Positions 1 through 61,862 of a stretch of DNA of 61,862 nucleotides are shown one piece after another. Position 1 is the stretch's first letter; each line of letters begins with the position of its first letter. Source of the DNA: a virus; IMG/VR virus record IMGVR_UViG_3300042937_000071, positions 1-61,862 of that record, one strand, 5' to 3'. Made by a program: the position numbers and the translations under genes. Under the pieces are notes generated by a model, which was not told the origin of the DNA, searched no databases, and saw only the letters and a list, made by a program, of their open reading frames with translations.

Positions 1-322
1 CCCCCTTGATGTATCGGATGGTGTTTTCTTTATTAAGGCCGATGGCTCTACTTCTGTAAGCCTAGTTGTCGAGAAGAACGGCACAGCAACTACGACCTCC
101 AGCGTGGCTACTATGGCTAACGATACTTTCGTTCGGCTTGGTTTCTTCTACGATGGTGCGTCTGCAATTGAGTATTCCGTAAATGGAGTAACCAAAGGAA
201 CTTCAGTGACCACCAATCTGGTTGATGACGAAGACTTGACTGTTTCGTTTGCAATCCAAAATGGTGAAGCCGTCGCTAAAACGATGACTGTTGATTACAT
301 CTTCGTTGCGAAGGAGCGTTAA
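1..322 (+). CDS. Virion protein, 3' fragment (5' end cut by window edge)
   Basis: The frame is open from base 2 and reads as the C-terminal 106 residues of the protein encoded at 53591-54283, with only a few substitutions (for example VDDEDL here, PDDEDM there). The ATG at 104 is internal, not a start. The full-length homologue is a beta-rich protein next to the major capsid gene, so this is probably a capsid-surface or head-associated protein. The truncation is caused by the window edge. Its continuation upstream is not present in this strain version. Confidence 0.85.
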   Translation, partial: PLDVSDGVFFIKADGSTSVSLVVEKNGTATTTSSVATMANDTFVRLGFFYDGASAIEYSVNGVTKGTSVTTNLVDDEDLTVSFAIQNGEAVAKTMTVDYIFVAKER

Positions 323-324
323 TC

Positions 325-1494
325 ATGGGCCAATTCAAACCAATGGTCAAAATGATGACCACTGAACCGACCGTTGAGTTAAAACTCAAAAAGGGCGGTC
401 ATGTGAACATGAAAAAAGGCGGTAAAGCCGAGGCTGGTCACAAGAAGATGGCCGATGGTGGTGGTGCTATGGGCGCATTGGCAGGGACTCCAGCCTTAAT
501 TGGCCGTCCTGCCGTCAATGCTCCTGTTCGCGCCCCGGGCAAGCCCTCAATGGCCTCACGCCGCAAGGCAATGATGGCAAAGCCAGCAATGGCCTCCAAA
601 GCGCCAATCGGCAATCCTTCGATGCCTTCAACACCAATGAAAAACGGTGGCGAGTCTAAGGCAACGCACAAGGCTGAAATGTCGAAGATGAAGGGTCTTG
701 AAAAAGAACTGAAGTCTCACGAGTCTAAGCCTGCCAGCAAAGGCCATAAAGGTCTTGCAACTGGTGGTGTTGCACTTGGTCAAGGTGGCTACAAAAAGGG
801 CGGCAATGTCAAGAAGTACGCCAAAGGCGGCGTGGCTGGCAATGGAGTTATTCCTGAGTCTGCTTCTGCAAAAGGCGCTGGCCCTTATCGCAATACTGAG
901 ATGCACACTGCTGAGTACACTGGCAAGTCCAGTGGCAAAACAGGCGGCGTGAAGAACGGTAACGGCGGTGGCTACAAGACTGGCGGCGTTGCTCTAGGCA
1001 ATGGTGGCGGCTACAAAAAAGGTGGTGCCACAAAAAAAGCCTACGCGACGGGGGGTACTGTTGATTCAGGCAAACCCGTCGCGATGCCCCAAGGCTCTAA
1101 AAAGCCTCCAACACCAGTAAGCATCAATCGTCTGACAGGTACTTACAAAAGCGGTGGCAAGGTAACTCCTGCCCAAGGCCGCTTGCAAGCAAACTTCAAA
1201 GCGGAGAACGCTACGGCCATGAAAGAGGCCAAGGCTGATACCAACTTGAAGTACAGCAAGTACCAGAAGATGGCTGATGGTGGTAAGCCAGTGGATTTGT
1301 CCAAAGGTGCATACGATGCTTCTAAAAAGCACAGTATGGAACTAGAGGATGCTTTGAATCCATTGAGCATGGTGAAGGAACTTGCAGGCAAAGCGAAAGA
1401 CTACTTCATGCCCAAGGGTGAAAGTGTGACCAAGACGAAAGAGTCTGTAACGGTTGCACCAGTGCCCAAAAAGCGTGGCGGTGGCGCTTGTTGA
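325..1494 (+). CDS. Lys/Gly-rich KKGG-repeat virion-associated protein
   Basis: 389 residues, strongly basic and low in complexity. It has many short repeats of the type KKGG, YKKGG, AKGG and ADGG, especially at residues 140-260. The N-terminus (MGQFKPMVKMMTTEP) and C-terminus (KKRGGGAC) are nearly identical to the homologue at 54286-55479, while the middle differs. The start codon lies two bases after the preceding stop, with GAAGGAGCG just upstream. I do not recognise a characterised family. The position directly behind the capsid-linked gene and the presence of the same GG motif in several internal virion proteins suggest a structural or internal protein. It is followed by a terminator. 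Confidence 0.75.
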   Translation: MGQFKPMVKMMTTEPTVELKLKKGGHVNMKKGGKAEAGHKKMADGGGAMGALAGTPALIGRPAVNAPVRAPGKPSMASRRKAMMAKPAMASKAPIGNPSMPSTPMKNGGESKATHKAEMSKMKGLEKELKSHESKPASKGHKGLATGGVALGQGGYKKGGNVKKYAKGGVAGNGVIPESASAKGAGPYRNTEMHTAEYTGKSSGKTGGVKNGNGGGYKTGGVALGNGGGYKKGGATKKAYATGGTVDSGKPVAMPQGSKKPPTPVSINRLTGTYKSGGKVTPAQGRLQANFKAENATAMKEAKADTNLKYSKYQKMADGGKPVDLSKGAYDASKKHSMELEDALNPLSMVKELAGKAKDYFMPKGESVTKTKESVTVAPVPKKRGGGAC

Positions 1495-1500
1495 AAACGA

Positions 1501-1524
1501 GTGGGGGCTTCGGCCCCCGCTTTT
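1501..1524 (+). terminator. Rho-independent terminator
   Basis: The stem GGGGGC/GCCCCC closes on a TTCG tetraloop and is followed by TTTT. It sits immediately after the KKGG-repeat gene. The equivalent hairpin is present at 55486-55505 in the other strain version. Confidence 0.8.
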
Positions 1525-1541
1525 AATTTAAGGAATAAGTC

Positions 1542-1946
1542 ATGGCCGATGCAGTCGCAAGTCAAACGCTCATAGATGGTGAGCGGATGGCAATCATGAA
1601 ATTCACCAACCTTTCTGACGGTACTGGTGAAAGCAAAGTTTTGAAGGTAGATGTTTCTGCTTTGACATCAAGTGCATCTGGTTTAGCCTGCACTGGCGTA
1701 ACTATTACAAAAATCCATGCCGCAACGCATGGCTTGGAAGTACAGATTTATTGGGATGCAACCGCAGATGTATTTTGCTGGTGTGTGCCACAAAATTCTC
1801 AATACACGATGGATTTCGATAAGTTCGGCGGTTTGACTAACAACGCAGGCGCTGGCGTAACTGGTGATGTATTGTTCAGCACTGCTGATGCTACTGCTGG
1901 TGACTTCTATACCATCGTCCTTGAGATGGTTAAATCTTACGGTTAA
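1542..1946 (+). CDS. Small virion protein, specific to strain version A
   Basis: 134 residues, preceded by AAGGAATAAGTC as a weak ribosome site. The composition is Thr/Ala/Gly-rich with alternating hydrophobic residues, typical of a small beta-structured capsid decoration or head protein; the opening MADAVASQTLIDGERMAIMK is of a type common near phage capsid genes. No catalytic motif is visible. In the homologous segment the same slot (55530-56309) holds an unrelated 259-residue protein, so this locus has been swapped between strains. The function as decoration protein is an inference from position and composition. Confidence 0.6.
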   Translation: MADAVASQTLIDGERMAIMKFTNLSDGTGESKVLKVDVSALTSSASGLACTGVTITKIHAATHGLEVQIYWDATADVFCWCVPQNSQYTMDFDKFGGLTNNAGAGVTGDVLFSTADATAGDFYTIVLEMVKSYG

Positions 1947-1948
1947 TT

Positions 1949-2473
1949 ATGCCAAGCAAATCACCTGCTCAACATCGTTTGATGGAGGCGGTAGCGCACA
2001 ACCCTGCGTTCGCCAAAAAGACAGGTATCCCTCAAAAAGTCGGCAAAGAGTTTGCCAAGGCTGATAAAGGGAAAGAATTTAAAGGAGGCGGTTTGTATGA
2101 AAACATTCATAAAAAACGCGAAAGAATCGCTGAAGGTTCTGGCGAAAAGATGCGCCGAGTGGGTAGCGAAGGTGCGCCAACGGCTAAAGCCTTCAAAGAA
2201 TCAGCAAAAACCGCCAAATTAAAAGATGGCGGGCCAAGTCTTGCCGTTGGTCGAGGTGAAAAACTTTCGACAAAAGAAGGCGCAGGGCTTACGCAAAAGG
2301 GCCGAGACAAATACAATAGAGAGACTGGGAGCAAGTTAAAGGCTCCACAGCCTCAAGGCGGCGCTCGAAAGGATTCTTTTTGTGCCCGTATGAGTGGCGT
2401 TGTAGAACATTCAAAAGGGGACGCTCCACGCGCCAAGGCATCGCTAAAGCGGTGGGATTGCCCCGGTTGGTAA
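1949..2473 (+). CDS. DUF6321-like basic protein (long form)
   Basis: 174 residues. The C-terminal half carries the pattern GLTQKGRDKYNRETGS, then KAPQPQGGARKDSFCARMSG and a final KRWDCPGW, which I recall as the DUF6321 family of small phage proteins; its function is unknown. The N-terminus begins MPSKSPAQHRLMEAVAHNP. Compared with the 127-residue homologue at 56311-56694 it has about 47 extra residues in the middle (roughly 48-94), a Lys/Glu/Ala-rich stretch that includes KGGGLYENIHKK. Location between head and neck genes suggests a virion or assembly role. Confidence 0.65.
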   Translation: MPSKSPAQHRLMEAVAHNPAFAKKTGIPQKVGKEFAKADKGKEFKGGGLYENIHKKRERIAEGSGEKMRRVGSEGAPTAKAFKESAKTAKLKDGGPSLAVGRGEKLSTKEGAGLTQKGRDKYNRETGSKLKAPQPQGGARKDSFCARMSGVVEHSKGDAPRAKASLKRWDCPGW

Positions 2474-2482
2474 GGAGTCAAA

Positions 2483-3544
2483 ATGGCGTATTCAGGAACC
2501 GTTGGTCAAACCGTCATCAATGTCCAAACATTGATTGATCACGGCGCTCGACGCTGTGGCAAGTTGGCCGAGGAGTTGACCTCTGAGCAGGTTCTGTCAG
2601 CACGCCAGTCTCTTTACTTCCTCTTGTCTGATCTAGGCAACCGAGGCATTCAATTTTGGACAATCACCAAGAAGGTTATTGGCCTAACCCCTGACAAGTA
2701 CATATACGACCTCCCAAAGGGTTCTATTGACCTCTGGAACACGCTATATCGCACGATGAGCCGTCCAAGCGGGTCATACACCACTTCTGCTGGCGGAACC
2801 GTTGCAAACGCGTATGACGGCGATGTAGACACCATTTGCACGCAGACATCAACCAACGGCAACATTTCGGTCAACTACGGCACATCAAACCCCATTTATA
2901 TTGGCTCAATTGGCTTGTTGCCTGCGTCCACTGGGACTTGGTCAATCATTTACGAATATTCAATTGACGGCACAACATGGAAGACTTTGGTTGACCTTGG
3001 CTCTGTTGCTGTTGTGGATAACGAGTGGATTTGGACTGACATCGTTGCAGGCCAGACCGTTCAATACTATCGTTGCCGTGTCTATAACGGCACCACGCTT
3101 TCTGTTCGCGAGTTGTACTTTGGGAACAATTCGCTTGAGGTGCAGATGTCTTCGCTCAACCGTGACGACTACACCAACCTGCCAAACAAAGATTTCACGG
3201 CCAATCAGCCGTATCAGTATTGGTTTAACCGCCAGATTCCAAACCCACAAATCTATATCTGGCCTGTGCCGTCTACTGCTTTTGTGCAGATGACTTGCTG
3301 GTACTCGCGCCAGATTGAGGATGTGGGCGCTTTGACTGACGAGTTGGAAATTCCACAGCGTTGGTATGAGGCTGTGCAGATGATGCTGGCTCACAAGATG
3401 AGCCTCGAACTGCCTCAAGTTGCGATGGATCGCATTGGCTATCTGGAGAAGATGGCCGAGAAACACCTCTACATTGCAGAGCAAGAAGAGCGTGATCGCT
3501 CACCAATTTATTGGGCACCGAACATTTCGGTGTACACAGCGTAA
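2483..3544 (+). CDS. Neck / head-to-tail adaptor-like protein with beta-sandwich insertion
   Basis: 353 residues. Residues 1-85 (TLIDHGARRCGKLAEELTSE...) and 215-353 (YWFNRQIPNPQIYIWPVP; IPQRWYEAVQMMLAHKMSLE) form the helical-plus-beta core expected of gp4/gp11-type tail accessory factors that connect portal to tail. Between them, at about 90-215, lies a Thr/Gly/Asn-rich beta domain (GTWSIIYEYSIDGTTWKTL) resembling discoidin/F5-8C-type carbohydrate-binding modules. The homologue at 56704-57777 keeps the same architecture. The ribosome site is AAGGAG at 2473. Adaptor assignment is by resemblance and context; the insertion's binding role is inferred. Confidence 0.6.
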   Translation: MAYSGTVGQTVINVQTLIDHGARRCGKLAEELTSEQVLSARQSLYFLLSDLGNRGIQFWTITKKVIGLTPDKYIYDLPKGSIDLWNTLYRTMSRPSGSYTTSAGGTVANAYDGDVDTICTQTSTNGNISVNYGTSNPIYIGSIGLLPASTGTWSIIYEYSIDGTTWKTLVDLGSVAVVDNEWIWTDIVAGQTVQYYRCRVYNGTTLSVRELYFGNNSLEVQMSSLNRDDYTNLPNKDFTANQPYQYWFNRQIPNPQIYIWPVPSTAFVQMTCWYSRQIEDVGALTDELEIPQRWYEAVQMMLAHKMSLELPQVAMDRIGYLEKMAEKHLYIAEQEERDRSPIYWAPNISVYTA

Positions 3545-3918
3545 TGCCAATCTTTCTCGACACAACAGGACTGACTTCGATTGCCATCGGTGTATGCGAC
3601 CGATGCAAGATGAAACGCGCCTTTGTGCAACTGGGGCCAGACCCCAACTTCCCCGGGTTACGGGTGTGCGACCAAGGGTGCAGGGATCAATTTGACCCCT
3701 ATCGCCTTGCCGCCCGTAAGACCGAGCGTATCAACCTGCGGTTTCCTCGTCCTGATGTACCTATCGGTGCTGGCGACAATTACCTGATGACTGGCAGTCA
3801 ATCAATGGATGGCACAAGCCAGTTCCAGATTTCGACTGAGCAGAACACACAGACGCCAACATTGACAGGCAACAAAGATACGATTGCGCCGAACCCGCCC
3901 GACAATACGAGTACATAA
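3544..3918 (+). CDS. Zinc-ribbon virion-region protein
   Basis: 124 residues from the ATG that overlaps the preceding stop (TAATG); a further upstream start is not supported because the homologue at 57777 begins at the same place. Residues 15-50 contain CDRC and CDQGC, a four-cysteine zinc-ribbon-like pair separated by FPGLRV. This is followed by the highly conserved DPYRLAARKTERINLRF segment. The C-terminal 50 residues are polar, disordered and poorly conserved between the two versions. Coupled translation with the neck protein suggests it works with it. The exact function is unknown. Confidence 0.65.
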   Translation: MPIFLDTTGLTSIAIGVCDRCKMKRAFVQLGPDPNFPGLRVCDQGCRDQFDPYRLAARKTERINLRFPRPDVPIGAGDNYLMTGSQSMDGTSQFQISTEQNTQTPTLTGNKDTIAPNPPDNTST

Positions 3919-6528
3919 ATGTCAGCACAAGTCGCCATTACCCAACTCCCAACCGCTGGTGCCATAACAGGCACTGAAGCGGTTCCTATCGTCCAAAATG
4001 GCGTGACCGTGCAGACTACGACGGGGGCTATTGCCGCTTCGCCGTCGCAGACTTACACATACCTGACCGTCAATCAAACCCCTCAGTTGCCCAATAGTCG
4101 TTATTTCGGGGCAACCAATGGCTTGTCGATTACTGACGGTGGTGCGCAAGGACTCTTCAATATAAGCACCACAGGCGCTTTATTGTCTTTGGTGAACTCT
4201 GGTACTGGGTTCCAAGTAAAAACCTCCTCTACGGCCATTACAGGCCGTTCTATTGCTGTTACTGGCGTTGGACTGGGAATTACCAACGGCGATGGCATTG
4301 CAGGCAACCCGACAATTGCTTTGGCAGGCCAAGTTTTGTCTTTGGCGAACCTTTCTGGCAATGGTTTGGTGACCGTCAACACGAGCGGGATCATCAATTC
4401 GACCAACATTCTGGGCACCGCAAACCAGATTTCGGTGGCAAATGGGGACGCTGTAAGCGGTGCGCCGACGGTTGCGCTGGCTGATAACGCGATATTGCCC
4501 GGTACCGCCTCGATGACCGTGCCTATTGGCACCACCCTGCAACAGCCTCTTGGCTCTAATGGTCAGTTCCGATTTAACAGCACCACCCAGACTTTTGACG
4601 GTTATTCGGCTGGTACATGGCGACAGTTCTCTCTGTCTGGCGGTGTAACGACCTTCAGTGGTGGTTCTACTGGCCTGACACCAAACACCCCAACTGGTGG
4701 TGCTGTGACCCTCGCTGGCACGCTGATTGTGCCCAATGGCGGTACAGGGGCCACAAGTTTGCTTGGCTATGTCTATGGCAACGGCACGGCCTCCATGACG
4801 GCCTCGACCACCATACCAACGACTGACTTGAGCGGTGTGATCACCAATGCTCAATTGCAAAACAGTTCTGTGACTTACAACGGCGTGACCGTTGCTCTTG
4901 GCGCGTCGGGCACGATTACAGCGACCGCATCAAATCCTTTGACAATTGGCACAGGTTTGACTGGCTCGTCCTACAATGGCTCCGCGCCCGTCACCATCAC
5001 GATTGACTCTACTGTTGCCACCTTGACTGGTGCGCAAACGCTCACAAACAAAACGATGAGCGGTGCAAGCAACACCTTTACAAACATTCCAAACGGCGCG
5101 TTGGACAACAGCACCATCTCTGGTGTGGCGCTGGGTTCCAACTTGTTTGCGTTGACCATCGGCACTGGCCTGACTGGCTCTTCGTACAACGGCTCTGGCG
5201 CTGTGACTGTTGCGATTGACTCGACCGTCGTGACATTGACAGGCACTCAGACACTGACTGGCAAGTCCATGTCTGGCTCGACCAACACATTTACAAACCT
5301 GCCAAACAGTGCGCTGACCAACAACTCGATCACGCTGGGCACAACCAATGTGGCGCTTGGCGGTACAAGCCTGACCCTTGGTGGATTGACTTCGGTTACG
5401 GTCACCCAAGACCCAGTAAGCAATTTCCAGTTGGCGACTAAGCAGTATGTTGATACCTTGGTTGCCTCTGGCATTCATTTCCATACGCCTGTTCGCGTCG
5501 AGTCTCCAACTCCGCTGAATGCGACCTACAACCAACCCGGGGGTGCTGGAGATGGCGTAGGCGCAACATTGACCAATGCAGGCACCCAAGCCGCTTTGGT
5601 GATCGACGGCGTAACCGTTGCGGTCAATGACCGCGTGCTGGTTTACACACAAACAAACGCCACTCAAAACGGCGTCTATGTGGTGACTGACACAGGCTCT
5701 GTTTCAACAAACTGGATTCTGACTCGCTCATCTGATACCAATACCTACGGGATTGTTGGCCCAACCACACTGAGCGAAGGCTCGACCTTCTTTGTTCAGC
5801 AAGGCACAACTGGTGCTGGTGAGACCTACACCTGCAATACGCAGGGTGTGATCGTTTTTGGTACGACCAACATCAATTTCGTGCAGATCAGTTCTACGCA
5901 GATTTATTCCGCAGGCACTGGTTTGACATTGTCTGGCACGCAGTTCAGCATCAGCAACACTGCTGTGACTGCTGGCGCATACGGTTCTGCATCGTCTGTT
6001 GGCACATTCACTGTGAATGCTCAAGGTCAGTTGACCTTGGCATCTAGCACCGCGATTGCAATCAACGGCAACCAGATTACCTCTGGCACTGTGGGTTCTG
6101 CGTACATCAGCGGCTCTTACACTGGCATCACAGGTGTTGGCACGCTGACCGTAGGCGCATGGAACGCTTCAACAATTGACGCAGGCTTTGGTGGAACAGG
6201 AATATCTACCTACACTGGTGGTGACTTGTTGTACGCCTCTGGAACCACAACGCTTGCCAAGTTGGGTATCGGCGCGGCCAATTATGTGCTGACCTCGTCT
6301 GGCACTGCTCCTCAGTATGTTGCTCAGTCAACCCTGTCTGTTGGCTCTGCGACAAACGCAACAAACGCAACGAATACCGCAATTACGGCTGACTCGACAA
6401 ATGCAACAAATTACCTAACTTTTGTCAATGCTACTACTGGAAATCTGGGGCAATTGGTAAACTCATCAATAACTTGCAATCCATCGACTGGCAAATTAAC
6501 AGGCGGGATCGCTGGAGGAACTTTCTAA
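3919..6528 (+). CDS. Tail fibre protein (version A)
   Basis: 869 residues, rich in Thr, Ser, Gly and Asn and almost free of charged residues. The N-terminus (ITQLPTAGAITGTEAVPIV) is a common phage fibre attachment segment. Degenerate repeats follow: TIGTGLTGSSYNGSAPVTI occurs twice, with TLTGAQTLTNKTMSG-type units. Residues 505-655 are a conserved domain (QLATKQYVDTLVASGIHFHTP to FGTTNINFVQIS) shared almost unchanged with 58118-60769. Like that homologue it ends in GGTF. It starts directly after the previous stop. It is expected to be a trimeric receptor-binding or connecting fibre. Confidence 0.85.
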   Translation: MSAQVAITQLPTAGAITGTEAVPIVQNGVTVQTTTGAIAASPSQTYTYLTVNQTPQLPNSRYFGATNGLSITDGGAQGLFNISTTGALLSLVNSGTGFQVKTSSTAITGRSIAVTGVGLGITNGDGIAGNPTIALAGQVLSLANLSGNGLVTVNTSGIINSTNILGTANQISVANGDAVSGAPTVALADNAILPGTASMTVPIGTTLQQPLGSNGQFRFNSTTQTFDGYSAGTWRQFSLSGGVTTFSGGSTGLTPNTPTGGAVTLAGTLIVPNGGTGATSLLGYVYGNGTASMTASTTIPTTDLSGVITNAQLQNSSVTYNGVTVALGASGTITATASNPLTIGTGLTGSSYNGSAPVTITIDSTVATLTGAQTLTNKTMSGASNTFTNIPNGALDNSTISGVALGSNLFALTIGTGLTGSSYNGSGAVTVAIDSTVVTLTGTQTLTGKSMSGSTNTFTNLPNSALTNNSITLGTTNVALGGTSLTLGGLTSVTVTQDPVSNFQLATKQYVDTLVASGIHFHTPVRVESPTPLNATYNQPGGAGDGVGATLTNAGTQAALVIDGVTVAVNDRVLVYTQTNATQNGVYVVTDTGSVSTNWILTRSSDTNTYGIVGPTTLSEGSTFFVQQGTTGAGETYTCNTQGVIVFGTTNINFVQISSTQIYSAGTGLTLSGTQFSISNTAVTAGAYGSASSVGTFTVNAQGQLTLASSTAIAINGNQITSGTVGSAYISGSYTGITGVGTLTVGAWNASTIDAGFGGTGISTYTGGDLLYASGTTTLAKLGIGAANYVLTSSGTAPQYVAQSTLSVGSATNATNATNTAITADSTNATNYLTFVNATTGNLGQLVNSSITCNPSTGKLTGGIAGGTF

Positions 6529-7629
6529 ATGTCACAAGCAGGATATACACCAATTCAACTGTACTACAGCACCACTGCGCTTGCTGTACCGACTGCTGGC
6601 AATCTTGCTGATGGCGAGTTGGCGCTCAACATCACTGACGGCAAGTTGTACTACAAAGACGGCGGCACGGTAAAACTGCTGGCCTCCAACGGTGGCTCAA
6701 GCCCTGTAACCTCGTTCCAGACTTCTTTAGGTGGCTTGACCCCATCCACGGCCACAACTGGCGTGGTGACCCTTGCAGGCACCTTGAACACCACTTCTGG
6801 TGGTACGGGCCTGACTTCATACACCGCTGGTGATCTGTCCTACTATGCGACGGGCACCACTCTGACCAAACTAGGCATTGGCTCTGCTGGTCAGATTTTG
6901 ACTTCGACTGGTGCCGCTCCGCAGTGGTCTACGCTGTCTGGCGTGGCTGTGACGACTTTCTCTGCTGGCACGACTGGATTGACTCCTGCGTCAGCAACTT
7001 CTGGCGCAATTACTTTGGCTGGCACTTTGGTGGTGTCAAACGGTGGCACTGGGTTGACCAGTTTGACCGCTGGCTACATTCCTTTTGGTGCTGGTACTTC
7101 TGCCTTTGGTAACTCTGCAAACCTGTTCTGGGACTCTGCAAACAACCGATTTGGTGTTGGCACTTCGTCCCCTGCGGTGACGGTGTCAATTTCCGCAACT
7201 GATGCGATTTTGTTGCCTGTCGGAACGACTGGTCAGCGCCCAACTGGCGCGACTGGTTATCTGCGATTCAACACAACGACTGCCGCTTTTGAGGGCTACA
7301 ACGGCACCTCTTGGACTTCTGTAGGTGGCGCGAATGTCACCAATGACACCACGACAGCGACGGCTCTGTATCCGCTCTTTGCAAATGTGACCACGGGCGC
7401 GGCGACCAATGTCTACACCTCAAACGCAAAACTGCTCTACACCCCATCAAATGGCGAATTGCAGTCTGCTGAGTTGTACGCAAACAATGGCGTGCTTACC
7501 CATGCGAATCAAGTTTCTACAAGTTACACCGTCCCAACGAATGCAAATGTGATTACGGTTGGCCCTTGGACAGTTGCGTCTGGCGCTACTTTCACTCTGC
7601 CTTCTGGTAGCCGTCAAGTTCTTCTGTAA
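6529..7629 (+). CDS. Second tail fibre protein (version A)
   Basis: 366 residues, starting on the base after the preceding fibre stop. The N-terminus (YTPIQLYYSTTALAVPTAGN, then GELALNITDGKLYYKD) is a frequently seen fibre entry domain. It is followed by GGTGLTSYTAGD-type repeats, an AFEGYNGTSWTSVGGANVTND motif, and a C-terminal strand region ending FTLPSGSRQVLL. The C-terminal coding sequence from base 7555 on is identical to that of 60770-61810, whereas the rest is diverged. A short linker with AAGGAT precedes the next fibre gene. Confidence 0.8.
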   Translation: MSQAGYTPIQLYYSTTALAVPTAGNLADGELALNITDGKLYYKDGGTVKLLASNGGSSPVTSFQTSLGGLTPSTATTGVVTLAGTLNTTSGGTGLTSYTAGDLSYYATGTTLTKLGIGSAGQILTSTGAAPQWSTLSGVAVTTFSAGTTGLTPASATSGAITLAGTLVVSNGGTGLTSLTAGYIPFGAGTSAFGNSANLFWDSANNRFGVGTSSPAVTVSISATDAILLPVGTTGQRPTGATGYLRFNTTTAAFEGYNGTSWTSVGGANVTNDTTTATALYPLFANVTTGAATNVYTSNAKLLYTPSNGELQSAELYANNGVLTHANQVSTSYTVPTNANVITVGPWTVASGATFTLPSGSRQVLL

Positions 7630-7681
7630 GGATAAAAAATGTCAACGATACGCGCAGGAACAACTACTACAACCGCCCTAC
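7555..7681. repeat. 127-bp exact direct repeat (first copy)
   Basis: Every base from 7555 to 7681 is identical to 61736-61862; the base before (7554 T versus 61735 C) differs, and the second copy ends at the window edge. It spans the 3' end of one fibre gene and the start of the next. An overlap of exactly 127 bases at a contig end is what a k=127 assembly graph produces. Confidence 0.95.
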
Positions 7682-8736
7682 AGACTACGGGCGACACAAC
7701 TGGCAATATTGTTTTGCAACCAGATTCTGGGATTGCATCTATCAGCGCAACTGGCGCTTTAACAATTCCCGTTGGAACAACCGCTCAACGACCAGCAAGT
7801 CCTGCCTCTGGTATGACTCGCATGAACACTACGACTGGCTTTCCAGAGTGGTATGACACAGTCACATCTAATTGGGTGCAATTTAACAGCGCCCCAACTT
7901 ATACGATTGAGTATTTGAATGTTGCTGGTGGTGCAGGAGGCGGAAATAATGCAGGTGGTCATGCAGGTGGTGGCGGTGGTGCTGGCGGTTATTTGGCGAC
8001 ATCTGTATCTGGCGTATCACCATCACAGACATATACGATTGTTGTTGGAGCGGGTGGGGCAGGTGGTGGAACAAGCGGAACTGGACAAGGTTTTAATGGA
8101 ACAAACTCATCTATTTCAGGCCCCGCTATATCATCAACCTCAACAGGAGGTGGAGGTGGTGGTGGTGTAAATAACTTTGTACCCGGCACTGCTGGCGGCT
8201 CTGGTGGCGGCGGTTCTGGTCGTGGAAATACGGCTGGAGGTGCTGGAACTGTAGGTCAAGGTTTTGCTGGTGGATTTTCAGACCCAGACAACGCACCCGG
8301 TGAAAACGCTGGTGGTGGAGGTGGTGGTGCATCCGCAGTAGGTAGCAATGGTCAATGGAATAACGGTGGTATTGCTCGTGGTGGCGATGGCGGTAATGGT
8401 TTGAATTGGCAATCACTAGGTACTTACTATGCAGGCGGTGGTGGTGGCGGAGTTTCAAGCAACCAACCGGGCGCAACTTATCAAAACTCTTCTGGCGGTT
8501 TAGGTGGGGGAGGTACAGGTGGTACAGGCAACATGAATGGAATGACCGCAGGAACCGCCAATACTGGTGGTGGAGGTGGTGGCACTGGAGAGTCGGGAAA
8601 CGGAGCCGCAGGCGGTTCTGGTATTGTGATTCTTCGCTATTTATCAGCAAGCCAGCGAGGAAATGGGGGAACTGTGACAAATTCTGGTGGATATTACTAT
8701 CACACCTTTACGACTAGCGGGACTTACACATCGTGA
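7639..8736 (+). CDS. Glycine-rich tail fibre adhesin 1
   Basis: 365 residues. Residues 1-90 are a beta-type attachment region with the motif GTTAQRPASPASGMTRMNTTT, shared with the paralogue at 9349. Residues 95-335 are dominated by Gly runs (GGGGGAGGY, GGGGGGGV) separated by short variable segments. The last 30 residues (RGNGGTVTNSGGYYYHTFTTSGTYTS) close the domain. The architecture matches polyglycine adhesins that tip phage tail fibres, in which stacked glycine helices display variable loops. Two paralogues follow at 9349 and 10845. The receptor is unknown. Confidence 0.8.
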   Translation: MSTIRAGTTTTTALQTTGDTTGNIVLQPDSGIASISATGALTIPVGTTAQRPASPASGMTRMNTTTGFPEWYDTVTSNWVQFNSAPTYTIEYLNVAGGAGGGNNAGGHAGGGGGAGGYLATSVSGVSPSQTYTIVVGAGGAGGGTSGTGQGFNGTNSSISGPAISSTSTGGGGGGGVNNFVPGTAGGSGGGGSGRGNTAGGAGTVGQGFAGGFSDPDNAPGENAGGGGGGASAVGSNGQWNNGGIARGGDGGNGLNWQSLGTYYAGGGGGGVSSNQPGATYQNSSGGLGGGGTGGTGNMNGMTAGTANTGGGGGGTGESGNGAAGGSGIVILRYLSASQRGNGGTVTNSGGYYYHTFTTSGTYTS

Positions 8737-9338
8737 TTACCCACGCTTTATTCCCTACTGCTGTTACTTTTGAAACTCTTGAGCGTGAATTCACTCAAGA
8801 GGAAAAAGCATTTTTTGAAAAAATTTCAAAAGACACAAATAAAATTATTGGGAATTCTACAAGCAACAATACTTATGTTTTGGATGAGCCTGAGATGGCT
8901 GAATTAAAGTCATTCATAGGGCAAGGTGTGGCAAAGTACATCTCTCTTATCTGCCAACTTGCAGATGGTCACCAAATTGAGATTACTCAGTCTTGGCTAA
9001 ACTACACCGAAAAAGGTCAGTTCCATCATAAGCACCGTCATCCAAACAGTTTTCTGTCTGGTGTGTTTTATATCAATGCAAAAAAAGATTTTGACAAGAT
9101 TTATTTATTCAAGGACGAATTTAAGCAAATCAAGCCTGAGATAAAAGAGTTCAATATGTTTAACTCTGATTCTTGGTTTTTTAGTGTGGAGTCCATGCAG
9201 TTAGTTTTGTTTCCATCAAGCCTTGAGCATATGGTGCAGACTGTTGAGTCTGATGAAACACGAGTGAGTTTGGCTTTCAACACATTCTTTAAAGGAACTA
9301 TTGGTTCTAATAAAGGATTAACAGAATTGAAGATTTGA
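8733..9338 (+). CDS. Putative Fe(II)/2-oxoglutarate-dependent oxygenase (TIGR02466-like)
   Basis: 201 residues from a GTG that overlaps the previous stop by four bases. Residues 98-114 (HHKHRHPNSFLSGVFYI) and 159-182 (LFPSSLEHMVQ to TRVSLAFN) match the phage and bacterial family of small 2-oxoglutarate oxygenases. His101/His103 and His166 are candidate iron ligands and Arg177 the likely 2-oxoglutarate contact. Such enzymes hydroxylate proteins or small molecules. Codon use is visibly more AT-rich (AAA, TTT, ATT) than the flanking fibre genes, which suggests separate acquisition. Its place between two glycine-rich fibre genes hints that a fibre may be the substrate; that is inference. Confidence 0.75.
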   Translation: MITHALFPTAVTFETLEREFTQEEKAFFEKISKDTNKIIGNSTSNNTYVLDEPEMAELKSFIGQGVAKYISLICQLADGHQIEITQSWLNYTEKGQFHHKHRHPNSFLSGVFYINAKKDFDKIYLFKDEFKQIKPEIKEFNMFNSDSWFFSVESMQLVLFPSSLEHMVQTVESDETRVSLAFNTFFKGTIGSNKGLTELKI

Positions 9339-9348
9339 GGAAAAGAAC

Positions 9349-10446
9349 ATGACATCAATCATCAAAGCAGACGACGGAGTTGTATCCGGCGTCACTGGTG
9401 TAACGACTACATCTGACAACAGCGGAACGCTAGAGTTTCAAGCAACAAGCGGCATTGTTGAAATGGACAATGTTACTGGTGCTTTGGCTATGCCCAAAGG
9501 CACTACTGCACAACGACCAGCATCACCAATTACTGGTCAACAAAGATGGAACACAACAACTTCCTCAATGGAGGTTTATGACGGAACTAATTGGGTTCTA
9601 GTTACTTTAACTTCATACAATTACACGGTAAATTTCCTTGTAATTGCTGGAGGCGGAGGCGGTGGCGCTGTTCGTGGAGGTGGCGGTGGTGCTGGTGGAT
9701 ACAGAACTTCTGCTGGAACATCTGGTGGGGGCGGCTCTGCTGAATCTTCAATTACTGTGGGGGCTGGCACAAGTTATGCAGTCACTGTTGGCGCTGGCGG
9801 TGCTGGCTCAACCTCAGAGAACAATAAAGGAACTAGCGGCTCAAACTCTATATTTAGCACCATAACTTCAACAGGTGGTGGTGGTGGCGGTTCGGCAAAT
9901 AATAGAGAAGGCGTTGCTGGTGGCTCTGGTGGCGGGGTCTCTCAAGTTAATACACTACCAGTCGCCGCAGGTACTGCTGGTCAAGGATACGCTGGAGGTC
10001 TTGGTTTTGACGGTGGTGGTTCAAACGAAGGTGGTGGTGGTGGCGGTGGTGCTGGCAGTGTTGGTGGTAATAGGGCTAACGCTGGAGCGGCGGGCGCTGG
10101 CGGTAGCGGAGTTTCATCAAGCATCACTGGCTCGGCTGTAACTCGCGGAGGCGGTGGCGGTGGTGGTGACAATGGTTACTCACGAGGGCCGGGTGGTTCT
10201 GGCGGTGGTGGTGATGGTGCATCAACTAATGGAGGAACCACCGCTGGTGCCGGAACAGCCAATACTGGCGGCGGAGGCGGCGGAGGCGGTCAAGTATCAA
10301 CTGCACAAGTAAACGGCGCACAAGGTGGTTCTGGCGTTGTGATTATTTCTTATGCTGGCGCACAACGAGGTACTGGCGGAACTGTCACAACATCAGGTGG
10401 TAATACCATTCATACTTTTACTTCATCTGGCACTTACATTGCCTAA
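9349..10446 (+). CDS. Glycine-rich tail fibre adhesin 2
   Basis: 365 residues, the same length and layout as the gene at 7639. The N-terminal beta region has GTTAQRPASPITGQQRWNTTT, followed by YNYTVNFLVIAGGGGGGAV and some 230 residues of glycine runs. The closing segment is GTGGTVTTSGGNTIHTFTSS. The glycine blocks match the paralogues while the short loops between them differ, as expected of receptor-binding loops under diversifying selection. It is preceded by GAGGAAAAGAAC. It is probably an alternative or additional fibre tip. Confidence 0.8.
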   Translation: MTSIIKADDGVVSGVTGVTTTSDNSGTLEFQATSGIVEMDNVTGALAMPKGTTAQRPASPITGQQRWNTTTSSMEVYDGTNWVLVTLTSYNYTVNFLVIAGGGGGGAVRGGGGGAGGYRTSAGTSGGGGSAESSITVGAGTSYAVTVGAGGAGSTSENNKGTSGSNSIFSTITSTGGGGGGSANNREGVAGGSGGGVSQVNTLPVAAGTAGQGYAGGLGFDGGGSNEGGGGGGGAGSVGGNRANAGAAGAGGSGVSSSITGSAVTRGGGGGGGDNGYSRGPGGSGGGGDGASTNGGTTAGAGTANTGGGGGGGGQVSTAQVNGAQGGSGVVIISYAGAQRGTGGTVTTSGGNTIHTFTSSGTYIA

Positions 10447-10471
10447 TCAATCTTTTTAAGGAGCAATCAAC

Positions 10472-10828
10472 ATGGCACATTTTGCAAAAGTAGTCGACGG
10501 TAAAGTCTCTCAAGTCATCGTCGCTGAACCTGAATTCTTCCAAACCTTCGTGGACTCAAGCCCCGGCGAGTGGATTCAGACCTCGTACAACACACATGGT
10601 GGCGTTCACAAGAACGGTGGCACTCCATTGCGTAAGAACTACGCAGGGATCGGCTACACCTACGACCGCACTCGTGATGCGTTCATCCCTCCTCAACCCT
10701 TTGCTTCATGGACTCTCGACGAGCAAACTTGCTTGTGGAATGCACCAGTGGCTATGCCTGCTGATGGCAAGTTCTACAACTGGGATGAGGCTACAACTGC
10801 TTGGGTTGAAGTTCCTGCACAAAAATAA
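10472..10828 (+). CDS. Conserved phage protein of unknown function
   Basis: 118 residues with a good ribosome site (AAGGAG). The sequence MAHFAKVVDGKVSQVIVAEP, then PLRKNYAGIGYTYD and RDAFIPPQPFASW, is of a type that I recall as widespread in aquatic phages, including cyanophages, usually beside fibre or virion genes. It is aromatic-rich and probably a compact beta fold. No catalytic motif is seen. Lying between two glycine-rich adhesins, it could be a fibre-associated or chaperone-like protein, but this is only contextual. Confidence 0.7.
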   Translation: MAHFAKVVDGKVSQVIVAEPEFFQTFVDSSPGEWIQTSYNTHGGVHKNGGTPLRKNYAGIGYTYDRTRDAFIPPQPFASWTLDEQTCLWNAPVAMPADGKFYNWDEATTAWVEVPAQK

Positions 10829-10844
10829 TTAAGGAGACCGCGTC

Positions 10845-11780
10845 ATGGCGCAAATAATTTCAGGAACCGATGGAACGGTGTTTTCGTCATGGACGACTGC
10901 TGGTCGCCCTGTTTCTCCTTCTGTGGGCCAGCAAGGCTATAACACTACCCTTTCGTCAATGGAGTATTGGAATGGCACTCTTTGGGCGCAATTTGGTCAA
11001 TCATCCGCACCATCAGTAACTTATTTGGTTGTTGCGGGTGGAGGTGGCGGTGGTAGAAAAGGTGGAGGTGGTGGAGCAGGTGGATACCAAACATCTACTT
11101 TAGCCGTTGCATCAGGTTCTGCTTTAACTGTTACTGTTGGGGCAGGTGGCGCAGGCTCCAGTTCAACTGGCGCAAAAGGTGTAAATGGTTCTGATTCTGT
11201 TTTTTCATCAGTAACTTCAACTGGAGGCGGGGGCGGAGGTTCAGACCAAACAAGTTTCCAAAATGGAGCAAATGGTGGTTCTGGAGGTGGTGCGGCTGGT
11301 GGTGGATATTCTCCATCTGGTAGTGGCGGCTCTGGAACTGGAGGTCAAGGAAATGCTGGCGCAGGAAATATTGGAAGTTCTCCATTTAACGGAGGTGGCG
11401 GAGGTGGCGCTGGCGCGGCTGGTTCTACAAACGGCAACGGTGGTAATGGTTCAGCATCTTCTATATCAGGCTCTTCTGTAACTTACGCAGGTGGTGGAGG
11501 TGGCGGTGGAGACACTTCTCCTAGTGGCACTGGTGGAACTGGTGGTGGTGGAGCGGGTGGAGCGGGTGGCGGTGCATCTGTAGCGGGAACGGCTAATACA
11601 GGCGGAGGCGGAGGTGGAGGTGGTAATGCTTCAAATGGCTCTGCTGGAGGCTCTGGAATTGTTATTATTTCCTACGCTTCATCTTACAAACTTGCTACAT
11701 ACACTGGGACTTGCACTCAAACAACCTTTGGTGGAAATTACATCTTCACTTTTACAGGCTCTGGAACAATCACTTTCTAA
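10845..11780 (+). CDS. Glycine-rich tail fibre adhesin 3
   Basis: 311 residues, the shortest of the three paralogues. The N-terminal part (SSWTTAGRPVSPSVGQQGYN) replaces the longer head of the other two. VTYLVVAGGGGGGRKGGGGG then opens a region of glycine runs (residues 60-270). The end (YTGTCTQTTFGGNYIFTFTG) is a beta closing segment. It is preceded by AAGGAGACC. Together with the other two it gives the phage three adhesin modules in 4.1 kb. Confidence 0.78.
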   Translation: MAQIISGTDGTVFSSWTTAGRPVSPSVGQQGYNTTLSSMEYWNGTLWAQFGQSSAPSVTYLVVAGGGGGGRKGGGGGAGGYQTSTLAVASGSALTVTVGAGGAGSSSTGAKGVNGSDSVFSSVTSTGGGGGGSDQTSFQNGANGGSGGGAAGGGYSPSGSGGSGTGGQGNAGAGNIGSSPFNGGGGGGAGAAGSTNGNGGNGSASSISGSSVTYAGGGGGGGDTSPSGTGGTGGGGAGGAGGGASVAGTANTGGGGGGGGNASNGSAGGSGIVIISYASSYKLATYTGTCTQTTFGGNYIFTFTGSGTITF

Positions 11781-11789
11781 GGATAAAAA

Positions 11790-11936
11790 ATGGAAAAACT
11801 ACAAATTTCCGCACAACTTCTCAATTCACTTATTGGCTATCTAGGCACTCGTCCCTACCAAGAAGTTTTTCAATTGGTAGAGGCATTGCAAGCAGAGGCA
11901 AAGAACCAGCCAGTGGCGGAGAAAGCCGCTGAATAA
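11790..11936 (+). CDS. Small hypothetical protein
   Basis: 48 residues, beginning MEKLQISAQLLNSLIGYLG and ending in an Ala/Glu-rich helix. The start follows AAGGATAAAAA and the stop overlaps the next ATG (TAATG), so it is translationally coupled to the lysis genes. It is predicted to be a soluble, helical protein. No family is recognised. Confidence 0.6.
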   Translation: MEKLQISAQLLNSLIGYLGTRPYQEVFQLVEALQAEAKNQPVAEKAAE

Positions 11937-12151
11937 TGGACGAAGTTCACGAACTTGCCACTGACACTGACAAGCGATTGAGCGTCCACGAGGCGGTCTG
12001 CGCACAGCGTTACGAAGGCATCCAAAATCGCTTTGACGACGGTTCTAAGCGCATGAACAGGATTGAATACCTCTTGTATGGGGTGATTGTGTGCGTGCTG
12101 TTTGGCCCCGGTGTCGCTGGCGAACTTATTAAAAAGGTGTTTGGATTATGA
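11936..12151 (+). CDS. XhlA-like lysis-associated membrane protein
   Basis: 71 residues. An N-terminal polar helix (DKRLSVHEAVCAQRYEGIQN to RMNRIE) is followed by a single membrane segment at about 45-65 (YLLYGVIVCVLFGPGVAGEL) and a short basic tail. This is the layout of XhlA-type proteins, which act with holins. It overlaps both neighbours by a few bases and is the first membrane protein of the lysis cassette. The role is assigned from topology and context only. Confidence 0.6.
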   Translation: MDEVHELATDTDKRLSVHEAVCAQRYEGIQNRFDDGSKRMNRIEYLLYGVIVCVLFGPGVAGELIKKVFGL

Positions 12152-12417
12152 ATTGGAGCGATGTACTAAAGGCGGTAATCCCAGTGATCGTGGCGTCACT
12201 TGCTTGGCTGTTAGGGCAGGTCGCTGATTTTTCAACTCGATTGACAAAGATCGAGGGGGCAATGCCAGCCTTGATCACAAAGGAGGGCGTCCCAACAGAC
12301 AGTCCTATTTCTGCGGAGCGTCGCGCAAGTCAAAAAGAACAGTTGATGATGCATATTAACGAATTGCAGGTCAAGGTTCGTCTGCTTGAAGAACGCGAAA
12401 AACTGGGGAAAAAATAA
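12148..12417 (+). CDS. One-TM coiled-coil protein of the lysis cassette
   Basis: 89 residues. A membrane segment near the N-terminus (residues 7-24, LKAVIPVIVASLAWLLGQ) is followed by a polar region and a C-terminal coiled-coil helix (KEQLMMHINELQVKVRLLEE). The topology would suit an inner-membrane spanin-like or accessory holin protein. A periplasm-spanning role would need a longer ectodomain than is usual here, so I leave it open. The start overlaps the preceding stop, and its own stop overlaps the next ATG. Confidence 0.55.
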   Translation: MNWSDVLKAVIPVIVASLAWLLGQVADFSTRLTKIEGAMPALITKEGVPTDSPISAERRASQKEQLMMHINELQVKVRLLEEREKLGKK

Positions 12418-12914
12418 TGTTTGAAATGCTCGGCGGTGGAATTATTGGCTCTCTGCTTGGTGGTGTGTTCCGCCTTGTTCCTGAAGTCATCAAGTACTTC
12501 GATAAGAAAAATGAGCGCCAGCACGAGTTGGCAATGTTCGACAAGCAGTGCGACCTTGAAAAGGTGCGCGGTCAGATCAGACTTGAAGAGATCGGCGCCC
12601 AGCGTGACATGGCCGTCGATGTCGGCGTCATTGATGCCTTCAAGGCCGCTATCGACCAGCAGACCGAGATGGTCAAGGCCGCAGGGGGCTGGGTGGCCTC
12701 TCTGAGCGCTTCTGTGCGCCCGATGATGACCTACTACCTCCTGCTTCTTTACGGCGTCGCTAAGACCGCCGCAATCGTTTTGGCGTACCTTGCAGGCCAG
12801 CCTATGCTGGAAGTCTTGAAAGAGGCTTGGTCTGTTGACGACATGGCCCTGTTGTCTGGCGTTGTCAACTATTGGATTCTTGATAGGACACTGGCAAAGC
12901 GTGGACTTGCATGA
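12417..12914 (+). CDS. Three-TM holin (GTA/3TM holin type)
   Basis: 165 residues. A short N-terminal hydrophobic segment (IIGSLLGGVFRLVPEVI) is followed by a charged coiled-coil region (residues 25-75). Two C-terminal hydrophobic segments follow (YYLLLLYGVAKTAAIVLAYL and MALLSGVVNYWILD), ending in RTLAKRG. The pattern RPMMTYY...YWILDRT matches holins of three TMs known from gene transfer agents and many phages. It would open the inner membrane to let the adjacent endolysin reach the wall. The gene overlaps the endolysin start by four bases. Confidence 0.75.
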   Translation: MFEMLGGGIIGSLLGGVFRLVPEVIKYFDKKNERQHELAMFDKQCDLEKVRGQIRLEEIGAQRDMAVDVGVIDAFKAAIDQQTEMVKAAGGWVASLSASVRPMMTYYLLLLYGVAKTAAIVLAYLAGQPMLEVLKEAWSVDDMALLSGVVNYWILDRTLAKRGLA

Positions 12915-13369
12915 ACTTAGACATCGCGACCGAACTTTGCCGGAGGTTCGAGGGTTATAAGGCTAAACCCTACCTCTGCCCCGCTGGCGTGCCCACGATT
13001 GGGTACGGCTCTACCTTCTACGGTGACGGTCGCAAAGTCACGCTACAAGACCCGCCCATGGATGAACCCACGGCGCGGGCTTTGCTCGTTTCTGAACTGA
13101 TGCATCGATATGCCCCCGGGACGATTCGGCAGTGCCCGATTCTCCTGACAATTGCTATGCAGACAAATGATTGGGGCAAACTGAATGCCATTGTGGATTT
13201 TGCGTACAACCTTGGTGTCGGCAGGTTACAGACCAGTACGCTCAAGCGCAAAATCAATGAACAAGATTGGGAAGGTGCCAAAGAGCAGTTGATGCTTTGG
13301 ACTAGGGGAGGTGGCAAAGTTTTGCCGGGCCTCGTGAAACGCCGTCAGGCGGAGTGCGCTGTGATGTAA
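12911..13369 (+). CDS. Endolysin, GH24 T4-type lysozyme
   Basis: 152 residues. The catalytic arrangement E-8aa-C-5aa-T is present: Glu14 (RRFEGYKA), Cys23 (PYLCPAG) and Thr29 (VPTIGYGS). Cys replaces the Asp of T4 lysozyme, as in P21/P22-type endolysins. The C-terminal FAYNLGVGRLQTSTL and PGLVKRRQAE segments are also typical. It hydrolyses the MurNAc-GlcNAc bonds of peptidoglycan. There is no signal peptide or N-terminal anchor, so export depends on the holin. It directly follows the holin gene. Confidence 0.93.
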   Translation: MNLDIATELCRRFEGYKAKPYLCPAGVPTIGYGSTFYGDGRKVTLQDPPMDEPTARALLVSELMHRYAPGTIRQCPILLTIAMQTNDWGKLNAIVDFAYNLGVGRLQTSTLKRKINEQDWEGAKEQLMLWTRGGGKVLPGLVKRRQAECAVM

Positions 13370-13402
13370 ATAGCGTTGTCAATATGGAAGCCGAGGTTTA
13401 CA

Positions 13403-13576
13403 ATGAAAGATAAGCCCGTATGGGAAAAGAAGCGCCCAAAATCGCTGGGGAAGCCGAAGGAGTTGAGTCCTAATCAAAAAAAAGCCGCGAAGGCTTTTGC
13501 CCAGAAAACAGGAACAAAATACCCATCGCTCGTCGCGAATATGGCAGGTGCTAAAGCCAAGAAAGGTGGTTGGTAA
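13403..13576 (+). CDS. Small basic protein
   Basis: 57 residues, starting at ATG 13403 (behind GAGGTTTACA) rather than at an upstream TTG. It is very rich in Lys and Pro, with the segment SPNQKKAAKAFAQKTGTKYP and a final KKGGW. It is probably nucleic-acid or DNA-packaging related given its charge. The stop overlaps the next start (TAATG). Small basic proteins of this type often lie beside neck genes in podovirus-like genomes. No named family. Confidence 0.6.
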   Translation: MKDKPVWEKKRPKSLGKPKELSPNQKKAAKAFAQKTGTKYPSLVANMAGAKAKKGGW

Positions 13577-14205
13577 TGGCCGTCGTGATGACATACAACT
13601 CGCTCGTAACAGACATCCAGCAATATCTGGAGCGTACTGACGCCGAGACGATTGCCAAGATTCCTACCTTCATCATGTTGGCGGAGCAGGTTATCGCCGC
13701 AGAGATCAAGTTTCTCGGCAACCTGACGGTGAACACCAGCAACATGGTGCAGAGCCAGCCTGTCATCGAAAAGCCCGCCCGGTGGCATAAGACCGTGTCA
13801 ATGAATGTGACTGTCGCAGGTGTTAGACAGCCCATTCTCTTGAGAAAATACGAATACCTGCGCGAGTACTGGCCCAACCAAACCTTGGAAGGCGTCCCGG
13901 CTTACTACGCAGACTATGACTACACCCACTGGCTTGTTGCTCCGACCCCTGCGTCGGCGTACTCCTTTGAGGTTCTCTATTACGAGCGCGTCCAGCCTCT
14001 GGATGTGTCCAATCAAACCAACTGGTTCACCCAGTACGCACCCCAAGCATTGCTCTACGGCTCCCTGTTGCAGGCCATGCCGTACCTCAAGAACGACGAG
14101 CGCATTGCTATGTGGCAGGCTCAGTACGACGGCATCATGAAGGTGCTGAAGACTGAAGACATCCAGCGTATTGGAGACCGACAAGCGGCGGTACTTGACA
14201 CATGA
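13576..14205 (+). CDS. Neck adaptor protein (SU10/gp4-like)
   Basis: 209 residues from ATG 13576, which overlaps the preceding stop; an upstream TTG would add only two residues. It starts with a helical segment (LVTDIQQYLERTDAETIAKI), continues with a beta region (YPLEVLYYERVQPL-like: YSFEVLYYERVQPLDVSNQT), and ends with helices (ALLYGSLLQAMPYLKNDERI). This matches the phage adaptor family typified by SU10, which docks on the portal and connects it to the tail. It begins the tail-assembly gene group. Confidence 0.75.
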   Translation: MAVVMTYNSLVTDIQQYLERTDAETIAKIPTFIMLAEQVIAAEIKFLGNLTVNTSNMVQSQPVIEKPARWHKTVSMNVTVAGVRQPILLRKYEYLREYWPNQTLEGVPAYYADYDYTHWLVAPTPASAYSFEVLYYERVQPLDVSNQTNWFTQYAPQALLYGSLLQAMPYLKNDERIAMWQAQYDGIMKVLKTEDIQRIGDRQAAVLDT

Positions 14206-15440
14206 GTTATGTTTCCCCATTCACGGGCGATGTCATACAGCCCACCGATGTCTCGTACCGGACGGTAGCACTGTCGGCCAATACTCAACTGAATTGGCCT
14301 TCTAACAGCACCACCGCAACCGACTTCATCGCTCGAATCATGCAGGTCAACGCCTCATCGGCTGGCTTGCAATTGCGCGTGCCTGCCGCAAACGAAGCGT
14401 CGGTCGGTGAAGACTCGCTGATCCGAAATGTTGGCTCAAACTCGTTTACTGTTACAACCTTCGGTGGTGCGTCTACGATCATCACGGTTGCGCCGGGTGA
14501 AGCCAAGTACATCTACATCACTGACAACAGCACGGTCGCTGGTGTATGGGGCAACATCGCTTTTGGTGCAGGCTCTTCGTCTGCTGATGCGGCAACGCTT
14601 GCCGGGTATGGCTTGCTTGCAATCAGCACCACGCTAAATCAAAGCCACCCGACCTCGGCTCTGACCAACGGTTATACATATCTTGCCGCAGACCGCGCCC
14701 AAACCAAAATTTGGTCAAGCGGTTCTGGCACTTCTACACTACCTCTTGCATCGTCATTGGGTGATAACTGGTTCACGCTATTTAAGAACAACGGCACTGG
14801 AACCATGACCATTGGGACGACATCGTCCGAATTGATTGATGGCCTGACCACAAAGACATTCCAGCCCGGCGATGCCGCGTTCATCATTTGTACTGGGTCT
14901 ACCTATGTGACTGTAGGCTATGGCGCCAACACGACCTTTGCGTTTACTGCATTGGTCAAGCCTGTAGTCTCTGGAACTTATACGCTGACAACCAGCGAAG
15001 CGCAGAATGTGATCCAAGAATATGTTGGATCGCTCTCTGGCAATGTAATTGTGGTGTTCCCACAGGTGGTGACCTTGTATGTGATCTCAAACCAGACCAC
15101 AGACAACGGCTTCACGCTAACAATTAAGACCAGCGCGGCAGGCGCGTCGACCACAACAATTCCTCCGGGCCAGCAAGCAACGCTAGTGTGCGACGGCGTG
15201 AACTTCTTCAACGCCAATACCGTGCAGGCTGGTGCAACATCTTTGAACCTAATTAACGGTACGGTCGGAACTCCGGCTATTAACTTTGCCGCCGAAACAA
15301 ATTCGGGTATGTATCGTCCCGGTATCGGTCAGGTTGCTTTTGCAATTTTAGGAAGCCAGATTCTCAACATCTTGGCTACTGGTATCTCTGTCACTGGTGA
15401 AGGCAAATTTAGCGGTGGCGTTAAAGGCGGGACATTCTGA
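14202..15440 (+). CDS. Beta-rich tail fibre/structural protein
   Basis: 412 residues, Thr/Ser/Ala/Gly-rich with few charges. The N-terminus (YVSPFTGDVIQPTDVSYRTV) and the central AADRAQTKIWSSGSGTSTL suggest a fibre shaft or tail-needle-like protein. It ends GKFSGGVKGGTF, the same GGTF terminus as the two large fibres. It overlaps both neighbours (four bases and one base), so it is made together with the adaptor and the nozzle-like protein. A tail fibre or fibre-attachment role is likely; no enzyme motif is visible. Confidence 0.65.
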   Translation: MSYVSPFTGDVIQPTDVSYRTVALSANTQLNWPSNSTTATDFIARIMQVNASSAGLQLRVPAANEASVGEDSLIRNVGSNSFTVTTFGGASTIITVAPGEAKYIYITDNSTVAGVWGNIAFGAGSSSADAATLAGYGLLAISTTLNQSHPTSALTNGYTYLAADRAQTKIWSSGSGTSTLPLASSLGDNWFTLFKNNGTGTMTIGTTSSELIDGLTTKTFQPGDAAFIICTGSTYVTVGYGANTTFAFTALVKPVVSGTYTLTTSEAQNVIQEYVGSLSGNVIVVFPQVVTLYVISNQTTDNGFTLTIKTSAAGASTTTIPPGQQATLVCDGVNFFNANTVQAGATSLNLINGTVGTPAINFAAETNSGMYRPGIGQVAFAILGSQILNILATGISVTGEGKFSGGVKGGTF

Positions 15441-17431
15441 TGACACAAAAAGTCTTTGCTCTTGACACCAAGCCGGGCATCCAGCGCGACGGTACTATCT
15501 TCGACAAGGAGTTCTACAACGACGGTCGCTGGGTTCGTTTCCAGCGTGGCCGTCCTCGCAAGATTGCCGGGTATCGCGAGATTGTCAACGACATGGCTGG
15601 CCCATCTCGTGGCATCTATGTGATCCCTGAGAACAATTTCAATAACATCTACAACGGTTATTCTGATGGCCTGCAATTAATCCCAATCAACAATGTGGGT
15701 ATCGGCTCCGGTGTTACTGATCTGACGCTTTCTGACTTCACGCCAAGCCAATACAACCTGTGGCAGTTTGACTCTTTGTTTGACACCTCTGGTGGCGGCG
15801 ATGAATTGATTGTTGTTCATCCCGGACAGAATTTGTTGTTGATTGATAGTTCTACAAATACTCCGGTGCTTTCTGGCTCGACCTCTGGCACAACCTTCTC
15901 GGCAATCGGCGTCTTCACTGTTGCCGCAACACTAAATTCAACTGCCACGGTAACGGTAGCAAATACCAGTCTGTTGGCCGCAGGTCAATCTGTGACCGGA
16001 ACAGGGATACCTGCTAACACAACGATTGATTCAGTCACCAATACAACAACTTTTGTGTTGAGCGCCCCTGCAACGATTACTGGTGCCTCTACGCTAACCA
16101 TTGACAACAATGTGGATGTCTCTGGTGGTGTGGTGGTGTTGCACCCATATGTCTTTGTGTACGGAAACAATGGACTGATTCGCAACTGCGCCGCAGGCAA
16201 TCCAAACGATTGGGTCTCCGCTGACTCCAACGAGACCAATGTGGCCTCTACCAAGATTGTCAAGGGCTTGCCAGTGCGAGGCGGCTCGAACGCCCCGTCC
16301 GGTTTGTTTTGGTCTTTAGACTCATTGATCCGTGTGTCGTACAACCCGACCACCATCACGGTGGGTGGCACGCCTCAAACTTTCTTCTGGCGCTATGACA
16401 TCATCTCTTCTCAGTCTTCTATTCTGTCAAGCCAGTCTGTAATTGAGTATGACGGTATCTACTACTGGGCTGGTGTTGACCGCTTCTTGCTTTACAACGG
16501 TGTTGTAAAAGAGATTCCAAACACATTCAATCAGAACTACTTTTTTGACAACCTGAACTACGATCAGCGTCAGAAGGTCTATGCAACCAAGGTTCCTCGC
16601 TTTGGTGAAATCTGGTGGTTCTTTCCGTCTGGCAATTCAACCGAATGCAATGATTGCGTGATCTACAACATCCGCGAAAACTGCTGGTATGACCTTGGTG
16701 AAGCCTTGGGCGCCCGTCGCTCTGCCGGGTTTTTCTCTCAAGTGTTTCACTACCCCATCAATGGTGGATGGGAGACCAACAGCGTTGGTGGCGTCAATGC
16801 GTTCACCTTGACTTCTGGCGGAACTTTGTACACCAACGGCACCTATCTTGCTCAACCATTGACTGGCGGTACAGGAACTGGAGCAACGGCTGACATCACA
16901 GTTGCTGGCGGTATTGTGACTTCTGTCGTGATTGTGAACCGTGGACAGAACTACACCGTGGGCAATATTCTGTCTGCATCTATTCCGGTGGGTTCTGGCT
17001 TTCAGATCACGGTCAATACCTTGATGAACTTTGTAAGTCTCTGGCAACACGAGATTGGTACTGACGCCGTGCAGGGCGCGACATCAAACGCCATTGAGTC
17101 TTACTTTGAGACCAATGACCTTGGCTGGGTATCTGGTGGCCCATCGCAACCGTCTCCTGTTGGTGAGAACCGTTGGCTTCGCATTGAGCGCGTCGAGCCT
17201 GACTTTTTGCAGACCGGGAATATGGAGTTGTACATCACTGGTCGTCCTTTTGCTCAGTCAACTGACGAGACATCTACGGCATATGTCTTTGCGCCCAGCA
17301 CCAATAAAATTGACATGAAAGAACAGCGTCGTGAACTTCGTGTGAAGTTTGTCAGCAATGTGGCTGGCGGCGACTATCAACTCGGCAAGGTCTTGCTGAA
17401 TGCGACTATCGGAGATGTCCGTGGCTACTAA
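15440..17431 (+). CDS. Tail hub/nozzle-like protein (P22 gp10 / T7 gp12 class)
   Basis: 663 residues. The opening (GIQRDGTIFDKEFYNDGRWV, then RGRPRKIAGYREIVNDM) and later aromatic-rich beta segments (YDGIYYWAGVDRFLLYNG; RENCWYDLGEALGARRSAGF) are typical of the large beta-propeller proteins that form the distal tail tube of podoviruses. Two apparent insertions are visible: about 155-225 (Thr/Val-rich, SVTGTGIPANTTIDSV) and about 455-530 (LTGGTGTGATADITVAGG), both of a kind found in fibre proteins. The assignment rests on size, context and fold-type impression. Confidence 0.6.
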   Translation: MTQKVFALDTKPGIQRDGTIFDKEFYNDGRWVRFQRGRPRKIAGYREIVNDMAGPSRGIYVIPENNFNNIYNGYSDGLQLIPINNVGIGSGVTDLTLSDFTPSQYNLWQFDSLFDTSGGGDELIVVHPGQNLLLIDSSTNTPVLSGSTSGTTFSAIGVFTVAATLNSTATVTVANTSLLAAGQSVTGTGIPANTTIDSVTNTTTFVLSAPATITGASTLTIDNNVDVSGGVVVLHPYVFVYGNNGLIRNCAAGNPNDWVSADSNETNVASTKIVKGLPVRGGSNAPSGLFWSLDSLIRVSYNPTTITVGGTPQTFFWRYDIISSQSSILSSQSVIEYDGIYYWAGVDRFLLYNGVVKEIPNTFNQNYFFDNLNYDQRQKVYATKVPRFGEIWWFFPSGNSTECNDCVIYNIRENCWYDLGEALGARRSAGFFSQVFHYPINGGWETNSVGGVNAFTLTSGGTLYTNGTYLAQPLTGGTGTGATADITVAGGIVTSVVIVNRGQNYTVGNILSASIPVGSGFQITVNTLMNFVSLWQHEIGTDAVQGATSNAIESYFETNDLGWVSGGPSQPSPVGENRWLRIERVEPDFLQTGNMELYITGRPFAQSTDETSTAYVFAPSTNKIDMKEQRRELRVKFVSNVAGGDYQLGKVLLNATIGDVRGY

Positions 17432-17666
17432 TCAGTCGCTTCTCTATGACCCCCGATACCAAACATTTGAGGACTGGGCATCCCTCATGTGTGAGCAGTA
17501 CGCGGCTCAACAACTCTCTATTCCATCATCCGGCACAGACTGGAAGGTTTGGGGGGCTGGGCTGTTGGCAATTGATGTCTTTACAAACGAAGCGGCTCCT
17601 GATCCTTACCTGTACGATGATTGGAAAGATTGGGCGGCGGCTCTTTTAGCGGCGATGAATCCATGA
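17421..17666 (+). CDS. Small conserved phage protein
   Basis: 81 residues if translation begins at GTG 17421, which has GGAG six bases upstream; ATG at 17415 or 17400 are alternatives. Sequence: SLLYDPRYQTFEDWASLMCE, then a Trp-rich end with DDWKDWAAALLAAMNP. It is acidic and aromatic. It overlaps the end of the nozzle-like gene and, by four bases, the start of the ACP gene. I do not recognise the family. Translational coupling suggests it belongs with the tail or the ACP pair. Confidence 0.6.
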   Translation: MATNQSLLYDPRYQTFEDWASLMCEQYAAQQLSIPSSGTDWKVWGAGLLAIDVFTNEAAPDPYLYDDWKDWAAALLAAMNP

Positions 17667-17950
17667 TAAATTTTATTGAACTGTTCAACATGGTTTCGCA
17701 AGTGTCTCGTCCGGCTCACGCCAAAGAGGCTCCTGCGACATCCATGGAAGACAAATTGGCGGACATAGGAATTGATAGCCTTGATGGCTTGATCATGACG
17801 ATGTACTTTTGCGAACTCTACGGAATTCCAGAAGACGACGAAACCAAAGAGTGGCATCCGACCTCCGTTCAGGAGGTTTTCGATTATCTGATCAAGCGTA
17901 AAACGCAAGAGCCAGAATCAATCGAAGCGGCGAAAGAGGCGATCAAATGA
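17663..17950 (+). CDS. Acyl carrier protein-like protein
   Basis: 95 residues from ATG 17663 (overlapping the preceding TGA). Residues 31-45 read KLADIGIDSLDGLIM, the classic ACP pattern in which the Ser of DSL (Ser39) receives 4'-phosphopantetheine. Helices follow (MTMYFCELYGIPEDD and TSVQEVFDYLIK), giving the expected four-helix acidic carrier. No other ACP is in the window. It overlaps the ketosynthase start by four bases (ATGA), so the two are translationally coupled and presumably act together. Holo-ACP formation would need a host phosphopantetheinyl transferase, since none is encoded here. Confidence 0.82.
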   Translation: MINFIELFNMVSQVSRPAHAKEAPATSMEDKLADIGIDSLDGLIMTMYFCELYGIPEDDETKEWHPTSVQEVFDYLIKRKTQEPESIEAAKEAIK

Positions 17951-19062
17951 TCTACCTCACCCACTACCGCACAGCGGCCACATCCAATGTGGAACTCTTT
18001 GAGGACATTGTGTTTCCCCAGAGGGTTCACTGGTTCCCTGAGACCTACAACCGCACGCAGACTGGGATGTTCTATGTTCCGCACAAATTGGCCGAGAAGG
18101 TGCTGGACGCCGATCTCATCAAGTATCTGCGCGAGAACCAAGTCGGCAAGACGGCGTTCATCCTTGCTGGTGGCAACGCACACTTTGCTGGTATCGGCCA
18201 AAGGGCATACAACAGCCGCCTGACCTATACCTACAAATTCCTGCCCTTCACGCTGACTCAAGTCTACGCTGGCCGTACCGCTCAGTCTTTTGGTGACATG
18301 GACTTAGTAACCACTGATGCATCGGCCTGCGCCAGCAGTCTAAAAGTGATGATGGATGTCGAGGTGCTGATGAAGCACTACGGCTTTGAGCGCGTTATTG
18401 TCCTGACGGTTGAAGACGGCGTGTCAAACGCTGTGTTGGAGTTCTTTGGTGAGTCCCGGGCTGTTTTAACGGCCAAGGAAGAGACCGAGACCGGGGTCAA
18501 TCCTTCGGCATTCGATAGCAAGAATCGCGGCTTCTATGTGGGTCAGGGCGCCGCCCTAGCGGTCTTTGAGAGCGAGTGGGCCGTCAACAAACTAAACCGC
18601 GACCCCCTAGCCCGTCTTGTGGGGGCCTATAGCGCCTCTGAAGCGTCTACCAATGCGATTGGGCAGTGTGAGGACGGCCAAGGCTTTACGAAGGCTATAG
18701 AGGGCACCTTGCGCTACAGCGGAGCATTGCGTCAGGACATCAAGATTGTCAAAGCGCATGGCACCGGAACCGAGTCAAACAATAAAGCAGAGAAGGCCGC
18801 GATCATGAGTGCGGGCCTATCAGATTTCGTTGTGACCTCTTACAAACAAAAAATAGGTCACACAATGGGTTCCTCTGGACTGCTGGAATCATTATTATTG
18901 CTGGAGGATATAAAAAAGGGATTCGTTCCTCCAATCGAAAATCGAACCGAATCCGATTCGGTTTTCTTGTCGGAACCAACGAAGCCACCAAAAGGGCTGG
19001 TGCTGAGTCTGGCGGCTGGGATGGGAAACATCTACAGCGCCGCAATATTTGAGGGGCTATGA
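17947..19062 (+). CDS. Beta-ketoacyl-ACP synthase (FabF/FabB-like), complete active site
   Basis: 371 residues. The condensing-enzyme triad is intact: Cys128 in DASACASSLK, His271 in KAHGTGTESNN, and His305 in KIGHTMGSSG. Lys300 lies five residues before His305, as in FabB/FabF. The second half is more family-like than the first, whose N-terminal 100 residues are diverged and lack the usual glycine-rich opening; the total is about 40 residues shorter than FabF. It would extend an acyl chain on the adjacent ACP with malonyl units. It sits between tail and internal virion genes in an unbroken rightward operon. No ketoreductase, dehydratase or acyltransferase is nearby, so the product is unknown. 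Confidence 0.85.
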   Translation: MIYLTHYRTAATSNVELFEDIVFPQRVHWFPETYNRTQTGMFYVPHKLAEKVLDADLIKYLRENQVGKTAFILAGGNAHFAGIGQRAYNSRLTYTYKFLPFTLTQVYAGRTAQSFGDMDLVTTDASACASSLKVMMDVEVLMKHYGFERVIVLTVEDGVSNAVLEFFGESRAVLTAKEETETGVNPSAFDSKNRGFYVGQGAALAVFESEWAVNKLNRDPLARLVGAYSASEASTNAIGQCEDGQGFTKAIEGTLRYSGALRQDIKIVKAHGTGTESNNKAEKAAIMSAGLSDFVVTSYKQKIGHTMGSSGLLESLLLLEDIKKGFVPPIENRTESDSVFLSEPTKPPKGLVLSLAAGMGNIYSAAIFEGL

Positions 19063-19063
19063 A

Positions 19064-19507
19064 ATGCTGGTAAATAGTAAAGAAAAACAACTTGGTGAGC
19101 AGGCGATCCTGATGATTGCCGCTGAAGAGACCAAGTCAAAATATTCTGCCGCGCAGGTGTACGCCGCGCTGGTTGCCGAAATGAATCTGCGTGGCACGAC
19201 CACCTATCGCGCTGGCAACACTATTTTTATGATGCATCACGCCAAGGGCCGCGTAGGCACTTTCCGCGCCCTCAATGCCGACACTGCCCGCAATTATTTG
19301 GAGAACTCCTACGAGTTTATTCAAGCCGCATACAAGATGGGTTTTGACACTCTAATGACCGAGTTTGAAGACCCGACCATTATCAACATCTTCAAAGCCA
19401 TTTCGCGCAACCCTCCCCGAGAGCAAATGGGCTACAAGGCCGAGAAGACTCAGACCGGGTATCGCGTCACCGTGAAACTTGGGCCAAAGCGGGAGGCTAA
19501 AGAATGA
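19064..19507 (+). CDS. Possible internal virion protein A (T7 gp13-like)
   Basis: 147 residues from ATG 19064 with GAGGGG seven bases upstream; the TTG at 19049 is rejected. The pattern RVGTFRALNADTARNYLENS, then KMGFDTLMTEFEDP and IFKAISRNPPREQMGY, resembles the acetyltransferase-fold internal protein A class of podoviruses. No acetyl-CoA binding loop is evident, so activity is doubtful. It is placed at the head of the ejection-protein genes and overlaps the next gene by four bases. An alternative, given the ACP/KS neighbours, is an acyl-transfer role; I consider that less likely but not excluded. Confidence 0.5.
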   Translation: MLVNSKEKQLGEQAILMIAAEETKSKYSAAQVYAALVAEMNLRGTTTYRAGNTIFMMHHAKGRVGTFRALNADTARNYLENSYEFIQAAYKMGFDTLMTEFEDPTIINIFKAISRNPPREQMGYKAEKTQTGYRVTVKLGPKREAKE

Positions 19508-21360
19508 GCGCAGTCGTAAGTTTTGTTTCGGATGTTGTTGAGAGCGTCGTTGACGCTGTCGGTGATGTAGTTGATACCGTCGTCGATGTTGTAGAGGACG
19601 CGGTTGAATTTGTTGGCGACACCGTAGAGGCTATTGTTAATGACCCTCTTCCAACGCTGTTATCCATCGCTGGATCGTTTGTAGGTATTCCTCCGCCCGT
19701 GACCATGGCCGCCGTGACTGCGGCTCGTGGCGGCGACCTTGAAGACATCGTGCTGTCTGCTGGTGTGGCATATCTTGCCCCGCAGGCAAGCAACGCTCTG
19801 TCGTCTACTTTGTCGTCAACCATCGGAGGCGGAATCATCAATCAAACCGTATCCGATATTGTTGTTGATGGCGTGAGCAAGGGCCTTGTAAGTGGCACTA
19901 TTGCTGAGATACGCGGCGGCGACTTTGAAGACGGCTTTGCTGGTGGATTTACTGGTTCTATTGTGAATTCGTCTGTTGGCGAGTTTACCAATGAATTTAT
20001 TTCTCCCGGCGTACAAGATATGCTGGCTGATTCCGGATTAGATACCAGCACGATCAACTCAATTGTCAAAGAGGGCACACGGGCTGTGTCCGCTGGATTG
20101 ACCGCAGAGATTACTGGCCGTGGCGACTTTGATGATGCGTTCATCAACAGCGTTCAAAACTCGACCATCAATGTTGGAACCAACTACGCCGTCAATACGA
20201 TTGGTGATCAGTTCCGCTCGACCGAAGAAGGTCTGCAAACTGTAGAGAGAGAAAAAGAAGGCGAAAGCGATCTACTTAACTTCGACGATTATTTTGCGCT
20301 TGATACAACCCGCGATACCGACACCACTGGTGCGGGCATCGTTGACTCTTTGGTTGAAGAAGTTGCTGTGTCTGACACAGGCACCGACAGCGGCGCGACC
20401 ACTGACACGCTTGCAACCACTGGCATTGGCTCAACTGATTTTGGTAATCTTGAAACCACCTTTGGCTCAAAGAGTTTGGGGTCTGCTACCAACATTGACA
20501 GTTTGCTTGCAAGCACTGACGCAACTGAAATCATCGACGAGTTTGGTGGTGATGACGAGCCTCAAGGTTCTGTAACTGTAGAGGGTTTGCCGGGTGATGT
20601 TCAAGACTTGTATGCTGAGTATGGCATCGGTGATCAAGCAGAAGAAACTCCTGTAGAGGTTGCAAAAGAAACCGACTACGCCGACTACATCCCTACTGTC
20701 ACTCAGACTGATGCACAAGAACCTATTGGCGGCTTGACCACAATCAAGGCCGCAACAGAGTTGCCATCCGACATCACTGAAGAAGACATTGTGTTCTCTG
20801 GTGGCAAGGCTGACATTGATTCGGAAGAAAGTCTTGCAGATAAAAGTCAAGTGCTGGCTACTAAGAAAGCCGTTGACCCTTATGCTGGACTGGATGAGGG
20901 CATCACCAGCCTTACTGAAGACGGCACAGTTGATGTTGCTGGAGGTAAAACCCCGAACATCATTGATGGCGGCTTAAATGTCTTGAGCGACCTTGCAGGT
21001 AGAACTGGCTTGGTGGATAGCGGTGGCGGTATGTCAACTGACAAGTTGGTCACTGGCGCACTCAATCAATTCTTGCGGCCAGCAATCAAGACTGGTTTGA
21101 CAAAAGCAATCAAGGGCACACCTACAAAGACGCTTGTCAAGAGACCAGTGCAGAAAAAAGCACCGCTTACTGCATTGCAGGCTCAAAAAGTTCGTGGAGC
21201 AACACAGCCCCAACAGGCTCCTCGAAGCATTGATATGAGCAAGATCACTGGCAAACCTGTTGCCAAGGTCGCGCCACCTAAGAAGGTTGATGTCAAGACT
21301 CTGACACCGATCACCAATGTGGCAAGCCTCTCTTCAATTCTGTCTGGCGGCAAAGGATAA
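19504..21360 (+). CDS. Internal (ejection) protein with amphipathic Val/Asp N-terminus
   Basis: 618 residues. Residues 1-45 form an almost heptad-like Val/Asp alternation (VVESVVDAVGDVVDTVVDVV), a strongly amphipathic helix able to associate with membranes. Residues 50-215 are Ala/Gly/Ile-rich (SIAGSFVGIPPPVTMAAVTA), and 215-500 are acidic and likely disordered. The C-terminal 100 residues are Lys/Pro-rich. Such composition and its place among internal genes point to an ejected protein that helps form the DNA-translocation channel. No enzyme motif is visible. Confidence 0.55.
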   Translation: MSAVVSFVSDVVESVVDAVGDVVDTVVDVVEDAVEFVGDTVEAIVNDPLPTLLSIAGSFVGIPPPVTMAAVTAARGGDLEDIVLSAGVAYLAPQASNALSSTLSSTIGGGIINQTVSDIVVDGVSKGLVSGTIAEIRGGDFEDGFAGGFTGSIVNSSVGEFTNEFISPGVQDMLADSGLDTSTINSIVKEGTRAVSAGLTAEITGRGDFDDAFINSVQNSTINVGTNYAVNTIGDQFRSTEEGLQTVEREKEGESDLLNFDDYFALDTTRDTDTTGAGIVDSLVEEVAVSDTGTDSGATTDTLATTGIGSTDFGNLETTFGSKSLGSATNIDSLLASTDATEIIDEFGGDDEPQGSVTVEGLPGDVQDLYAEYGIGDQAEETPVEVAKETDYADYIPTVTQTDAQEPIGGLTTIKAATELPSDITEEDIVFSGGKADIDSEESLADKSQVLATKKAVDPYAGLDEGITSLTEDGTVDVAGGKTPNIIDGGLNVLSDLAGRTGLVDSGGGMSTDKLVTGALNQFLRPAIKTGLTKAIKGTPTKTLVKRPVQKKAPLTALQAQKVRGATQPQQAPRSIDMSKITGKPVAKVAPPKKVDVKTLTPITNVASLSSILSGGKG

Positions 21361-21363
21361 AAC

Positions 21364-24300
21364 ATGGCAATTCTAAAAAAACGCCGTTCACAGGCAAACC
21401 TCCCAGAGGTCACATCCGATAAGGGTGTGATCGTTTCGCGTCCGGGTGACAAGTTAACCAGCAAGGTTTCAAAGCCGCTGATGAGTACATCCGGCACCCC
21501 TGCTGGTCGTTTGACTAGCGCAGTCAAAGGTGAGGCTGTATCTACTCCCAAGGTTGGTGGTGGCGCTAATGTTACGCCCGCAAAGACTGCGGCCACAAAG
21601 ACTGCTGGTGCGGCCAAGCCTGCTTTAACTTCTGTTGTTGGTTCTCCTAAGAGCATCACCAACAAAACAACGGGCGCGACTCGTCCTACTGTTTCGACTA
21701 CTCAAGGAAAAACTGGAAGCACTTCTGGTTTGACAAGCGCAATCACTGGCGCTTTGACTGGTGCGGCTTTAGGTGTTGGAACTAAAGCCGTTTACGACAA
21801 ACTGACTGGCACCAAGAAGGTTGTTGATGCATCCAAGGTTCCCGGCGGAACCACTAAACCGGGCGGTACAACCACCAAACCCGGCGGGACGACAACAAAG
21901 CCCGGCACCAATGTCGGAACTCCTCCTTTTGTGCCCGGTGGCACAACCAAGCCGGGAGGGACTACAACTAAGCCCGGCGGTACTACGACCAAACCCGGTG
22001 GAACAACCACTAAGCCCGGTGGCACTACAACCAAACCGGGTGGTACGACTACCAAACCGGGTGGCCCAACCAAGCCTACTACTGGTGGCCCCAAGCCTCC
22101 CGTCACGCCTAAAGGCCCAACCAAACCCGGCGGCTCTACTGGTGGTACTGGCGGAACTAAACCGGGTACTGGCGCGTCTGGGTTTCCTGTTGGCGTCAAT
22201 CCAAATGCAACCGCAAACGAGGATGGCACTTACACCGAGACATTTGATGACGGCTCGACGATCACTTATGACGCCGATGGCAACATCATGTCAACGACTG
22301 ATGCCGAGGGTACTGAGACCGCAACAAACGATGACGGCACCACAACTTATACCTACGATGACGGCTCAACTGTTACCGTTGATGCAAACGGCAATGTGAT
22401 CTCTTCCACTGAAGCGGAAGATGAATTTGCGGCTGACTCTACCGACACTAAAGTTGATGAAGACGGCAACACTGTCTACACCTATGACGATGGCTCAACC
22501 ATAACCATTGACGAGGATGGCAATGTTATTTCCAGTACTGACGCCACAGACTTTGAAGAAGATGTTGTTGCTGAGGACGAGGTAACAGAAGACGAGGATG
22601 TTCTTGCCGAGGGCGCGACTGACGAAGAACTTGAAGAACTTGGTTACTACGAAGACGAGTACGGCAACATCTACGACAACAGTGGCGAGTTGGTTTATGC
22701 CGCCGATGACTACTACACTGATGAAGAAATTTCCGATTACATCTACACAGATGAATACGGCAATGAATACGACTACTACGGCAATATTGTGTCTGAGGCC
22801 GATCACTCCGACTACTTGTATACCGATGATGAAGGCTATCAGTACGATTGGGACGGCAATGTCGTGTTTGATCCTTATGCTGGCGCAGAAGATGAATACT
22901 ATTACGATGAAGAAATAACATACCCCGAAGACGAGTACGCTGAAGGAGAGTCTTATGACTACGGAGAAGAAGACTATTCTGATTTGGATGATTGGTGGGG
23001 TAAAAAAGGAGGTCTTGTGGCACTAATGAAAGACGGTGGGGTGCCCCACTTTGACGAAGGCGGCGAGGTCGAGATGTTTGACGACGGCTCCTATATCGTT
23101 TACTACGAAGACGGTTCGTCTATCACTTACGATGATTCCGGAGAAATCTATGATGTAACCGGAACCGAATCCGGTGACAGCATGGCCGAGTATGCGCTTG
23201 ACAATATGCAGATGCGTACATCTACAACTGGCTCTGATGAAGTCGCTGAAGAAGAGGTTGCTGAAGAAGAGACTGGTGAAGACTCCCGCTATTCTGTTGG
23301 CAACATTCAATACTTTGATGACGGCTCGTACATTCAGACTTTTGATGATGGCTCAACAATGACTGTTGATAGCGATGGAAATGTCTACGCTACAACCGAC
23401 GCCCCTGACTACAGCGTAACTGGCGCTGGTTCTGGTTCTGGCCGCACCAATTACTACAACACGCAAACTGGGTCAGAACGCGCAAGGGAGGCGGCTGAAC
23501 AAAAACAATTGGAGACAAAGTCTAAATCTGCTATAGACGAGTTGATGGGCAGTATCACTGGCTCTGGTTACCTTGGTGCTGGTGCCGCTGGCGCTGTGCT
23601 TGGCGCATTGCTTGGTAACTCCGACCTGTTCTCTGGTGGCTCTGGTACGCAGAACCAAGGCATCGATATGTCTAAGGTTGGCGTAATTCCTGCCCGCACC
23701 ACTGAGTTTGGTGTTGGCCCCGCAAACTATGTGACTTACGATCAGTACGCCGCTCGTGATGAGATGCCCGACATCTATGGCGACGAGTTGTATCGCAATC
23801 TAAATGCACCGGGCTTTAATCCTGTCAACGAAGGAGACTATGGATATGAAGAATCTGAAGCAGAAACTGAAGACAATACTGAGCAGGCTCCAGCAATGGC
23901 TGACGGCGGCTTGGCAGGCGGTTACTACACTTTTGGCAAAACTGTTGACCCGCTTCAAAACCTAACTAACCCACGCCCTGCCCAACAAACGCAGGTTCCT
24001 CAAATGGCGGGCGGATTGCCTCGTGCAGGTGGGTTGCCAAACTCTCCGGCCATGGTCTCACCGCAACAACCTTCTACACAGCAACAGATGCCACAGCAGG
24101 TACAAATGCCTCCCGCAATGAAGCGCGGTGGCTTGCCTGCGGTATCCAATGTGCCATTGGCTGAAGGTCGTTTGGACTTCCGCAAAGGTTCCGCTGTTCA
24201 TGGCCCCGGCGATGGACAGTCTGACGACATCCCCGCTATGCTGGCGGATGGCGAATATGTAATTGACGCAGAGACCGTGGCTCAAATTGGTAACGGGTCA

Positions 24301-24429
24301 ACAAAAGCAGGGGCACAGGCTCTTGATAAGTTCCGCGAAAACATCCGCGCACACAAGCGCTCTGCGCCTCTGAACAAAATCCCGCCGAAGACAAAGGCGT
24401 TGACCTCATACCTGAAGAAAGGAAAATAA
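21364..24429 (+). CDS. Large repeat protein, probable ejection/pilot protein
   Basis: 1021 residues. In order: Ala/Thr/Lys-rich region (1-155); about ten TKPGG units (160-240); three DDGST-YDxDGN acidic beta repeats (290-392); an Asp/Glu/Tyr-rich stretch (400-545); a GGVPHFDEGGE motif (about 559) with two more DDGS repeats (565-680); a hydrophobic glycine segment (715-750); and a C-terminal module (about 940-1000: HGPGDGQSDDIPAMLADGEY, then NGSTKAGAQALDKFRENIRA) that recurs in phage internal and tape-measure-like proteins. The last supports a virion role. The acidic DxDGN units may bind calcium; that is inference. Confidence 0.6.
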   Translation: MAILKKRRSQANLPEVTSDKGVIVSRPGDKLTSKVSKPLMSTSGTPAGRLTSAVKGEAVSTPKVGGGANVTPAKTAATKTAGAAKPALTSVVGSPKSITNKTTGATRPTVSTTQGKTGSTSGLTSAITGALTGAALGVGTKAVYDKLTGTKKVVDASKVPGGTTKPGGTTTKPGGTTTKPGTNVGTPPFVPGGTTKPGGTTTKPGGTTTKPGGTTTKPGGTTTKPGGTTTKPGGPTKPTTGGPKPPVTPKGPTKPGGSTGGTGGTKPGTGASGFPVGVNPNATANEDGTYTETFDDGSTITYDADGNIMSTTDAEGTETATNDDGTTTYTYDDGSTVTVDANGNVISSTEAEDEFAADSTDTKVDEDGNTVYTYDDGSTITIDEDGNVISSTDATDFEEDVVAEDEVTEDEDVLAEGATDEELEELGYYEDEYGNIYDNSGELVYAADDYYTDEEISDYIYTDEYGNEYDYYGNIVSEADHSDYLYTDDEGYQYDWDGNVVFDPYAGAEDEYYYDEEITYPEDEYAEGESYDYGEEDYSDLDDWWGKKGGLVALMKDGGVPHFDEGGEVEMFDDGSYIVYYEDGSSITYDDSGEIYDVTGTESGDSMAEYALDNMQMRTSTTGSDEVAEEEVAEEETGEDSRYSVGNIQYFDDGSYIQTFDDGSTMTVDSDGNVYATTDAPDYSVTGAGSGSGRTNYYNTQTGSERAREAAEQKQLETKSKSAIDELMGSITGSGYLGAGAAGAVLGALLGNSDLFSGGSGTQNQGIDMSKVGVIPARTTEFGVGPANYVTYDQYAARDEMPDIYGDELYRNLNAPGFNPVNEGDYGYEESEAETEDNTEQAPAMADGGLAGGYYTFGKTVDPLQNLTNPRPAQQTQVPQMAGGLPRAGGLPNSPAMVSPQQPSTQQQMPQQVQMPPAMKRGGLPAVSNVPLAEGRLDFRKGSAVHGPGDGQSDDIPAMLADGEYVIDAETVAQIGNGSTKAGAQALDKFRENIRAHKRSAPLNKIPPKTKALTSYLKKGK

Positions 24430-24430
24430 A

Positions 24431-25444
24431 ATGGCTGGACTTTTTCAAGGTGATCCGTTACCAGCGCTAACAAAAACCACGGAGCAACAACAGGTTGCCC
24501 CAGAGTTTTATACCAATTACCTTCAGGACATTGCAAACCTAGGTCAAAACGCTGTTCAACAGGGTGGCGTTGCTGGCTTCTCGCCACTGCAACAGCAGGC
24601 TCTATCCATGGCGCCCAATGTGGCGTTCTCTGGAGCAGGTTCTCTGGGCGCGGCGTCTCAACTACTTGGCGAGGCTGGCGCTACAACGATGCCTGATGTT
24701 GTTGCGGACTACATGAACCCGTACACCAGTTCCGTGGTGAACGAGATGGCCCGCTTGCAACAGCGCAACATCCGTGAGAATGTATTGCCGAACCTCGGCG
24801 GTGCGGCTGTGGGCACGGGTCAGTTTGGTTCACGCCGTCAGGCTCAGGTAACTGGGCAGGCTTTGCGTGACCTCCAGTCTGATCTTATTGGCAAGCAGAT
24901 GGGCGCTCTACAACAGGGCTACACCGAAGCGGGTAAGTTTGCGCAGACTGATCTTGAGCGTGCGCTCAATGCTGGTCGCTCATTCACATCGCTGGGCCAA
25001 GAGCAACAGCAACTTGGTGTTGGTGGTTTGAAGACTTTGTTTGATTACGGTGGTCAAGAACAGGCCCTCGGCCAAAAAATGCTTGACTACCCTATGGCGC
25101 AGACACAAGCCTTTGCAAAACTCTTGCAAGGCTATCAAGTGCCAACCGGAACCGTACAGCAGACCACTGGCTCAGAAGGCTACAGCAATGCACCTCTGGC
25201 GCAGATTGCTGGCCTCTTGCAAGGTTTGGGTGCATTCTTGCGCTCAGAACCCGGCAAGGCAAACGGCGGCGTGATGCGCAAAGCAAAAGGTGGCGCACTG
25301 CGCAAACAACCCATGGCGGCGACAATGGCAGGAAAAGGCCGTCGCATGAAAATGGGCGGATATGCAGACGGTGGCGCTACGCCAATCGCTTATACCGATG
25401 GCGATGGCAATATTTATGACACCGATGGAAACCTAGTGGGGTAA
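24431..25444 (+). CDS. Internal virion protein, Gln/Ala-rich
   Basis: 337 residues. The N-terminus (ALTKTTEQQQVAPEFYTNYL) leads into Gln/Ala/Gly-rich helices (FSPLQQQALSMAPNVAFSGA; RQAQVTGQALRDLQSDLIGK), resembling P22 gp7-like or T7 gp14-like ejection proteins. The final 60 residues are basic with ANGGVMRKAKGGALRK and MKMGGYADGG motifs, ending TDGDGNIYDTDGNL, a unit shared with the preceding 1021-residue protein. It starts immediately after that gene. Internal location is likely from composition and context. Confidence 0.6.
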   Translation: MAGLFQGDPLPALTKTTEQQQVAPEFYTNYLQDIANLGQNAVQQGGVAGFSPLQQQALSMAPNVAFSGAGSLGAASQLLGEAGATTMPDVVADYMNPYTSSVVNEMARLQQRNIRENVLPNLGGAAVGTGQFGSRRQAQVTGQALRDLQSDLIGKQMGALQQGYTEAGKFAQTDLERALNAGRSFTSLGQEQQQLGVGGLKTLFDYGGQEQALGQKMLDYPMAQTQAFAKLLQGYQVPTGTVQQTTGSEGYSNAPLAQIAGLLQGLGAFLRSEPGKANGGVMRKAKGGALRKQPMAATMAGKGRRMKMGGYADGGATPIAYTDGDGNIYDTDGNLVG

Positions 25445-25447
25445 GAG

Positions 25448-27379
25448 ATGGCAATACAACAACAAGCGTCACCCGGAGGTCTTAATCAAGTCGCTCGTCC
25501 TGCGGCCCCTGCCGCACCTGCGGCTCCTCCTCAGCCTCCTAAGCAGGAGAATCTTGCGGCTCGTGCCGCTGGCATGGAGCAAGAGGGAGAAGAGTCTCCA
25601 CAGGATTACTTCACCAAGACTCTGGAAGAGCGTCGTCGTCAATCTGAGGCGTTGATGTCGCAGATCGAGCGGCTCAAGTCGTCTCTTGATAGCCGCAAGG
25701 GATTGCCGTTTGACCCCGTGATGATGGCTGGTGCCGCTGGTTTCTTAAAGCCAACCAAAACCGGATCGTTTGGCGAGTCGCTTGGCTATGCCGCTGAGGG
25801 TATGTCAAGCGAGGCAGAGAAAGAATTTGCTCGTCGTCAGGCCATGCAGAAACTCGAACTTGAGTTGGGCGAGAAAGGGCTTGGTCTCATGACTAAGAAT
25901 CTTGAAGCCGCAGACCTCATGCGCCTGTCAGGTATGGGTGATAAAGCAATGGCCGCACCAAGAGTTGGCGCACCTGCTGGTGGCCCCGCCGGAGGCCCTG
26001 TTGGTGGCCCAGTAGGTGGCACTGCCGCTCCCGGCGCTCCCTCTGCCCCAGCCGCTGGCGGCGCACCTGCTGGCAGTGTTGGTCAGACTGGCGCACCAAA
26101 CCAAATGCGTCTGCTTACCGACGCGGACATTGCTCGTGCTTACAGCATCTCAAAAGAGCATGGCGACAAGATTTCAAACCTTGCAAAGATGCAACGCGAG
26201 GACATCATCTCCACACCGGAAGGCCCGTTCTCTCGCTCACAGCAACGATACCTCGAAGTCGATCCGCATCAGACCAAAATCATTGAGCGTGACTTCGGTC
26301 GCTTCATTGGCCCGAAAAAGGTGCCCGAGCGTCTGTCACGCGAGTACGACCGCATCCGCGCTCAAGCCGTCGAGAAGGACGATCCAGAGATTGAGTTCAA
26401 CTGGTTCCGTCGTCAAGGCTGGCTGGAAGGCAACATCAAACCCACGAAGGAAGAGATTGCCGCAGGCAAGGCCCCAACTACTGGCGCTGGCCCAAGCAAG
26501 CCTCCGTTGACTGTGCAAGAGCGCGAGACACAAGAGGCTCTGCGTAAGAAGCGTGGCGAGACAGAGATTGAGGAAGAGAAGACTCAGATCAGCAACATTC
26601 GCAACAATATGCAGAATGCTCGTGGCTTGACCAATATCGCTAAGGACATGACAACCTATGCGTCGTCTAATCCTCGTGCGTTCCAGTTGTTGCAAGACAC
26701 GACTATCAAAGACGCAATTTTCCGTGCGGCTGAAAAAGGCATTCAGGCTGGTAACCTTGGTTCAATTAGCCTACCAACTCGTGAGTTGGAGACTTACAAA
26801 CTTAGCCCGCAGGATCGTGAAGCGCTTCAGATGTTCATGCAGAAGTACGCTGAATTGACGGTGAACTTCCGTAAAGTTGCTCGTGCCCCGGGCGAAGGTG
26901 CTACAACCGAGAGCGAAGGCTTGCTCTTCTCGCAGTTGGGTGCATTGCCATCCGATACTGCGCGAGTCATCATTCTCAAGTCGCACGCCCTCGAACTCAA
27001 AGCAGAGTACGACAAGCAACTCTTCCGCGCATGGAACAAATACAAGGGTGAGAACAAGGACGCTTCCTACGGCGAATTCCTTGCGTCGGATGTCAAAGAC
27101 ACTCTGGACAACCAGTACGACGCGACCCTGCAAAAGGTTCGAGAGCGTAACGGCGATTTGTTTGGTGGAACTCGTCGCACAGAATCCAAGCCATCGACTT
27201 CTACGGCGCCCGCCGCACCAGCGGCTCCGGCCAATCGTCCGCCTGCGGCACCAGCGGCACCAGCCGCCGGGCCAGTGCGCATTAAAAACAAGGCTGATCC
27301 AGCGTTTAAGAATTTGCCTGTTGGCAGTGTTTACATCGATGTCGACGGTACAGTGAAAAGAAAAAAGGAAGGTGAGTAA
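25448..27379 (+). CDS. Internal virion protein with Pro/Ala linkers and coiled coils
   Basis: 643 residues. Pro/Ala-rich linkers occur at 15-35, 178-215 and 585-615. A helical coiled-coil region (KTLEERRRQSEALMSQIERL) follows the first, and a long helical body (residues 350-580, for example KYAELTVNFRKVARAPGEGA) makes up the centre. A short terminal domain (AFKNLPVGSVYIDVDGTVKR) ends the protein. No catalytic motif. The size and layout match the middle internal protein in podovirus ejection sets. Its stop overlaps the start of the muramidase-containing protein (TAATG). Confidence 0.55.
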   Translation: MAIQQQASPGGLNQVARPAAPAAPAAPPQPPKQENLAARAAGMEQEGEESPQDYFTKTLEERRRQSEALMSQIERLKSSLDSRKGLPFDPVMMAGAAGFLKPTKTGSFGESLGYAAEGMSSEAEKEFARRQAMQKLELELGEKGLGLMTKNLEAADLMRLSGMGDKAMAAPRVGAPAGGPAGGPVGGPVGGTAAPGAPSAPAAGGAPAGSVGQTGAPNQMRLLTDADIARAYSISKEHGDKISNLAKMQREDIISTPEGPFSRSQQRYLEVDPHQTKIIERDFGRFIGPKKVPERLSREYDRIRAQAVEKDDPEIEFNWFRRQGWLEGNIKPTKEEIAAGKAPTTGAGPSKPPLTVQERETQEALRKKRGETEIEEEKTQISNIRNNMQNARGLTNIAKDMTTYASSNPRAFQLLQDTTIKDAIFRAAEKGIQAGNLGSISLPTRELETYKLSPQDREALQMFMQKYAELTVNFRKVARAPGEGATTESEGLLFSQLGALPSDTARVIILKSHALELKAEYDKQLFRAWNKYKGENKDASYGEFLASDVKDTLDNQYDATLQKVRERNGDLFGGTRRTESKPSTSTAPAAPAAPANRPPAAPAAPAAGPVRIKNKADPAFKNLPVGSVYIDVDGTVKRKKEGE

Positions 27380-29079
27380 TGGCTGAACAAAAAGCACCGC
27401 CAAAACAGAGCGAAAATGTTGCCTCGTTTGTTCAGCAGTATGGCCCTATAGCCGAACGAGTTGGAACAGAAATTGGCGTAGACCCCAAGATCATTCTTGG
27501 TCAATGGGGCCATGAGACTGGCTGGGGTTCTAAAGTCATTCCGGGCACCTATAACCTTGGCAACATCAAAGACCCAAGCAACAAAGGCCAGAAGGCATAC
27601 GATAAGCGCGAGAAGTCCAACGACGCATACCTGCGGTTTGAAGACCCAGAAGTGTTTGGCGATTACTACGCTGACTTTATCAAGCGGATGTACCCCAAGG
27701 CTGTAGGCGCTGGCTCTGATGTGTCCAAGTTTTCGCAAGGTCTCAATCAAGGTGTGCGTGGTGCCTATGCAACCGACGAGAACTATCCACTCGCTTTGCG
27801 ATCCGCTTACACAACGGTTTCCAACATCCGCCCGGCGGGTGAGGAAGTTAACCCATTTGATCGTGTTCAACCGCCATCGACCGAGACCTTAGATGCCGCA
27901 ACTGGTGATGGCGGGCCAATGCCTGAGCGTTCGCGCTCAACAGAAGACGCCGCCACAATTGGCACCCTTGTTGGTTTTGGTAAGGGTGTTTTAGAGCGCG
28001 GCGCAGAGGTCTACAAGCCTCCATCAACCGCCGCCGCAGAAGAGGGCCTTGCAAGGGCGCAGGATCGCTTCAGGATCGCTCAGGAGCGTTTGGCTAACCC
28101 GCCAGCCTCCGGAGTCAACATCGCCGATCTGGAGGCCGAATTCCAGCGTTCTCAGGGCGTTCTACAGCAAGCCGAGCGTGATTTAGGTGAGGCCCGCTCC
28201 AGAGCCGCCTCATTGAAGCCCGGTGCCGCCCCGGCTCCTGCCGCCCCCGGTGGGGGTGGTGGTATCCCAACCGATGCCCAGAACCAGCGCGTTCAATTGG
28301 GCACCGTGGATGAGTCCGGAACTACTGGTCGTCAGCGTATGGGCTTTAACGAGCGTACAGCCGCCGAAGCCGCACGCCGTGAAGAGGTTGCCAAAGTCCA
28401 GCAGGAACTTGTGCGTAAGGGCGTTTTAACTGACAAAAATGTGTTGGCCGAAGCGCCCGGCATGACCACCACCAAGGGAGGCATTCAGGTGCCTGCCAGC
28501 GCGGTCTATGAGGATGAGTTGGCCCAGCGCCAAGCCGACACTCGAACTGCAACTGAAAGAGCCGCCGCAGACGCCGAGGTTGAGCGTGTCAAGGCCGAGC
28601 AGAAGCGGGCCAGCATTGAGGCCAGCCAAAGGCGTAAAGCCGTGGATCAGGCCAAGCGGGCAGAACAACAGACCACCCAGCGTGCCACCCAGAGCGCGGC
28701 CAAAGCAGAAGATGCCTTGGCTGTAGCGCAGGCGGCGGCAGACCGCGCTCAAAAGTCTGGGCTGTCAAACTTCCAAAAGGCTGGCAAGTATGTTGCCAAG
28801 GCGCCCGTCCTATCAAATGTAGCCGGAGGTCTTGGGACTGGTTTGTCAGTTGATGAGGCCGTCAAACGGTATCAGGCTGGCGACTATTCTGGTATGGTTT
28901 TGGCTACGATTGAAGGCGCACTGGCGACTGCATCGATGGCTCCTCCAATAGGCCCTGCGGGTCTTGCGGCCAAGGGCGTGGGTACGGTCGGTGGTTTGGC
29001 TATGATTCCAGTTATGATTGCTCATGACTACTTCCGCAAGCGCGGAGCGTGGGCAGAGCCTGAGAAGGCCCCGCAGTAA
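27379..29079 (+). CDS. Virion-associated peptidoglycan hydrolase (glucosaminidase-like) ejection protein
   Basis: 566 residues. Residues 15-155 form a glucosaminidase/FlgJ-like (GH73) domain: ILGQWGHETGWGSKVIPG with the catalytic Glu in HETG, then YNLGNIK, and AYLRFEDPEVFGDYYADFIK. Residues 210-290 and 390-450 are coiled coil (RAQDRFRIAQERLANP; ERAAADAEVERVKAEQKR). The C-terminal 80 residues are hydrophobic and glycine-rich with one or two possible membrane segments (MVLATIEGALATASMAPPIG). It would cut the wall locally during DNA entry. It is the last gene before the operon terminator. Confidence 0.78.
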   Translation: MAEQKAPPKQSENVASFVQQYGPIAERVGTEIGVDPKIILGQWGHETGWGSKVIPGTYNLGNIKDPSNKGQKAYDKREKSNDAYLRFEDPEVFGDYYADFIKRMYPKAVGAGSDVSKFSQGLNQGVRGAYATDENYPLALRSAYTTVSNIRPAGEEVNPFDRVQPPSTETLDAATGDGGPMPERSRSTEDAATIGTLVGFGKGVLERGAEVYKPPSTAAAEEGLARAQDRFRIAQERLANPPASGVNIADLEAEFQRSQGVLQQAERDLGEARSRAASLKPGAAPAPAAPGGGGGIPTDAQNQRVQLGTVDESGTTGRQRMGFNERTAAEAARREEVAKVQQELVRKGVLTDKNVLAEAPGMTTTKGGIQVPASAVYEDELAQRQADTRTATERAAADAEVERVKAEQKRASIEASQRRKAVDQAKRAEQQTTQRATQSAAKAEDALAVAQAAADRAQKSGLSNFQKAGKYVAKAPVLSNVAGGLGTGLSVDEAVKRYQAGDYSGMVLATIEGALATASMAPPIGPAGLAAKGVGTVGGLAMIPVMIAHDYFRKRGAWAEPEKAPQ

Positions 29080-29118
29080 AAAGTTTCTTTGCAGGAGGCA
29101 GTTGCCGCTCTCCTTCTT

Positions 29119-29144
29119 GACCCCTCTTCGGAGGGGTCTTTTTT
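29119..29144 (+). terminator. Rho-independent terminator ending the internal-protein operon
   Basis: Perfect eight-base stem GACCCCTC/GAGGGGTC with a TTCG tetraloop followed by six T. The T run overlaps the stop codon of the convergent leftward gene at 29143, so it separates the late rightward and early leftward units. No A-run is present for the other direction. Confidence 0.92.
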
Positions 29145-29379
29145 ATGCGCTTCCGGCAGTACAAAGCATCAGCATTGCGGTTTGCTGGTGGCGTTTTTCT
29201 GAGTCAGTCACGCCGTGGTCAAACCCCGTCTCATAAGCCGCGACAATGAACTTGGCGATGATGCACTCTTCGTTATGCACACCCTCATCAAAGGCTGTTG
29301 CCATCTGTCTGATGATGTGCATATCGATTTCAAAGTTGCCTTTGCTGTCCGTTTTCATGGCTTGATGAAGGACTGACAT
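29143..29379 (-). CDS. Small hypothetical early protein
   Basis: 78 residues, preceded on the minus strand by GAGGTGA at good distance. It is a helical, mildly acidic protein (IDMHIIRQMATAFDEGVHNE; FIVAAYETGFDHGVTDSEKR) with Cys/His at positions that do not form an obvious metal site. It is the last gene of the leftward early block and converges on the terminator at 29119. No family is recognised. Confidence 0.6.
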   Translation of the reverse strand: MSVLHQAMKTDSKGNFEIDMHIIRQMATAFDEGVHNEECIIAKFIVAAYETGFDHGVTDSEKRHQQTAMLMLCTAGSA

Positions 29380-29382
29380 AGT

Positions 29383-29604
29383 TCACCTCGGTGGGTAATG
29401 TTCCAGTGTTTCGCCTACTACGCGGTTCATATCTTTCACCATTGCAACACAACGGGCGTGTTCTTGCTTGGCAATTTCAAGGCGGGCCACGGCAATTACA
29501 TTCTCGGCAAACTGGACAATGTCCACCTCGTCAGCAAGAAGCGCGTCTTTGCGTGGATGATCGCTTTGAAAAAAGATTTGTTTGATCAGTTCTTCACTCA
29601 GCAT
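29383..29604 (-). CDS. Small hypothetical early protein
   Basis: 73 residues, helical throughout (EELIKQIFFQSDHPRKDALL; VIAVARLEIAKQEHARCVAM). It overlaps the preceding gene (in transcription order) by eleven bases and is followed within three bases by the next. Its charge is balanced. No recognised family; the leftward operon context suggests an early host-takeover or replication accessory function. Confidence 0.58.
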   Translation of the reverse strand: MLSEELIKQIFFQSDHPRKDALLADEVDIVQFAENVIAVARLEIAKQEHARCVAMVKDMNRVVGETLEHYPPR

Positions 29605-29809
29605 TTTTTACTTTCCATAGTTCCCAGTTGATGATTGTGTTTCGAGAAATAACGCGCTGTGGCCCAGTGTAGGGGTTCAAGTCGCTATCAAGAAACTCTT
29701 CGACGATCATGTCCTTTTTCAAGAACAACTCGTGGCGCTCGGCCTTGAGTTTGTCGTCAAAGAGTGACCCGTCACTTGTCTTAAAGGCTTGTATTTTTTC
29801 CATGATCAT
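29594..29809 (-). CDS. Small hypothetical early protein
   Basis: 71 residues if translation begins at the ATG that overlaps the stop of the RecB-like nuclease gene (ATGA at 29806-29809); a longer upstream extension would lie inside that gene and is not supported. The sequence (KTSDGSLFDDKLKAERHELF; EEFLDSDLNPYTGPQRVISR) is mixed alpha/beta and charged. No recognised family. Translational coupling suggests it is co-produced with the nuclease. Confidence 0.6.
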   Translation of the reverse strand: MIMEKIQAFKTSDGSLFDDKLKAERHELFLKKDMIVEEFLDSDLNPYTGPQRVISRNTIINWELWKVKNAE

Positions 29810-30564
29810 TTGTGCTGATTTTTGGTTTGCCAGAAAGTCAACAACGCATGGAACATCTGCCAGCCACGAGCAAGGTCTGCCTGATCCCATTCAATGATCT
29901 TGACGAGGCCGGGCACATTGCGTGACACAAAGATGTTTGCGCATCGGGCGTCTGGCATACCCAGCCCAACACGGTAAGCAGACAACTGCACCATATGGTC
30001 GTCGTAGGCATCGACCTTGTCCGGATCAGTAAAGTCCTTGGTCTTGATGTCCACTACGATATTTTGGGCGTGCAGGTCGCACTTACCACCAAAGCCAATC
30101 TCATGACCGAAGGCGCGTTCAGCAACCCATGCCTGATGCCCAAAATAAGCCTGTAGGGCCTCCACACAGCCCTTGACATGGTCTTGGTGCTTCTCGGCCT
30201 GTACTCCCTCGTAGAACGACTGTATCGAAGCGTGGATGTCGGTGCCAAGGTCAGCGGCGGCGCGGCCCTGTTCCTTTGAATCATCCATGATGCGGGCGAT
30301 CCACTCATCCTCCGGCTCGTCTGGGCGCCTTGGAAGAGTCAATGCCGCCAGCAGTACCTGCCGCTGGAGCCACTGGTTCAGCGCTGGTTTGGCGGCGACA
30401 TTCAGCACTGTGGTCACTGAGGGAATTAGGCCCTCCTTGCGTGCGTCACGAAGGGTCGTGTTGCGCTCCTTGCCGTTGGCCCCCACCACGGTATACCGGG
30501 GCACGCCGTCGCGGGTGTACCAGTGATTTGATTCGCTGGCGCGGGGTTCTTTTGCTGTAACCAT
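29806..30564 (-). CDS. PD-(D/E)XK nuclease, RecB/Cas4-like
   Basis: 252 residues. The nuclease motifs are in order: His111 in LGTDIHASIQSF, Asp163 in GFGGKCDLH, Asp172-x-Lys174 in VVDIKTKDF, and Gln193/Tyr197 in MVQLSAYRVG. This is the RecB-type arrangement with the extra His and the QxxxY helix. Such phage enzymes act as exonucleases in recombination, end processing or host DNA degradation. It lies downstream of SSB in the leftward operon, which supports a recombination role. No iron-sulphur cysteine cluster of the Cas4 type is visible. Confidence 0.85.
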   Translation of the reverse strand: MVTAKEPRASESNHWYTRDGVPRYTVVGANGKERNTTLRDARKEGLIPSVTTVLNVAAKPALNQWLQRQVLLAALTLPRRPDEPEDEWIARIMDDSKEQGRAAADLGTDIHASIQSFYEGVQAEKHQDHVKGCVEALQAYFGHQAWVAERAFGHEIGFGGKCDLHAQNIVVDIKTKDFTDPDKVDAYDDHMVQLSAYRVGLGMPDARCANIFVSRNVPGLVKIIEWDQADLARGWQMFHALLTFWQTKNQHK

Positions 30565-30776
30565 TACTTTCTCCTTGCTGGGCGACCGGGGCGTTTTTTA
30601 GGCGTCCCGTCTTTTTTCAGGCCATACTTGGTCTGAGGGGCTGGCGCCGCCTGTGGTTGTAGTTGGGCTTCCACCTGCATGGACAGGCCCTCGATAATTG
30701 CTGTAGTGCGCAGTTTGATTGCCGCCACGATGAATGGGTAATCGTCTGCTTGTACTTGTAGGTTTAGGTAGTTCAT
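30564..30776 (-). CDS. Small protein with AT-hook-like basic tail
   Basis: 70 residues. The first 45 are hydrophobic/helical (YPFIVAAIKLRTTAIIEGLS). The C-terminus is KYGLKKDGTPKKRPGRPARR, where RPGRPARR resembles an AT-hook minor-groove binding motif. The stop overlaps the nuclease start. A DNA-binding accessory role is plausible but unproven. Confidence 0.6.
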   Translation of the reverse strand: MNYLNLQVQADDYPFIVAAIKLRTTAIIEGLSMQVEAQLQPQAAPAPQTKYGLKKDGTPKKRPGRPARRK

Positions 30777-30794
30777 TGCCGCTCTCCTTCTGCC

Positions 30795-30944
30795 TTAGAA
30801 GCAGGTTGTGTTGCAGTTCCCGTTGTAGCAACAGGTCGTACAGGTCACAAACTTGCCGCCGTAACTTACGGTGCTAGTGGTGCATTGGGCGTAGGCAACA
30901 GATGCAACGCCTGTAAAAAACAATCCAAGTAGTACTTTTTTCAT
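30795..30944 (-). CDS. Secreted cysteine-rich mini-protein
   Basis: 49 residues. MKKVLLGLFFTGVASVAYA is a textbook signal peptide with an AYA cleavage site. The mature part would be only 30 residues (QCTTSTVSYGGKF, then a Cys-dense tail with TCTTCC, GNC and TTC), carrying six cysteines suited to disulphide bonding in the periplasm. A strong ribosome site (AGGAGA, six to seven bases before ATG) supports translation. It lies between SSB and the AT-hook-like gene on the early leftward transcript. No lipobox is present. Function unknown; periplasmic exclusion or envelope modification are possibilities. Confidence 0.75.
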   Translation of the reverse strand: MKKVLLGLFFTGVASVAYAQCTTSTVSYGGKFVTCTTCCYNGNCNTTCF

Positions 30945-30960
30945 GATGCTCTCCTAGTGG

Positions 30961-31611
30961 TTAAAAGGGGATGTCGTCGTCCATGTCATCAAAGCCGGAA
31001 GACTTCGATGCACTTTCGTTTTTGGCGTACTGCTGGCCCTCGCGGGCTTGCCATTCAGGTGAACCCTGAATCTTTTGCTTCAAGCCATCGCTGAAGGTGT
31101 CGAACATGGTCATGTCCGGTTCGTCGATGGAGAAAATGCTGGGTTTGTTATGTCCCTCGGGAAGGCCAGCCTTCTTGACCTGCGGGGGCACCTGCATGAT
31201 TGCGGCAATATTGGTGTACTCCTTGCCGTTGTTGCCAGTGGACTTGATGACCGAAATCATTGCCCACGCGCCCAGCACATTTTTGAGTTCAAAGCCACGG
31301 AGTTCTTCCGCAGTGAATTCCCGTCCGCGCCAAGTCTGCAAGTCCTTGCGCAGTGTGGCTTTCTCGGCCAGCGACAGCGTGAAGTTTTTGCTGATGGTCA
31401 TGGGTTCGTTTTTGGCCGTGACGATCTGCTTTCCGTTTTCGTCTTCGCCATGCACCTCGAATTGCAACATCACCTTTGGCAGGTGCTTGACGGTTCCAAG
31501 GTATTCGGACTTTTGGGTTCCAAGGTCGACCACGCGATAGCATCTCGCAAGGTGCATTCCGGGTGGTACGGGGGTGAAGTTGCCTTCGCCTTCTTTCGCT
31601 ATTAAAGCCAT
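30961..31611 (-). CDS. Single-stranded DNA-binding protein
   Basis: 216 residues. The C-terminus is acidic and ends DDMDDDIPF, the partner-binding tail of bacterial and phage SSBs. The body (residues 1-150) is beta-rich with the conserved features of phage SSB-like proteins (FTPVPPGMHLARCYRVVDLG; LPKVMLQFEVHG). It coats single strands during replication and recombination and recruits host or phage proteins through the tail. It overlaps the short upstream ORF (TAATG), and is the first large gene of the leftward operon. Confidence 0.85.
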   Translation of the reverse strand: MALIAKEGEGNFTPVPPGMHLARCYRVVDLGTQKSEYLGTVKHLPKVMLQFEVHGEDENGKQIVTAKNEPMTISKNFTLSLAEKATLRKDLQTWRGREFTAEELRGFELKNVLGAWAMISVIKSTGNNGKEYTNIAAIMQVPPQVKKAGLPEGHNKPSIFSIDEPDMTMFDTFSDGLKQKIQGSPEWQAREGQQYAKNESASKSSGFDDMDDDIPF

Positions 31612-31787
31612 TATTCGCTCCTAGAGGTTTCAAGTTGAGATTGACGACTAGACACGCCGCATTCATAGCGGATCGTGGCCCAGTCATCGGGGGTAGCAAC
31701 GCCAGCCTCAGCCCGGTCAAGGGCCTGCTCTAGCATTTGCATTCTTTCAAGCATTGCTTGGTGAAATTCTGCTTCTCTGTCGTCCAT
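31611..31787 (-). CDS. Small hypothetical protein, first gene of leftward operon
   Basis: 58 residues: MDDREAEFHQAMLERMQMLE, an acidic helical part, then PDDWATIRYECGVS and a short tail. Its stop overlaps the SSB start (TAATG), and it begins 14 bases downstream of the operator half-site at 31801-31807. It has only a weak ribosome site (GAAAGCGAAC). Being promoter-proximal, it should be expressed earliest on this strand. No family recognised. Confidence 0.6.
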   Translation of the reverse strand: MDDREAEFHQAMLERMQMLEQALDRAEAGVATPDDWATIRYECGVSSRQSQLETSRSE

Positions 31788-31800
31788 AGTTCGCTTTCAG

Positions 31801-31832
31801 GTTAAACACAGGCTGACTGTACCATGTTTAAC
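31801..31832. promoter_or_regulatory. Operator pair for the divergent early region
   Basis: Two inverted half-sites, GTTAAAC (31801-31807) and GTTTAAC (31826-31832), are 18 bp apart. One lies within the spacer of the leftward promoter and the other near its start point. The same GTTTAA core recurs inside the promoters at 37014, 38611 and 39604. The repressor at 31905 is the obvious candidate ligand; binding is inferred. Confidence 0.5.
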
Positions 31833-31844
31833 TTTAAGATACAA
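31816..31844 (-). promoter_or_regulatory. Leftward early promoter (candidate)
   Basis: On the minus strand TTGTAT (31844-31839) and TACAGT (31821-31816) are separated by 17 bp, a fair sigma70-type promoter for the SSB/nuclease operon. The spacer contains the GTTTAAC half-site. Confidence 0.5.
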
Positions 31845-31849
31845 CCCCC

Positions 31850-31877
31850 TTGACAAGGAATTTTTGTAGTGTATGAT
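31850..31877 (+). promoter_or_regulatory. Rightward early promoter
   Basis: TTGACA (31850-31855) and TATGAT (31872-31877) with a 16-bp spacer, a near-consensus sigma70 promoter. It drives the repressor-like gene at 31905 and the replication operon. The 16-bp spacer is shared with the three promoters at 37014, 38611 and 39604. Confidence 0.82.
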
Positions 31878-31904
31878 CACCTTAAACCAACCCAAGGAGA
31901 GTGT

Positions 31905-32114
31905 ATGACCCTAGAAGAGTATTTTGCAGACAAACCGAGAGGAGCCAAGGTCGCTCTCGCGAACAAGTTGGGGGTGTCCAAAACATGGATGTCCCTGCTT
32001 GTAAGCGGGCGCGAACAGCCTAGTGCTGGCCTTGCTCTCATGATCGAAAAATTCACCAAAGGAGCCGTTACGCGCAAAACTTTGCGGCCCGATTTATTCG
32101 GAGAAATCAAGTGA
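31905..32114 (+). CDS. Cro-like helix-turn-helix regulator
   Basis: 69 residues from ATG 31905, which has AAGGAGA upstream; the earlier in-frame ATG lies inside the promoter and is rejected. Residues 13-40 (KVALANKLGVSKTWMSLLVS) form a helix-turn-helix of the Cro/YdaS type. It is the first gene of the rightward operon and overlaps the next by four bases. It probably binds the GTTTAAC-type sites in this region to time early transcription. With no integrase or second repressor visible, a lysogeny role is unsupported. Confidence 0.75.
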   Translation: MTLEEYFADKPRGAKVALANKLGVSKTWMSLLVSGREQPSAGLALMIEKFTKGAVTRKTLRPDLFGEIK

Positions 32115-32746
32115 TCTGGTACAAATTTCACCTCGGTGATTACATCACCCACACACTGCACCTGTCGGATGCCGAAGACCTCGCATACCGTCGATTGCTA
32201 GACCTGTACTACATGAGCGAGAAAGCAATCCCGCTCAACACAGAGGAGGTGGCACGAAAAATTCGCCTTGATTTGGATATAACCGAATCGGTTTTGGGGG
32301 AGTTTTTTGAAAAGACCGAAACAGGGTATCGAAACAATCGTTGTGATGAAGAAATTGCAAAATATCAACATCAAGTGGCGACAAACCGATCCCTCGGAAA
32401 GCGAGGCGGCAGGCCGAAGAAAACCGAATCGGTAACCGAATCGAAACCCAACCATAACCCTAAGAAGATACAGAATAAGAATATATATACATCGTCGAAA
32501 TTCGACGAGTTCTGGTCGATATGGCCCCAAAGCAAACGCAAGGTCGGTAAAGCGGCTGTGCAGGCTAAGTGGCAAAAGCAGGGTTTGGATGAGGTTGCTG
32601 ATGTCATCGTTGCCCATGTTGAGTCGATCAAGTCATCGGAGCAATGGACAAGCGGCTTTGAGCCAGCGCCTTTGACCTACATCAACCAACGCCGTTGGGA
32701 GGATGAGTTGATGAGTGACATCCCACCCAGCCGGAGGGCCATATGA
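32111..32746 (+). CDS. DUF1376 replication-initiation/replisome organiser protein
   Basis: 211 residues. Residues 1-65 (WYKFHLGDYITHTLHLSDAE, then AYRRLLDLYY) are the DUF1376 domain typical of phage replication proteins at this locus. A basic linker (KRGGRPKK) is followed by a C-terminal helical segment (FDEFWSIWPQSKRKVGKAAV) common in DnaT/DnaC-type loaders. It is expected to bind the origin region and recruit helicase. Located directly upstream of the primase-like and helicase genes, overlapping each by a few bases. Confidence 0.78.
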   Translation: MIWYKFHLGDYITHTLHLSDAEDLAYRRLLDLYYMSEKAIPLNTEEVARKIRLDLDITESVLGEFFEKTETGYRNNRCDEEIAKYQHQVATNRSLGKRGGRPKKTESVTESKPNHNPKKIQNKNIYTSSKFDEFWSIWPQSKRKVGKAAVQAKWQKQGLDEVADVIVAHVESIKSSEQWTSGFEPAPLTYINQRRWEDELMSDIPPSRRAI

Positions 32747-33177
32747 CCCCAGTTGAGGGCATCCTGTCTCGACTCCAGAAGGTCAAGGGCAAGAACGGCT
32801 CTTGGACGGCCTGCTGTCCAGCGCACAACGACAAAGGCCCTTCGCTGGCAATCCGAGAGGCCGACGATGGTCGCGTTCTCTTGCATTGCTTTGCGGGGTG
32901 CGATGTCAACAGTGTGATTGGCGCTCTGGGCATGGACATGACAGACCTATTCCCGTCGGACAACAAGCGGCGTGACTATCCCGTCGAAGGTAAGCCAAGG
33001 CTCAAGCCAGCGTTTTATGCCAGTGACCTAATCCGCATCCTTTCGTTCGAGGCTCTGGTGGTCAGTATCTGCGCACATGACCTGCGTAAGGGCAAGGTTT
33101 TGAAGGACGAGGACTACGAGCGATTGAAAGTGGCACAACAGCGAATTGAAGAGGTAATGCACTATGCAAACATCTAA
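32743..33177 (+). CDS. Stand-alone primase zinc-binding domain protein
   Basis: 144 residues. Cys25-x2-His28 (CCPAHNDKGPSLAI) and Cys49-x3-Cys53 (LLHCFAGCD) form the CHC2-type zinc ribbon that reads primase initiation sites. No TOPRIM catalytic domain follows; the C-terminal 75 residues are helical. It therefore cannot be a complete primase and may act with the helicase or host DnaG. The gene overlaps the helicase start by 14 bases. Confidence 0.75.
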   Translation: MTPVEGILSRLQKVKGKNGSWTACCPAHNDKGPSLAIREADDGRVLLHCFAGCDVNSVIGALGMDMTDLFPSDNKRRDYPVEGKPRLKPAFYASDLIRILSFEALVVSICAHDLRKGKVLKDEDYERLKVAQQRIEEVMHYANI

Positions 33178-34168
33178 TGTCCAAGAGCGGGCAAAGGCTC
33201 TTGATGAGGCGCGGAAGGTGCGTTTGTTGAAACCTGAAGATGTCGATGTCGACAAGTACTTGCACGCGACAGACATCACAAACAAAGTCCGTGAGGTCGC
33301 GGGCCTGCTTGACGAGTTGCGAGATGAAATTTCCAACCCGACCAAAGAGGTTACGCACACCATGCCATGGCCCAAGACTGAACACGGCTTTCGTTTTCGT
33401 CCGGGTGAGGTAACGCTGTACGCAGGATCAAACGGCGGCGGCAAGTCTTTGATCACGGGCCAAATTGCATTGGGCCTGATTAAGCAAAAGCAAAAGATTT
33501 GCATCCAGTCGTTTGAGATGAAACCTAAGCGTACGCTGTATCGAATGCTCAGGCAGTTCGCTGGCGAGAACATTGAGTTCCCAAAGTTTATGTCGAAGGA
33601 AAAATATATCGGCAAGTTGCTAGATCGCTTCCACGACTATGCGGGCAACAAGATGTGGTTGTATGACCAGCAAGGCACGGTGACCACACAGCAAGTGATT
33701 GCGGTTACTCGCTACTGCGCGATGGAGTTGGGTATCGGCCATGTGTTCATCGACTCGCTCATGAAGTGCGTGCCCGGCGAGGATGACTACAACGCACAGA
33801 AGATGTTCGTTGACGAGATTACCGCTGTGGCCCGTGATCACAACATCCACATTCATTTGATACATCACATCCGCAAGTTGCAGAACGAAGAGTTGCAACC
33901 AAACAAGAATGACATCAAAGGCACGGGCGCGATTGCTGACCAAGTCGACAATGTTTTGCTTGTCTGGCGCAACAAGAAAAAAGAACACGACAAGCAGAAG
34001 AAGGGTGTGGCCGATGAGAAGTTGCCCGACACCATGCTGATGTGTGAGAAGCAACGCAATGGCGAGAGCGAGGATTGGTTTAATCTCTGGTATGACAAAG
34101 AGAGCCAGCAGTTTGTAGAAATGCCCGGCGCAGTTGCAATGCAATTTGATGCCGGAGGTTCTTTCTGA
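33164..34168 (+). CDS. DnaB/gp4-type replicative helicase (RecA-fold ATPase)
   Basis: 334 residues. Walker A GSNGGGKS is at residues 88-95, a conserved Glu is in SFEMKPKR, Walker B-like VFIDSLMK is at about 194-201, and LLVWRNKK near 268 resembles the arginine-finger region. The N-terminal 80 residues are a short helical linker rather than a primase domain. It unwinds DNA ahead of the host polymerase; no phage DNA polymerase is seen. It overlaps the following ORF by one base. Confidence 0.85.
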   Translation: MQTSNVQERAKALDEARKVRLLKPEDVDVDKYLHATDITNKVREVAGLLDELRDEISNPTKEVTHTMPWPKTEHGFRFRPGEVTLYAGSNGGGKSLITGQIALGLIKQKQKICIQSFEMKPKRTLYRMLRQFAGENIEFPKFMSKEKYIGKLLDRFHDYAGNKMWLYDQQGTVTTQQVIAVTRYCAMELGIGHVFIDSLMKCVPGEDDYNAQKMFVDEITAVARDHNIHIHLIHHIRKLQNEELQPNKNDIKGTGAIADQVDNVLLVWRNKKKEHDKQKKGVADEKLPDTMLMCEKQRNGESEDWFNLWYDKESQQFVEMPGAVAMQFDAGGSF

Positions 34169-34443
34169 TGCCGATCATCAAAGGGGATGTGCGTGAGTAC
34201 TACAGAAACTGGAAGGAGGGAGAGGGAGACGACGAACATCGTCACCGTTGTCTCGTTCGATGGGTTATCCAAAAACGGATTGAAGATCGCGATGGAGCGT
34301 ATCGATGGCTCAATGGTTACATTGACGACGCTGGTCGACATCACAAAGGATGGAATGACCTACATAAAGGATCACGGCTTGAACAAGATGTTCGAGATCA
34401 GTGGAGCAAAGGCAATCGTGGAACAGAAGGAGAATGGAAATGA
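34168..34443 (+). CDS. Small Trp/Arg-rich conserved phage protein
   Basis: 91 residues from the ATG overlapping the helicase stop (TGATG). The sequence (HRHRCLVRWVIQKRIEDRDG; LEQDVRDQWSKGNRGTEGEW) resembles small proteins found beside replication genes, which often end in such a QW-GNRG-W segment. The +2 frame is also open from 34187 to 34447 with protein-like composition, so this stretch may encode two products. Function unknown. Confidence 0.6.
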   Translation: MPIIKGDVREYYRNWKEGEGDDEHRHRCLVRWVIQKRIEDRDGAYRWLNGYIDDAGRHHKGWNDLHKGSRLEQDVRDQWSKGNRGTEGEWK

Positions 34444-34724
34444 GTAAAGTTGAATTGAGCGACTTCCAGCGGAAGTTTTTAGCGCAAGGCACCGGACAGA
34501 AGTTGTTTACCGAATTTGAGTTTGATCAAGCGCTGGCGCAGGCCAAGGCTGAGATCATGGCGGTAGCAATTCAAACCAGCAAGCAAGCCATCATGATTGA
34601 GCGGCAAGCGTGCGCAGAACTTGTGATTGCGCTGGCGCATGAAGAAGAAGAGGGGGAGACCTGCACTGCATTGAAAGACGCGGCTGAGGCAATTCTGAAT
34701 CGCATTCCGAGCCAGCGGCAATGA
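34440..34724 (+). CDS. Small hypothetical protein
   Basis: 94 residues from ATG 34440, seven bases after AGGAG; the ATG at 34434 is too close to it. It is helical, Ala/Gln/Glu-rich (FEFDQALAQAKAEIMAVAIQ; ACAELVIALAHEEEEGETCT). Its stop overlaps the RusA start. No family recognised. Confidence 0.62.
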   Translation: MSKVELSDFQRKFLAQGTGQKLFTEFEFDQALAQAKAEIMAVAIQTSKQAIMIERQACAELVIALAHEEEEGETCTALKDAAEAILNRIPSQRQ

Positions 34725-35071
34725 TTGATTTGACACTGCCATGGCCCCCAAGCGTAAACAGATACTGGCGGACATTTCAAGGCCGCATGATTATCAGCGC
34801 AGAGGGGCGCTCTTATCGCAAAGCAGTTGCGGATCAAGTGTTGATCCAGCGTGGAGCAAAACACTACGAGAAGAAGTTGCGCGTGGTAATCGAGGCATGG
34901 AGACCAGACAACCGGAGGAGAGATTTGGACAACCTGCTCAAAGCAGTGCTGGACTCATTGACCCACGCCGGGGTCTGGTCGGACGACGGAAACATAGTCG
35001 ACCTGCGCATCTACTGGGCGCCGGGGATTGCAGGAATGTTGAAAATTCACATACAGGAGGTACCCGAATGA
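34721..35071 (+). CDS. rusA: RusA-type Holliday junction resolvase
   Basis: 116 residues, close to the usual 120. PWPPSVNRYWR at the N-terminus and DLDNLLKAVLDSL with GVWSDD near 70-90 are RusA signatures; the paired Asp residues bind magnesium. It resolves branched replication and recombination intermediates before packaging. It overlaps neighbours by four bases on each side. Confidence 0.9.
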   Translation: MIDLTLPWPPSVNRYWRTFQGRMIISAEGRSYRKAVADQVLIQRGAKHYEKKLRVVIEAWRPDNRRRDLDNLLKAVLDSLTHAGVWSDDGNIVDLRIYWAPGIAGMLKIHIQEVPE

Positions 35072-35223
35072 AAGAACCAACTATGAAGCAAGTGTGGGCT
35101 GGACTCGCCATGCTGGCGTTGTTGACCCGCAGAGATTACGAGGGCGACTTTACAGATATTGCATCTGATGCATGGCGCATGGCAGACAAGATGGAACAAG
35201 AGGAGGAACAGCGTGACGAGTAA
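35068..35223 (+). CDS. Small acidic hypothetical protein
   Basis: 51 residues from ATG 35068, which overlaps the RusA stop and follows AGGAGGTACCCGA. Residues 5-20 are hydrophobic (MKQVWAGLAMLALLTRRDYE); the C-terminus is Glu-rich. It overlaps the next GTG start. No family recognised. Confidence 0.6.
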   Translation: MKEPTMKQVWAGLAMLALLTRRDYEGDFTDIASDAWRMADKMEQEEEQRDE

Positions 35224-35452
35224 AGAAGCGTTTGAGTTCATCTTTGGGCAGTACGGCATCCATGATGCTGGCTACAAGATTTGGGAGGCCGCTGTGAAGT
35301 GGGAGCGTGCCGAATGTGAGGATGTAGCAAAGCGTTATGCCCAACGCAATGAAGGCATCAAAAGAGTTGCTGGCAAGTCAATCGCCAGTTCGATTAAACG
35401 CAGGACAAAAAAAGATCAATCAACCGTTGAAAAAGGAGAAGGCAATGTTTGA
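35213..35452 (+). CDS. Small helical hypothetical protein
   Basis: 79 residues from GTG 35213, seven bases after GAGGAGG. Sequence: SKEAFEFIFGQYGIHDAGYK, a helical centre rich in Trp/Glu, and a basic C-terminus (IKRRTKKDQS). It may bind nucleic acid through the basic tail. Overlaps both neighbours. Confidence 0.6.
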   Translation: MTSKEAFEFIFGQYGIHDAGYKIWEAAVKWERAECEDVAKRYAQRNEGIKRVAGKSIASSIKRRTKKDQSTVEKGEGNV

Positions 35453-35585
35453 ATCATTTGGAGATTTTTTCTGGTCGTTCATGGCGCTGTCCGGTGTTAT
35501 GTTCTGGGTGTGCGTTGTGATTTTTGTGATGATGGTTATTCGTCGCAATCGTCGCAAGTTTGGTTTTCGTAAAGACATTTACTAG
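35445..35585 (+). CDS. Small single-TM protein
   Basis: 46 residues from ATG 35445 behind AAAGGAGAAGGCA. One strongly hydrophobic segment (FMALSGVMFWVCVVIFVMMV, residues 12-31) is followed by a basic tail (RRNRRKFGFRK), giving a predicted N-out/C-in inner-membrane anchor. One of several tiny membrane proteins in this part of the genome. Function unknown. Confidence 0.65.
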   Translation: MFESFGDFFWSFMALSGVMFWVCVVIFVMMVIRRNRRKFGFRKDIY

Positions 35586-35593
35586 GAGCAAGC

Positions 35594-35713
35594 ATGGAGA
35601 CATTTATCAACATTGCCACGACAATATTTACATTGACTGGTGCCGTGGTGTGGTTCTTGGGCGCATTTGTTGTCACCTTCTTGTGGTTGTCACAGCGCCC
35701 ACCAAAAAATTGA
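35594..35713 (+). CDS. Small single-TM protein
   Basis: 39 residues from ATG 35594 behind TAGGAGCAAGC. It is hydrophobic almost throughout (IFTLTGAVVWFLGAFVVTFL), ending LWLSQRPPKN. Predicted inner-membrane peptide. No family recognised; lies nine bases after the previous membrane-peptide gene. Confidence 0.62.
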   Translation: METFINIATTIFTLTGAVVWFLGAFVVTFLWLSQRPPKN

Positions 35714-35724
35714 AAGGATAAGTA

Positions 35725-36060
35725 ATGTCTACTGAAGACCGAGACCCACACAAGGCCGTTGACTACATCATCGTCAACGCAAAGAAGTTTGCCAAGGCGA
35801 AGGCAGAGCGCGTGTACCTTGAGGAGTATCGCAAGTCCCTCAAAGCAATACTCATGAAGCGCTCGATGGAAAACGCAATCGGTGCGCAAGAGCGTGAAGC
35901 ATACGCGCACGATGAATATGTTCAATTGCTCAATGGCTTGAAAGAGGCCATCGAGGTTGAGGAGAAACTCCGCTGGGATTTGATTGGTGCGCAGGCCCGG
36001 GTGGAGATATGGCGCACAGAGCAGGCGAATAATCGCGCTGAAGGAAAGGCGACGATATGA
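35725..36060 (+). CDS. Conserved helical phage protein
   Basis: 111 residues, preceded by AAAGGATAAGTA. Highly helical and charged (DYIIVNAKKFAKAKAERVYL; LNGLKEAIEVEEKLRWDLIG). Proteins of this layout occur in phage early regions with unknown role. The stop overlaps the next ATG by four bases. Confidence 0.65.
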   Translation: MSTEDRDPHKAVDYIIVNAKKFAKAKAERVYLEEYRKSLKAILMKRSMENAIGAQEREAYAHDEYVQLLNGLKEAIEVEEKLRWDLIGAQARVEIWRTEQANNRAEGKATI

Positions 36061-36206
36061 ACGGCTACCAGTTGACGGTGATACATACCCTCGGCTGGGT
36101 GTTCGTTTTGTTTGACGGGTGGGAGTTGCATAGCCATTGGTTGGCAGGCATCGGGTTCATCATGATGATTGCGTCCATGTACCTCATCACCAAGAAAGGA
36201 GATTGA
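36057..36206 (+). CDS. Small two-TM protein
   Basis: 49 residues. Two hydrophobic segments (VIHTLGWVFVLF and WLAGIGFIMMIASMYLI) separated by a short polar turn with His/Trp, and a Lys-rich end. Translationally coupled to the preceding gene (ATGA). Function unknown; possibly a membrane-directed host-takeover or superinfection protein. Confidence 0.6.
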   Translation: MNGYQLTVIHTLGWVFVLFDGWELHSHWLAGIGFIMMIASMYLITKKGD

Positions 36207-36208
36207 AA

Positions 36209-36451
36209 ATGGTAGCGAAAGTTGGAAGAAAAAAATTGGTTCTTGTTGCGGATATGTGCGTTGCTCCAGACAACGGTGATACCTACCGCACCCCTTGGGG
36301 CAAGGTATGGGTGCATGGGTCAGATGTTTTGACCACATGGAAAAATGTTGTTGTCAACGAGAGGACTGGCGAGAAGTGGCGCCCGCCCAGTGAGTATCGC
36401 AACGATTACTTATTCAAGATCAATCGTGATGCGGGGTACAAAAATGAATGA
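36209..36451 (+). CDS. Small hypothetical protein
   Basis: 80 residues from ATG 36209 with AAAGGAGAT upstream; a longer upstream frame is not supported. Mixed composition with Trp/Lys-rich segments (TPWGKVWVHGSDVLTTWKNV; GEKWRPPSEYRND). Overlaps the next gene start. No family recognised. Confidence 0.6.
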   Translation: MVAKVGRKKLVLVADMCVAPDNGDTYRTPWGKVWVHGSDVLTTWKNVVVNERTGEKWRPPSEYRNDYLFKINRDAGYKNE

Positions 36452-36698
36452 GACTGAACGCGAGATTGATTTGGCCCTTGGCAACGCCTTGATGGAGATT
36501 CGCCAGTTGCGCGAGTTGCTAGAGCGAGAGCGGGCGCGGGCACATCCCCAAGTTGAAATCAAAAGCATGGAAGACGCCTTTAACGATTGGGGCCACAGCG
36601 CCGACCCAATTCAGCATCACGCAGAGCGCAGGGCGTTTTCTGCTGGCTGGGCGGCTGGCGTTCGAAACCAGTGGGCCAAAGAGCGTGAGTGCGACTAA
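36444..36698 (+). CDS. Small hypothetical protein with helical N-terminus
   Basis: 84 residues from ATG 36444. Coiled-coil-like N-terminus (REIDLALGNALMEIRQLREL), then WGHSADPIQHHAERRAFSAG and a Trp-containing end. Overlaps the HNH gene start by 14 bases. No family recognised. Confidence 0.58.
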   Translation: MNETEREIDLALGNALMEIRQLRELLERERARAHPQVEIKSMEDAFNDWGHSADPIQHHAERRAFSAGWAAGVRNQWAKERECD

Positions 36699-36984
36699 AG
36701 CCGAAAAGAAGTACATGAGCCGGGTGGCCGACCTTGGCTGTGCCGTATGCCGCCGCATGGGGTATCCCGGCACCCCGGCAGAACTACACCATCCAAGGGC
36801 CGGAACGGGGGCCGGGAGACGCGCAAGCCACATGGATGTCATCCCACTATGCCCAGAGCATCATCGCGGCTCTACGGGCCTACATGGCCTCGGGACTAAG
36901 GGGTTCCCTAAGAAATGGGGGTTCGATGAGGCTGACCTGCTGGCCGACACCCGTCTTTTGCTGAATCAGGACATCCTAGGGTAA
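36685..36984 (+). CDS. HNH / Ref-like nuclease
   Basis: 99 residues from GTG 36685. CAVCRRMGYPGTPAELHHPR and DVIPLCPEHHRG provide paired Cys for zinc plus the His of an HNH/beta-beta-alpha-Me nuclease core, followed by GLHGLGTKGF. This is the layout of P1 Ref-type (RecA-dependent) phage nucleases, which are slightly longer. It would nick or cut DNA during recombination. The stop codon is inside a palindrome (CTAGGGTAAATCCCTAG) belonging to the downstream promoter cassette. Confidence 0.78.
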   Translation: MSATKAEKKYMSRVADLGCAVCRRMGYPGTPAELHHPRAGTGAGRRASHMDVIPLCPEHHRGSTGLHGLGTKGFPKKWGFDEADLLADTRLLLNQDILG

Positions 36985-37095
36985 ATCCCTAGAAAATATT
37001 TTGCAAAAAGGTGTTGACATGGTTTAAGTCTGGGTTATACTAACACCACTGACCAAGCAATTCCGCCGTCAGGTAACAACGAAAGCGAGTTAAAC
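36976..37095 (+). promoter_or_regulatory. Promoter-leader cassette, copy 1
   Basis: Palindrome CTAGGG-TAAAT-CCCTAG (36976-36992), then 21 bp, then TTGACA (37014-37019), a 16-bp spacer containing GGTTTAAG, and TATACT (37036-37041). The leader carries a hairpin (CTGAC 37049 / GTCAG 37068) followed by AGGTAACAACGAAAGCGAG and GTTAAAC directly before the start codon. Copies 2 and 3 share the same order of elements. It drives 37096 and 37397. Confidence 0.75.
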
Positions 37096-37383
37096 ATGAA
37101 CACAATCACTACCACCCAAGTCGACACCCTCGGCCAACTCCTCGCTCAGATCGCTGATCTGACCAAGCAGGCTGATGCCATCAAGGATCAGTTCAAAGAC
37201 GACGCCTCAGCAGGCGGCGCCAAGGCAGTCGAAGGCGACTTGTTCAAAGCCACCTACATCGAGTCCAACCGCTCTACGGTTGACTACAAAGCCCTCTGCG
37301 CCGCTCTTGGCATCACTGCTGAACAGATCGCTGAGTACACCAAGACCACCGCTGTGTTCAGCGTCAAAGTAACCAGCCGTTAA
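37096..37383 (+). CDS. Hypothetical protein under cassette promoter 1
   Basis: 95 residues. Helical N-terminus (TLGQLLAQIADLTKQADAIK), then FKATYIESNRSTVDYKALCA and a C-terminal beta end (AVFSVKVTSR), reminiscent of small phage-encoded Gam/Gp157-like regulators but too short to assign. It has no strong AGGAGG; the leader ends GAAAGCGAGTTAAAC. Strong codon bias towards C-ending codons suggests high expression. Confidence 0.65.
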   Translation: MNTITTTQVDTLGQLLAQIADLTKQADAIKDQFKDDASAGGAKAVEGDLFKATYIESNRSTVDYKALCAALGITAEQIAEYTKTTAVFSVKVTSR

Positions 37384-37396
37384 TCAAGGGGCCACC

Positions 37397-37615
37397 ATGA
37401 AATACAAACTCAATGTGGCCCGCGATGTCGACACCGACGAACCCGGTGTCTTCATCCTGAATCTGCCCGGTGGCTGGAAGTTCACGCACGACCCAATGGC
37501 CCTGTGTCATACCTACGCATACGATTCGATGAGCGAGTTGCGTGCGGACATCAAGTACTCGGTCGAGCCATGCGACTGTGCCGAGTGCAAGCGAATGACT
37601 GCTGAAGGCAAATAA
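37397..37615 (+). CDS. Small hypothetical protein with C-terminal cysteines
   Basis: 72 residues. Begins MKYKLNVARDVDTDEPGVFI, contains LNLPGGWKFTHDP, and ends with CDCAECKRMTAEGK, a three-cysteine cluster that could bind metal. It follows the previous gene by 13 bases and is closed by a terminator. No family recognised. Confidence 0.62.
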   Translation: MKYKLNVARDVDTDEPGVFILNLPGGWKFTHDPMALCHTYAYDSMSELRADIKYSVEPCDCAECKRMTAEGK

Positions 37616-37618
37616 CCC

Positions 37619-37641
37619 GGGGGCTTCGGCCCCCTTTTTTT
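37619..37641 (+). terminator. Rho-independent terminator
   Basis: GGGGGC/GCCCCC stem with TTCG loop and seven T. It ends the transcript started at the 37014 promoter. Confidence 0.9.
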
Positions 37642-37653
37642 GATGGAGTTTTT

Positions 37654-38160
37654 ATGATTGATCAATTCGATATGTTTGACGGTGAGGGCGCGTTCCTTGC
37701 AAAGATGCGCCACGACTGGAACAAGGCCATCGAGAGCGAGGGCGCCTTCTGCCCTTGCTGTGGCAAGTGGGGGAAGGTTTACAAGATTAAGTTGAGCCAG
37801 CACCTCGCGTTGTGCCTGCGCTGGATTTCAATCAACGGTGACGAGGACGGCTGGGTCGATGTGCAGAACACGGCGCCCCGGTGGATGCTCAAGAGCAAGA
37901 CCTACCCACTGCTGGAGCATTGGGCCTTGATTGATTCGCAGGCCAAGCGCTCCGGTGTGTGGCGTGCCACCCTCAAGGGTCAAGACTTCATTAACGGTGT
38001 TACCACGATGCCTTCCGCCGTTCACATTTACGATAACAAGGTGTGGGGCTTTGAATCGGAAGAGGTCTCGTTCCGCAGTTGCTTTGGTAAGCACTTTGAC
38101 TTTGACGAGATGATGTCCGACCAGTTCCGCTGGGCCAACCTACAGGAGAAAAAGAAATGA
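37654..38160 (+). CDS. Hypothetical protein with Cys-rich zinc motif
   Basis: 168 residues. FCPCCGKWGKVYKIKLSQHL near 30-50 contains CPCC and a nearby His/Cys pair, consistent with a zinc site preceding a helix-turn-like segment (SQHLALCLRWIS). The rest is mixed alpha/beta. Likely a nucleic-acid-binding or regulatory protein; not recognised. Its stop overlaps the next ATG. Confidence 0.6.
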   Translation: MIDQFDMFDGEGAFLAKMRHDWNKAIESEGAFCPCCGKWGKVYKIKLSQHLALCLRWISINGDEDGWVDVQNTAPRWMLKSKTYPLLEHWALIDSQAKRSGVWRATLKGQDFINGVTTMPSAVHIYDNKVWGFESEEVSFRSCFGKHFDFDEMMSDQFRWANLQEKKK

Positions 38161-38324
38161 CCAAACCGTATACCCCGGAAGATGTGCAGTACATCAAAGG
38201 CTTCGAGGCCGGGTGCGACTACATCGTGGCCGAGATCGAGCGGTACATCGAGGTGTACCCCAGCAAGGAGTTTGTCCTGCATGAATTGCTGGCCCACCTC
38301 AAGATGGAAGATAAGCCGCAATGA
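38157..38324 (+). CDS. Small hypothetical protein
   Basis: 55 residues: TPEDVQYIKGFEAGCDYIVA, acidic helix, then EFVLHELLAHLKMEDKP. Translationally coupled to both neighbours by four-base overlaps. No family recognised. Confidence 0.6.
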   Translation: MTKPYTPEDVQYIKGFEAGCDYIVAEIERYIEVYPSKEFVLHELLAHLKMEDKPQ

Positions 38325-38515
38325 AGCGCAGGCATCCGCTGGCATGGGTGTTTGTCAAGAAGAAAACCGCCAAGCGATTCGACAAGACCAAGATGGCGTC
38401 ATGCAGGCGTAACCACCTGCGGCGCTGGGAGATGCTGGCGCGGTTTCTTCATGTCAGGCACCGGGCGTGGCAGTACAAGCCTGCCCGCAGTTACAGGGTG
38501 AAGCGCAATGGGTGA
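38321..38515 (+). CDS. Small highly basic protein
   Basis: 64 residues, Arg/Lys-rich (KKKTAKRFDKTKMASCRRNH; WQYKPARSYRVKRNG), probably nucleic-acid binding. Overlaps both neighbours. No family recognised. Confidence 0.58.
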   Translation: MKRRHPLAWVFVKKKTAKRFDKTKMASCRRNHLRRWEMLARFLHVRHRAWQYKPARSYRVKRNG

Positions 38516-38624
38516 GCCAATCAAGTCTCCCTTCTGGCACATCCTTCAGCGAGAAATCGAGGCCCGGAAGGCATTAGGGAAAGTCCCTACAAATAAATCT
38601 CAAAAACCTGTTGACAAGGTTTAA
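38508..38624 (+). CDS. Small ORF running into promoter cassette 2
   Basis: 38 residues (PFWHILQREIEARKALGKVP), starting by overlap with the preceding gene. Its stop codon TAA lies inside the spacer of the promoter at 38611, within the GGTTTAAG element. Translation from the upstream transcript would therefore pass over the cassette palindrome and -35 region. Coding status moderately supported by the overlap only. Confidence 0.45.
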   Translation: MGEPIKSPFWHILQREIEARKALGKVPTNKSQKPVDKV

Positions 38625-38692
38625 GACAGTGTTAAACTACCATCACTGACCGCATGGTGTGGTCAGGCAAACAAATGAAAGCGAGTTAAACC
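38575..38692 (+). promoter_or_regulatory. Promoter-leader cassette, copy 2
   Basis: Palindrome TAGGGA-AAG-TCCCTA (38575-38589), 21 bp, TTGACA (38611-38616), 16-bp spacer with GGTTTAAG, TAAACT (38633-38638). Leader hairpin CTGACC (38646-38651)/GGTCAG (38661-38666), then GAAAGCGA and GTTAAAC (38685-38691) at the start codon. Same element order and spacing as copy 1. Drives the DUF932 gene. Confidence 0.75.
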
Positions 38693-39550
38693 ATGTACCA
38701 ATATGCCCGTTCTGCAAACCAGACATCTTTCCGCTCTAACGCTCCTTTGAGCAACGAGCAAATTGCCCAGTACGCCCCAAGCGTGTTGGCTGAGACTGCC
38801 CACGAGTCCCGTGGTGAGCGTTACACCTTCATTCCTACCATCAATGTTCTTGACGGCCTGCGCAACGAAGGTTTCCAGCCTTTCGAGGTTCGTCAGACCC
38901 GCGTCAAGGATCAATCCCGTCGCGAGTTCACCAAGCACATGGTGCGTCTGCGTCACGCCACCAGCATCGAGGCCGCTGTAGGTGAAGAAGTGCCTGAGAT
39001 CGTGCTGATCAACAGCCATGACGGCTCTTCGTCCTACCAGTTGCTGGCCGGGTTCTTCCGCTTGGTTTGCTCCAACGGCCTGATCGCTGGCGACATCTGC
39101 AACGACATCCGCGTGCGTCACTCCGGCAATGTGATCGACGATGTGATCGAGGGTTCGTTCCGCGTTCTGGACAATGTCGAGGAGATCGGCTCCCGCATCG
39201 AGACCTACAAGGCCATCGAACTCAAGCCAGAAGAGCAGTCCCTGTTCGCTAATGCGGCCCTGCAATTGCGTTGGGACGACAAGGCCCCTGTTGAGGCTGA
39301 CCGCATCTTGCGTGCCCGCCGCTGGGCCGACAACAAGACCGACCTCTGGACAACCTTTAACCGGGTGCAGGAGAACATGATCAAGGGTGGTGTGGCTGGC
39401 CGCTCCGCGACTGGTCGCCGTATGTCCACCCGCGCTGTTGGCGGCGTCAATGAGAATGTCAAGTTGAACCGCGCCCTTTGGACGCTGGCTGACGGCTTGG
39501 CCCAACTCAAGCAGGGCGCCGTGGACATCGAGGAATTGGTGGCCGCGTAA
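38693..39550 (+). CDS. DUF932 protein (phage/plasmid-like)
   Basis: 285 residues. The DUF932 pattern is visible: FIPTINVLDGLRNEGFQPFE, KHMVRLRH, IVLINSHDGSSSYQLLAGFF, RLVCSNGLI, and a C-terminal helical region. The family is widespread on phages and plasmids; its molecular role is not established, though it is often near recombination or early genes. It is alone in its transcription unit with a strong promoter and terminator, and its codon use suggests abundant expression. Confidence 0.82.
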   Translation: MYQYARSANQTSFRSNAPLSNEQIAQYAPSVLAETAHESRGERYTFIPTINVLDGLRNEGFQPFEVRQTRVKDQSRREFTKHMVRLRHATSIEAAVGEEVPEIVLINSHDGSSSYQLLAGFFRLVCSNGLIAGDICNDIRVRHSGNVIDDVIEGSFRVLDNVEEIGSRIETYKAIELKPEEQSLFANAALQLRWDDKAPVEADRILRARRWADNKTDLWTTFNRVQENMIKGGVAGRSATGRRMSTRAVGGVNENVKLNRALWTLADGLAQLKQGAVDIEELVAA

Positions 39551-39555
39551 GGCAG

Positions 39556-39576
39556 GGGGCTTCGGCCCCTTTTTTT
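39556..39576 (+). terminator. Rho-independent terminator
   Basis: GGGGC/GCCCC stem with TTCG loop followed by seven T. It ends the DUF932 transcript and abuts cassette copy 3. Confidence 0.9.
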
Positions 39577-39578
39577 AT

Positions 39579-39672
39579 TAGGGAAAGCACCTATAAAAAT
39601 ACTTTGACAATGTTTAATTTTGAGTTATACTAATCTCACTGCAATAAGCAGGTAACAGCGAAGGAAAGCGAA
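39579..39672 (+). promoter_or_regulatory. Promoter-leader cassette, copy 3
   Basis: Imperfect palindrome TAGGGAAAGCACCTA (39579-39593), 10 bp, TTGACA (39604-39609), 16-bp spacer with TGTTTAAT, TATACT (39626-39631). Leader hairpin CTGC-AATAA-GCAG (39639-39651), then GGTAACAGCGAAGGAAAGCGA. The palindrome is one helical turn (10 bp) from -35 here and two turns (21 bp) in copies 1 and 2. Confidence 0.72.
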
Positions 39673-39885
39673 ATGAAAAGCACATCATGGAAAAAAGATT
39701 TTGTAGTCGTAATGCATAGTGACTACGACAACACATGGACAGACAAGACTGTCCCTTGCACTCTGACGCAGGCCGTCAAGTTTGTGTACGCCAAGCGTTG
39801 GAACCTTGCCTTGGATAAGGGCACCGTTCGCATCGTGTCCCTTGAGGAGTTCGCCCAACTCCCTCAGCCCAAGGCAGTAGCCTAA
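39673..39885 (+). CDS. Small hypothetical protein under cassette promoter 3
   Basis: 70 residues: WKKDFVVVMHSDYDNTWTDK, then LTQAVKFVYAKRWNLALDKG and VRIVSLEEFAQLP. Mixed alpha/beta, no known motif. First gene of the transcript from 39604; ribosome region GAAGGAAAGCGAA. Confidence 0.62.
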   Translation: MKSTSWKKDFVVVMHSDYDNTWTDKTVPCTLTQAVKFVYAKRWNLALDKGTVRIVSLEEFAQLPQPKAVA

Positions 39886-39905
39886 TTCAACCCAAGGAGA
39901 TCAAC

Positions 39906-40181
39906 ATGACCCATTTCGAAACCATGGACACCATCGTCAAGCAGTTCTTTGACCACCCGGCTTTCAGCCGCCCCAATAGCCTGCTGGCCTACTGCGATTA
40001 CATCGCTCGGGTTATCAGCAAGGAACTCAAGGCCAATGACACCGAGAAGATGCTTGCCAGCGTCAGCCGCCCCCAGTACGACCTTGGCGAGGACGGCTCC
40101 TTTCAGTCGACCAAGAAGACCATCATGGTCGAGGATCGTTTCGGCAAGCAGTACCGCGTAACGGTAGAGGAGGTCAAGTGA
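39906..40181 (+). CDS. Small hypothetical protein
   Basis: 91 residues with AAGGAGATCAAC upstream. Helical N-terminal part (MDTIVKQFFDHPAFSRPNSL; YIARVISKELKANDTEKMLA) and a beta C-terminus (VEDRFGKQYRVTVEEVK). No family recognised. The stop overlaps the next GTG. Confidence 0.62.
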   Translation: MTHFETMDTIVKQFFDHPAFSRPNSLLAYCDYIARVISKELKANDTEKMLASVSRPQYDLGEDGSFQSTKKTIMVEDRFGKQYRVTVEEVK

Positions 40182-40318
40182 GCCACACCATGCAAGCCTT
40201 CGGGATTGTGTTGGCGCTCACCCTGTTCTGGGGCGCGGTGGTTGTGATCTGCGCTCAGGAAGAACCTGCCCCGGTGATCGAGCGGCCCATCAAACAAGAG
40301 CGGGTGATCTGGGTATGA
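40178..40318 (+). CDS. Small single-TM protein
   Basis: 46 residues from GTG 40178, four bases after GAGGAGG; ATG 40190 is an alternative. One membrane segment (FGIVLALTLFWGAVVVICA) and a Glu/Pro-rich tail (QEEPAPVIERPIKQERVIWV). Overlaps both neighbours. Function unknown. Confidence 0.6.
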   Translation: MSHTMQAFGIVLALTLFWGAVVVICAQEEPAPVIERPIKQERVIWV

Positions 40319-40413
40319 GGGGCACATCGGTTTGGCAGTTGTACTTTGTGTGGAGCGTCTTGGCTGTACTGGCGCTCTGCGTTCTGGTTCTATTCAATTG
40401 GAGATGGCAATGA
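40315..40413 (+). CDS. Small single-TM protein
   Basis: 32 residues: MRGTSVWQLYFVWSVLAVLA, continuing hydrophobic to FNWRWQ. Coupled by overlap (ATGA) to the preceding gene and to the next. A membrane peptide of unknown function. Confidence 0.52.
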   Translation: MRGTSVWQLYFVWSVLAVLALCVLVLFNWRWQ

Positions 40414-40544
40414 CTAAGCAAGAGATTGACGACATGATGAAAGACCTTCCCAGCCAGCGTGGCTGGCAGGAGGAGACTCTGTTGGAAAAAATCCTCGTGG
40501 GGTTGGCATTCGTGCTGTTCGTGGTTATGATTTGTTTTATCTAA
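40410..40544 (+). CDS. Small tail-anchored membrane protein
   Basis: 44 residues from ATG 40410 (TTGGAG seven bases upstream). Acidic N-terminal helix (TKQEIDDMMKDLPSQRGWQE) and C-terminal hydrophobic anchor (ILVGLAFVLFVVMICFI). Predicted cytoplasmic domain tethered to the inner membrane. Function unknown. Confidence 0.6.
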   Translation: MTKQEIDDMMKDLPSQRGWQEETLLEKILVGLAFVLFVVMICFI

Positions 40545-40625
40545 AAAGCGAATGTATAGCGAACAGGTAGCGAACTCAAACCGAGTCGGTTACTCAAGGG
40601 GTGGTGACCCTCTACCAACACCGGA

Positions 40626-40655
40626 GGCCCGCACACGATGCGGGTCTTCCTTTTT
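40626..40655 (+). terminator. Rho-independent terminator
   Basis: CCCGCA/TGCGGG stem (40628-40633/40639-40644) with CACGA loop, followed by TCTTCCTTTTT. The 80 bases before it (40545-40625) hold no recognisable gene or tRNA. Confidence 0.8.
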
Positions 40656-40658
40656 GTG

Positions 40659-40686
40659 GTGGTTGTGTTAAAATCTGAGTTACAAT
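40659..40686 (+). promoter_or_regulatory. Weak promoter with partial cassette similarity
   Basis: TACAAT (40681-40686) is preceded by GTTAAAATCTGAGT, similar to the GTTTAAGTCTGGGT spacer of copy 1. The -35 region is poor (GTGGTT). No palindrome or leader hairpin is present. It may drive 40713. Confidence 0.45.
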
Positions 40687-40712
40687 AAACCTAATAAAAC
40701 ATTGGAGCGGCA

Positions 40713-40943
40713 ATGGCCCAGCAGAGAATTTATTTGGTCGGTACGCCCGACAACAAAGTTCGCCTGATCAAGGCATCTTTGCGCCAGCAGGCAGTGAGTC
40801 ATGTGGCAAACACTATGCTTACCGTCCGCGTGGCATCGCAGGATGATCTGGTCAAGGCACTGACAAGCGGAATCGAAATTGAGCAGTACAACGCGCCTGA
40901 ACAGCAAGAACTGATCGAACACAGCGAATCACCCGCGAACTAA
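40713..40943 (+). CDS. Small hypothetical protein
   Basis: 76 residues with TTGGAGCGGCA upstream. RIYLVGTPDNKVRLIKASLR, then a beta/helix region and an acidic tail. This type of small protein precedes terminase genes in many phages; the role is unknown. The following 106 bases to the terminase gene carry no clear ORF; a GATTACACTAAAC stretch there might include a promoter but has no good -35. Confidence 0.6.
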   Translation: MAQQRIYLVGTPDNKVRLIKASLRQQAVSHVANTMLTVRVASQDDLVKALTSGIEIEQYNAPEQQELIEHSESPAN

Positions 40944-41049
40944 ACCCTCGCACGGTTACCCGGCGCCGTAAGCCCGGGACAAAACCCTAGCGTATTGAAA
41001 GCGAATCGATTACACTAAACCGCATTCACTTTCAAGGGGATTAGGGGTA

Positions 41050-41652
41050 ATGCCTGAAACTATCGCCAAGCCGCGTAAGAAGGCCACCAAGGCCGTGAAA
41101 CCCGCCAAGACAGGCGGAAGTACCAGCGCCGCCCAAAAATCCGCCCAAGCCCCCAAAAAGAACCCTATTGGCGCTCCTACCACCTACAACGAACACATCG
41201 CTTCTGTCATCTGTATACGGATAGCAGAGGGAGAGAGTCTTAGGGAGATAGTGAAGGACGCAGGGATGCCAGATAGGTCGACGGTTTACGATTGGTTGTT
41301 GCGCCACCCCTCTTTTGCCGACCAGTACGCACGCGCACGCGAAGAGCAGGCCGACACGCTGGCTGATGAAATCATCGCCATCGCTGACGAACAGCCTGAG
41401 ATCATTGCGGTGACCGACAAGAAGACGGGCGCCCTGATCGAACACAAACTGGACGGTGCCTTCTTGCAATGGCAGAAGAACCGCATCGACGCCCGCAAGT
41501 GGACGGCCATGAAACTCAAGCCCAAGAAGTACGGCGACAAGATCGCGCTGGGTGGAGACGGTGACGCGCCCCCAATCAAGACAGAGGACACCGGGTCATC
41601 CCGCCTGTTCGAGTTGATCAAGAACATGGAGATGGTAAAGCGTGCTGGCTGA
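41050..41652 (+). CDS. terS: Terminase small subunit
   Basis: 200 residues. Basic, disordered N-terminus (KPRKKATKAVKPAKTGGSTS), then a helix-turn-helix (IRIAEGESLREIVKDAGMPD; STVYDWLLRHPSFADQYARA), and a C-terminal helical oligomerisation region (KLDGAFLQWQKNRIDARKWT). It recognises the phage packaging site and regulates the large subunit. It overlaps terL by eleven bases. Confidence 0.88.
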   Translation: MPETIAKPRKKATKAVKPAKTGGSTSAAQKSAQAPKKNPIGAPTTYNEHIASVICIRIAEGESLREIVKDAGMPDRSTVYDWLLRHPSFADQYARAREEQADTLADEIIAIADEQPEIIAVTDKKTGALIEHKLDGAFLQWQKNRIDARKWTAMKLKPKKYGDKIALGGDGDAPPIKTEDTGSSRLFELIKNMEMVKRAG

Positions 41653-43048
41653 ACACCTAGACGAAGACCTAGCCCGGGAGTTTGACGCTGAGTCTCCCGA
41701 GAATCAGATCGCCGTCTTGGCCCACGCTGAGTGGGTTGCCAGTGCCCACAGATACCAGATACCGCCTCCGCTGGAGATGGACTACCTGTGCTGGCTCATG
41801 CTGGCTGGCCGGGGAGCAGGCAAGACCCGCTCCGCCGCTGAGGCTCTATGGTGGTGGGCATGGATCACGCCCGGCGCCCGCTGTCTGGTGCTGGCCCCAA
41901 CCAGCAATGACTTAAAGTTCACCTGCTTTGACGGCCAGTCTGGATTGCTCTCTGTGATCCCGCAGGAACTGATCACCGACTACAACAAGCAAGACCATCA
42001 CATCAAGTTGATCAACGGCTCCAGCATCCGGGGCATCTCAGCCGACTCATACGAGCGCCTGCGCGGCCCTCAGTTCCACTTTGCATGGTGTGATGAGTTG
42101 GCCGCATTCCACTACATCCAAGAGGCGTGGGACATGATGATGTTCGGCCTGCGTCTGGGTGACGCGCCCAAGGTCATTGTGACGACTACGCCGCGCCCCA
42201 AGGACTTGATCCTCGACCTCGTCGGGCGCGAGGGTGACGATGTGGTGATCGACCGCGCCAGCACCTACGAGAACAAAGAGAACCTTGCCGCAACCTTCCA
42301 AAAGCAGTTGGAGCAGTACAAGGGATCGAAGTTGTACCAGCAGGAGGTTCTGGGCGAGATCGTCGACCTCGAAGACGGCAAGGTGGTTTCCCGCGATATG
42401 TTCAAACTCTGGCCCGCTGACAAGGCGTTCCCCAAGTTCGAGTACATCATCCAGTCCTACGACTGCGCCTTCACTGACAAGACCCATAACGACCCGACCG
42501 CCATGACGACATGGGGCGTGTTCAAGCCCATGGATGGCCCGATGTCCGTCCTGCTGATTGATTGCTGGGCCGAACACCTGACCTTCCCCCAACTCAAGCC
42601 CAAGGTGCTGGATGAGTGGCGTGTGTCCTATGGTGAAGGCAAGGACGCCAAGCGCCCTGACCTGATCCTCGTGGAGGACAAGGCCGCAGGCATCTCACTG
42701 GTGCAGGAACTCCGCCAGATGCACCTGCCTGTCCGCCCATGGAACCCGGGCAACGCCGACAAGATGACCCGCCTCCAGATCACTGCATCCATCTTCACGA
42801 CCGGGCGCGTCTGGTTGCCTGAGTCAGGTGTCCGCAAGGGATATGTGAAGGACTGGGCCGAAGGGTTCTTAAGCCAGTTGTGTTCGTTCCCTGACTCATC
42901 GCATGACGACTATGTCGACAGCACGACGCAAGCAATTCGATTGCTGAAGGACATCGGTTATCTCGACATCAACCCAGAGCCTCGTTATGATGATGATGAT
43001 GACTACTTTGACGCTATGCCTAAGCGCGTCAATCCATACGCGGCGTGA
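41642..43048 (+). CDS. terL: Terminase large subunit
   Basis: 468 residues from GTG 41642. ATPase: Walker A AGRGAGKT (55-62), Walker B FAWCDE with Asp151-Glu152, coupling motif TTTPRP (181-186). Nuclease domain: Asp274 (QSYDCAFTD), Glu344-Asp345 (LILVEDKAAG) and Asp422/Asp423 (HDDYVD), the RNase H-like acidic triad. It cuts concatemers and pumps DNA into proheads. Complete with all key residues. Confidence 0.96.
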   Translation: MLAEHLDEDLAREFDAESPENQIAVLAHAEWVASAHRYQIPPPLEMDYLCWLMLAGRGAGKTRSAAEALWWWAWITPGARCLVLAPTSNDLKFTCFDGQSGLLSVIPQELITDYNKQDHHIKLINGSSIRGISADSYERLRGPQFHFAWCDELAAFHYIQEAWDMMMFGLRLGDAPKVIVTTTPRPKDLILDLVGREGDDVVIDRASTYENKENLAATFQKQLEQYKGSKLYQQEVLGEIVDLEDGKVVSRDMFKLWPADKAFPKFEYIIQSYDCAFTDKTHNDPTAMTTWGVFKPMDGPMSVLLIDCWAEHLTFPQLKPKVLDEWRVSYGEGKDAKRPDLILVEDKAAGISLVQELRQMHLPVRPWNPGNADKMTRLQITASIFTTGRVWLPESGVRKGYVKDWAEGFLSQLCSFPDSSHDDYVDSTTQAIRLLKDIGYLDINPEPRYDDDDDYFDAMPKRVNPYAA

Positions 43049-43059
43049 AGGGATAAAAC

Positions 43060-46000
43060 ATGGCGGACTACAAAAAGGCTGGTAAGAAATTCGCTGAGGC
43101 GTTTGCCAAAGCGGGGCAAGAGGCCGAGGCCGCAATGGCCGCACAGAAAGCCGCAGAAGACGCTCCCAAGATGGAGGCCATCCTCAAGTCTAAGCAAGCG
43201 CCAGCAACCACACCGAAGGGCACTGGCCTGCCATTGATGCCGCGTGACCAAGGGATGTACACGCCCGGCGTTGAGCAGAAAGACCTGCCTCGGATGCCGA
43301 TGGTTGACAAGGCCCGCGCTGAAGGTAAGTCGCCTAAGTACACGCCCCGGATGCAAGACCTACTTGACAGCCCGACCGCACGCAAGAAGGTCAACACGCT
43401 GATCGAGAAGGGTCAAGACCTCGGCATGACCGAGTGGTACGGCACCGAGCCGCTCAGACAGGTCGCCATGGACATTGGCATGAGCCAGAAGGAGTTCGAT
43501 ACCTTCCTCGCCCAGATGGCCTCAGCGTCACAGCGCAACCCGGTCGACCAGCAGAACAAGATGGGCAGTTACCTCTGGCACCTGAGCCAGACAGGCCAAT
43601 TGCCTGATGACGCATTCCTACTGACGAACAAGATCAAGAAGGGCAAGGAGGCCGCGCCCAAAGGCACTGCCATTGAGTTGCCGCCCGGCTATGGATCGCT
43701 GGCGCAGGGTGACATCTTCTCCCGGGGTAAGCAGATCGCCGCTGGTGACATTGAGGGCGCCCTACCTCCGGACAAGAAGTTGGGCACCTTCTACCGCAAC
43801 TACCAAGGCAACCTCAAGCCTGTGACTGTGGATGTCAACGCAGTGCGTGGCCCGATCATCGAGCGCGGTGATCCCCGCTGGCTGGCGTCTAAGTTGGTCG
43901 AGAAGGACGAAGAGGGCAATGTGATTGCGACTCACTTCCCCCGTAAGGATGTCGAGTCGGGCAAGATGAGCATGAAGCAGGCAAAGGAGCGCCCCGGTTT
44001 CTGGGAAGCCGCCCCCTCCGGTTCAGAGTATGCAGGCTTCGAAGACTTGTGGCAACGCGCCGCTAAACGCTATGGCATCAGTCCGGCAGAAGCGCAGGCC
44101 CTAGGTTGGTACGGCTCCGCTGATGTGACCGCACTCAAGACCAAGCCAGAACTCTACATCGACAACCTTGAGCGCATGATTCGACGCACTGCCGAGCAGA
44201 CGGGTGAGAACCCACGCAAGGTGATGGAGGATGTCCTGCGTGGCAAGAACTACCTCAAGAAGGACGGCGGCAATGTGAGTAAGGGTGATTATCAGGCCCG
44301 CCTCGATGCCATGCTGTCCAAGGCCACCGGGATGGCTGAAGGTGGATCGGTTGACGGCTACCAGAAGCGTCTGGACGCAATGCTTGCCAAGCACATGGGC
44401 ATGGCCGACGGTGGCGTGATCGACAATATGTCGCCCGACATCAGTGACAGTGGGGCAATGAACTACGGCGGTGAGTATGCTGATGGTGGCGCCGCATTCA
44501 AGAAGTTGCCCATGAATGCCGCAGGCGGAGAGATCAAGCCGATGCCATGGAAGGCCGCAGGTGGTGGCTGGGCCAAGGCCGCAAAGGCGATCCAGAAGGC
44601 CGCAACTGAGGCTGGTGCGGCTAAGGCGCCCCAGACCGCTGAGAAAGACCTGACGACCGTTCAAGACTTCCACACCTCTTTGATGGATAGTGTCCGCGCC
44701 CGAGCGCTTGAGGCACAAAAGCAGATGGACTCGTGGGAGTACAAGTACAAGCCCGGCCAGTATGTGTTCACTGAGCATGGCGCCAAGAACAACCTGCCTC
44801 CGCTCAAGATTCTGGAGAAGTCTCGCCATGGCTGGAACATCGTGCGCGAAGACCCCAACAATCCATTGAGCAAAAAGGTGATTGACCCAGAGACTGGCAA
44901 AGCCAAGCGCACACCCTACGAACCCGGCTATCGTGTCCGTCGCGAGATTGGTGACGACTGGTCTGAGTTCATCATCCCTGAGTCAATAATCAAGGGCGAT
45001 GTTGAAATGGCCCAAGGCGGAGAGATCAAGAGCCTGCCGTGGAAAGCCAAGCAAGGCGGAATTGCCAAGTTCGACGGTGGCGGCATGGCCGTGCAGTCGC
45101 CGGAAGAGGGCCTCACAATGCCATCCGATGGGCCAAGCAAGACACGCCTGATGGCAGAGATTCTGGCCCGCATGGCAAAGGAACAAGGCAAGGAAGAAGT
45201 GGCCTCCCTAAAAAAGCCCCGCGCCCTTACTGACCTAGTGAACCGGGGAATGATTGCCCCGCTGGTTGGTGCCCCAGTTGACATCATCAACATGGGGTTG
45301 GAGGGCGTCGACGCTCTGCGTGATTTAGCGAGTGGTAAGCGAGTCGAAAACCGATTGGCTTCTGAGAAACCTGTGGGTGGATCAGAGCAACTCAAAGACC
45401 TGATGAACCGTTTCAATGTGACGAGCGGTGAAGACCGTCCCATGATGGAGACGGGCCTGTCGTTGGTCTCTCCTGCTGGCGCAGTCAAGGGTGTAGCCAA
45501 GACCGGGCAGAAAGCAACGAGCGCCGCTGGAAAGTTCAACACAGAGTTAAACAAGTCTGGTACACTGTCCGTTCCCCTCACTGAGGCAAAGACGGCTACG
45601 ACCGGGACACCACAAGGAGCAAAGTATGCAACCAAGCAAGAAGGGCCTTACTTCAGAGTCAGGCCAACCGCCATTGAGCCGGGCAAGGCAAAAGGTAGCG
45701 GAACTAGAGAAACGACTGGGCTACCAAGCGAAGGGCCTGTCGGACAAGGATCGGGAGAAACTGGACTCGGACTTCCGCAACGCTATTCGCCGGAAGAAGT
45801 GGATCGAATAGTCGCTGACCCGAATCTTAACGAACCGCTTCGCATTGCCCAGCAGTACACCAAAGAGAACCTTGGCACCGACTTCGTCGCGCCCGACATT
45901 CCTTCGAGCAGTCTCGCCAAGCAGAGCGCGATTGCCCGCACGCATGAACTTGCGCTGACCGACAGCCCTGAGTACAAAGACGCTGTCTTCGGCGCCTATG

Positions 46001-47160
46001 CCCGCACCATGCCTGATGTGCTAGAGCAGGCTGGAGCGAAGGACTATGACGACCTGATGGAGAAGGCGTACCGCCAACTTGCCAAAGAGACCGACGCCCA
46101 GTTCCAAGCCATGCCGTTCAACTTCTCGTTCCATCGTGGTGGCGAGGGTAACTACAGCGGCACTCGTGAACTGCTAGAGGACATCCATGGCAACCGCCAT
46201 ATGTATGTTTTCCAAGGCGGCGACAAACATGACTTTCTAAACAAGGTCGACGATGTCACTGGCCTAAACGAGAACGAGAAGTTCCGCGCAGTGCATGACG
46301 CCATGGGCCACGCCATTTACGGCAACGAGTTTGGCCCGATGGGTGAAGAGAAGGCATGGGCCATCCACCAGCAGATGTACAGCCCGCTGGCCCGTCTGGC
46401 AATGACTGCCGAGACCCGTGGACAGAATTCGCTGGTCAACTACAGCCCGCTCAATGTGAACCTCAAGGACGAGGTTGCCAAACTGCGCGAGATGCAGATC
46501 GAGGCACGCCGTCGAGGCGACCGTGACGGTGAGCGCATCGCCACCGAGGCCATCCGCGACGCCTTCAGCGGTTTCCAATTCGCGCCCCAGAAGTCAATCC
46601 TTCTGCCGCCCGAGTTCACTGATCCCAAGTACCGTGGCGGGATGCCTGACTACATCCAGCCGCTGATCACACCAGCCGAAGGCACGACCACTAAGTCGGC
46701 TCTGACGCACTTCTCGCACAACCCAAGCCTGACTCAGACCGACCCAAGCAAGTACGGCTCTGGCATCAAGGGCGCGGAGAAGGCACGCCTTGAAGGCACC
46801 GACAACCCCATCGTGCCGCGCACTTACTTTTACGCTGGTGAACCCGGCGCAGTATCACCGGAACCCGGTCTAGGAACGAATCGTTACCGAACCGAATCCG
46901 AATCGCTTTACGACATCACCGCTGACCCGCTTAGGTTCCGTCCGCTGGCGCGTGAGTCGAATCGCACCCCATACACCTCGAAGTACAACGCAGGCATGAG
47001 AGCGCCAGAGCAAGAATTGACTGACATGGAGCGCATGATTCGCGAGTACGGTTACGAGGGTTACATTAACCCACAAGCAAGCAAACCCGCCGCAGTGGTA
47101 TACACACCTAAGCAAGTGGAGCGCCGTCGTAAGGGCGGGCTTGCACAGGCGAAAGCATAA
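43060..47160 (+). CDS. Giant multidomain virion-region protein (polyvalent-type)
   Basis: 1366 residues between terL and portal. N-terminal 390 residues are mixed alpha/beta without a known motif. Residues about 400-560 carry GG-motif repeats (YQARLDAMLSKATGMAEGG; YQKRLDAMLAKHMGMADGG). Residues about 980-1190 contain FRAVHDAMGHAIYG (about 1075), EKAWAIHQQMY and ETRGQN (about 1117), a His/Asp/Glu pattern suggestive of a metal site. Residues about 1215-1366 (THFSHNPSLTQTDPSKYGSG; RTYFYAGEPGAVSPEPGLG) resemble ADP-ribosyltransferase-like domains of phage polyvalent proteins. Those proteins can be co-injected to act early in the host; both activities are inferred. Confidence 0.55.
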   Translation: MADYKKAGKKFAEAFAKAGQEAEAAMAAQKAAEDAPKMEAILKSKQAPATTPKGTGLPLMPRDQGMYTPGVEQKDLPRMPMVDKARAEGKSPKYTPRMQDLLDSPTARKKVNTLIEKGQDLGMTEWYGTEPLRQVAMDIGMSQKEFDTFLAQMASASQRNPVDQQNKMGSYLWHLSQTGQLPDDAFLLTNKIKKGKEAAPKGTAIELPPGYGSLAQGDIFSRGKQIAAGDIEGALPPDKKLGTFYRNYQGNLKPVTVDVNAVRGPIIERGDPRWLASKLVEKDEEGNVIATHFPRKDVESGKMSMKQAKERPGFWEAAPSGSEYAGFEDLWQRAAKRYGISPAEAQALGWYGSADVTALKTKPELYIDNLERMIRRTAEQTGENPRKVMEDVLRGKNYLKKDGGNVSKGDYQARLDAMLSKATGMAEGGSVDGYQKRLDAMLAKHMGMADGGVIDNMSPDISDSGAMNYGGEYADGGAAFKKLPMNAAGGEIKPMPWKAAGGGWAKAAKAIQKAATEAGAAKAPQTAEKDLTTVQDFHTSLMDSVRARALEAQKQMDSWEYKYKPGQYVFTEHGAKNNLPPLKILEKSRHGWNIVREDPNNPLSKKVIDPETGKAKRTPYEPGYRVRREIGDDWSEFIIPESIIKGDVEMAQGGEIKSLPWKAKQGGIAKFDGGGMAVQSPEEGLTMPSDGPSKTRLMAEILARMAKEQGKEEVASLKKPRALTDLVNRGMIAPLVGAPVDIINMGLEGVDALRDLASGKRVENRLASEKPVGGSEQLKDLMNRFNVTSGEDRPMMETGLSLVSPAGAVKGVAKTGQKATSAAGKFNTELNKSGTLSVPLTEAKTATTGTPQGAKYATKQEGPYFRVRPTAIEPGKAKGSGTRETTGLPSEGPVGQGSGETGLGLPQRYSPEEVDRIVADPNLNEPLRIAQQYTKENLGTDFVAPDIPSSSLAKQSAIARTHELALTDSPEYKDAVFGAYARTMPDVLEQAGAKDYDDLMEKAYRQLAKETDAQFQAMPFNFSFHRGGEGNYSGTRELLEDIHGNRHMYVFQGGDKHDFLNKVDDVTGLNENEKFRAVHDAMGHAIYGNEFGPMGEEKAWAIHQQMYSPLARLAMTAETRGQNSLVNYSPLNVNLKDEVAKLREMQIEARRRGDRDGERIATEAIRDAFSGFQFAPQKSILLPPEFTDPKYRGGMPDYIQPLITPAEGTTTKSALTHFSHNPSLTQTDPSKYGSGIKGAEKARLEGTDNPIVPRTYFYAGEPGAVSPEPGLGTNRYRTESESLYDITADPLRFRPLARESNRTPYTSKYNAGMRAPEQELTDMERMIREYGYEGYINPQASKPAAVVYTPKQVERRRKGGLAQAKA

Positions 47161-47169
47161 GGAGAAACC

Positions 47170-49677
47170 ATGGCAACACAGATGCCCATCGACCCAGAAT
47201 TTGACCGCTTCATTGAAGGCTTGAAAGACACGCCCGAGGGAGGTCTTGAGGTCGAACTGCCTCCCGAAGACGCCAATGTCGAGGAGATGCCCGACGGCTC
47301 CGCTGTGGTAACCATGGAAGAGTTCAACGGCCCCAGCGAGAACGAAGACTTTTACGGCAACATGGCCGAGAACTATGACTTCTTTGAACTAGACAAGATT
47401 GCCCTGCGCTACATCGACTTGGTGGGCAAGGACAAAGAGGCCCGCAAGGAGCGTGACAAGCAGTACGAAGAGGGTTTGAAGCGCACTGGTTTGGGTAACG
47501 ACGCGCCCGGCGGAGCGCAGTTTATGGGCGCCAGCAAGGTTGTCCACCCCATCATGGCCGAGGCTTGCGTGGACTTTGCCTCTCGTGCAATGAAGGAGAT
47601 GTTTCCGCCTGATGGCCCAACCCGCACCAAGATTCTGGGCGAGGTCACCGAAGAGAAGACCGAGGTAGCCGAGCGCAAGCGCGACTACATGAACTGGCAG
47701 TTGACCGAGCAGATCGAGGAGTTCCGCGACGAGCAAGAGCAACTCCTGACCCAGTTGCCGTTGGGTGGTTCACAGTTCCTGAAACTCTGGTACGACGAGC
47801 AGAAAAAGCGCCCATGCGCTGAGTTTGTGCCTATCGACAACATCCTCCTGCCGTTTGCCGCAACCAACTTCTATACGGCCCAGCGTGCGACCGAAAAGCA
47901 AGAGATCACCGACTGGGAATTCAAAACTCGCATCAGCCGTGGCCTGTACCGCGATGTCTCCTTTATCCGAGCCACCGCAGAGCCTGAGCAAAGCGCCGCA
48001 GAGAAGGCCAACGAGAAGATCGAGGGTAAGCAATACCAAGACGGTTCTGACGGCCTGCGCACCGTTTTTCATATCTACACATGGCTGACGCTTGACGACG
48101 ACCAGTACAGCAAGGGCGAGAACGCGCCCTACATCTTGATGATCGATGAACTCGACAACAAGGTTCTTGGCCTATACCGGAACTGGGAAGAGGGCGACAC
48201 CACGATGACCAAACTGGATTGGATCATCGAGTACAAGTTCATCCCGTGGCGCGGCGCTTATGCTATCGGCTTGCCCCACCTGATCGGTGGTCTGTCTGCC
48301 GCGCTGACGGGTGCCTTACGCGCTCTCTTGGATACCGCACACATCAACAACAGCGCGACCATGCTCAAGATCAAGGGCGCCAAGATCAGCGGCCAGTCGC
48401 AGAATGTGGAGGTCACGCAGGTCACCGAGATCGAGGGTGCGCCGGGTGTGGACGATGTCCGCAAGATTGCTATGCCGATGCCGTTCAATCCGCCTTCGCC
48501 CGTCCTCATGGAATTGTTGGGTTGGATTACCAACGCCGCAAAAGGCGTGGTCACTACTGCCGAGGAAAAGATTGCCGATGTGAAGTCTGGCACACCTGTG
48601 GGCACAACGCAGGCTCTGATCGAGCAAGGCGCCGCAGTGTTCTCCAGCATTCACGCCCGCCTGCATGACAGCCAAGGCCGTCTGCTCAAGGTTCTGGGCC
48701 GCATCAACCGCTGGTATTTGGACGAGCAACGCAAGGGTGACATCGTCGCCGAGTTGCCTATCCGCCGCGATGACTTCAAACGCAACAGCGATGTGGTGCC
48801 TGTCAGCGATCCGCACATTTTCAGCGAGACCCAGCGTATCGCCCAGATGCAGGCCGTGATGCAGATGGCTCAAGCCTATCCGCAGATTTTTGACCAGCGT
48901 GCTGTAGTGGGCCGGATGCTCAAGCAGTTGAAGGTGCCCAATGTCAACGAACTGATCCCAAACGCGACAAAACCTGCCGAGATGAATGCCGCAGACGAGA
49001 ACAGCGCCATGGCTCTGGGACGCCCTGCGTTTGCATACCCTCGCCAAGACCAATTAGCGCACCTACAGTCGCATTTAAACTTCGCCCTAGACCCTATGCT
49101 AGGGTCGAACCCGTTGATCGCTCCAAAGTACATTCCGCAGGTTTTGGAGCATATCAAGCAACACATGATGCTCTGGTACACCAGCCAGATGTCTGGATAT
49201 GTGCAGGGCGGCTCGAATGCCAACTTCGACAAGTACGAAGACAACAAATTGGTCAAAGAGATCGACAAAGCCATTGCGCTGGCCTCAGACCATGTCAAGA
49301 TGGACACACAAGAAGTATTTCAAGGCGTCATGCCCGCACTGCAACAACTCCAGCAAGTCATGCAACAGTTCAAGCCACCAGCACCGCCTATGGACGGCGA
49401 GGCTCAGGCTGTGTTGCAAGCCTCTCTGGCCGAGACCCAACGCCGTGCGGCACGCGATCAAGCCGACATCCAACTCGATGGCGCTCGTCTGCAACAAGAC
49501 CAGCAAAACAAAGAATTGGATCGTCAGGTCAAGATTGCCATGAACGCCGAGAACAACCTTACGCAGGAGCGCATCAAGACCGCCGAATTGACGGTCGACG
49601 AGGCGAAACTGCAAAAAGAGCAGACGGAAACTGCAATCAAACTTAACGAAGCAACTCAACGCAACCTAGGAGGTTAA
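47170..49677 (+). CDS. Portal protein (P22-like class)
   Basis: 835 residues. The conserved core has GASKVVHPIMAEACVDFASR, MKEMFPPDGPTRTKI, FIPWRGAYAIGLPHLIGGLS and a C-terminal alpha region with AVVGRMLKQLKVPNVNELIP; the last 110 residues are a long coiled coil (ARDQADIQLDGARLQQDQQN) recalling the P22 barrel. It forms the dodecameric ring at one vertex through which DNA enters. Its length exceeds T7-type portals (about 540), favouring the P22-like class. Confidence 0.85.
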   Translation: MATQMPIDPEFDRFIEGLKDTPEGGLEVELPPEDANVEEMPDGSAVVTMEEFNGPSENEDFYGNMAENYDFFELDKIALRYIDLVGKDKEARKERDKQYEEGLKRTGLGNDAPGGAQFMGASKVVHPIMAEACVDFASRAMKEMFPPDGPTRTKILGEVTEEKTEVAERKRDYMNWQLTEQIEEFRDEQEQLLTQLPLGGSQFLKLWYDEQKKRPCAEFVPIDNILLPFAATNFYTAQRATEKQEITDWEFKTRISRGLYRDVSFIRATAEPEQSAAEKANEKIEGKQYQDGSDGLRTVFHIYTWLTLDDDQYSKGENAPYILMIDELDNKVLGLYRNWEEGDTTMTKLDWIIEYKFIPWRGAYAIGLPHLIGGLSAALTGALRALLDTAHINNSATMLKIKGAKISGQSQNVEVTQVTEIEGAPGVDDVRKIAMPMPFNPPSPVLMELLGWITNAAKGVVTTAEEKIADVKSGTPVGTTQALIEQGAAVFSSIHARLHDSQGRLLKVLGRINRWYLDEQRKGDIVAELPIRRDDFKRNSDVVPVSDPHIFSETQRIAQMQAVMQMAQAYPQIFDQRAVVGRMLKQLKVPNVNELIPNATKPAEMNAADENSAMALGRPAFAYPRQDQLAHLQSHLNFALDPMLGSNPLIAPKYIPQVLEHIKQHMMLWYTSQMSGYVQGGSNANFDKYEDNKLVKEIDKAIALASDHVKMDTQEVFQGVMPALQQLQQVMQQFKPPAPPMDGEAQAVLQASLAETQRRAARDQADIQLDGARLQQDQQNKELDRQVKIAMNAENNLTQERIKTAELTVDEAKLQKEQTETAIKLNEATQRNLGG

Positions 49678-49679
49678 TC

Positions 49680-49859
49680 ATGTCAGTAACTTTGAAAGAT
49701 GAGCAGTCTGAAGCCGTTCGCCAACAGCACCGCAATGCCACTGGCGCATGGATCAATGGAAGTCAATTGAAAGAGGAATCAAAAGCGACCCAGCCAAAAG
49801 CCAACAGCGACCATGGGAATTTCTCCCAAAACAAGGGCGTGGACAAGAAAAACGCATGA
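49680..49859 (+). CDS. Small hypothetical protein
   Basis: 59 residues with TAGGAGGTTAATC upstream. Polar and Gln/Lys/Asn-rich (SVTLKDEQSEAVRQQHRNAT; NKGVDKKNA). Probably disordered; possible capsid-assembly accessory. Its stop overlaps the next ATG. Confidence 0.58.
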   Translation: MSVTLKDEQSEAVRQQHRNATGAWINGSQLKEESKATQPKANSDHGNFSQNKGVDKKNA

Positions 49860-50041
49860 GGTATGTATCCGACTTCATTGGCGCTGTAAAAGCGCGTAGA
49901 GCCGAGATTAGCGAGTCGATTGGCGCAGGCAACTGCGTCAATTTTGAGTCGTATCAAAGGCTGGTCGGTCAACTTCAGGGCCTTGAAGAAGCCCTTGTAA
50001 TCCTTAACAACCTATTGAAGGAAGAAGAAGATGACAACTAA
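49856..50041 (+). CDS. Small hypothetical protein
   Basis: 61 residues from ATG 49856 (overlapping the preceding stop). Helical: RYVSDFIGAVKARRAEISES, then YQRLVGQLQGLEEALVILNN. Overlaps the GroES start by eleven bases. Small helical proteins at this position are common between portal and chaperonin/scaffold genes. Function unknown. Confidence 0.6.
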   Translation: MRYVSDFIGAVKARRAEISESIGAGNCVNFESYQRLVGQLQGLEEALVILNNLLKEEEDDN

Positions 50042-50456
50042 ACCGGAAGCGGGTAATGCCGCTGACATCGCTTGGGCATTTCCGAGCGTCGACCCCGGTG
50101 CCAAGCCCCTTGGTGGGCGAGTTTTGGTGCAACTGCGCCGCACAAAGAAAACTGTGACGAGTGCCGGGATTATTTTGGTCGAAGAGACCAAGGAAGCCGA
50201 GAAGTGGAACAACATGGTGGCCCGTGTCGTAGAGAACGGCCCGCTTGCGTTCAAGAAGAGGGACTCGATGGAGCCATGGCCGGAAGGCTCTTGGTGTGAA
50301 CCGGGCGACTTTATCCGCGTACCCAAGTGGGGCGGAGATCGCTGGGAAGTCGAGGTGGGTGATGACGAGGAAAAAGCCTTGTTCATGATCCTCAATGACC
50401 ACGAAATTATCGCCAGAGTTACTGGTGATCCACTTCTAATGAGGGCATTCGTATGA
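50031..50456 (+). CDS. GroES-like co-chaperonin
   Basis: 141 residues, longer than host GroES (97). PLGGRVLVQLRRTKKTVTSA, GIILVEETKEAEKWNNMVAR, VVENGPLAF, and CEPGDFIRVPKWGG reproduce the beta-barrel of Cpn10, including the mobile-loop region around SAGIILVEE. Like T4 gp31 it would cap host GroEL to fold the large capsid protein. It lies upstream of scaffold and capsid genes. Confidence 0.82.
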   Translation: MTTKPEAGNAADIAWAFPSVDPGAKPLGGRVLVQLRRTKKTVTSAGIILVEETKEAEKWNNMVARVVENGPLAFKKRDSMEPWPEGSWCEPGDFIRVPKWGGDRWEVEVGDDEEKALFMILNDHEIIARVTGDPLLMRAFV

Positions 50457-51460
50457 GTACAGACACGCAAGACAAAGAGCAGGTCGAAGTCATTGGAATT
50501 CAGGAGGAAAAAGACGGTTCCGCGACTATTGAACTACCTGCAAGTATCCCTTCTCCCGAGGCTGGTGAGGCTTCTGGGGCAGAAGACCACGATGTTGGCT
50601 CTGATGAGGACGATGAGGCCGCTAGACAGCGCGAAATGGCTGTTGGTGGTGAAGTCGACCCTGATGCGGAGCGTCTAAGGGAGCAAAAGCGTCAAAAACG
50701 CCGCGCCCGCAAGGACTATCACAAGCAAGTTGCCGCTGAAAAGGATGTCAAGTTGACCCTTTTAGAGCGTCAGAACCAAGAATTGCTTGAAAGACTGTCT
50801 GTTTTGGAGAAAAAGTCGCACGGTAGCGATATTGCACGCCTAAACAAGGCGCTGGAAGATCAGCACGCACGCATTTTGTTCGCCAAACAGAAAATTGCTG
50901 AGGCAACCTCTACCGGAAACGGTGAATTGCTCACCTCTGCGCAAGAAATGTGGTTTGAGGCCCGCCGTCAGTTTGAGGCGCTTGAGTCAATCAAGAAAAA
51001 GGCCGTCGCACCGCAAAAACAGCGCACCATTCAAGCACCCGATCCGCAACTTCAGCGGTTTGCCAATGCATGGATGAGCAACAACGGCTGGTACGACCCT
51101 CAAGGCAAAGACCCTGACTCAAAAGTCGCTTTGGCAATTGACCAAGCAATGGGCGAAGAAGGCTGGAATCCCAAGACAGCAGATTATTGGGAAGAACTTG
51201 ACAATCGCTTGCAAAAATATTTACCACACCGTTATACTGGTGAAACCGATGAGAAACCGATTCGGAACTCTAGACCGAGGAGCGCTGTGACTGGATCAGG
51301 CCGCGAGAATGCGTCAAGTAGTGGGGGTAGAAACACCTTCACGCTATCACCCGAACAGGTGAGAGCAATGAAAGACGCAGGAATGTGGGATGACGCAGAT
51401 AAGCGGGCAAAAATGATTCGTCGTTATGCCCTTGAAGCACGCAACAGTAACCAACGGTAA
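50453..51460 (+). CDS. Scaffolding protein
   Basis: 335 residues, acidic N-terminus (GAEDHDVGSDEDDEAARQRE) and coiled-coil centre (LTLLERQNQELLERLSVLEK), then a helical C-terminal region ending NTFTLSPEQVRAMKDAGMWD and a basic tail (KMIRRYALEARNSNQR). This charge layout matches scaffolds that direct capsid assembly and leave or are degraded before packaging. Position two genes before the major capsid supports it. Confidence 0.75.
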   Translation: MSTDTQDKEQVEVIGIQEEKDGSATIELPASIPSPEAGEASGAEDHDVGSDEDDEAARQREMAVGGEVDPDAERLREQKRQKRRARKDYHKQVAAEKDVKLTLLERQNQELLERLSVLEKKSHGSDIARLNKALEDQHARILFAKQKIAEATSTGNGELLTSAQEMWFEARRQFEALESIKKKAVAPQKQRTIQAPDPQLQRFANAWMSNNGWYDPQGKDPDSKVALAIDQAMGEEGWNPKTADYWEELDNRLQKYLPHRYTGETDEKPIRNSRPRSAVTGSGRENASSSGGRNTFTLSPEQVRAMKDAGMWDDADKRAKMIRRYALEARNSNQR

Positions 51461-51472
51461 AGGAGTAGGAAA

Positions 51473-52012
51473 ATGGATTCTCGTTTAAAAAAATCATTGT
51501 CAGCAGGTGGACGCGAAAATCGCGCGAGTCTTGATAAAAGTCGAGAGGCACCTGAAGACAGTTTCGTGTCAGCCGATGAGCGTCGCAAGGCGTGGAAGGA
51601 TGAATGGACACAAAGAGCATTGCCAGAAGTTCCGGAGATACCCGGTTGGCATTTGTGCTGGTTGTCGACAACCAATAGTTACGACAGTATTGATAAGCGT
51701 ATTCGATTGGGCTATGTGCCTGTGAAAGCAGACGAAGTGCCCGGGTTCGAAAGTAATCGCGTAAAGTCTGGCGAACACACTGGTTTTGTGGCGTGTAATG
51801 AGATGCACTTGTACAAAATTCCTATGGATGTGTACCAAGAAGTAATGGCTCATTTTCACCACGAGGCACCGCTTGAGGAGGCGAATAAAATTCGTGTCCA
51901 AGCAGAGCAGGTTGCTGGTCGAGACAGTAAAGGCCGACAGTTGGGACAAATCGAAGGTGACGGTCTGGACAACATTGACAAACCGATCCCTGCACCCGCA
52001 TTCCAAGGGTAA
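51473..52012 (+). CDS. Hypothetical head-region protein
   Basis: 179 residues. Basic N-terminus (RLKKSLSAGGRENRASLDKS), then IPGWHLCWLSTTNSYDSIDK and RIRLGYVPVKADEVPGF, and a C-terminal helical region ending ASKGRQLGQIEGDG-like (DSKGRQLGQIEGDGLDNIDK). Often seen between scaffold and capsid genes in related phages. Function unknown. Confidence 0.65.
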   Translation: MDSRLKKSLSAGGRENRASLDKSREAPEDSFVSADERRKAWKDEWTQRALPEVPEIPGWHLCWLSTTNSYDSIDKRIRLGYVPVKADEVPGFESNRVKSGEHTGFVACNEMHLYKIPMDVYQEVMAHFHHEAPLEEANKIRVQAEQVAGRDSKGRQLGQIEGDGLDNIDKPIPAPAFQG

Positions 52013-52042
52013 TGGGAGTTTAACTAAACAAGGAGTAAGACT

Positions 52043-52615
52043 ATGTCTGCAACTAACGCTCCGTTCGGTATGCGCCCTGCGTTCCATCCATCTGGTCTGG
52101 ATCGCGCTCAAGCGCTTGCCAACGGTATTGTGTCGGCGTATTCGTCCGACATTTTGAAGGGTCAACCCGTCAAGTATGTTACTGGTGGAACTATTGAAGT
52201 AGCCGCCGCTGGTGACCGTTTTGCTGGCGCTTTCGCTGGCGTTGAATGGACTGACACCACTGGTCGTCGTCGCGTATCAAACTACTGGCCTGCATCTACT
52301 GCATACCAAACTGGTTCTTGCGTGGCTTATTTCTACAACGATCCTTTGATCGTTTATGAAATTCAGGCTGATGGTTCTTTGACCCAAGCCTCTATTGGCG
52401 ATCAAGCCGATTTGAGCAACACCACTGCTGGTTCTTCGACTACTGGTCTGTCGCAAGCAACTCTGTCCACCACTTTGGCTGGTGCAGGTGCAAGCGCTCA
52501 GATGCGTATCGTTGACTTGGCTCCGTACCCCGACAATGCTTGGGGCGATGCGTACACGATTGTTCGCGCAACCATTAACGAGGCGCAGTTCCAAGCGTCC
52601 GTTAACGCCATTTAA
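52043..52615 (+). CDS. Capsid-associated (head decoration-like) protein
   Basis: 190 residues with AAGGAGTAAGACT upstream. Beta-rich, Thr/Ser/Ala-rich (FGMRPAFHPSGLDRAQALAN; ASTAYQTGSCVAYFYNDPLI). It directly precedes the major capsid gene, as decoration or capsid-stabilising proteins do. Likely abundant in the particle. Confidence 0.7.
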   Translation: MSATNAPFGMRPAFHPSGLDRAQALANGIVSAYSSDILKGQPVKYVTGGTIEVAAAGDRFAGAFAGVEWTDTTGRRRVSNYWPASTAYQTGSCVAYFYNDPLIVYEIQADGSLTQASIGDQADLSNTTAGSSTTGLSQATLSTTLAGAGASAQMRIVDLAPYPDNAWGDAYTIVRATINEAQFQASVNAI

Positions 52616-52629
52616 GAAGGGGGTAGATC

Positions 52630-53544
52630 ATGGCCGCTCCGATGCGAAGTACCGACTTTCGGTCGATTGTTGAACCCATTCTGAATGAGTGCTTTGATGG
52701 TGTATACGATCAGCGTACTGATGAATGGTCTCGGGTTTTTACCGAGCAAGAAGGCATTCCTCGTAATTACCACGAGGAACCTGTTTTGTATGGCTTTGGT
52801 GCCGCACCTCAACTTCCTGATGGCACTCCTGTGTCCTATCAGCAAGGTGGCGTGTTGTTCCTCAAGCGCTATGTCTACAATGTGTATGGCCTCGCCTTCG
52901 CATTGACCAAAGTGCTTGTGGAAGACGGTGACCATATCCGTATTGGTCAGGTGTATGCCCGTCACTTGGCTCAGTCTTTGATTGAGACCAAAGAAACTCT
53001 CAGCGCCAATGTGCTGAACCGTGCGTTCAACTCCGCTTATCCCGGTGGTGACGGCGTTCAGTTAAACAGCGCAAGCCATCCTATCGTTAACGGTACTTTC
53101 AGCAACTTGCTGTCGACCGCCGCGAACCTCAGCCAAACCTCTCTTGAGCAGATGCTGATCCAGATTCGTCAGGCTGTGGACAACAACGGCAAGAAGATTC
53201 GTTTGGTTCCACGCCAATTGGTCGTGGCTCCCGGCAATGTCTTCCAAGCCGAAGTGTTGCTCAAGTCCGTTCTGCGTGCTGGCAATGCCAACAACGACAT
53301 CAACCCAATCAAGTCTATCGGCTTGCTTGACGAAGGTGCCGCTGTTCTGTCGCGTTTGACTTCAGCCACCGCATGGTGGGTGCAGACTGATGCTCCAGAA
53401 GGCATGAAGTTGCTCATGCGCCGCAAACTTGAGAAGACCATGGAAGGCGACTTCGAAACTGACTCTATGCGCTACAAAGCGACTGAGCGTTACGATGTTG
53501 GCTTTACTGATCCCCGTGCCATGTATGGCACGCCGGGTGTTTAA
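52630..53544 (+). CDS. Major capsid protein (Mu gpT-like, HK97 fold)
   Basis: 304 residues. Resembles the Mu gpT major head subunit family: TLSANVLNRAFNSAYPGGDG, then LNSASHPIVNGTFSNL and VDNNGKKIRLVPRQLVVAPG, with the closing segment RYDVGFTDPRAMYGTPG. This family has the HK97 capsid fold. No obvious cleavable scaffold domain is fused, in agreement with the separate scaffold gene. Confidence 0.85.
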   Translation: MAAPMRSTDFRSIVEPILNECFDGVYDQRTDEWSRVFTEQEGIPRNYHEEPVLYGFGAAPQLPDGTPVSYQQGGVLFLKRYVYNVYGLAFALTKVLVEDGDHIRIGQVYARHLAQSLIETKETLSANVLNRAFNSAYPGGDGVQLNSASHPIVNGTFSNLLSTAANLSQTSLEQMLIQIRQAVDNNGKKIRLVPRQLVVAPGNVFQAEVLLKSVLRAGNANNDINPIKSIGLLDEGAAVLSRLTSATAWWVQTDAPEGMKLLMRRKLEKTMEGDFETDSMRYKATERYDVGFTDPRAMYGTPGV

Positions 53545-53553
53545 TCATGGATA

Positions 53554-53580
53554 GGGGGCCTCGTGCCCCCCGTCTTCTTA
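53554..53580 (+). terminator. Terminator-like hairpin after the capsid gene
   Basis: GGGGGC (53554-53559)/GCCCCC (53565-53570) with CTCGT loop, followed by CGTCTTCTT. The T tract is interrupted, so it may be a partial terminator that raises capsid over downstream expression. Confidence 0.6.
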
Positions 53581-53590
53581 GGAGAATGCA

Positions 53591-54283
53591 ATGGCAAATT
53601 TATTAGTAACTCGTTTCCCAAATGGTGTTACCAATGTGGGTGAGGATTCGCCGTTTGCTGATCTGGCAATGCCTGCTCCAACCTTGTTTCATACTTACTA
53701 TGAAGATTTCGACTACTATGTGGCCGCAAATTGGACGGTAACTGAGACTCAGGCTGGTGCTACTCAGGCTTTGACTGATGGCGACGGTGGTCTGCTTCTG
53801 CTTACCAACACTGCCGCAGATGATGATCTTGTTGCTTTGCAAAAAGTAGGCGAGTCATATCGCTTTGCTTCTGGCAAAAAACTGTTCTTTGAAGCACGCT
53901 TCAAGGTCAGTGACGCGACTCAGTCTGATGTGGTGATGGGTCTTCAGATCACAGACGCTACCCCCCTTGATGTAACGGATGGTGTTTTCTTCATTAAGGC
54001 CGATGGCTCTACTTCGGTAAGCCTATTGGTCGAGAAGAACGGCACAGCAACTACGACCTCCAGCGTGGCTACTATGGCTAACGATACTTTCGTTCGGCTT
54101 GGTTTCTTCTACGATGGTGCGTCTGCAATTGAGTATTCCGTAAATGGCGTGACCAAAGGAACCTCAGTGACCACCAACCTGCCTGATGACGAAGACATGA
54201 CTGTTTCGTTTGCGATCCAGAATGGTGAAGCCGTCGCCAAGACAATGACTGTTGATTACATCTTCGTTGCGAAGGAGCGTTAA
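53591..54283 (+). CDS. Beta-rich virion protein
   Basis: 230 residues, preceded by TAGGAGAATGCA. A lectin-like beta-sandwich pattern with alternating hydrophobic strands (RFASGKKLFFEARFKVSDAT; GVFFIKADGSTSVSLLVEK; TFVRLGFFYDGASAIEYSVN). Homologous C-terminal fragment at 1-322. Proteins of this kind beside the capsid gene are usually head-surface proteins; sugar binding is possible but unproven. Confidence 0.7.
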   Translation: MANLLVTRFPNGVTNVGEDSPFADLAMPAPTLFHTYYEDFDYYVAANWTVTETQAGATQALTDGDGGLLLLTNTAADDDLVALQKVGESYRFASGKKLFFEARFKVSDATQSDVVMGLQITDATPLDVTDGVFFIKADGSTSVSLLVEKNGTATTTSSVATMANDTFVRLGFFYDGASAIEYSVNGVTKGTSVTTNLPDDEDMTVSFAIQNGEAVAKTMTVDYIFVAKER

Positions 54284-54285
54284 TC

Positions 54286-55479
54286 ATGGGTCAATTTAAA
54301 CCAATGGTCAAGATGATGACCACCGAACCTTCAGTTGAGTTGAAACTGAAGAAAGGTGGCTCCGTCAAATCGATGACCAAAATGAAGTCCGGTGGCACTG
54401 GCTCCGGTCACAAGAAGATGGCTGACGGTGGTGGCGCGATGAGCGCAATCATGGGCACGCCTGCTCTGGTTGGCCGTCCTGCTGTCAACGCCCCTGTACG
54501 CACTCCCGGTAAGCCCTCTATGTCCGCTCGTCGCAAGGCGATGGCACCGAAGGCTAAGATGCCCGCAACCCCAATGATGAAGAAGGGTGGCGAGACTGAG
54601 AAGGAACACAAGGCTGAGATGACGAAGATGAAGGGTCTTGAAAAAGAACTGAAGTCTCACGAGTCCAAGCCTGCCAGCAAAGGCCATAAAGGTCTGAAGT
54701 CAGGCGGTATGGCCTGCGCTACTGGCGGTGTTACCAACGGTCAAGGTGGCTACAAAAAGGGTGGCAATGTCAAGAAGTACGCCAAAGGCGGACTGACTGG
54801 CAACGGCATCATCAATACCGAAAATCAAGGTGGCAAATATCGCGACACTTTGATGCACACCGCTGAATACACTACCAAAACTAGTGGAAAAACTGGCGGC
54901 GTGAAAAAAGGTAACGGTGGTGGCTATGCCACTGGCGGCGTCGCGCTAGGTAATGCTGGTGGCTACAAAAAAGGTGGCTCACCAAAAAAAGCCTACGCGG
55001 CGGGGGGTACTGTTGATTCAGGTCGTCCCGTCGCGATGCCCCAAGGCCGTAAGAAGCCTTCCACTCCTGTAAGCATCAACCAACTATCTGGCACCTTCAA
55101 GTCCGGCGGCAAGGTAACCCCTGCTCAAGGACGCTTGCAGAAGATGTTCGCTAAGGAAAACGCCCCGGCCATGAAAGCGGCCAAGGCACAATCCAACGAG
55201 GTCTACAGCAAGTATCAGAAAATGGCAAAAGGCGGTGAAGTTGAGGCAATGGAGCAACAAGCATCTAAGATGGCACAAGGAGAAAGTGGAATTCTTAGAA
55301 AGTTAAGGGAGCAATATCCTAACGATCAAGTCCATGATCTTTTGTATCGATTTCCAAAAGGATACAAGTTGCCAAAAGGTGTTGATGAGGCTCTAAAAGG
55401 GTTGGGATCAGTCACAGAAACTGAAAAGTCTGTAACAGTCTCACCAGCAGGAAAAAAACGCGGCGGACGCGCTTGTTGA
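54286..55479 (+). CDS. Lys/Gly-rich KKGG-repeat virion-associated protein (version B)
   Basis: 397 residues, homologous along its length to 325-1494. Repeats such as YKKGGNVKKYAKGG and ATGGVALGNAGGYKKGG fill residues 130-260. The C-terminal third differs from version A by replacement of the LSKGAYDASKKHSMELE segment with an unrelated EGESGILRKLREQYP-like stretch (GESGILRKLREQYPNDQVHD). Ends KKRGGRAC. Ribosome site GAAGGAGCG. Confidence 0.75.
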   Translation: MGQFKPMVKMMTTEPSVELKLKKGGSVKSMTKMKSGGTGSGHKKMADGGGAMSAIMGTPALVGRPAVNAPVRTPGKPSMSARRKAMAPKAKMPATPMMKKGGETEKEHKAEMTKMKGLEKELKSHESKPASKGHKGLKSGGMACATGGVTNGQGGYKKGGNVKKYAKGGLTGNGIINTENQGGKYRDTLMHTAEYTTKTSGKTGGVKKGNGGGYATGGVALGNAGGYKKGGSPKKAYAAGGTVDSGRPVAMPQGRKKPSTPVSINQLSGTFKSGGKVTPAQGRLQKMFAKENAPAMKAAKAQSNEVYSKYQKMAKGGEVEAMEQQASKMAQGESGILRKLREQYPNDQVHDLLYRFPKGYKLPKGVDEALKGLGSVTETEKSVTVSPAGKKRGGRAC

Positions 55480-55485
55480 AAATGA

Positions 55486-55505
55486 GTGGGGGCTTCGGCC
55501 CCCGC
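55486..55505 (+). terminator. Terminator-like hairpin
   Basis: Same GGGGGC-TTCG-GCCCCC hairpin as at 1501, here followed by TTCTA rather than TTTT, so weaker. Confidence 0.65.
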
Positions 55506-55529
55506 TTCTAATTTATTTTGGAGAGCCAC

Positions 55530-56309
55530 ATGGCAACCGTAATTTCATCTATTTCGCGTCAAGGCGCATATGAACCGTTCGAGTTGCAGGTCTCTCGCGG
55601 TCAAATTCAAGGCCACAGCACGGTCATCGTGTTTGGTTACAACCCAGATGTGGACACATCCGAGGAGTCCGTATGGCCTGCTGGCGGCACAGTCCCTCAC
55701 CCAACATCTGCATCAGTTTTGAAAATTAGTTCATCCAGCGCCGACGACGCGTCGGCTGGCACTGGTGCGCGAACCGTTTTTATTGAAGGCGTAAACGGCA
55801 ACTTTGCTGTGGTGAGCGAGACCGTGATATTGAACGGTCAAACAGAAGTCAACACAACAAACTCGTACCTGTATGTGAACAGTTTCTATGTCGCTACAGT
55901 TGGCTCTGGCGGTGCAAACGCAGGCAACATCAATGCTGGCACTGGCACGGTGACATCGGGTGTCCCAGCAGTTTTGTATGACATCATTGCAATCGGTTAC
56001 AACCAGCGCACCACTGGTCATTACTGTGTTCCAGCAGGCTTCACAGGTTATATGACAACGGGTTCAATTTCTGCTGGTCAAGCCTCTGGCTCGACTTCTG
56101 TCACTACCTTTCTAAAGCAACACGGCACAGACAACATCTTGCGTGTTGGTGCGGTTGCCGCAGTAAACAATAACGCCGCTGTGTTTGATTTTGTACAGCC
56201 TTACAAAATTCCAGAAAAGAACTGTGTCGGAGCATCTGCAATTGGAGCCGCCGCGAATAACGCAGTGAGTTCGTACTTTAACATCATCTTAATTAAAAAC
56301 GGCCCTTAA
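55530..56309 (+). CDS. Beta-rich virion protein, specific to strain version B
   Basis: 259 residues from ATG 55530 with TTGGAGAGCCAC upstream (the upstream TTG is not used). Alternating beta pattern (SRQGAYEPFELQVSRGQIQG; TTNSYLYVNSFYVATVGSGG) and Gly/Thr/Ser loops, with a C-terminal helix-poor end. No sequence resemblance to the 134-residue protein at 1542-1946, which occupies the equivalent slot. Probably a head fibre or decoration protein. Confidence 0.65.
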   Translation: MATVISSISRQGAYEPFELQVSRGQIQGHSTVIVFGYNPDVDTSEESVWPAGGTVPHPTSASVLKISSSSADDASAGTGARTVFIEGVNGNFAVVSETVILNGQTEVNTTNSYLYVNSFYVATVGSGGANAGNINAGTGTVTSGVPAVLYDIIAIGYNQRTTGHYCVPAGFTGYMTTGSISAGQASGSTSVTTFLKQHGTDNILRVGAVAAVNNNAAVFDFVQPYKIPEKNCVGASAIGAAANNAVSSYFNIILIKNGP

Positions 56310-56310
56310 T

Positions 56311-56694
56311 ATGCCAAGCAAATCACCTTCCCAGCATCGTTTGATGGAGGCGGTCGCACATAACCCTGCGTTTGCAAAGAAGGTTGGCATCCCTCAAAAG
56401 GTTGGCAAAGAGTTTTCTCGTGCCGATGAGGGTAAAAAGTTTAAGAGTGGCGGGTCATCGCTCTCTGTTGGTCGCGGCGAGAAGTTATCTACCGAACGCG
56501 GTGCTGGTTTAACAGCCAAAGGTCGGGCAAAATATAACCGTGAAACTGGTAGCAATTTGAAGGCCCCGCAACCGCAGGGCGGAGCGAGAAAAGACTCGTT
56601 TTGTGCGCGGATGTCGGGCGTTGTTGAAAACTCAAAAGGGGACGCTCCAAGAGCAAAGGCTTCATTGAAGCGTTGGAACTGCCCCGGATGGTAG
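56311..56694 (+). CDS. DUF6321-like basic protein (short form)
   Basis: 127 residues. Shares start (SKSPSQHRLMEAVAHNPAFA) and end (DSFCARMSGVVENSKGDAPR, then KRWNCPGW) with the protein at 1949-2473 but lacks its central 47 residues. The join falls after the segment around FKSGG. Function unknown. Confidence 0.65.
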   Translation: MPSKSPSQHRLMEAVAHNPAFAKKVGIPQKVGKEFSRADEGKKFKSGGSSLSVGRGEKLSTERGAGLTAKGRAKYNRETGSNLKAPQPQGGARKDSFCARMSGVVENSKGDAPRAKASLKRWNCPGW

Positions 56695-56703
56695 AGGACT
56701 GTT

Positions 56704-57777
56704 ATGGCATATTCGGGAACCGTCGGCGAAACCGTCATCAATGTCCAAACATTGATTGACCACGGTGCGCGTCGTTGCGGAAAACTCGCTGAAGAATTAA
56801 CCTCAGAACAGCAACTGTCTGCGCGGCAGTCGTTGTTTTTTCTGCTGTCCCACCTCGGCAACAAAGGCATCAACTACTGGGCCATTGACAAGAAAGTTTT
56901 TGGCCTGAAGGCTGACCAGTACATCTACACAATGCCTCTAGGTTGCATTGATGTGTTGAATGTGCTGTATCGCACAATGAACCGCCCTACGGGCGACTAC
57001 TCGACTTCCGCTGGCGGCGTGATCGCCAATGTGTACGACAACGATGTTGACACTTGGTGTCAGCAAACTTCTGCCAACGGCAACATTTCGATTTTCTACG
57101 GCACCAACAATCCAATCTACGCTGGCTCTATTGGCATCCTGCCCTATGTTTCTGGCGGGGGCACGGCTACATGGTCAATCACTTTTGAGTACAGCGTTGA
57201 CGGCATTACATGGAACACGCTCGACAATTTAGGCGAGATCGTGGTGACCGACAATCAGTGGATATGGACTGACATTGATCCGGGCCAAAGCGTCATGTAC
57301 TACCGCGTTCGCGCCTACAACGGCACGACACTGGCTCTGCGTGAGTTCTATGTTGGAAACAACAGCCGCGAGATTCAGATGTCCCGCTTGAACCGCGATG
57401 ACTACACCAATTTACCGAACAAGAACTTTACGGCCAATCAGCCGTACCAGTTCTGGTTTGATCGCACCATTCCACAACCAACAGTCTATCTCTGGCCTAC
57501 GCCCTCCGACCCGTTCATTCAGATGACCGTGTGGTATCAGCGTCAGATCATGGATGTGGGCGCGTTGACTGATGAACTTGAGATTCCTCAGCGCTGGTAC
57601 GAAGCAATTCAATTTATGCTTGCACATCGCATGAGTTTGGAGTTGCCTCAAGTTGCCATGGATCGTGTTGGCTATCTAGAAAAGATGGCTGATAAGTACC
57701 TCTTTGAGGCCGAGCAAGAAGAGCGGGATAAGTCACCAATCTACTGGGCGCCGAACATTTCGGTGTACACACGCTAA
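56704..57777 (+). CDS. Neck / head-to-tail adaptor-like protein with insertion (version B)
   Basis: 357 residues, homologous to 2483-3544. The flanking core is highly conserved (TLIDHGARRCGKLAEELTSE; QMSRLNRDDYTNLPNK) while the inserted beta domain at about 90-220 is more diverged and four residues longer (GGTATWSITFEYSVDGITW). That pattern fits a surface-exposed binding domain changing faster than the core. Confidence 0.6.
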   Translation: MAYSGTVGETVINVQTLIDHGARRCGKLAEELTSEQQLSARQSLFFLLSHLGNKGINYWAIDKKVFGLKADQYIYTMPLGCIDVLNVLYRTMNRPTGDYSTSAGGVIANVYDNDVDTWCQQTSANGNISIFYGTNNPIYAGSIGILPYVSGGGTATWSITFEYSVDGITWNTLDNLGEIVVTDNQWIWTDIDPGQSVMYYRVRAYNGTTLALREFYVGNNSREIQMSRLNRDDYTNLPNKNFTANQPYQFWFDRTIPQPTVYLWPTPSDPFIQMTVWYQRQIMDVGALTDELEIPQRWYEAIQFMLAHRMSLELPQVAMDRVGYLEKMADKYLFEAEQEERDKSPIYWAPNISVYTR

Positions 57778-58118
57778 TGCCAATATTTCTTGACACGACT
57801 GGGCTATCGTCTGTTGCCATCGCTGTATGCGATAGGTGCAAGATGAAGCGCACCTTTGTGTCGATGATGGCCGACCCGAACTTCCCGGGTCTTCGTGTTT
57901 GCGATCAGGGTTGCAAGGATGAGTTTGACCCTTACCGCTTGCCCGCACGCAAAACCGAGCGCATCAATCTGCGTTTTCCACGCCCCGATGAGAGTGTTGC
58001 CGTTGATCCGGATGCACTGCTCACGAACGGCCCGAACAACTTTGAGATTACGACCGAAGGGAATACGGACACTCCGGAAAACAACGGCAATCTCGACAAC
58101 ATCGCACCGAGTCCCTAA
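57777..58118 (+). CDS. Zinc-ribbon virion-region protein (version B)
   Basis: 113 residues, starting by overlap with the preceding stop. CDRC and CDQGC motifs as in 3544-3918; identical RKTERINLRFPRPD segment. The polar C-terminal tail differs completely in sequence from version A. Confidence 0.65.
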   Translation: MPIFLDTTGLSSVAIAVCDRCKMKRTFVSMMADPNFPGLRVCDQGCKDEFDPYRLPARKTERINLRFPRPDESVAVDPDALLTNGPNNFEITTEGNTDTPENNGNLDNIAPSP

Positions 58119-60769
58119 TGGCACAAGTACAGATTACCCAATTACCAGCCGCCGGGGCCATTACTGGCTCTGAGTTGGTGCCTATTGTCCAGAATGGCGT
58201 GACCGTCCGTACCACGACGGGCGCGATTTCCGCGTCTCCGTCGCAGGTTCAGACCTTCCTGACGCTTAATCAAGAGCCGACCCTACCCAACTCCCGTCGT
58301 CTGGCTGGTGGTACAGGCATTGGTTTGGTCGACAACGGCGCCCAAAGCACTCTACAGATCACTTTGAACGGCACTTCTGGCTCTTTGGAGACCGCTGGCA
58401 CCGGGATCATTGCAAAAAACTCGGCCAGCACGGTTGTTGGCCGCACCTTGACCGCCACTGGGGCTGGTTTTGGTATCACCAATGGTGACGGCGTCTCTGG
58501 GAACCCTACTTTTGGTCTGACCGGACTGCCTTTGGCCCTCGCAAACACTTCCGGAACCGGAATGCTTGCTGTTATAGGCGGTACTGTCATCGCTGGCCGT
58601 CAAATTTACGGCACAGCCAATCAAATTACCGTCGTTGATGGTAATGGATCAAACGATCCGACCATTTCGATCACCGACAATCCAAACATCCCGGGAACTG
58701 GCGCCATGCGGGTGCCTATCGGCACCTCTGCCCAGCAACCTGTTGGCGCAAACGGTCAAGTTCGGTATGACTCTGACTTAGGCGGCTTCTATGGTTACTC
58801 AGCAGGCTCTTGGAGGCAGTTTTCTCTGGCTGGCGGCGTTACCCTTGTCAATACTGGAACGGGCCTTACAGGTGGCCCTATCACGGCCACAGGCACCATT
58901 TCAATTGCCAACACCACGGTGACCGCTGGAACCTACGGTTCTTCGACTGCTGTTGGTCAATTTATTGTCAATGCGCAGGGTCAACTGACTTCTGCCACCA
59001 ATGTCACCATCACGCCGTCTTCAATTGGCGCCATCTCTACTGTCAACGGTACTGCCGCTGAAATTGACTCGTTGCAGGTCGGAACCGTTGTCACGCTAAG
59101 TTTGCCGACAAACATGACATTCACGGGCAAGACCGTGACTAATGGTACTTTTGTCACGCCAACCATTTCGTCGATCATCAACACTGGAACGCTGACGCTA
59201 CCGACCAGTACCGACACTTTGGTGGGCCGCGCCACGACTGACACGCTCACCAACAAGACAATGAGCGGCGCCAACAACACTTTCACAAACTTGCCAAATA
59301 GTGCGCTGACCAACAATTCAGTGACTTACAACGGCGTGAATGTGGCTCTTGGTGCGTCTGGAACAATTACTGCGGCCACAACCAACGCGCTGACCATCGG
59401 CACCGGATTGACTGGTACATCTTTCAATGGCTCTGCCCCCGTGACAATCGCCATCGATTCGACTGTTGCAACGCTGACTGGAACCCAGACGCTCACCAAC
59501 AAGACTTTGGATGGTGCGGTAAACACCTTTACCAACATCCCCAATAGCGCACTGGTCAATCAAGCCGTCACTGTTGGCACAACTGCTATCAACCTTGGCG
59601 CATCGTCTTTGACGCTTGGCGGGTTGACCTCAATCGCTCTGACGCAAGACCCTGTCTCTGCGTTGCAGGTGGCAACCAAGCAGTATGTCGACACCTTGGT
59701 GGCTTCAGGCATTCACTATCACACACCTGTCCGCGTTGAGTCTCCAACTCCGCTGAATGCAACCTACAACAACGGCACAGCCGGAGTAGGCGCGACTTTG
59801 ACCAACGCAGGCACGCAAGCCGCCTTGGTGATTGATGGCGTGACCGTCGCAGTCAATGACCGCGTGTTGATCTACACCCAGACCAACGCAACGCAAAACG
59901 GCGTCTATGTGGTCACCAACACTGGTTCTGTTTCAACAAACTGGGTTTTGACCCGCTCTTCTGATACCGACACTTACGGTATTGTTGGCCCAACAACACT
60001 GAGCGAGGGTTCAACCTTCTTCGTCCAACAAGGTGTGACAGGCGCTGGTGAGACCTACACCTGCAACACGCAGGGTGTGATCACTTTTGGTACGACCAAC
60101 ATCAACTTTGTGCAGATCAGCGCGGTGCAGATTTACACCGCAGGCACTGGCCTGACCCTTACTGGTACTGTATTTAGCCTGTCAAATACGGCTGTGACCG
60201 CAAACACCTACGGCTCTGCCGCTGATGTTCCTGTGTTTGCTGTAAACGCTCAAGGTCAATTGACCAGCGTCACAAACACGCCTATTTCAATCAACGGCAA
60301 CCAGATTACCTCTGGAACCATTGGCTCCGCTTATTTGAGTGGCTCTTATACCGGAATTACAGGTGTTGGCACGCTGACCGCCGGGACTTGGAATGCCAGC
60401 ACGATTGGCGTAGTTTACGGCGGTACTGGAATATCCAGTTACGCGGTGGGCGACTTGCTGTTTGCAAACACCACTTCGTCGCTGGATAGACTGACTATCG
60501 GCACCAATGGTTATGTGCTTGTTTCTAACGGCACTGCACCGGGCTATGTGGCTCAATCAACTTTATCTGTGGGCAGTGCAACGACCGCAGGATCGGCAAC
60601 AACTGCAACGACCGCAACAAACCTTGCAGGCGGTACGGCAAGTCAAATCCCTTACCAAACAGGCGCTGGGGCTACTGCATTCCTTGCAAACGGAACGGCA
60701 GGTCAGGTGCTTGTCTCTCAAGGAACAAGCGCACCACAATGGCAAGGAATATCTGGAGGAACTTTCTAA
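58118..60769 (+). CDS. Tail fibre protein (version B)
   Basis: 883 residues. Same N-terminal attachment (ITQLPAAGAITGSELVPIVQ) and same conserved C-terminal domain (QVATKQYVDTLVASGIHYHTP to ITFGTTNINFVQIS) as 3919-6528, but the repeat shaft differs in sequence and number of units. Ends WQGISGGTF. Overlaps the previous gene by one base. Confidence 0.85.
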   Translation: MAQVQITQLPAAGAITGSELVPIVQNGVTVRTTTGAISASPSQVQTFLTLNQEPTLPNSRRLAGGTGIGLVDNGAQSTLQITLNGTSGSLETAGTGIIAKNSASTVVGRTLTATGAGFGITNGDGVSGNPTFGLTGLPLALANTSGTGMLAVIGGTVIAGRQIYGTANQITVVDGNGSNDPTISITDNPNIPGTGAMRVPIGTSAQQPVGANGQVRYDSDLGGFYGYSAGSWRQFSLAGGVTLVNTGTGLTGGPITATGTISIANTTVTAGTYGSSTAVGQFIVNAQGQLTSATNVTITPSSIGAISTVNGTAAEIDSLQVGTVVTLSLPTNMTFTGKTVTNGTFVTPTISSIINTGTLTLPTSTDTLVGRATTDTLTNKTMSGANNTFTNLPNSALTNNSVTYNGVNVALGASGTITAATTNALTIGTGLTGTSFNGSAPVTIAIDSTVATLTGTQTLTNKTLDGAVNTFTNIPNSALVNQAVTVGTTAINLGASSLTLGGLTSIALTQDPVSALQVATKQYVDTLVASGIHYHTPVRVESPTPLNATYNNGTAGVGATLTNAGTQAALVIDGVTVAVNDRVLIYTQTNATQNGVYVVTNTGSVSTNWVLTRSSDTDTYGIVGPTTLSEGSTFFVQQGVTGAGETYTCNTQGVITFGTTNINFVQISAVQIYTAGTGLTLTGTVFSLSNTAVTANTYGSAADVPVFAVNAQGQLTSVTNTPISINGNQITSGTIGSAYLSGSYTGITGVGTLTAGTWNASTIGVVYGGTGISSYAVGDLLFANTTSSLDRLTIGTNGYVLVSNGTAPGYVAQSTLSVGSATTAGSATTATTATNLAGGTASQIPYQTGAGATAFLANGTAGQVLVSQGTSAPQWQGISGGTF

Positions 60770-61810
60770 ATGGCACAAAGCGGCTTCACACCAATTCAGT
60801 TGTACTTTAGTACAACCCCAAGTGCGGTTCCCACTGCGGGCAATCTTGCTAACGGGGAACTGGCAATCAACATCGTTGATGGCAAGTTGTACTACAAGGA
60901 CAACGGCGGCGTTGTTCGTTTGCTGGCGTCTCAAAGCGACCTGACAACGATCAGTTTTGGCTCCACTGGCCTGACTCCATCGACCGCTACTGGCGGCGCG
61001 GTAACGGTTGCCGGAACCCTTGTGGCTGGCAACGGTGGTACGGGCATCAACTCGTACAACGGTGGTGACATCCTGTACGCAACTGGCTCGACTACTCTTG
61101 CTCGTCTAGGTATTGGCACCAACGGTCAGATCATTACCTCGAACGGCACTGTGCCCCAGTGGACTTCTGGCTCGTCAATCTCTGTTGGCACGGCCACAAA
61201 CCTTGCAGGCGGCTCCGCAGGTTCGGTGCCTTACCAGTCCGGCGCAAGCACAACGACTTTCTTGTCGATTGGTACCGCAAATCAAGTTTTGACTTCAAGC
61301 GGCTCTGCCCCTCAATGGTCAACCAACTTATCAATTGGCGCCCTGACTGCGTCGTCTGACTCGACCTTCTCATCGTCTGGCGCATTGACGATTAGCAAAG
61401 GAAACACTGCCTCACGCCCCGGTTCTCCGGTCAGCGGTATGTTCCGCTTTAATACGACAGACAGCGCTTTTGAGGGCTACAACGGCACTTCTTGGACTTC
61501 TGTGGGTGGCGCGAATGTCACCAACGACACTTCAACCGCAACGGCTTTGTATCCGCTTTTTGCGAATGTAACAACGGGCGCGGCGACCAGCGTATTTACT
61601 TCTAACGCAAAGTTGCTCTACACGCCATCAAGCGGACAACTGCAAGCGTCAGCGTTATATGCGAACAACGGTGTATTGACTCACGCAAACCAAGTGACTT
61701 CGAATTACACTGTTCCAACGAATGCAAATGTGATCACGGTTGGCCCTTGGACAGTTGCGTCTGGCGCTACTTTCACTCTGCCTTCTGGTAGCCGTCAAGT
61801 TCTTCTGTAA
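60770..61810 (+). CDS. Second tail fibre protein (version B)
   Basis: 346 residues, homologous to 6529-7629 with 20 fewer residues in the shaft repeats. N-terminus FTPIQLYFSTTPSAVPTAGN; the C-terminal 25 codons (from base 61736) are identical to version A, while the middle is diverged. Shares AFEGYNGTSWTSVGGANVTND. Confidence 0.8.
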   Translation: MAQSGFTPIQLYFSTTPSAVPTAGNLANGELAINIVDGKLYYKDNGGVVRLLASQSDLTTISFGSTGLTPSTATGGAVTVAGTLVAGNGGTGINSYNGGDILYATGSTTLARLGIGTNGQIITSNGTVPQWTSGSSISVGTATNLAGGSAGSVPYQSGASTTTFLSIGTANQVLTSSGSAPQWSTNLSIGALTASSDSTFSSSGALTISKGNTASRPGSPVSGMFRFNTTDSAFEGYNGTSWTSVGGANVTNDTSTATALYPLFANVTTGAATSVFTSNAKLLYTPSSGQLQASALYANNGVLTHANQVTSNYTVPTNANVITVGPWTVASGATFTLPSGSRQVLL

Positions 61811-61862
61811 GGATAAAAAATGTCAACGATACGCGCAGGAACAACTACTACAACCGCCCTAC
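61736..61862. repeat. 127-bp exact direct repeat (second copy)
   Basis: Identical to 7555-7681 over its full length and ends at the last base of the window. It marks where version B rejoins the sequence continuing from 7682. Confidence 0.95.
61820..61862 (+). CDS. Start of glycine-rich adhesin 1 (cut by window edge)
   Basis: The first 14 codons (MSTIRAGTTTTTAL), identical to the start of the gene at 7639. Continuation is expected to be the sequence from 7682 on if the genome is circular. Confidence 0.9.
   Translation, partial: MSTIRAGTTTTTAL

Follow-up and report, generated by a model that had tools for sequence, protein, structure and literature searches.

A three-copy promoter-leader cassette with a putative Cro-type operator and a candidate activator site in an uncultured freshwater phage

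The window analyzed here, a stretch of 61,862 bp from an uncultured freshwater phage, contains three cassettes, each made up of a palindrome, a TTGACA promoter, an operator-like dyad and a leader hairpin, all of which were confirmed in the sequence (Table 1). Positions, spacers, -10 hexamers and hairpins were found as described in an earlier note on this DNA. The gaps between palindrome and TTGACA, counted from the 15-bp TAGGG..CCTA core, are 21-22, 21 and 10 bp in copies 1, 2 and 3. The cassettes exceed what chance would give: the pattern GTTTAA-N7-TTAWACTA has exactly three matches in the 61,862 bp (none for the reversed-pattern control), and mismatch-free TAGGG-N6-CCTA occurs in the window only at the three cassettes. 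The GGTAACA-like leader element reads GGCAAACA in copy 2. Intrinsic terminators are present within the short cassette operons. Upstream of the cassettes, a gene for a helix-turn-helix (HTH) protein of the YdaS family adjoins a divergent control region with inverted-repeat sites. Each cassette is likely to be a strong phage promoter of the sigma-70 type on which three layers of control are stacked.

Table 1. Features of the divergent control region and of the three cassettes, in window coordinates
Feature	Position	Strand	Description
Half-site GTTTAAC + GAAAGCGA	31789-31807	-	leader of leftward operon, start codon 31787
O_L	31826-31844		GTTTAA-N7-ATACAA over -35 of leftward promoter (minus strand TTGTAT-17-TACAGT)
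O_R	31869-31887		rightward promoter (-35 at 31850): GTGTAT-N7-TTAAAC over its -10 (31872-31877) and start region
YdaS/Cro-like HTH repressor, proposed operator binder	31905-32114	+	69 aa; PF15943, E 9.6e-13; PHROG repressor family
Palindrome copy 1, candidate activator site	36976-36992	+	CTAGGGTAAATCCCTAG; centre ~-64 from predicted start
Promoter P1	37014-37041	+	-35 TTGACA 37014-37019, 16-bp spacer, -10 TATACT 37036-37041
Putative operator copy 1	37022-37040	+	GTTTAA-N7-TTATAC
5' leader hairpin copy 1	37049-37072	+	CTGAC..GTCAG, from ~+2
Leader element GAAAGCGA copy 1	37081-37088	+	before ATG 37096, 95-aa gene
Palindrome copy 2, candidate activator site	38574-38590	+	TTAGGGAAAGTCCCTAC; centre ~-63 from predicted start
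Promoter P2	38611-38638	+	TTGACA, 16-bp spacer, -10 TAAACT
Putative operator copy 2	38619-38637	+	GTTTAA-N7-TTAAAC, perfect dyad
5' leader hairpin copy 2	38646-38666	+	CTGACCGCA/TGTGGTCAG
Leader element GAAAGCGA copy 2	38677-38684	+	before ATG 38693, DUF932 gene
Palindrome copy 3, imperfect, candidate activator site	39578-39594	+	TTAGGGAAAGCACCTAT; centre ~-52 from predicted start
Promoter P3	39604-39631	+	TTGACA, 16-bp spacer, -10 TATACT
Putative operator copy 3	39612-39630	+	GTTTAA-N7-TTATAC
5' leader hairpin copy 3	39639-39651	+	CTGC-AATAA-GCAG
Leader element GAAAGCGA copy 3	39664-39671	+	overlaps normal AAGGA SD; before ATG 39673, 70-aa gene

The spacer motif GTTTAA forms one arm of a larger dyad, the 19-bp inverted repeat GTTTAA-N7-TTAAAC/TTATAC, which overlaps the -10. 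Close variants of the cassette were detected in more than 100 uncultured phage contigs. In a set of unique leader-anchored relatives collected without requiring GTTTAA, the arm was invariant (85/85 cassettes; 29/29 when non-redundant) and thus more constant than the -35, which varies. Fourteen cassettes form a 'shifted' class in which the -10 lies inside N7 and the dyad, 6 bp downstream, is nevertheless retained; the dyad is therefore not merely the -10.

The protein encoded at 31905 matches YdaS in the PDB (E about 2e-13; PDB 8c7k, 8co2), and a protein of this type is present in 18 of the 21 long relative contigs. In all 42 distinct YdaS proteins, the residues of the recognition helix match the arm of the operator (33 SKT with GTTTAA, 4 TKQ with GTGAAA and 5 without Lys with CTTTAA), although relatedness limits the weight of this co-switching since the tree holds only two specificity switches. 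The residues concerned are 25-27, at the start of the recognition helix (26-34) of the AlphaFold model (pLDDT 92). O_R and O_L are conserved in relatives, and the P_R site of the protein itself switches with it, being TTAAAC-like in SKT genomes and TTTCAC in 6/6 TKQ genomes; the leftward O_L region of the TKQ genomes lacks GTGAAA. On the strength of the co-switching and of the matching site in its own promoter, the 31905 protein very probably has its operator in the GTTTAA dyad, which bears out the repressor site proposed at GTTTAA. Such pairs are a naturally occurring set of Cro-like repressors, each matched to its operator, in which the specificity-switching residues can be read from sequence; they are useful for testing rules of protein-DNA recognition and for following how phage regulatory specificity diverges.

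A dimer of this protein on the 19-bp operator between -35 and -10 would block RNA polymerase, and the protein would also control its own divergent promoters at 31826-31887. Since it would act on both, early operons and cassettes would together make up one Cro-type regulon, the three cassettes being turned on soon after infection and then off as the Cro-like protein accumulates. The dedicated multi-promoter regulon suggested previously is supported. Escherichia coli YdaS protects 18-bp palindromes that have GTTTAGTAA as their arm, and the promoters concerned are repressed by it (PMC8630535). This Cro analogue, from prophage CP-933P of E. coli O157:H7, belongs to the same family (PF15943) and has a divergent control region; there too, GTTTA-arm inverted repeats overlap promoters and several promoters are under one Cro-like protein (PMC8630535). 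However, the CP-933P sites are 18 bp long, lie in PRM, PR and PL and belong to a prophage that has a CI analogue, whereas those described here are 19 bp long (6-7-6) and occur also at three distant promoters, with a palindrome and a 5' hairpin added and no CI or integrase found. In lambda-type Cro/CI regulation and with multi-operator repressors such as P1 C1, too, a small HTH dimer sits on inverted repeats close to the -10 and blocks the promoter, but in our phage no CI was found and each operator is an integral part of a repeated promoter-leader cassette that also carries an activator-like site. Neither PF00589 (integrase) nor PF01381 (HTH_3) was found in the window record, which may be incomplete, and the system was therefore not classed as an immunity switch of the lambda type.

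No cultured relative with the cassette was found in phage or plasmid collections, the cassette pattern had 0 matches in 257 Gb of genomes where the host was sought through prophages, and a portal search for the host returned only MAG-binned phage contigs. These binned relatives are mostly assigned to Betaproteobacteria, although binning of phage contigs is unreliable, and the portal relatives include Caulobacter phages at 48%. The latter would fit a reading in which the TTAA-N7-TTA dyads are bound by CtrA, a cell-cycle regulator of the host, as happens in some alphaproteobacterial phages, and copy 2 matches the CtrA consensus TTAA-N7-TTAA (PMC9437464) exactly. Compared with CtrA-controlled phages (PMC9437464), however, the spacing is only superficially the same: copies 1 and 3 have TTAT instead of TTAA, the invariant arm is GTTTAA and not TTAA alone, and close relatives carry GTGAAA-class sites. 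The change of the arm to GTGAAA goes along with a change in the HTH protein of the phage itself, a covariation that CtrA cannot explain. Furthermore, the Caulobacter-phage records lack the cassette, and the Betaproteobacteria to which most binned relatives were assigned are not known to have CtrA. We consider control by CtrA very unlikely, and the host is probably not alphaproteobacterial. Even less credible is that the three cassettes are a recent duplication, alike through descent and not through function. The leaders of one genome do resemble each other and cassette copies probably do arise by duplication, but hundreds of diverged copies retain the dyad, the phasing and, through compensatory change, the stems, and the operator switches with the repressor.

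While the regulon, repressor and hairpin proposed in the earlier note stood up, its suggestion that the 31905 product binds the palindrome did not: the probable site of this protein is GTTTAA-N7-TTAAAC, and the palindrome also occurs in phages without a 31905-type protein. It is found again in phages that have different Cro proteins with operators of their own. As judged from sequence, the palindrome is a module separate from the operator. Its centres lie at -41, -45, -52, -62 to -66, -69 to -75 and -82/-85 relative to the predicted start, with a periodicity of 10-10.5 bp (29 non-redundant, R=0.63) from whose exact 10.5-bp lattice the -45 and -65 classes deviate. The register tracks the -10 and not the operator, even where the operator is shifted by 6 bp. 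An A-rich UP-like stretch follows the palindrome, and the -35 is missing in the -41 class. The phasing and the tracking of the -10 suggest an activator, and the phased centres at class I/II distances, on one face of the helix, agree with the activator-like placement proposed before. Class I and class II promoters of the CRP/FNR type similarly have centres near -41, -62, -72 and -82, although TAGGG-N5-CCCTA is neither the CRP nor the FNR consensus. An activator bound at the palindrome and A-rich stretch would, by its helical phasing, be placed to touch RNA polymerase, in most cases at a class I distance near -62 and, in the subset without a -35, near -41.

No candidate activator protein was common to all palindrome-bearing groups. 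A 111-aa protein (35725-36060) present in all palindrome classes was rejected, as it is also found in Pseudomonas and Vibrio phages and two phages carry it without a palindrome in the ~13-16 kb examined. As for a host regulon, 120 Burkholderiales genomes and the MAG-bin relatives had 0-6 TAGGG-N5-CCCTA sites each, generally no excess over the reversed pattern used as control. The phage palindrome consensus occurred in 2 of 399 Burkholderiales genomes, with ~5 expected by chance and hence no enrichment. A phage-borne activator is more likely than a host regulon. Alternatively, a second repressor could have its operator at the palindrome, or the palindrome could be a module for a host nucleoid protein or a UP element, given that no activator gene was identified, that an A-rich stretch follows it and that it is present in phages of several Cro classes. 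Yet centres from -41 to -82 with 10-bp phasing to the -10, and the loss of the -35 in the -41 class, are what activators typically show and repressors seldom do; the strong dyad symmetry speaks against a plain UP element, and the sequence is absent as a motif from the 399 Burkholderiales genomes. We regard these options as rather improbable. Under the activator reading, it is conceivable, if slightly short of an even prospect, that palindrome, A-rich stretch, promoter and 5' hairpin constitute a platform common to many uncultured freshwater phage groups. An activator not described so far would drive it, and each group would insert the operator for the Cro-like repressor that it encodes, the arms including at least GTTTAA, CTTTAA and GTGAAA (with N7) and TATAAG, GTTTAG, GTTAAG and GTTGAG (with N4). 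The analysis also exposes a widespread and precisely positioned promoter element in abundant uncultured phages, making possible a defined search for its binding protein.

Hairpins were predicted in 86% of 76 non-redundant leaders, as compared with 28% of shuffles (maximum 45%). Covariation was counted on length-matched leaders, which showed 100% stem pairing (15-32% when slid) and compensatory changes on 3/7 pairs. The mixed-length alignment A2 gave only a 4-bp stem in RNAalifold because the leaders differ in length, and single-sequence folding of the three leaders of the window was unexceptional (z -0.7, -1.55 and -1.0). Conservation at the 5' end and base-pair covariation in relatives support a real leader hairpin, as previously proposed. 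Most likely, the stem-loop at ~+2 would shield the 5' end from decay and keep the ribosome site free, in the manner of ompA-type stem-loops that stabilize mRNA, where the stem also starts from ~+2 with the ribosome site free downstream. Less probably, the hairpin is an antitermination element (put/nut-like) or the site of a translational regulator; its conserved place right at the 5' terminus, the AGCAAT..GC core that recurs in its loop, the GGTAAC and GCGA conserved in its flanks and the terminators within the short operons would suit such roles. Against this, the sequences of stem and loop are free to change, some being as short as CTGC-N5-GCAG and others having an unrelated ATCAGG/CCTGAT stem, as would be expected of a structural role. 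Rfam gave no matching family, and no boxA-like element was seen by eye; we therefore hold this alternative to be unlikely. With the hairpin as stabilizer, the model of a cassette controlled by repressor, activator and 5' hairpin is, as a whole, one in which we have good confidence.

At the start codon, GTTAAAC was seen in copies 1 and 2 as reported, but is not kept in most relatives. The claim that the leaders have no normal Shine-Dalgarno sequence was half right: an SD-like core is present in 103 of 196 cassette leaders versus 34 of 44 other gene starts in the window. Copy 3 has a normal AAGGA. A GCGA element lies near the start codon in 156 of the 196 cassette leaders.

Re-examination of the window placed three copies of the cassette (a palindrome, a sigma-70-type promoter, an operator dyad and a 5' leader hairpin) exactly where the earlier note had put them, between 36976 and 39672. 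The GTTTAA that it had described in the promoter spacer is one arm of an inverted repeat of 19 bp, GTTTAA-N7-TTAWAC; the other arm runs into the -10, and in copy 2 the dyad is perfect. With a trailing TA, this pattern had three matches in the 61,862-bp record and its reversed control none; the palindrome core occurs without mismatch at these three places only in the window. Relatives, gathered by a DUF932-protein search and DNA-pattern scans of viral contigs, number over 100 contigs of uncultured phages, many of which carry the cassette in several copies. In a motif search of related phages, as the earlier note had proposed, the GTTTAA arm was present in 85/85 unique cassettes and the leader stem in 86% of 76 non-redundant leaders. 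The cassette is a real, conserved regulatory unit. Strong intrinsic terminators split its region into short operons.

Regulatory features of the cassette region and of the YdaS control region
Feature	Position	Sequence	Remark
Predicted transcript starts	37048, 38645, 39638		
Elements just before start codons	37081, 38677, 39664; 31791 (minus strand)	GAAAGCGA or GCGA element	also in most relatives' cassette leaders
Strong intrinsic terminators	37619-37636, 39554-39572, 40623-40649		
Own-promoter site	across -10 of the YdaS gene's promoter	GTGTAT-N7-TTAAAC	kept in relatives
Leftward-promoter site	across -35 of the leftward promoter	GTTTAA-N7-ATACAA	kept in relatives
Leftward-operon leader	31800-31807 (minus strand)	GTTTAAC then GAAAGCGA	kept in many relatives

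The 85 cassettes form an unbiased set, obtained with a scan anchored on the -10 and leader that did not require GTTTAA. This arm stood at the same offset with each base invariant throughout (29/29 with redundancy removed), while the -35 varied in sequence and, in some of the cassettes, was displaced by 1 bp. In a "shifted" class of 14 cassettes, the -10 (TACAAT or TATACT) lies inside the N7 of the dyad; measured from the promoter, the dyad has moved 6 bp downstream yet is kept, with TTACAC or TTAAAC as second arm. This retention argues that the dyad is conserved in its own right and does not merely follow from the -10.

The 69-aa product of the gene at 31905 is a YdaS-family helix-turn-helix protein (Pfam PF15943, E 9.6e-13), assigned by PHROG to transcriptional repressors, with 8co2 and 8c7k ("antirepressor Cro") as best solved relatives; among 21 long contigs of relatives, 18 carry this protein. 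In the divergent control region of its gene, the arms have the same 6-7-6 spacing as the cassette operators, and the GTTTAAC of the leftward-operon leader is possibly a third arm at the transcript start. YdaS of the E. coli prophage CP-933P protects 18-bp palindromes (arm consensus GTTTAGTAA) overlapping promoters which it represses (PMC8630535). The GTTTA arm is common to those sites and the window operators. Neither an integrase nor an HTH_3 repressor was found in the window record, and a lambda-type immunity switch was set aside on present evidence because neither CI nor integrase was found there.

Protein and operator were also seen to switch together. Some palindrome-bearing phages carry GTGAAA-N7-TTACAC in place of GTTTAA-N7-TTAWAC, with a leader of the same kind; six contigs among 31 records searched had a YdaS homologue, and all six were of this class. 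Their recognition helix starts with TKQ (residues 25-27), versus SKT in the GTTTAA class, and at their own P_R the site is GTGTAT-N7-TTTCAC, with TTTCAC versus TTAAAC as second arm; as a limit of this matching, GTGAAA was not seen at the leftward site of TKQ genomes. A CTTTAA class pairs with YdaS proteins without the lysine (SLT, SQT, TPT). All 42 distinct proteins whose locus also has a cassette agree with their operator class (33 SKT/GTTTAA, 4 TKQ/GTGAAA, 5 others/CTTTAA); this pattern corresponds to two changes on the protein tree, a small number that limits the weight of this evidence. In an AlphaFold model (pLDDT 92), residues 25-27 sit where recognition helix 26-34 begins; they are the counterparts of glutamines 28 and 29, which contact bases in the 434 repressor. 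In other palindrome phages a second, unrelated-looking Cro-like protein of 50 aa is likewise matched to its operators, Q-initial helices occurring with TATAAG-N4-CTTATA and R helices with GTTTAG, GTTAAG or GTTGAG arms, and in several cases a second site copy lies upstream of cro itself. The cassette probably works like a YdaS/Cro operator regulon, and its repressor part probably is one.

The leader stem begins at +2 of the predicted transcript in all three copies, and its frequency in relatives compares with 28% (maximum 45%) in shuffled leaders. It is built from many unrelated sequences (CTGAC/GTCAG, ATCGAC/GTCGAT, TCAAC/GTTGA, CTAAC/GTTAG, CTGG/CCAG, GACACCAA/TTGGTGTT). In a length-matched alignment all cells were paired, with both-side changes in 3/7 pairs, and sliding the partner strand lowered pairing to 15-32%. 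In this position a strong 7-bp 5' hairpin of unrelated sequence is seen even in L018, a DUF932 promoter that lacks the GTTTAA operator. Judged from sequence covariation the stem is real, and it may protect the 5' end. A GCGA element lies near the start codon in 156 of 196 cassette leaders; Shine-Dalgarno-like cores occur in only 103 of the 196, versus 34/44 other starts in the window, so that about half of the leaders are without one.

Cassette-bearing records were all environmental: none came from the phage and plasmid collections searched for cultured phages and plasmids, and scanning bacterial and archaeal genomes (257 Gb) for the exact pattern gave no match. In genome collections, the portal-protein relatives were MAG-binned phage contigs only, and the labels of most (Betaproteobacteria or Burkholderiales) hint weakly at the host. 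The nearest named relative, MW202545.1 (L469; Manatee Spring), has a YdaS homologue at 10735-10935, annotated as antitoxin, with ITLTW in place of SKTW; the 16 kb examined held neither palindrome nor cassette.

The palindrome lies at no constant distance from the operator. With the predicted start set 12 bp past the first -10 base, standard cassettes have the palindrome centre at -41, -45, -52/-53, -62 to -66, -69 to -75 or -82/-85, and shifted ones have it at -53 to -56 or -63 to -65; the palindrome is therefore in register with the promoter, not the operator. Periodicity was maximal at 10-10.5 bp (R 0.63 for 29 cassettes with redundancy removed; 0.5-0.54 with each occupied position counted once). 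Class II and class I activators classically bind at such positions, and the -41 class has no TTGACA. From register, periodicity and positions we infer, with good support, a putative activator site. Among the matches listed, the palindrome occurs in more than 120 contigs, and 83 of 90 new sites are without the GTTTAA operator; it is also present in a YdaS-less contig (G004). A set of 399 Burkholderiales genomes showed no enrichment of it as a motif, and a comparison of the proteins of palindrome-bearing phage groups found no candidate binding protein. The palindrome is the one unexplained, widespread element of an otherwise known kind of regulon.

Upstream of 7408 in L018 and on the minus strand at ~9930 in G004 (L354), the palindrome accompanies a sigma-70-like promoter with no GTTTAA operator. 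Many other phage groups (L356-L444, e.g. L359, L373, L389, L402 and L418) combine it with an A-rich module; their spacer operators differ (TATAAG-N4-CTTATA, GTTTAG-N4-CTATAC, GTTAAG-N4-CTTAAC, GTTGAG..) and the 50-aa Cro-like protein co-varies. One 15-mer, TAGGGTAATACCCTA, is found unchanged in several Burkholderiales genomes (G056, G075, G108, G119, G145), where a host regulator may use it as its operator.
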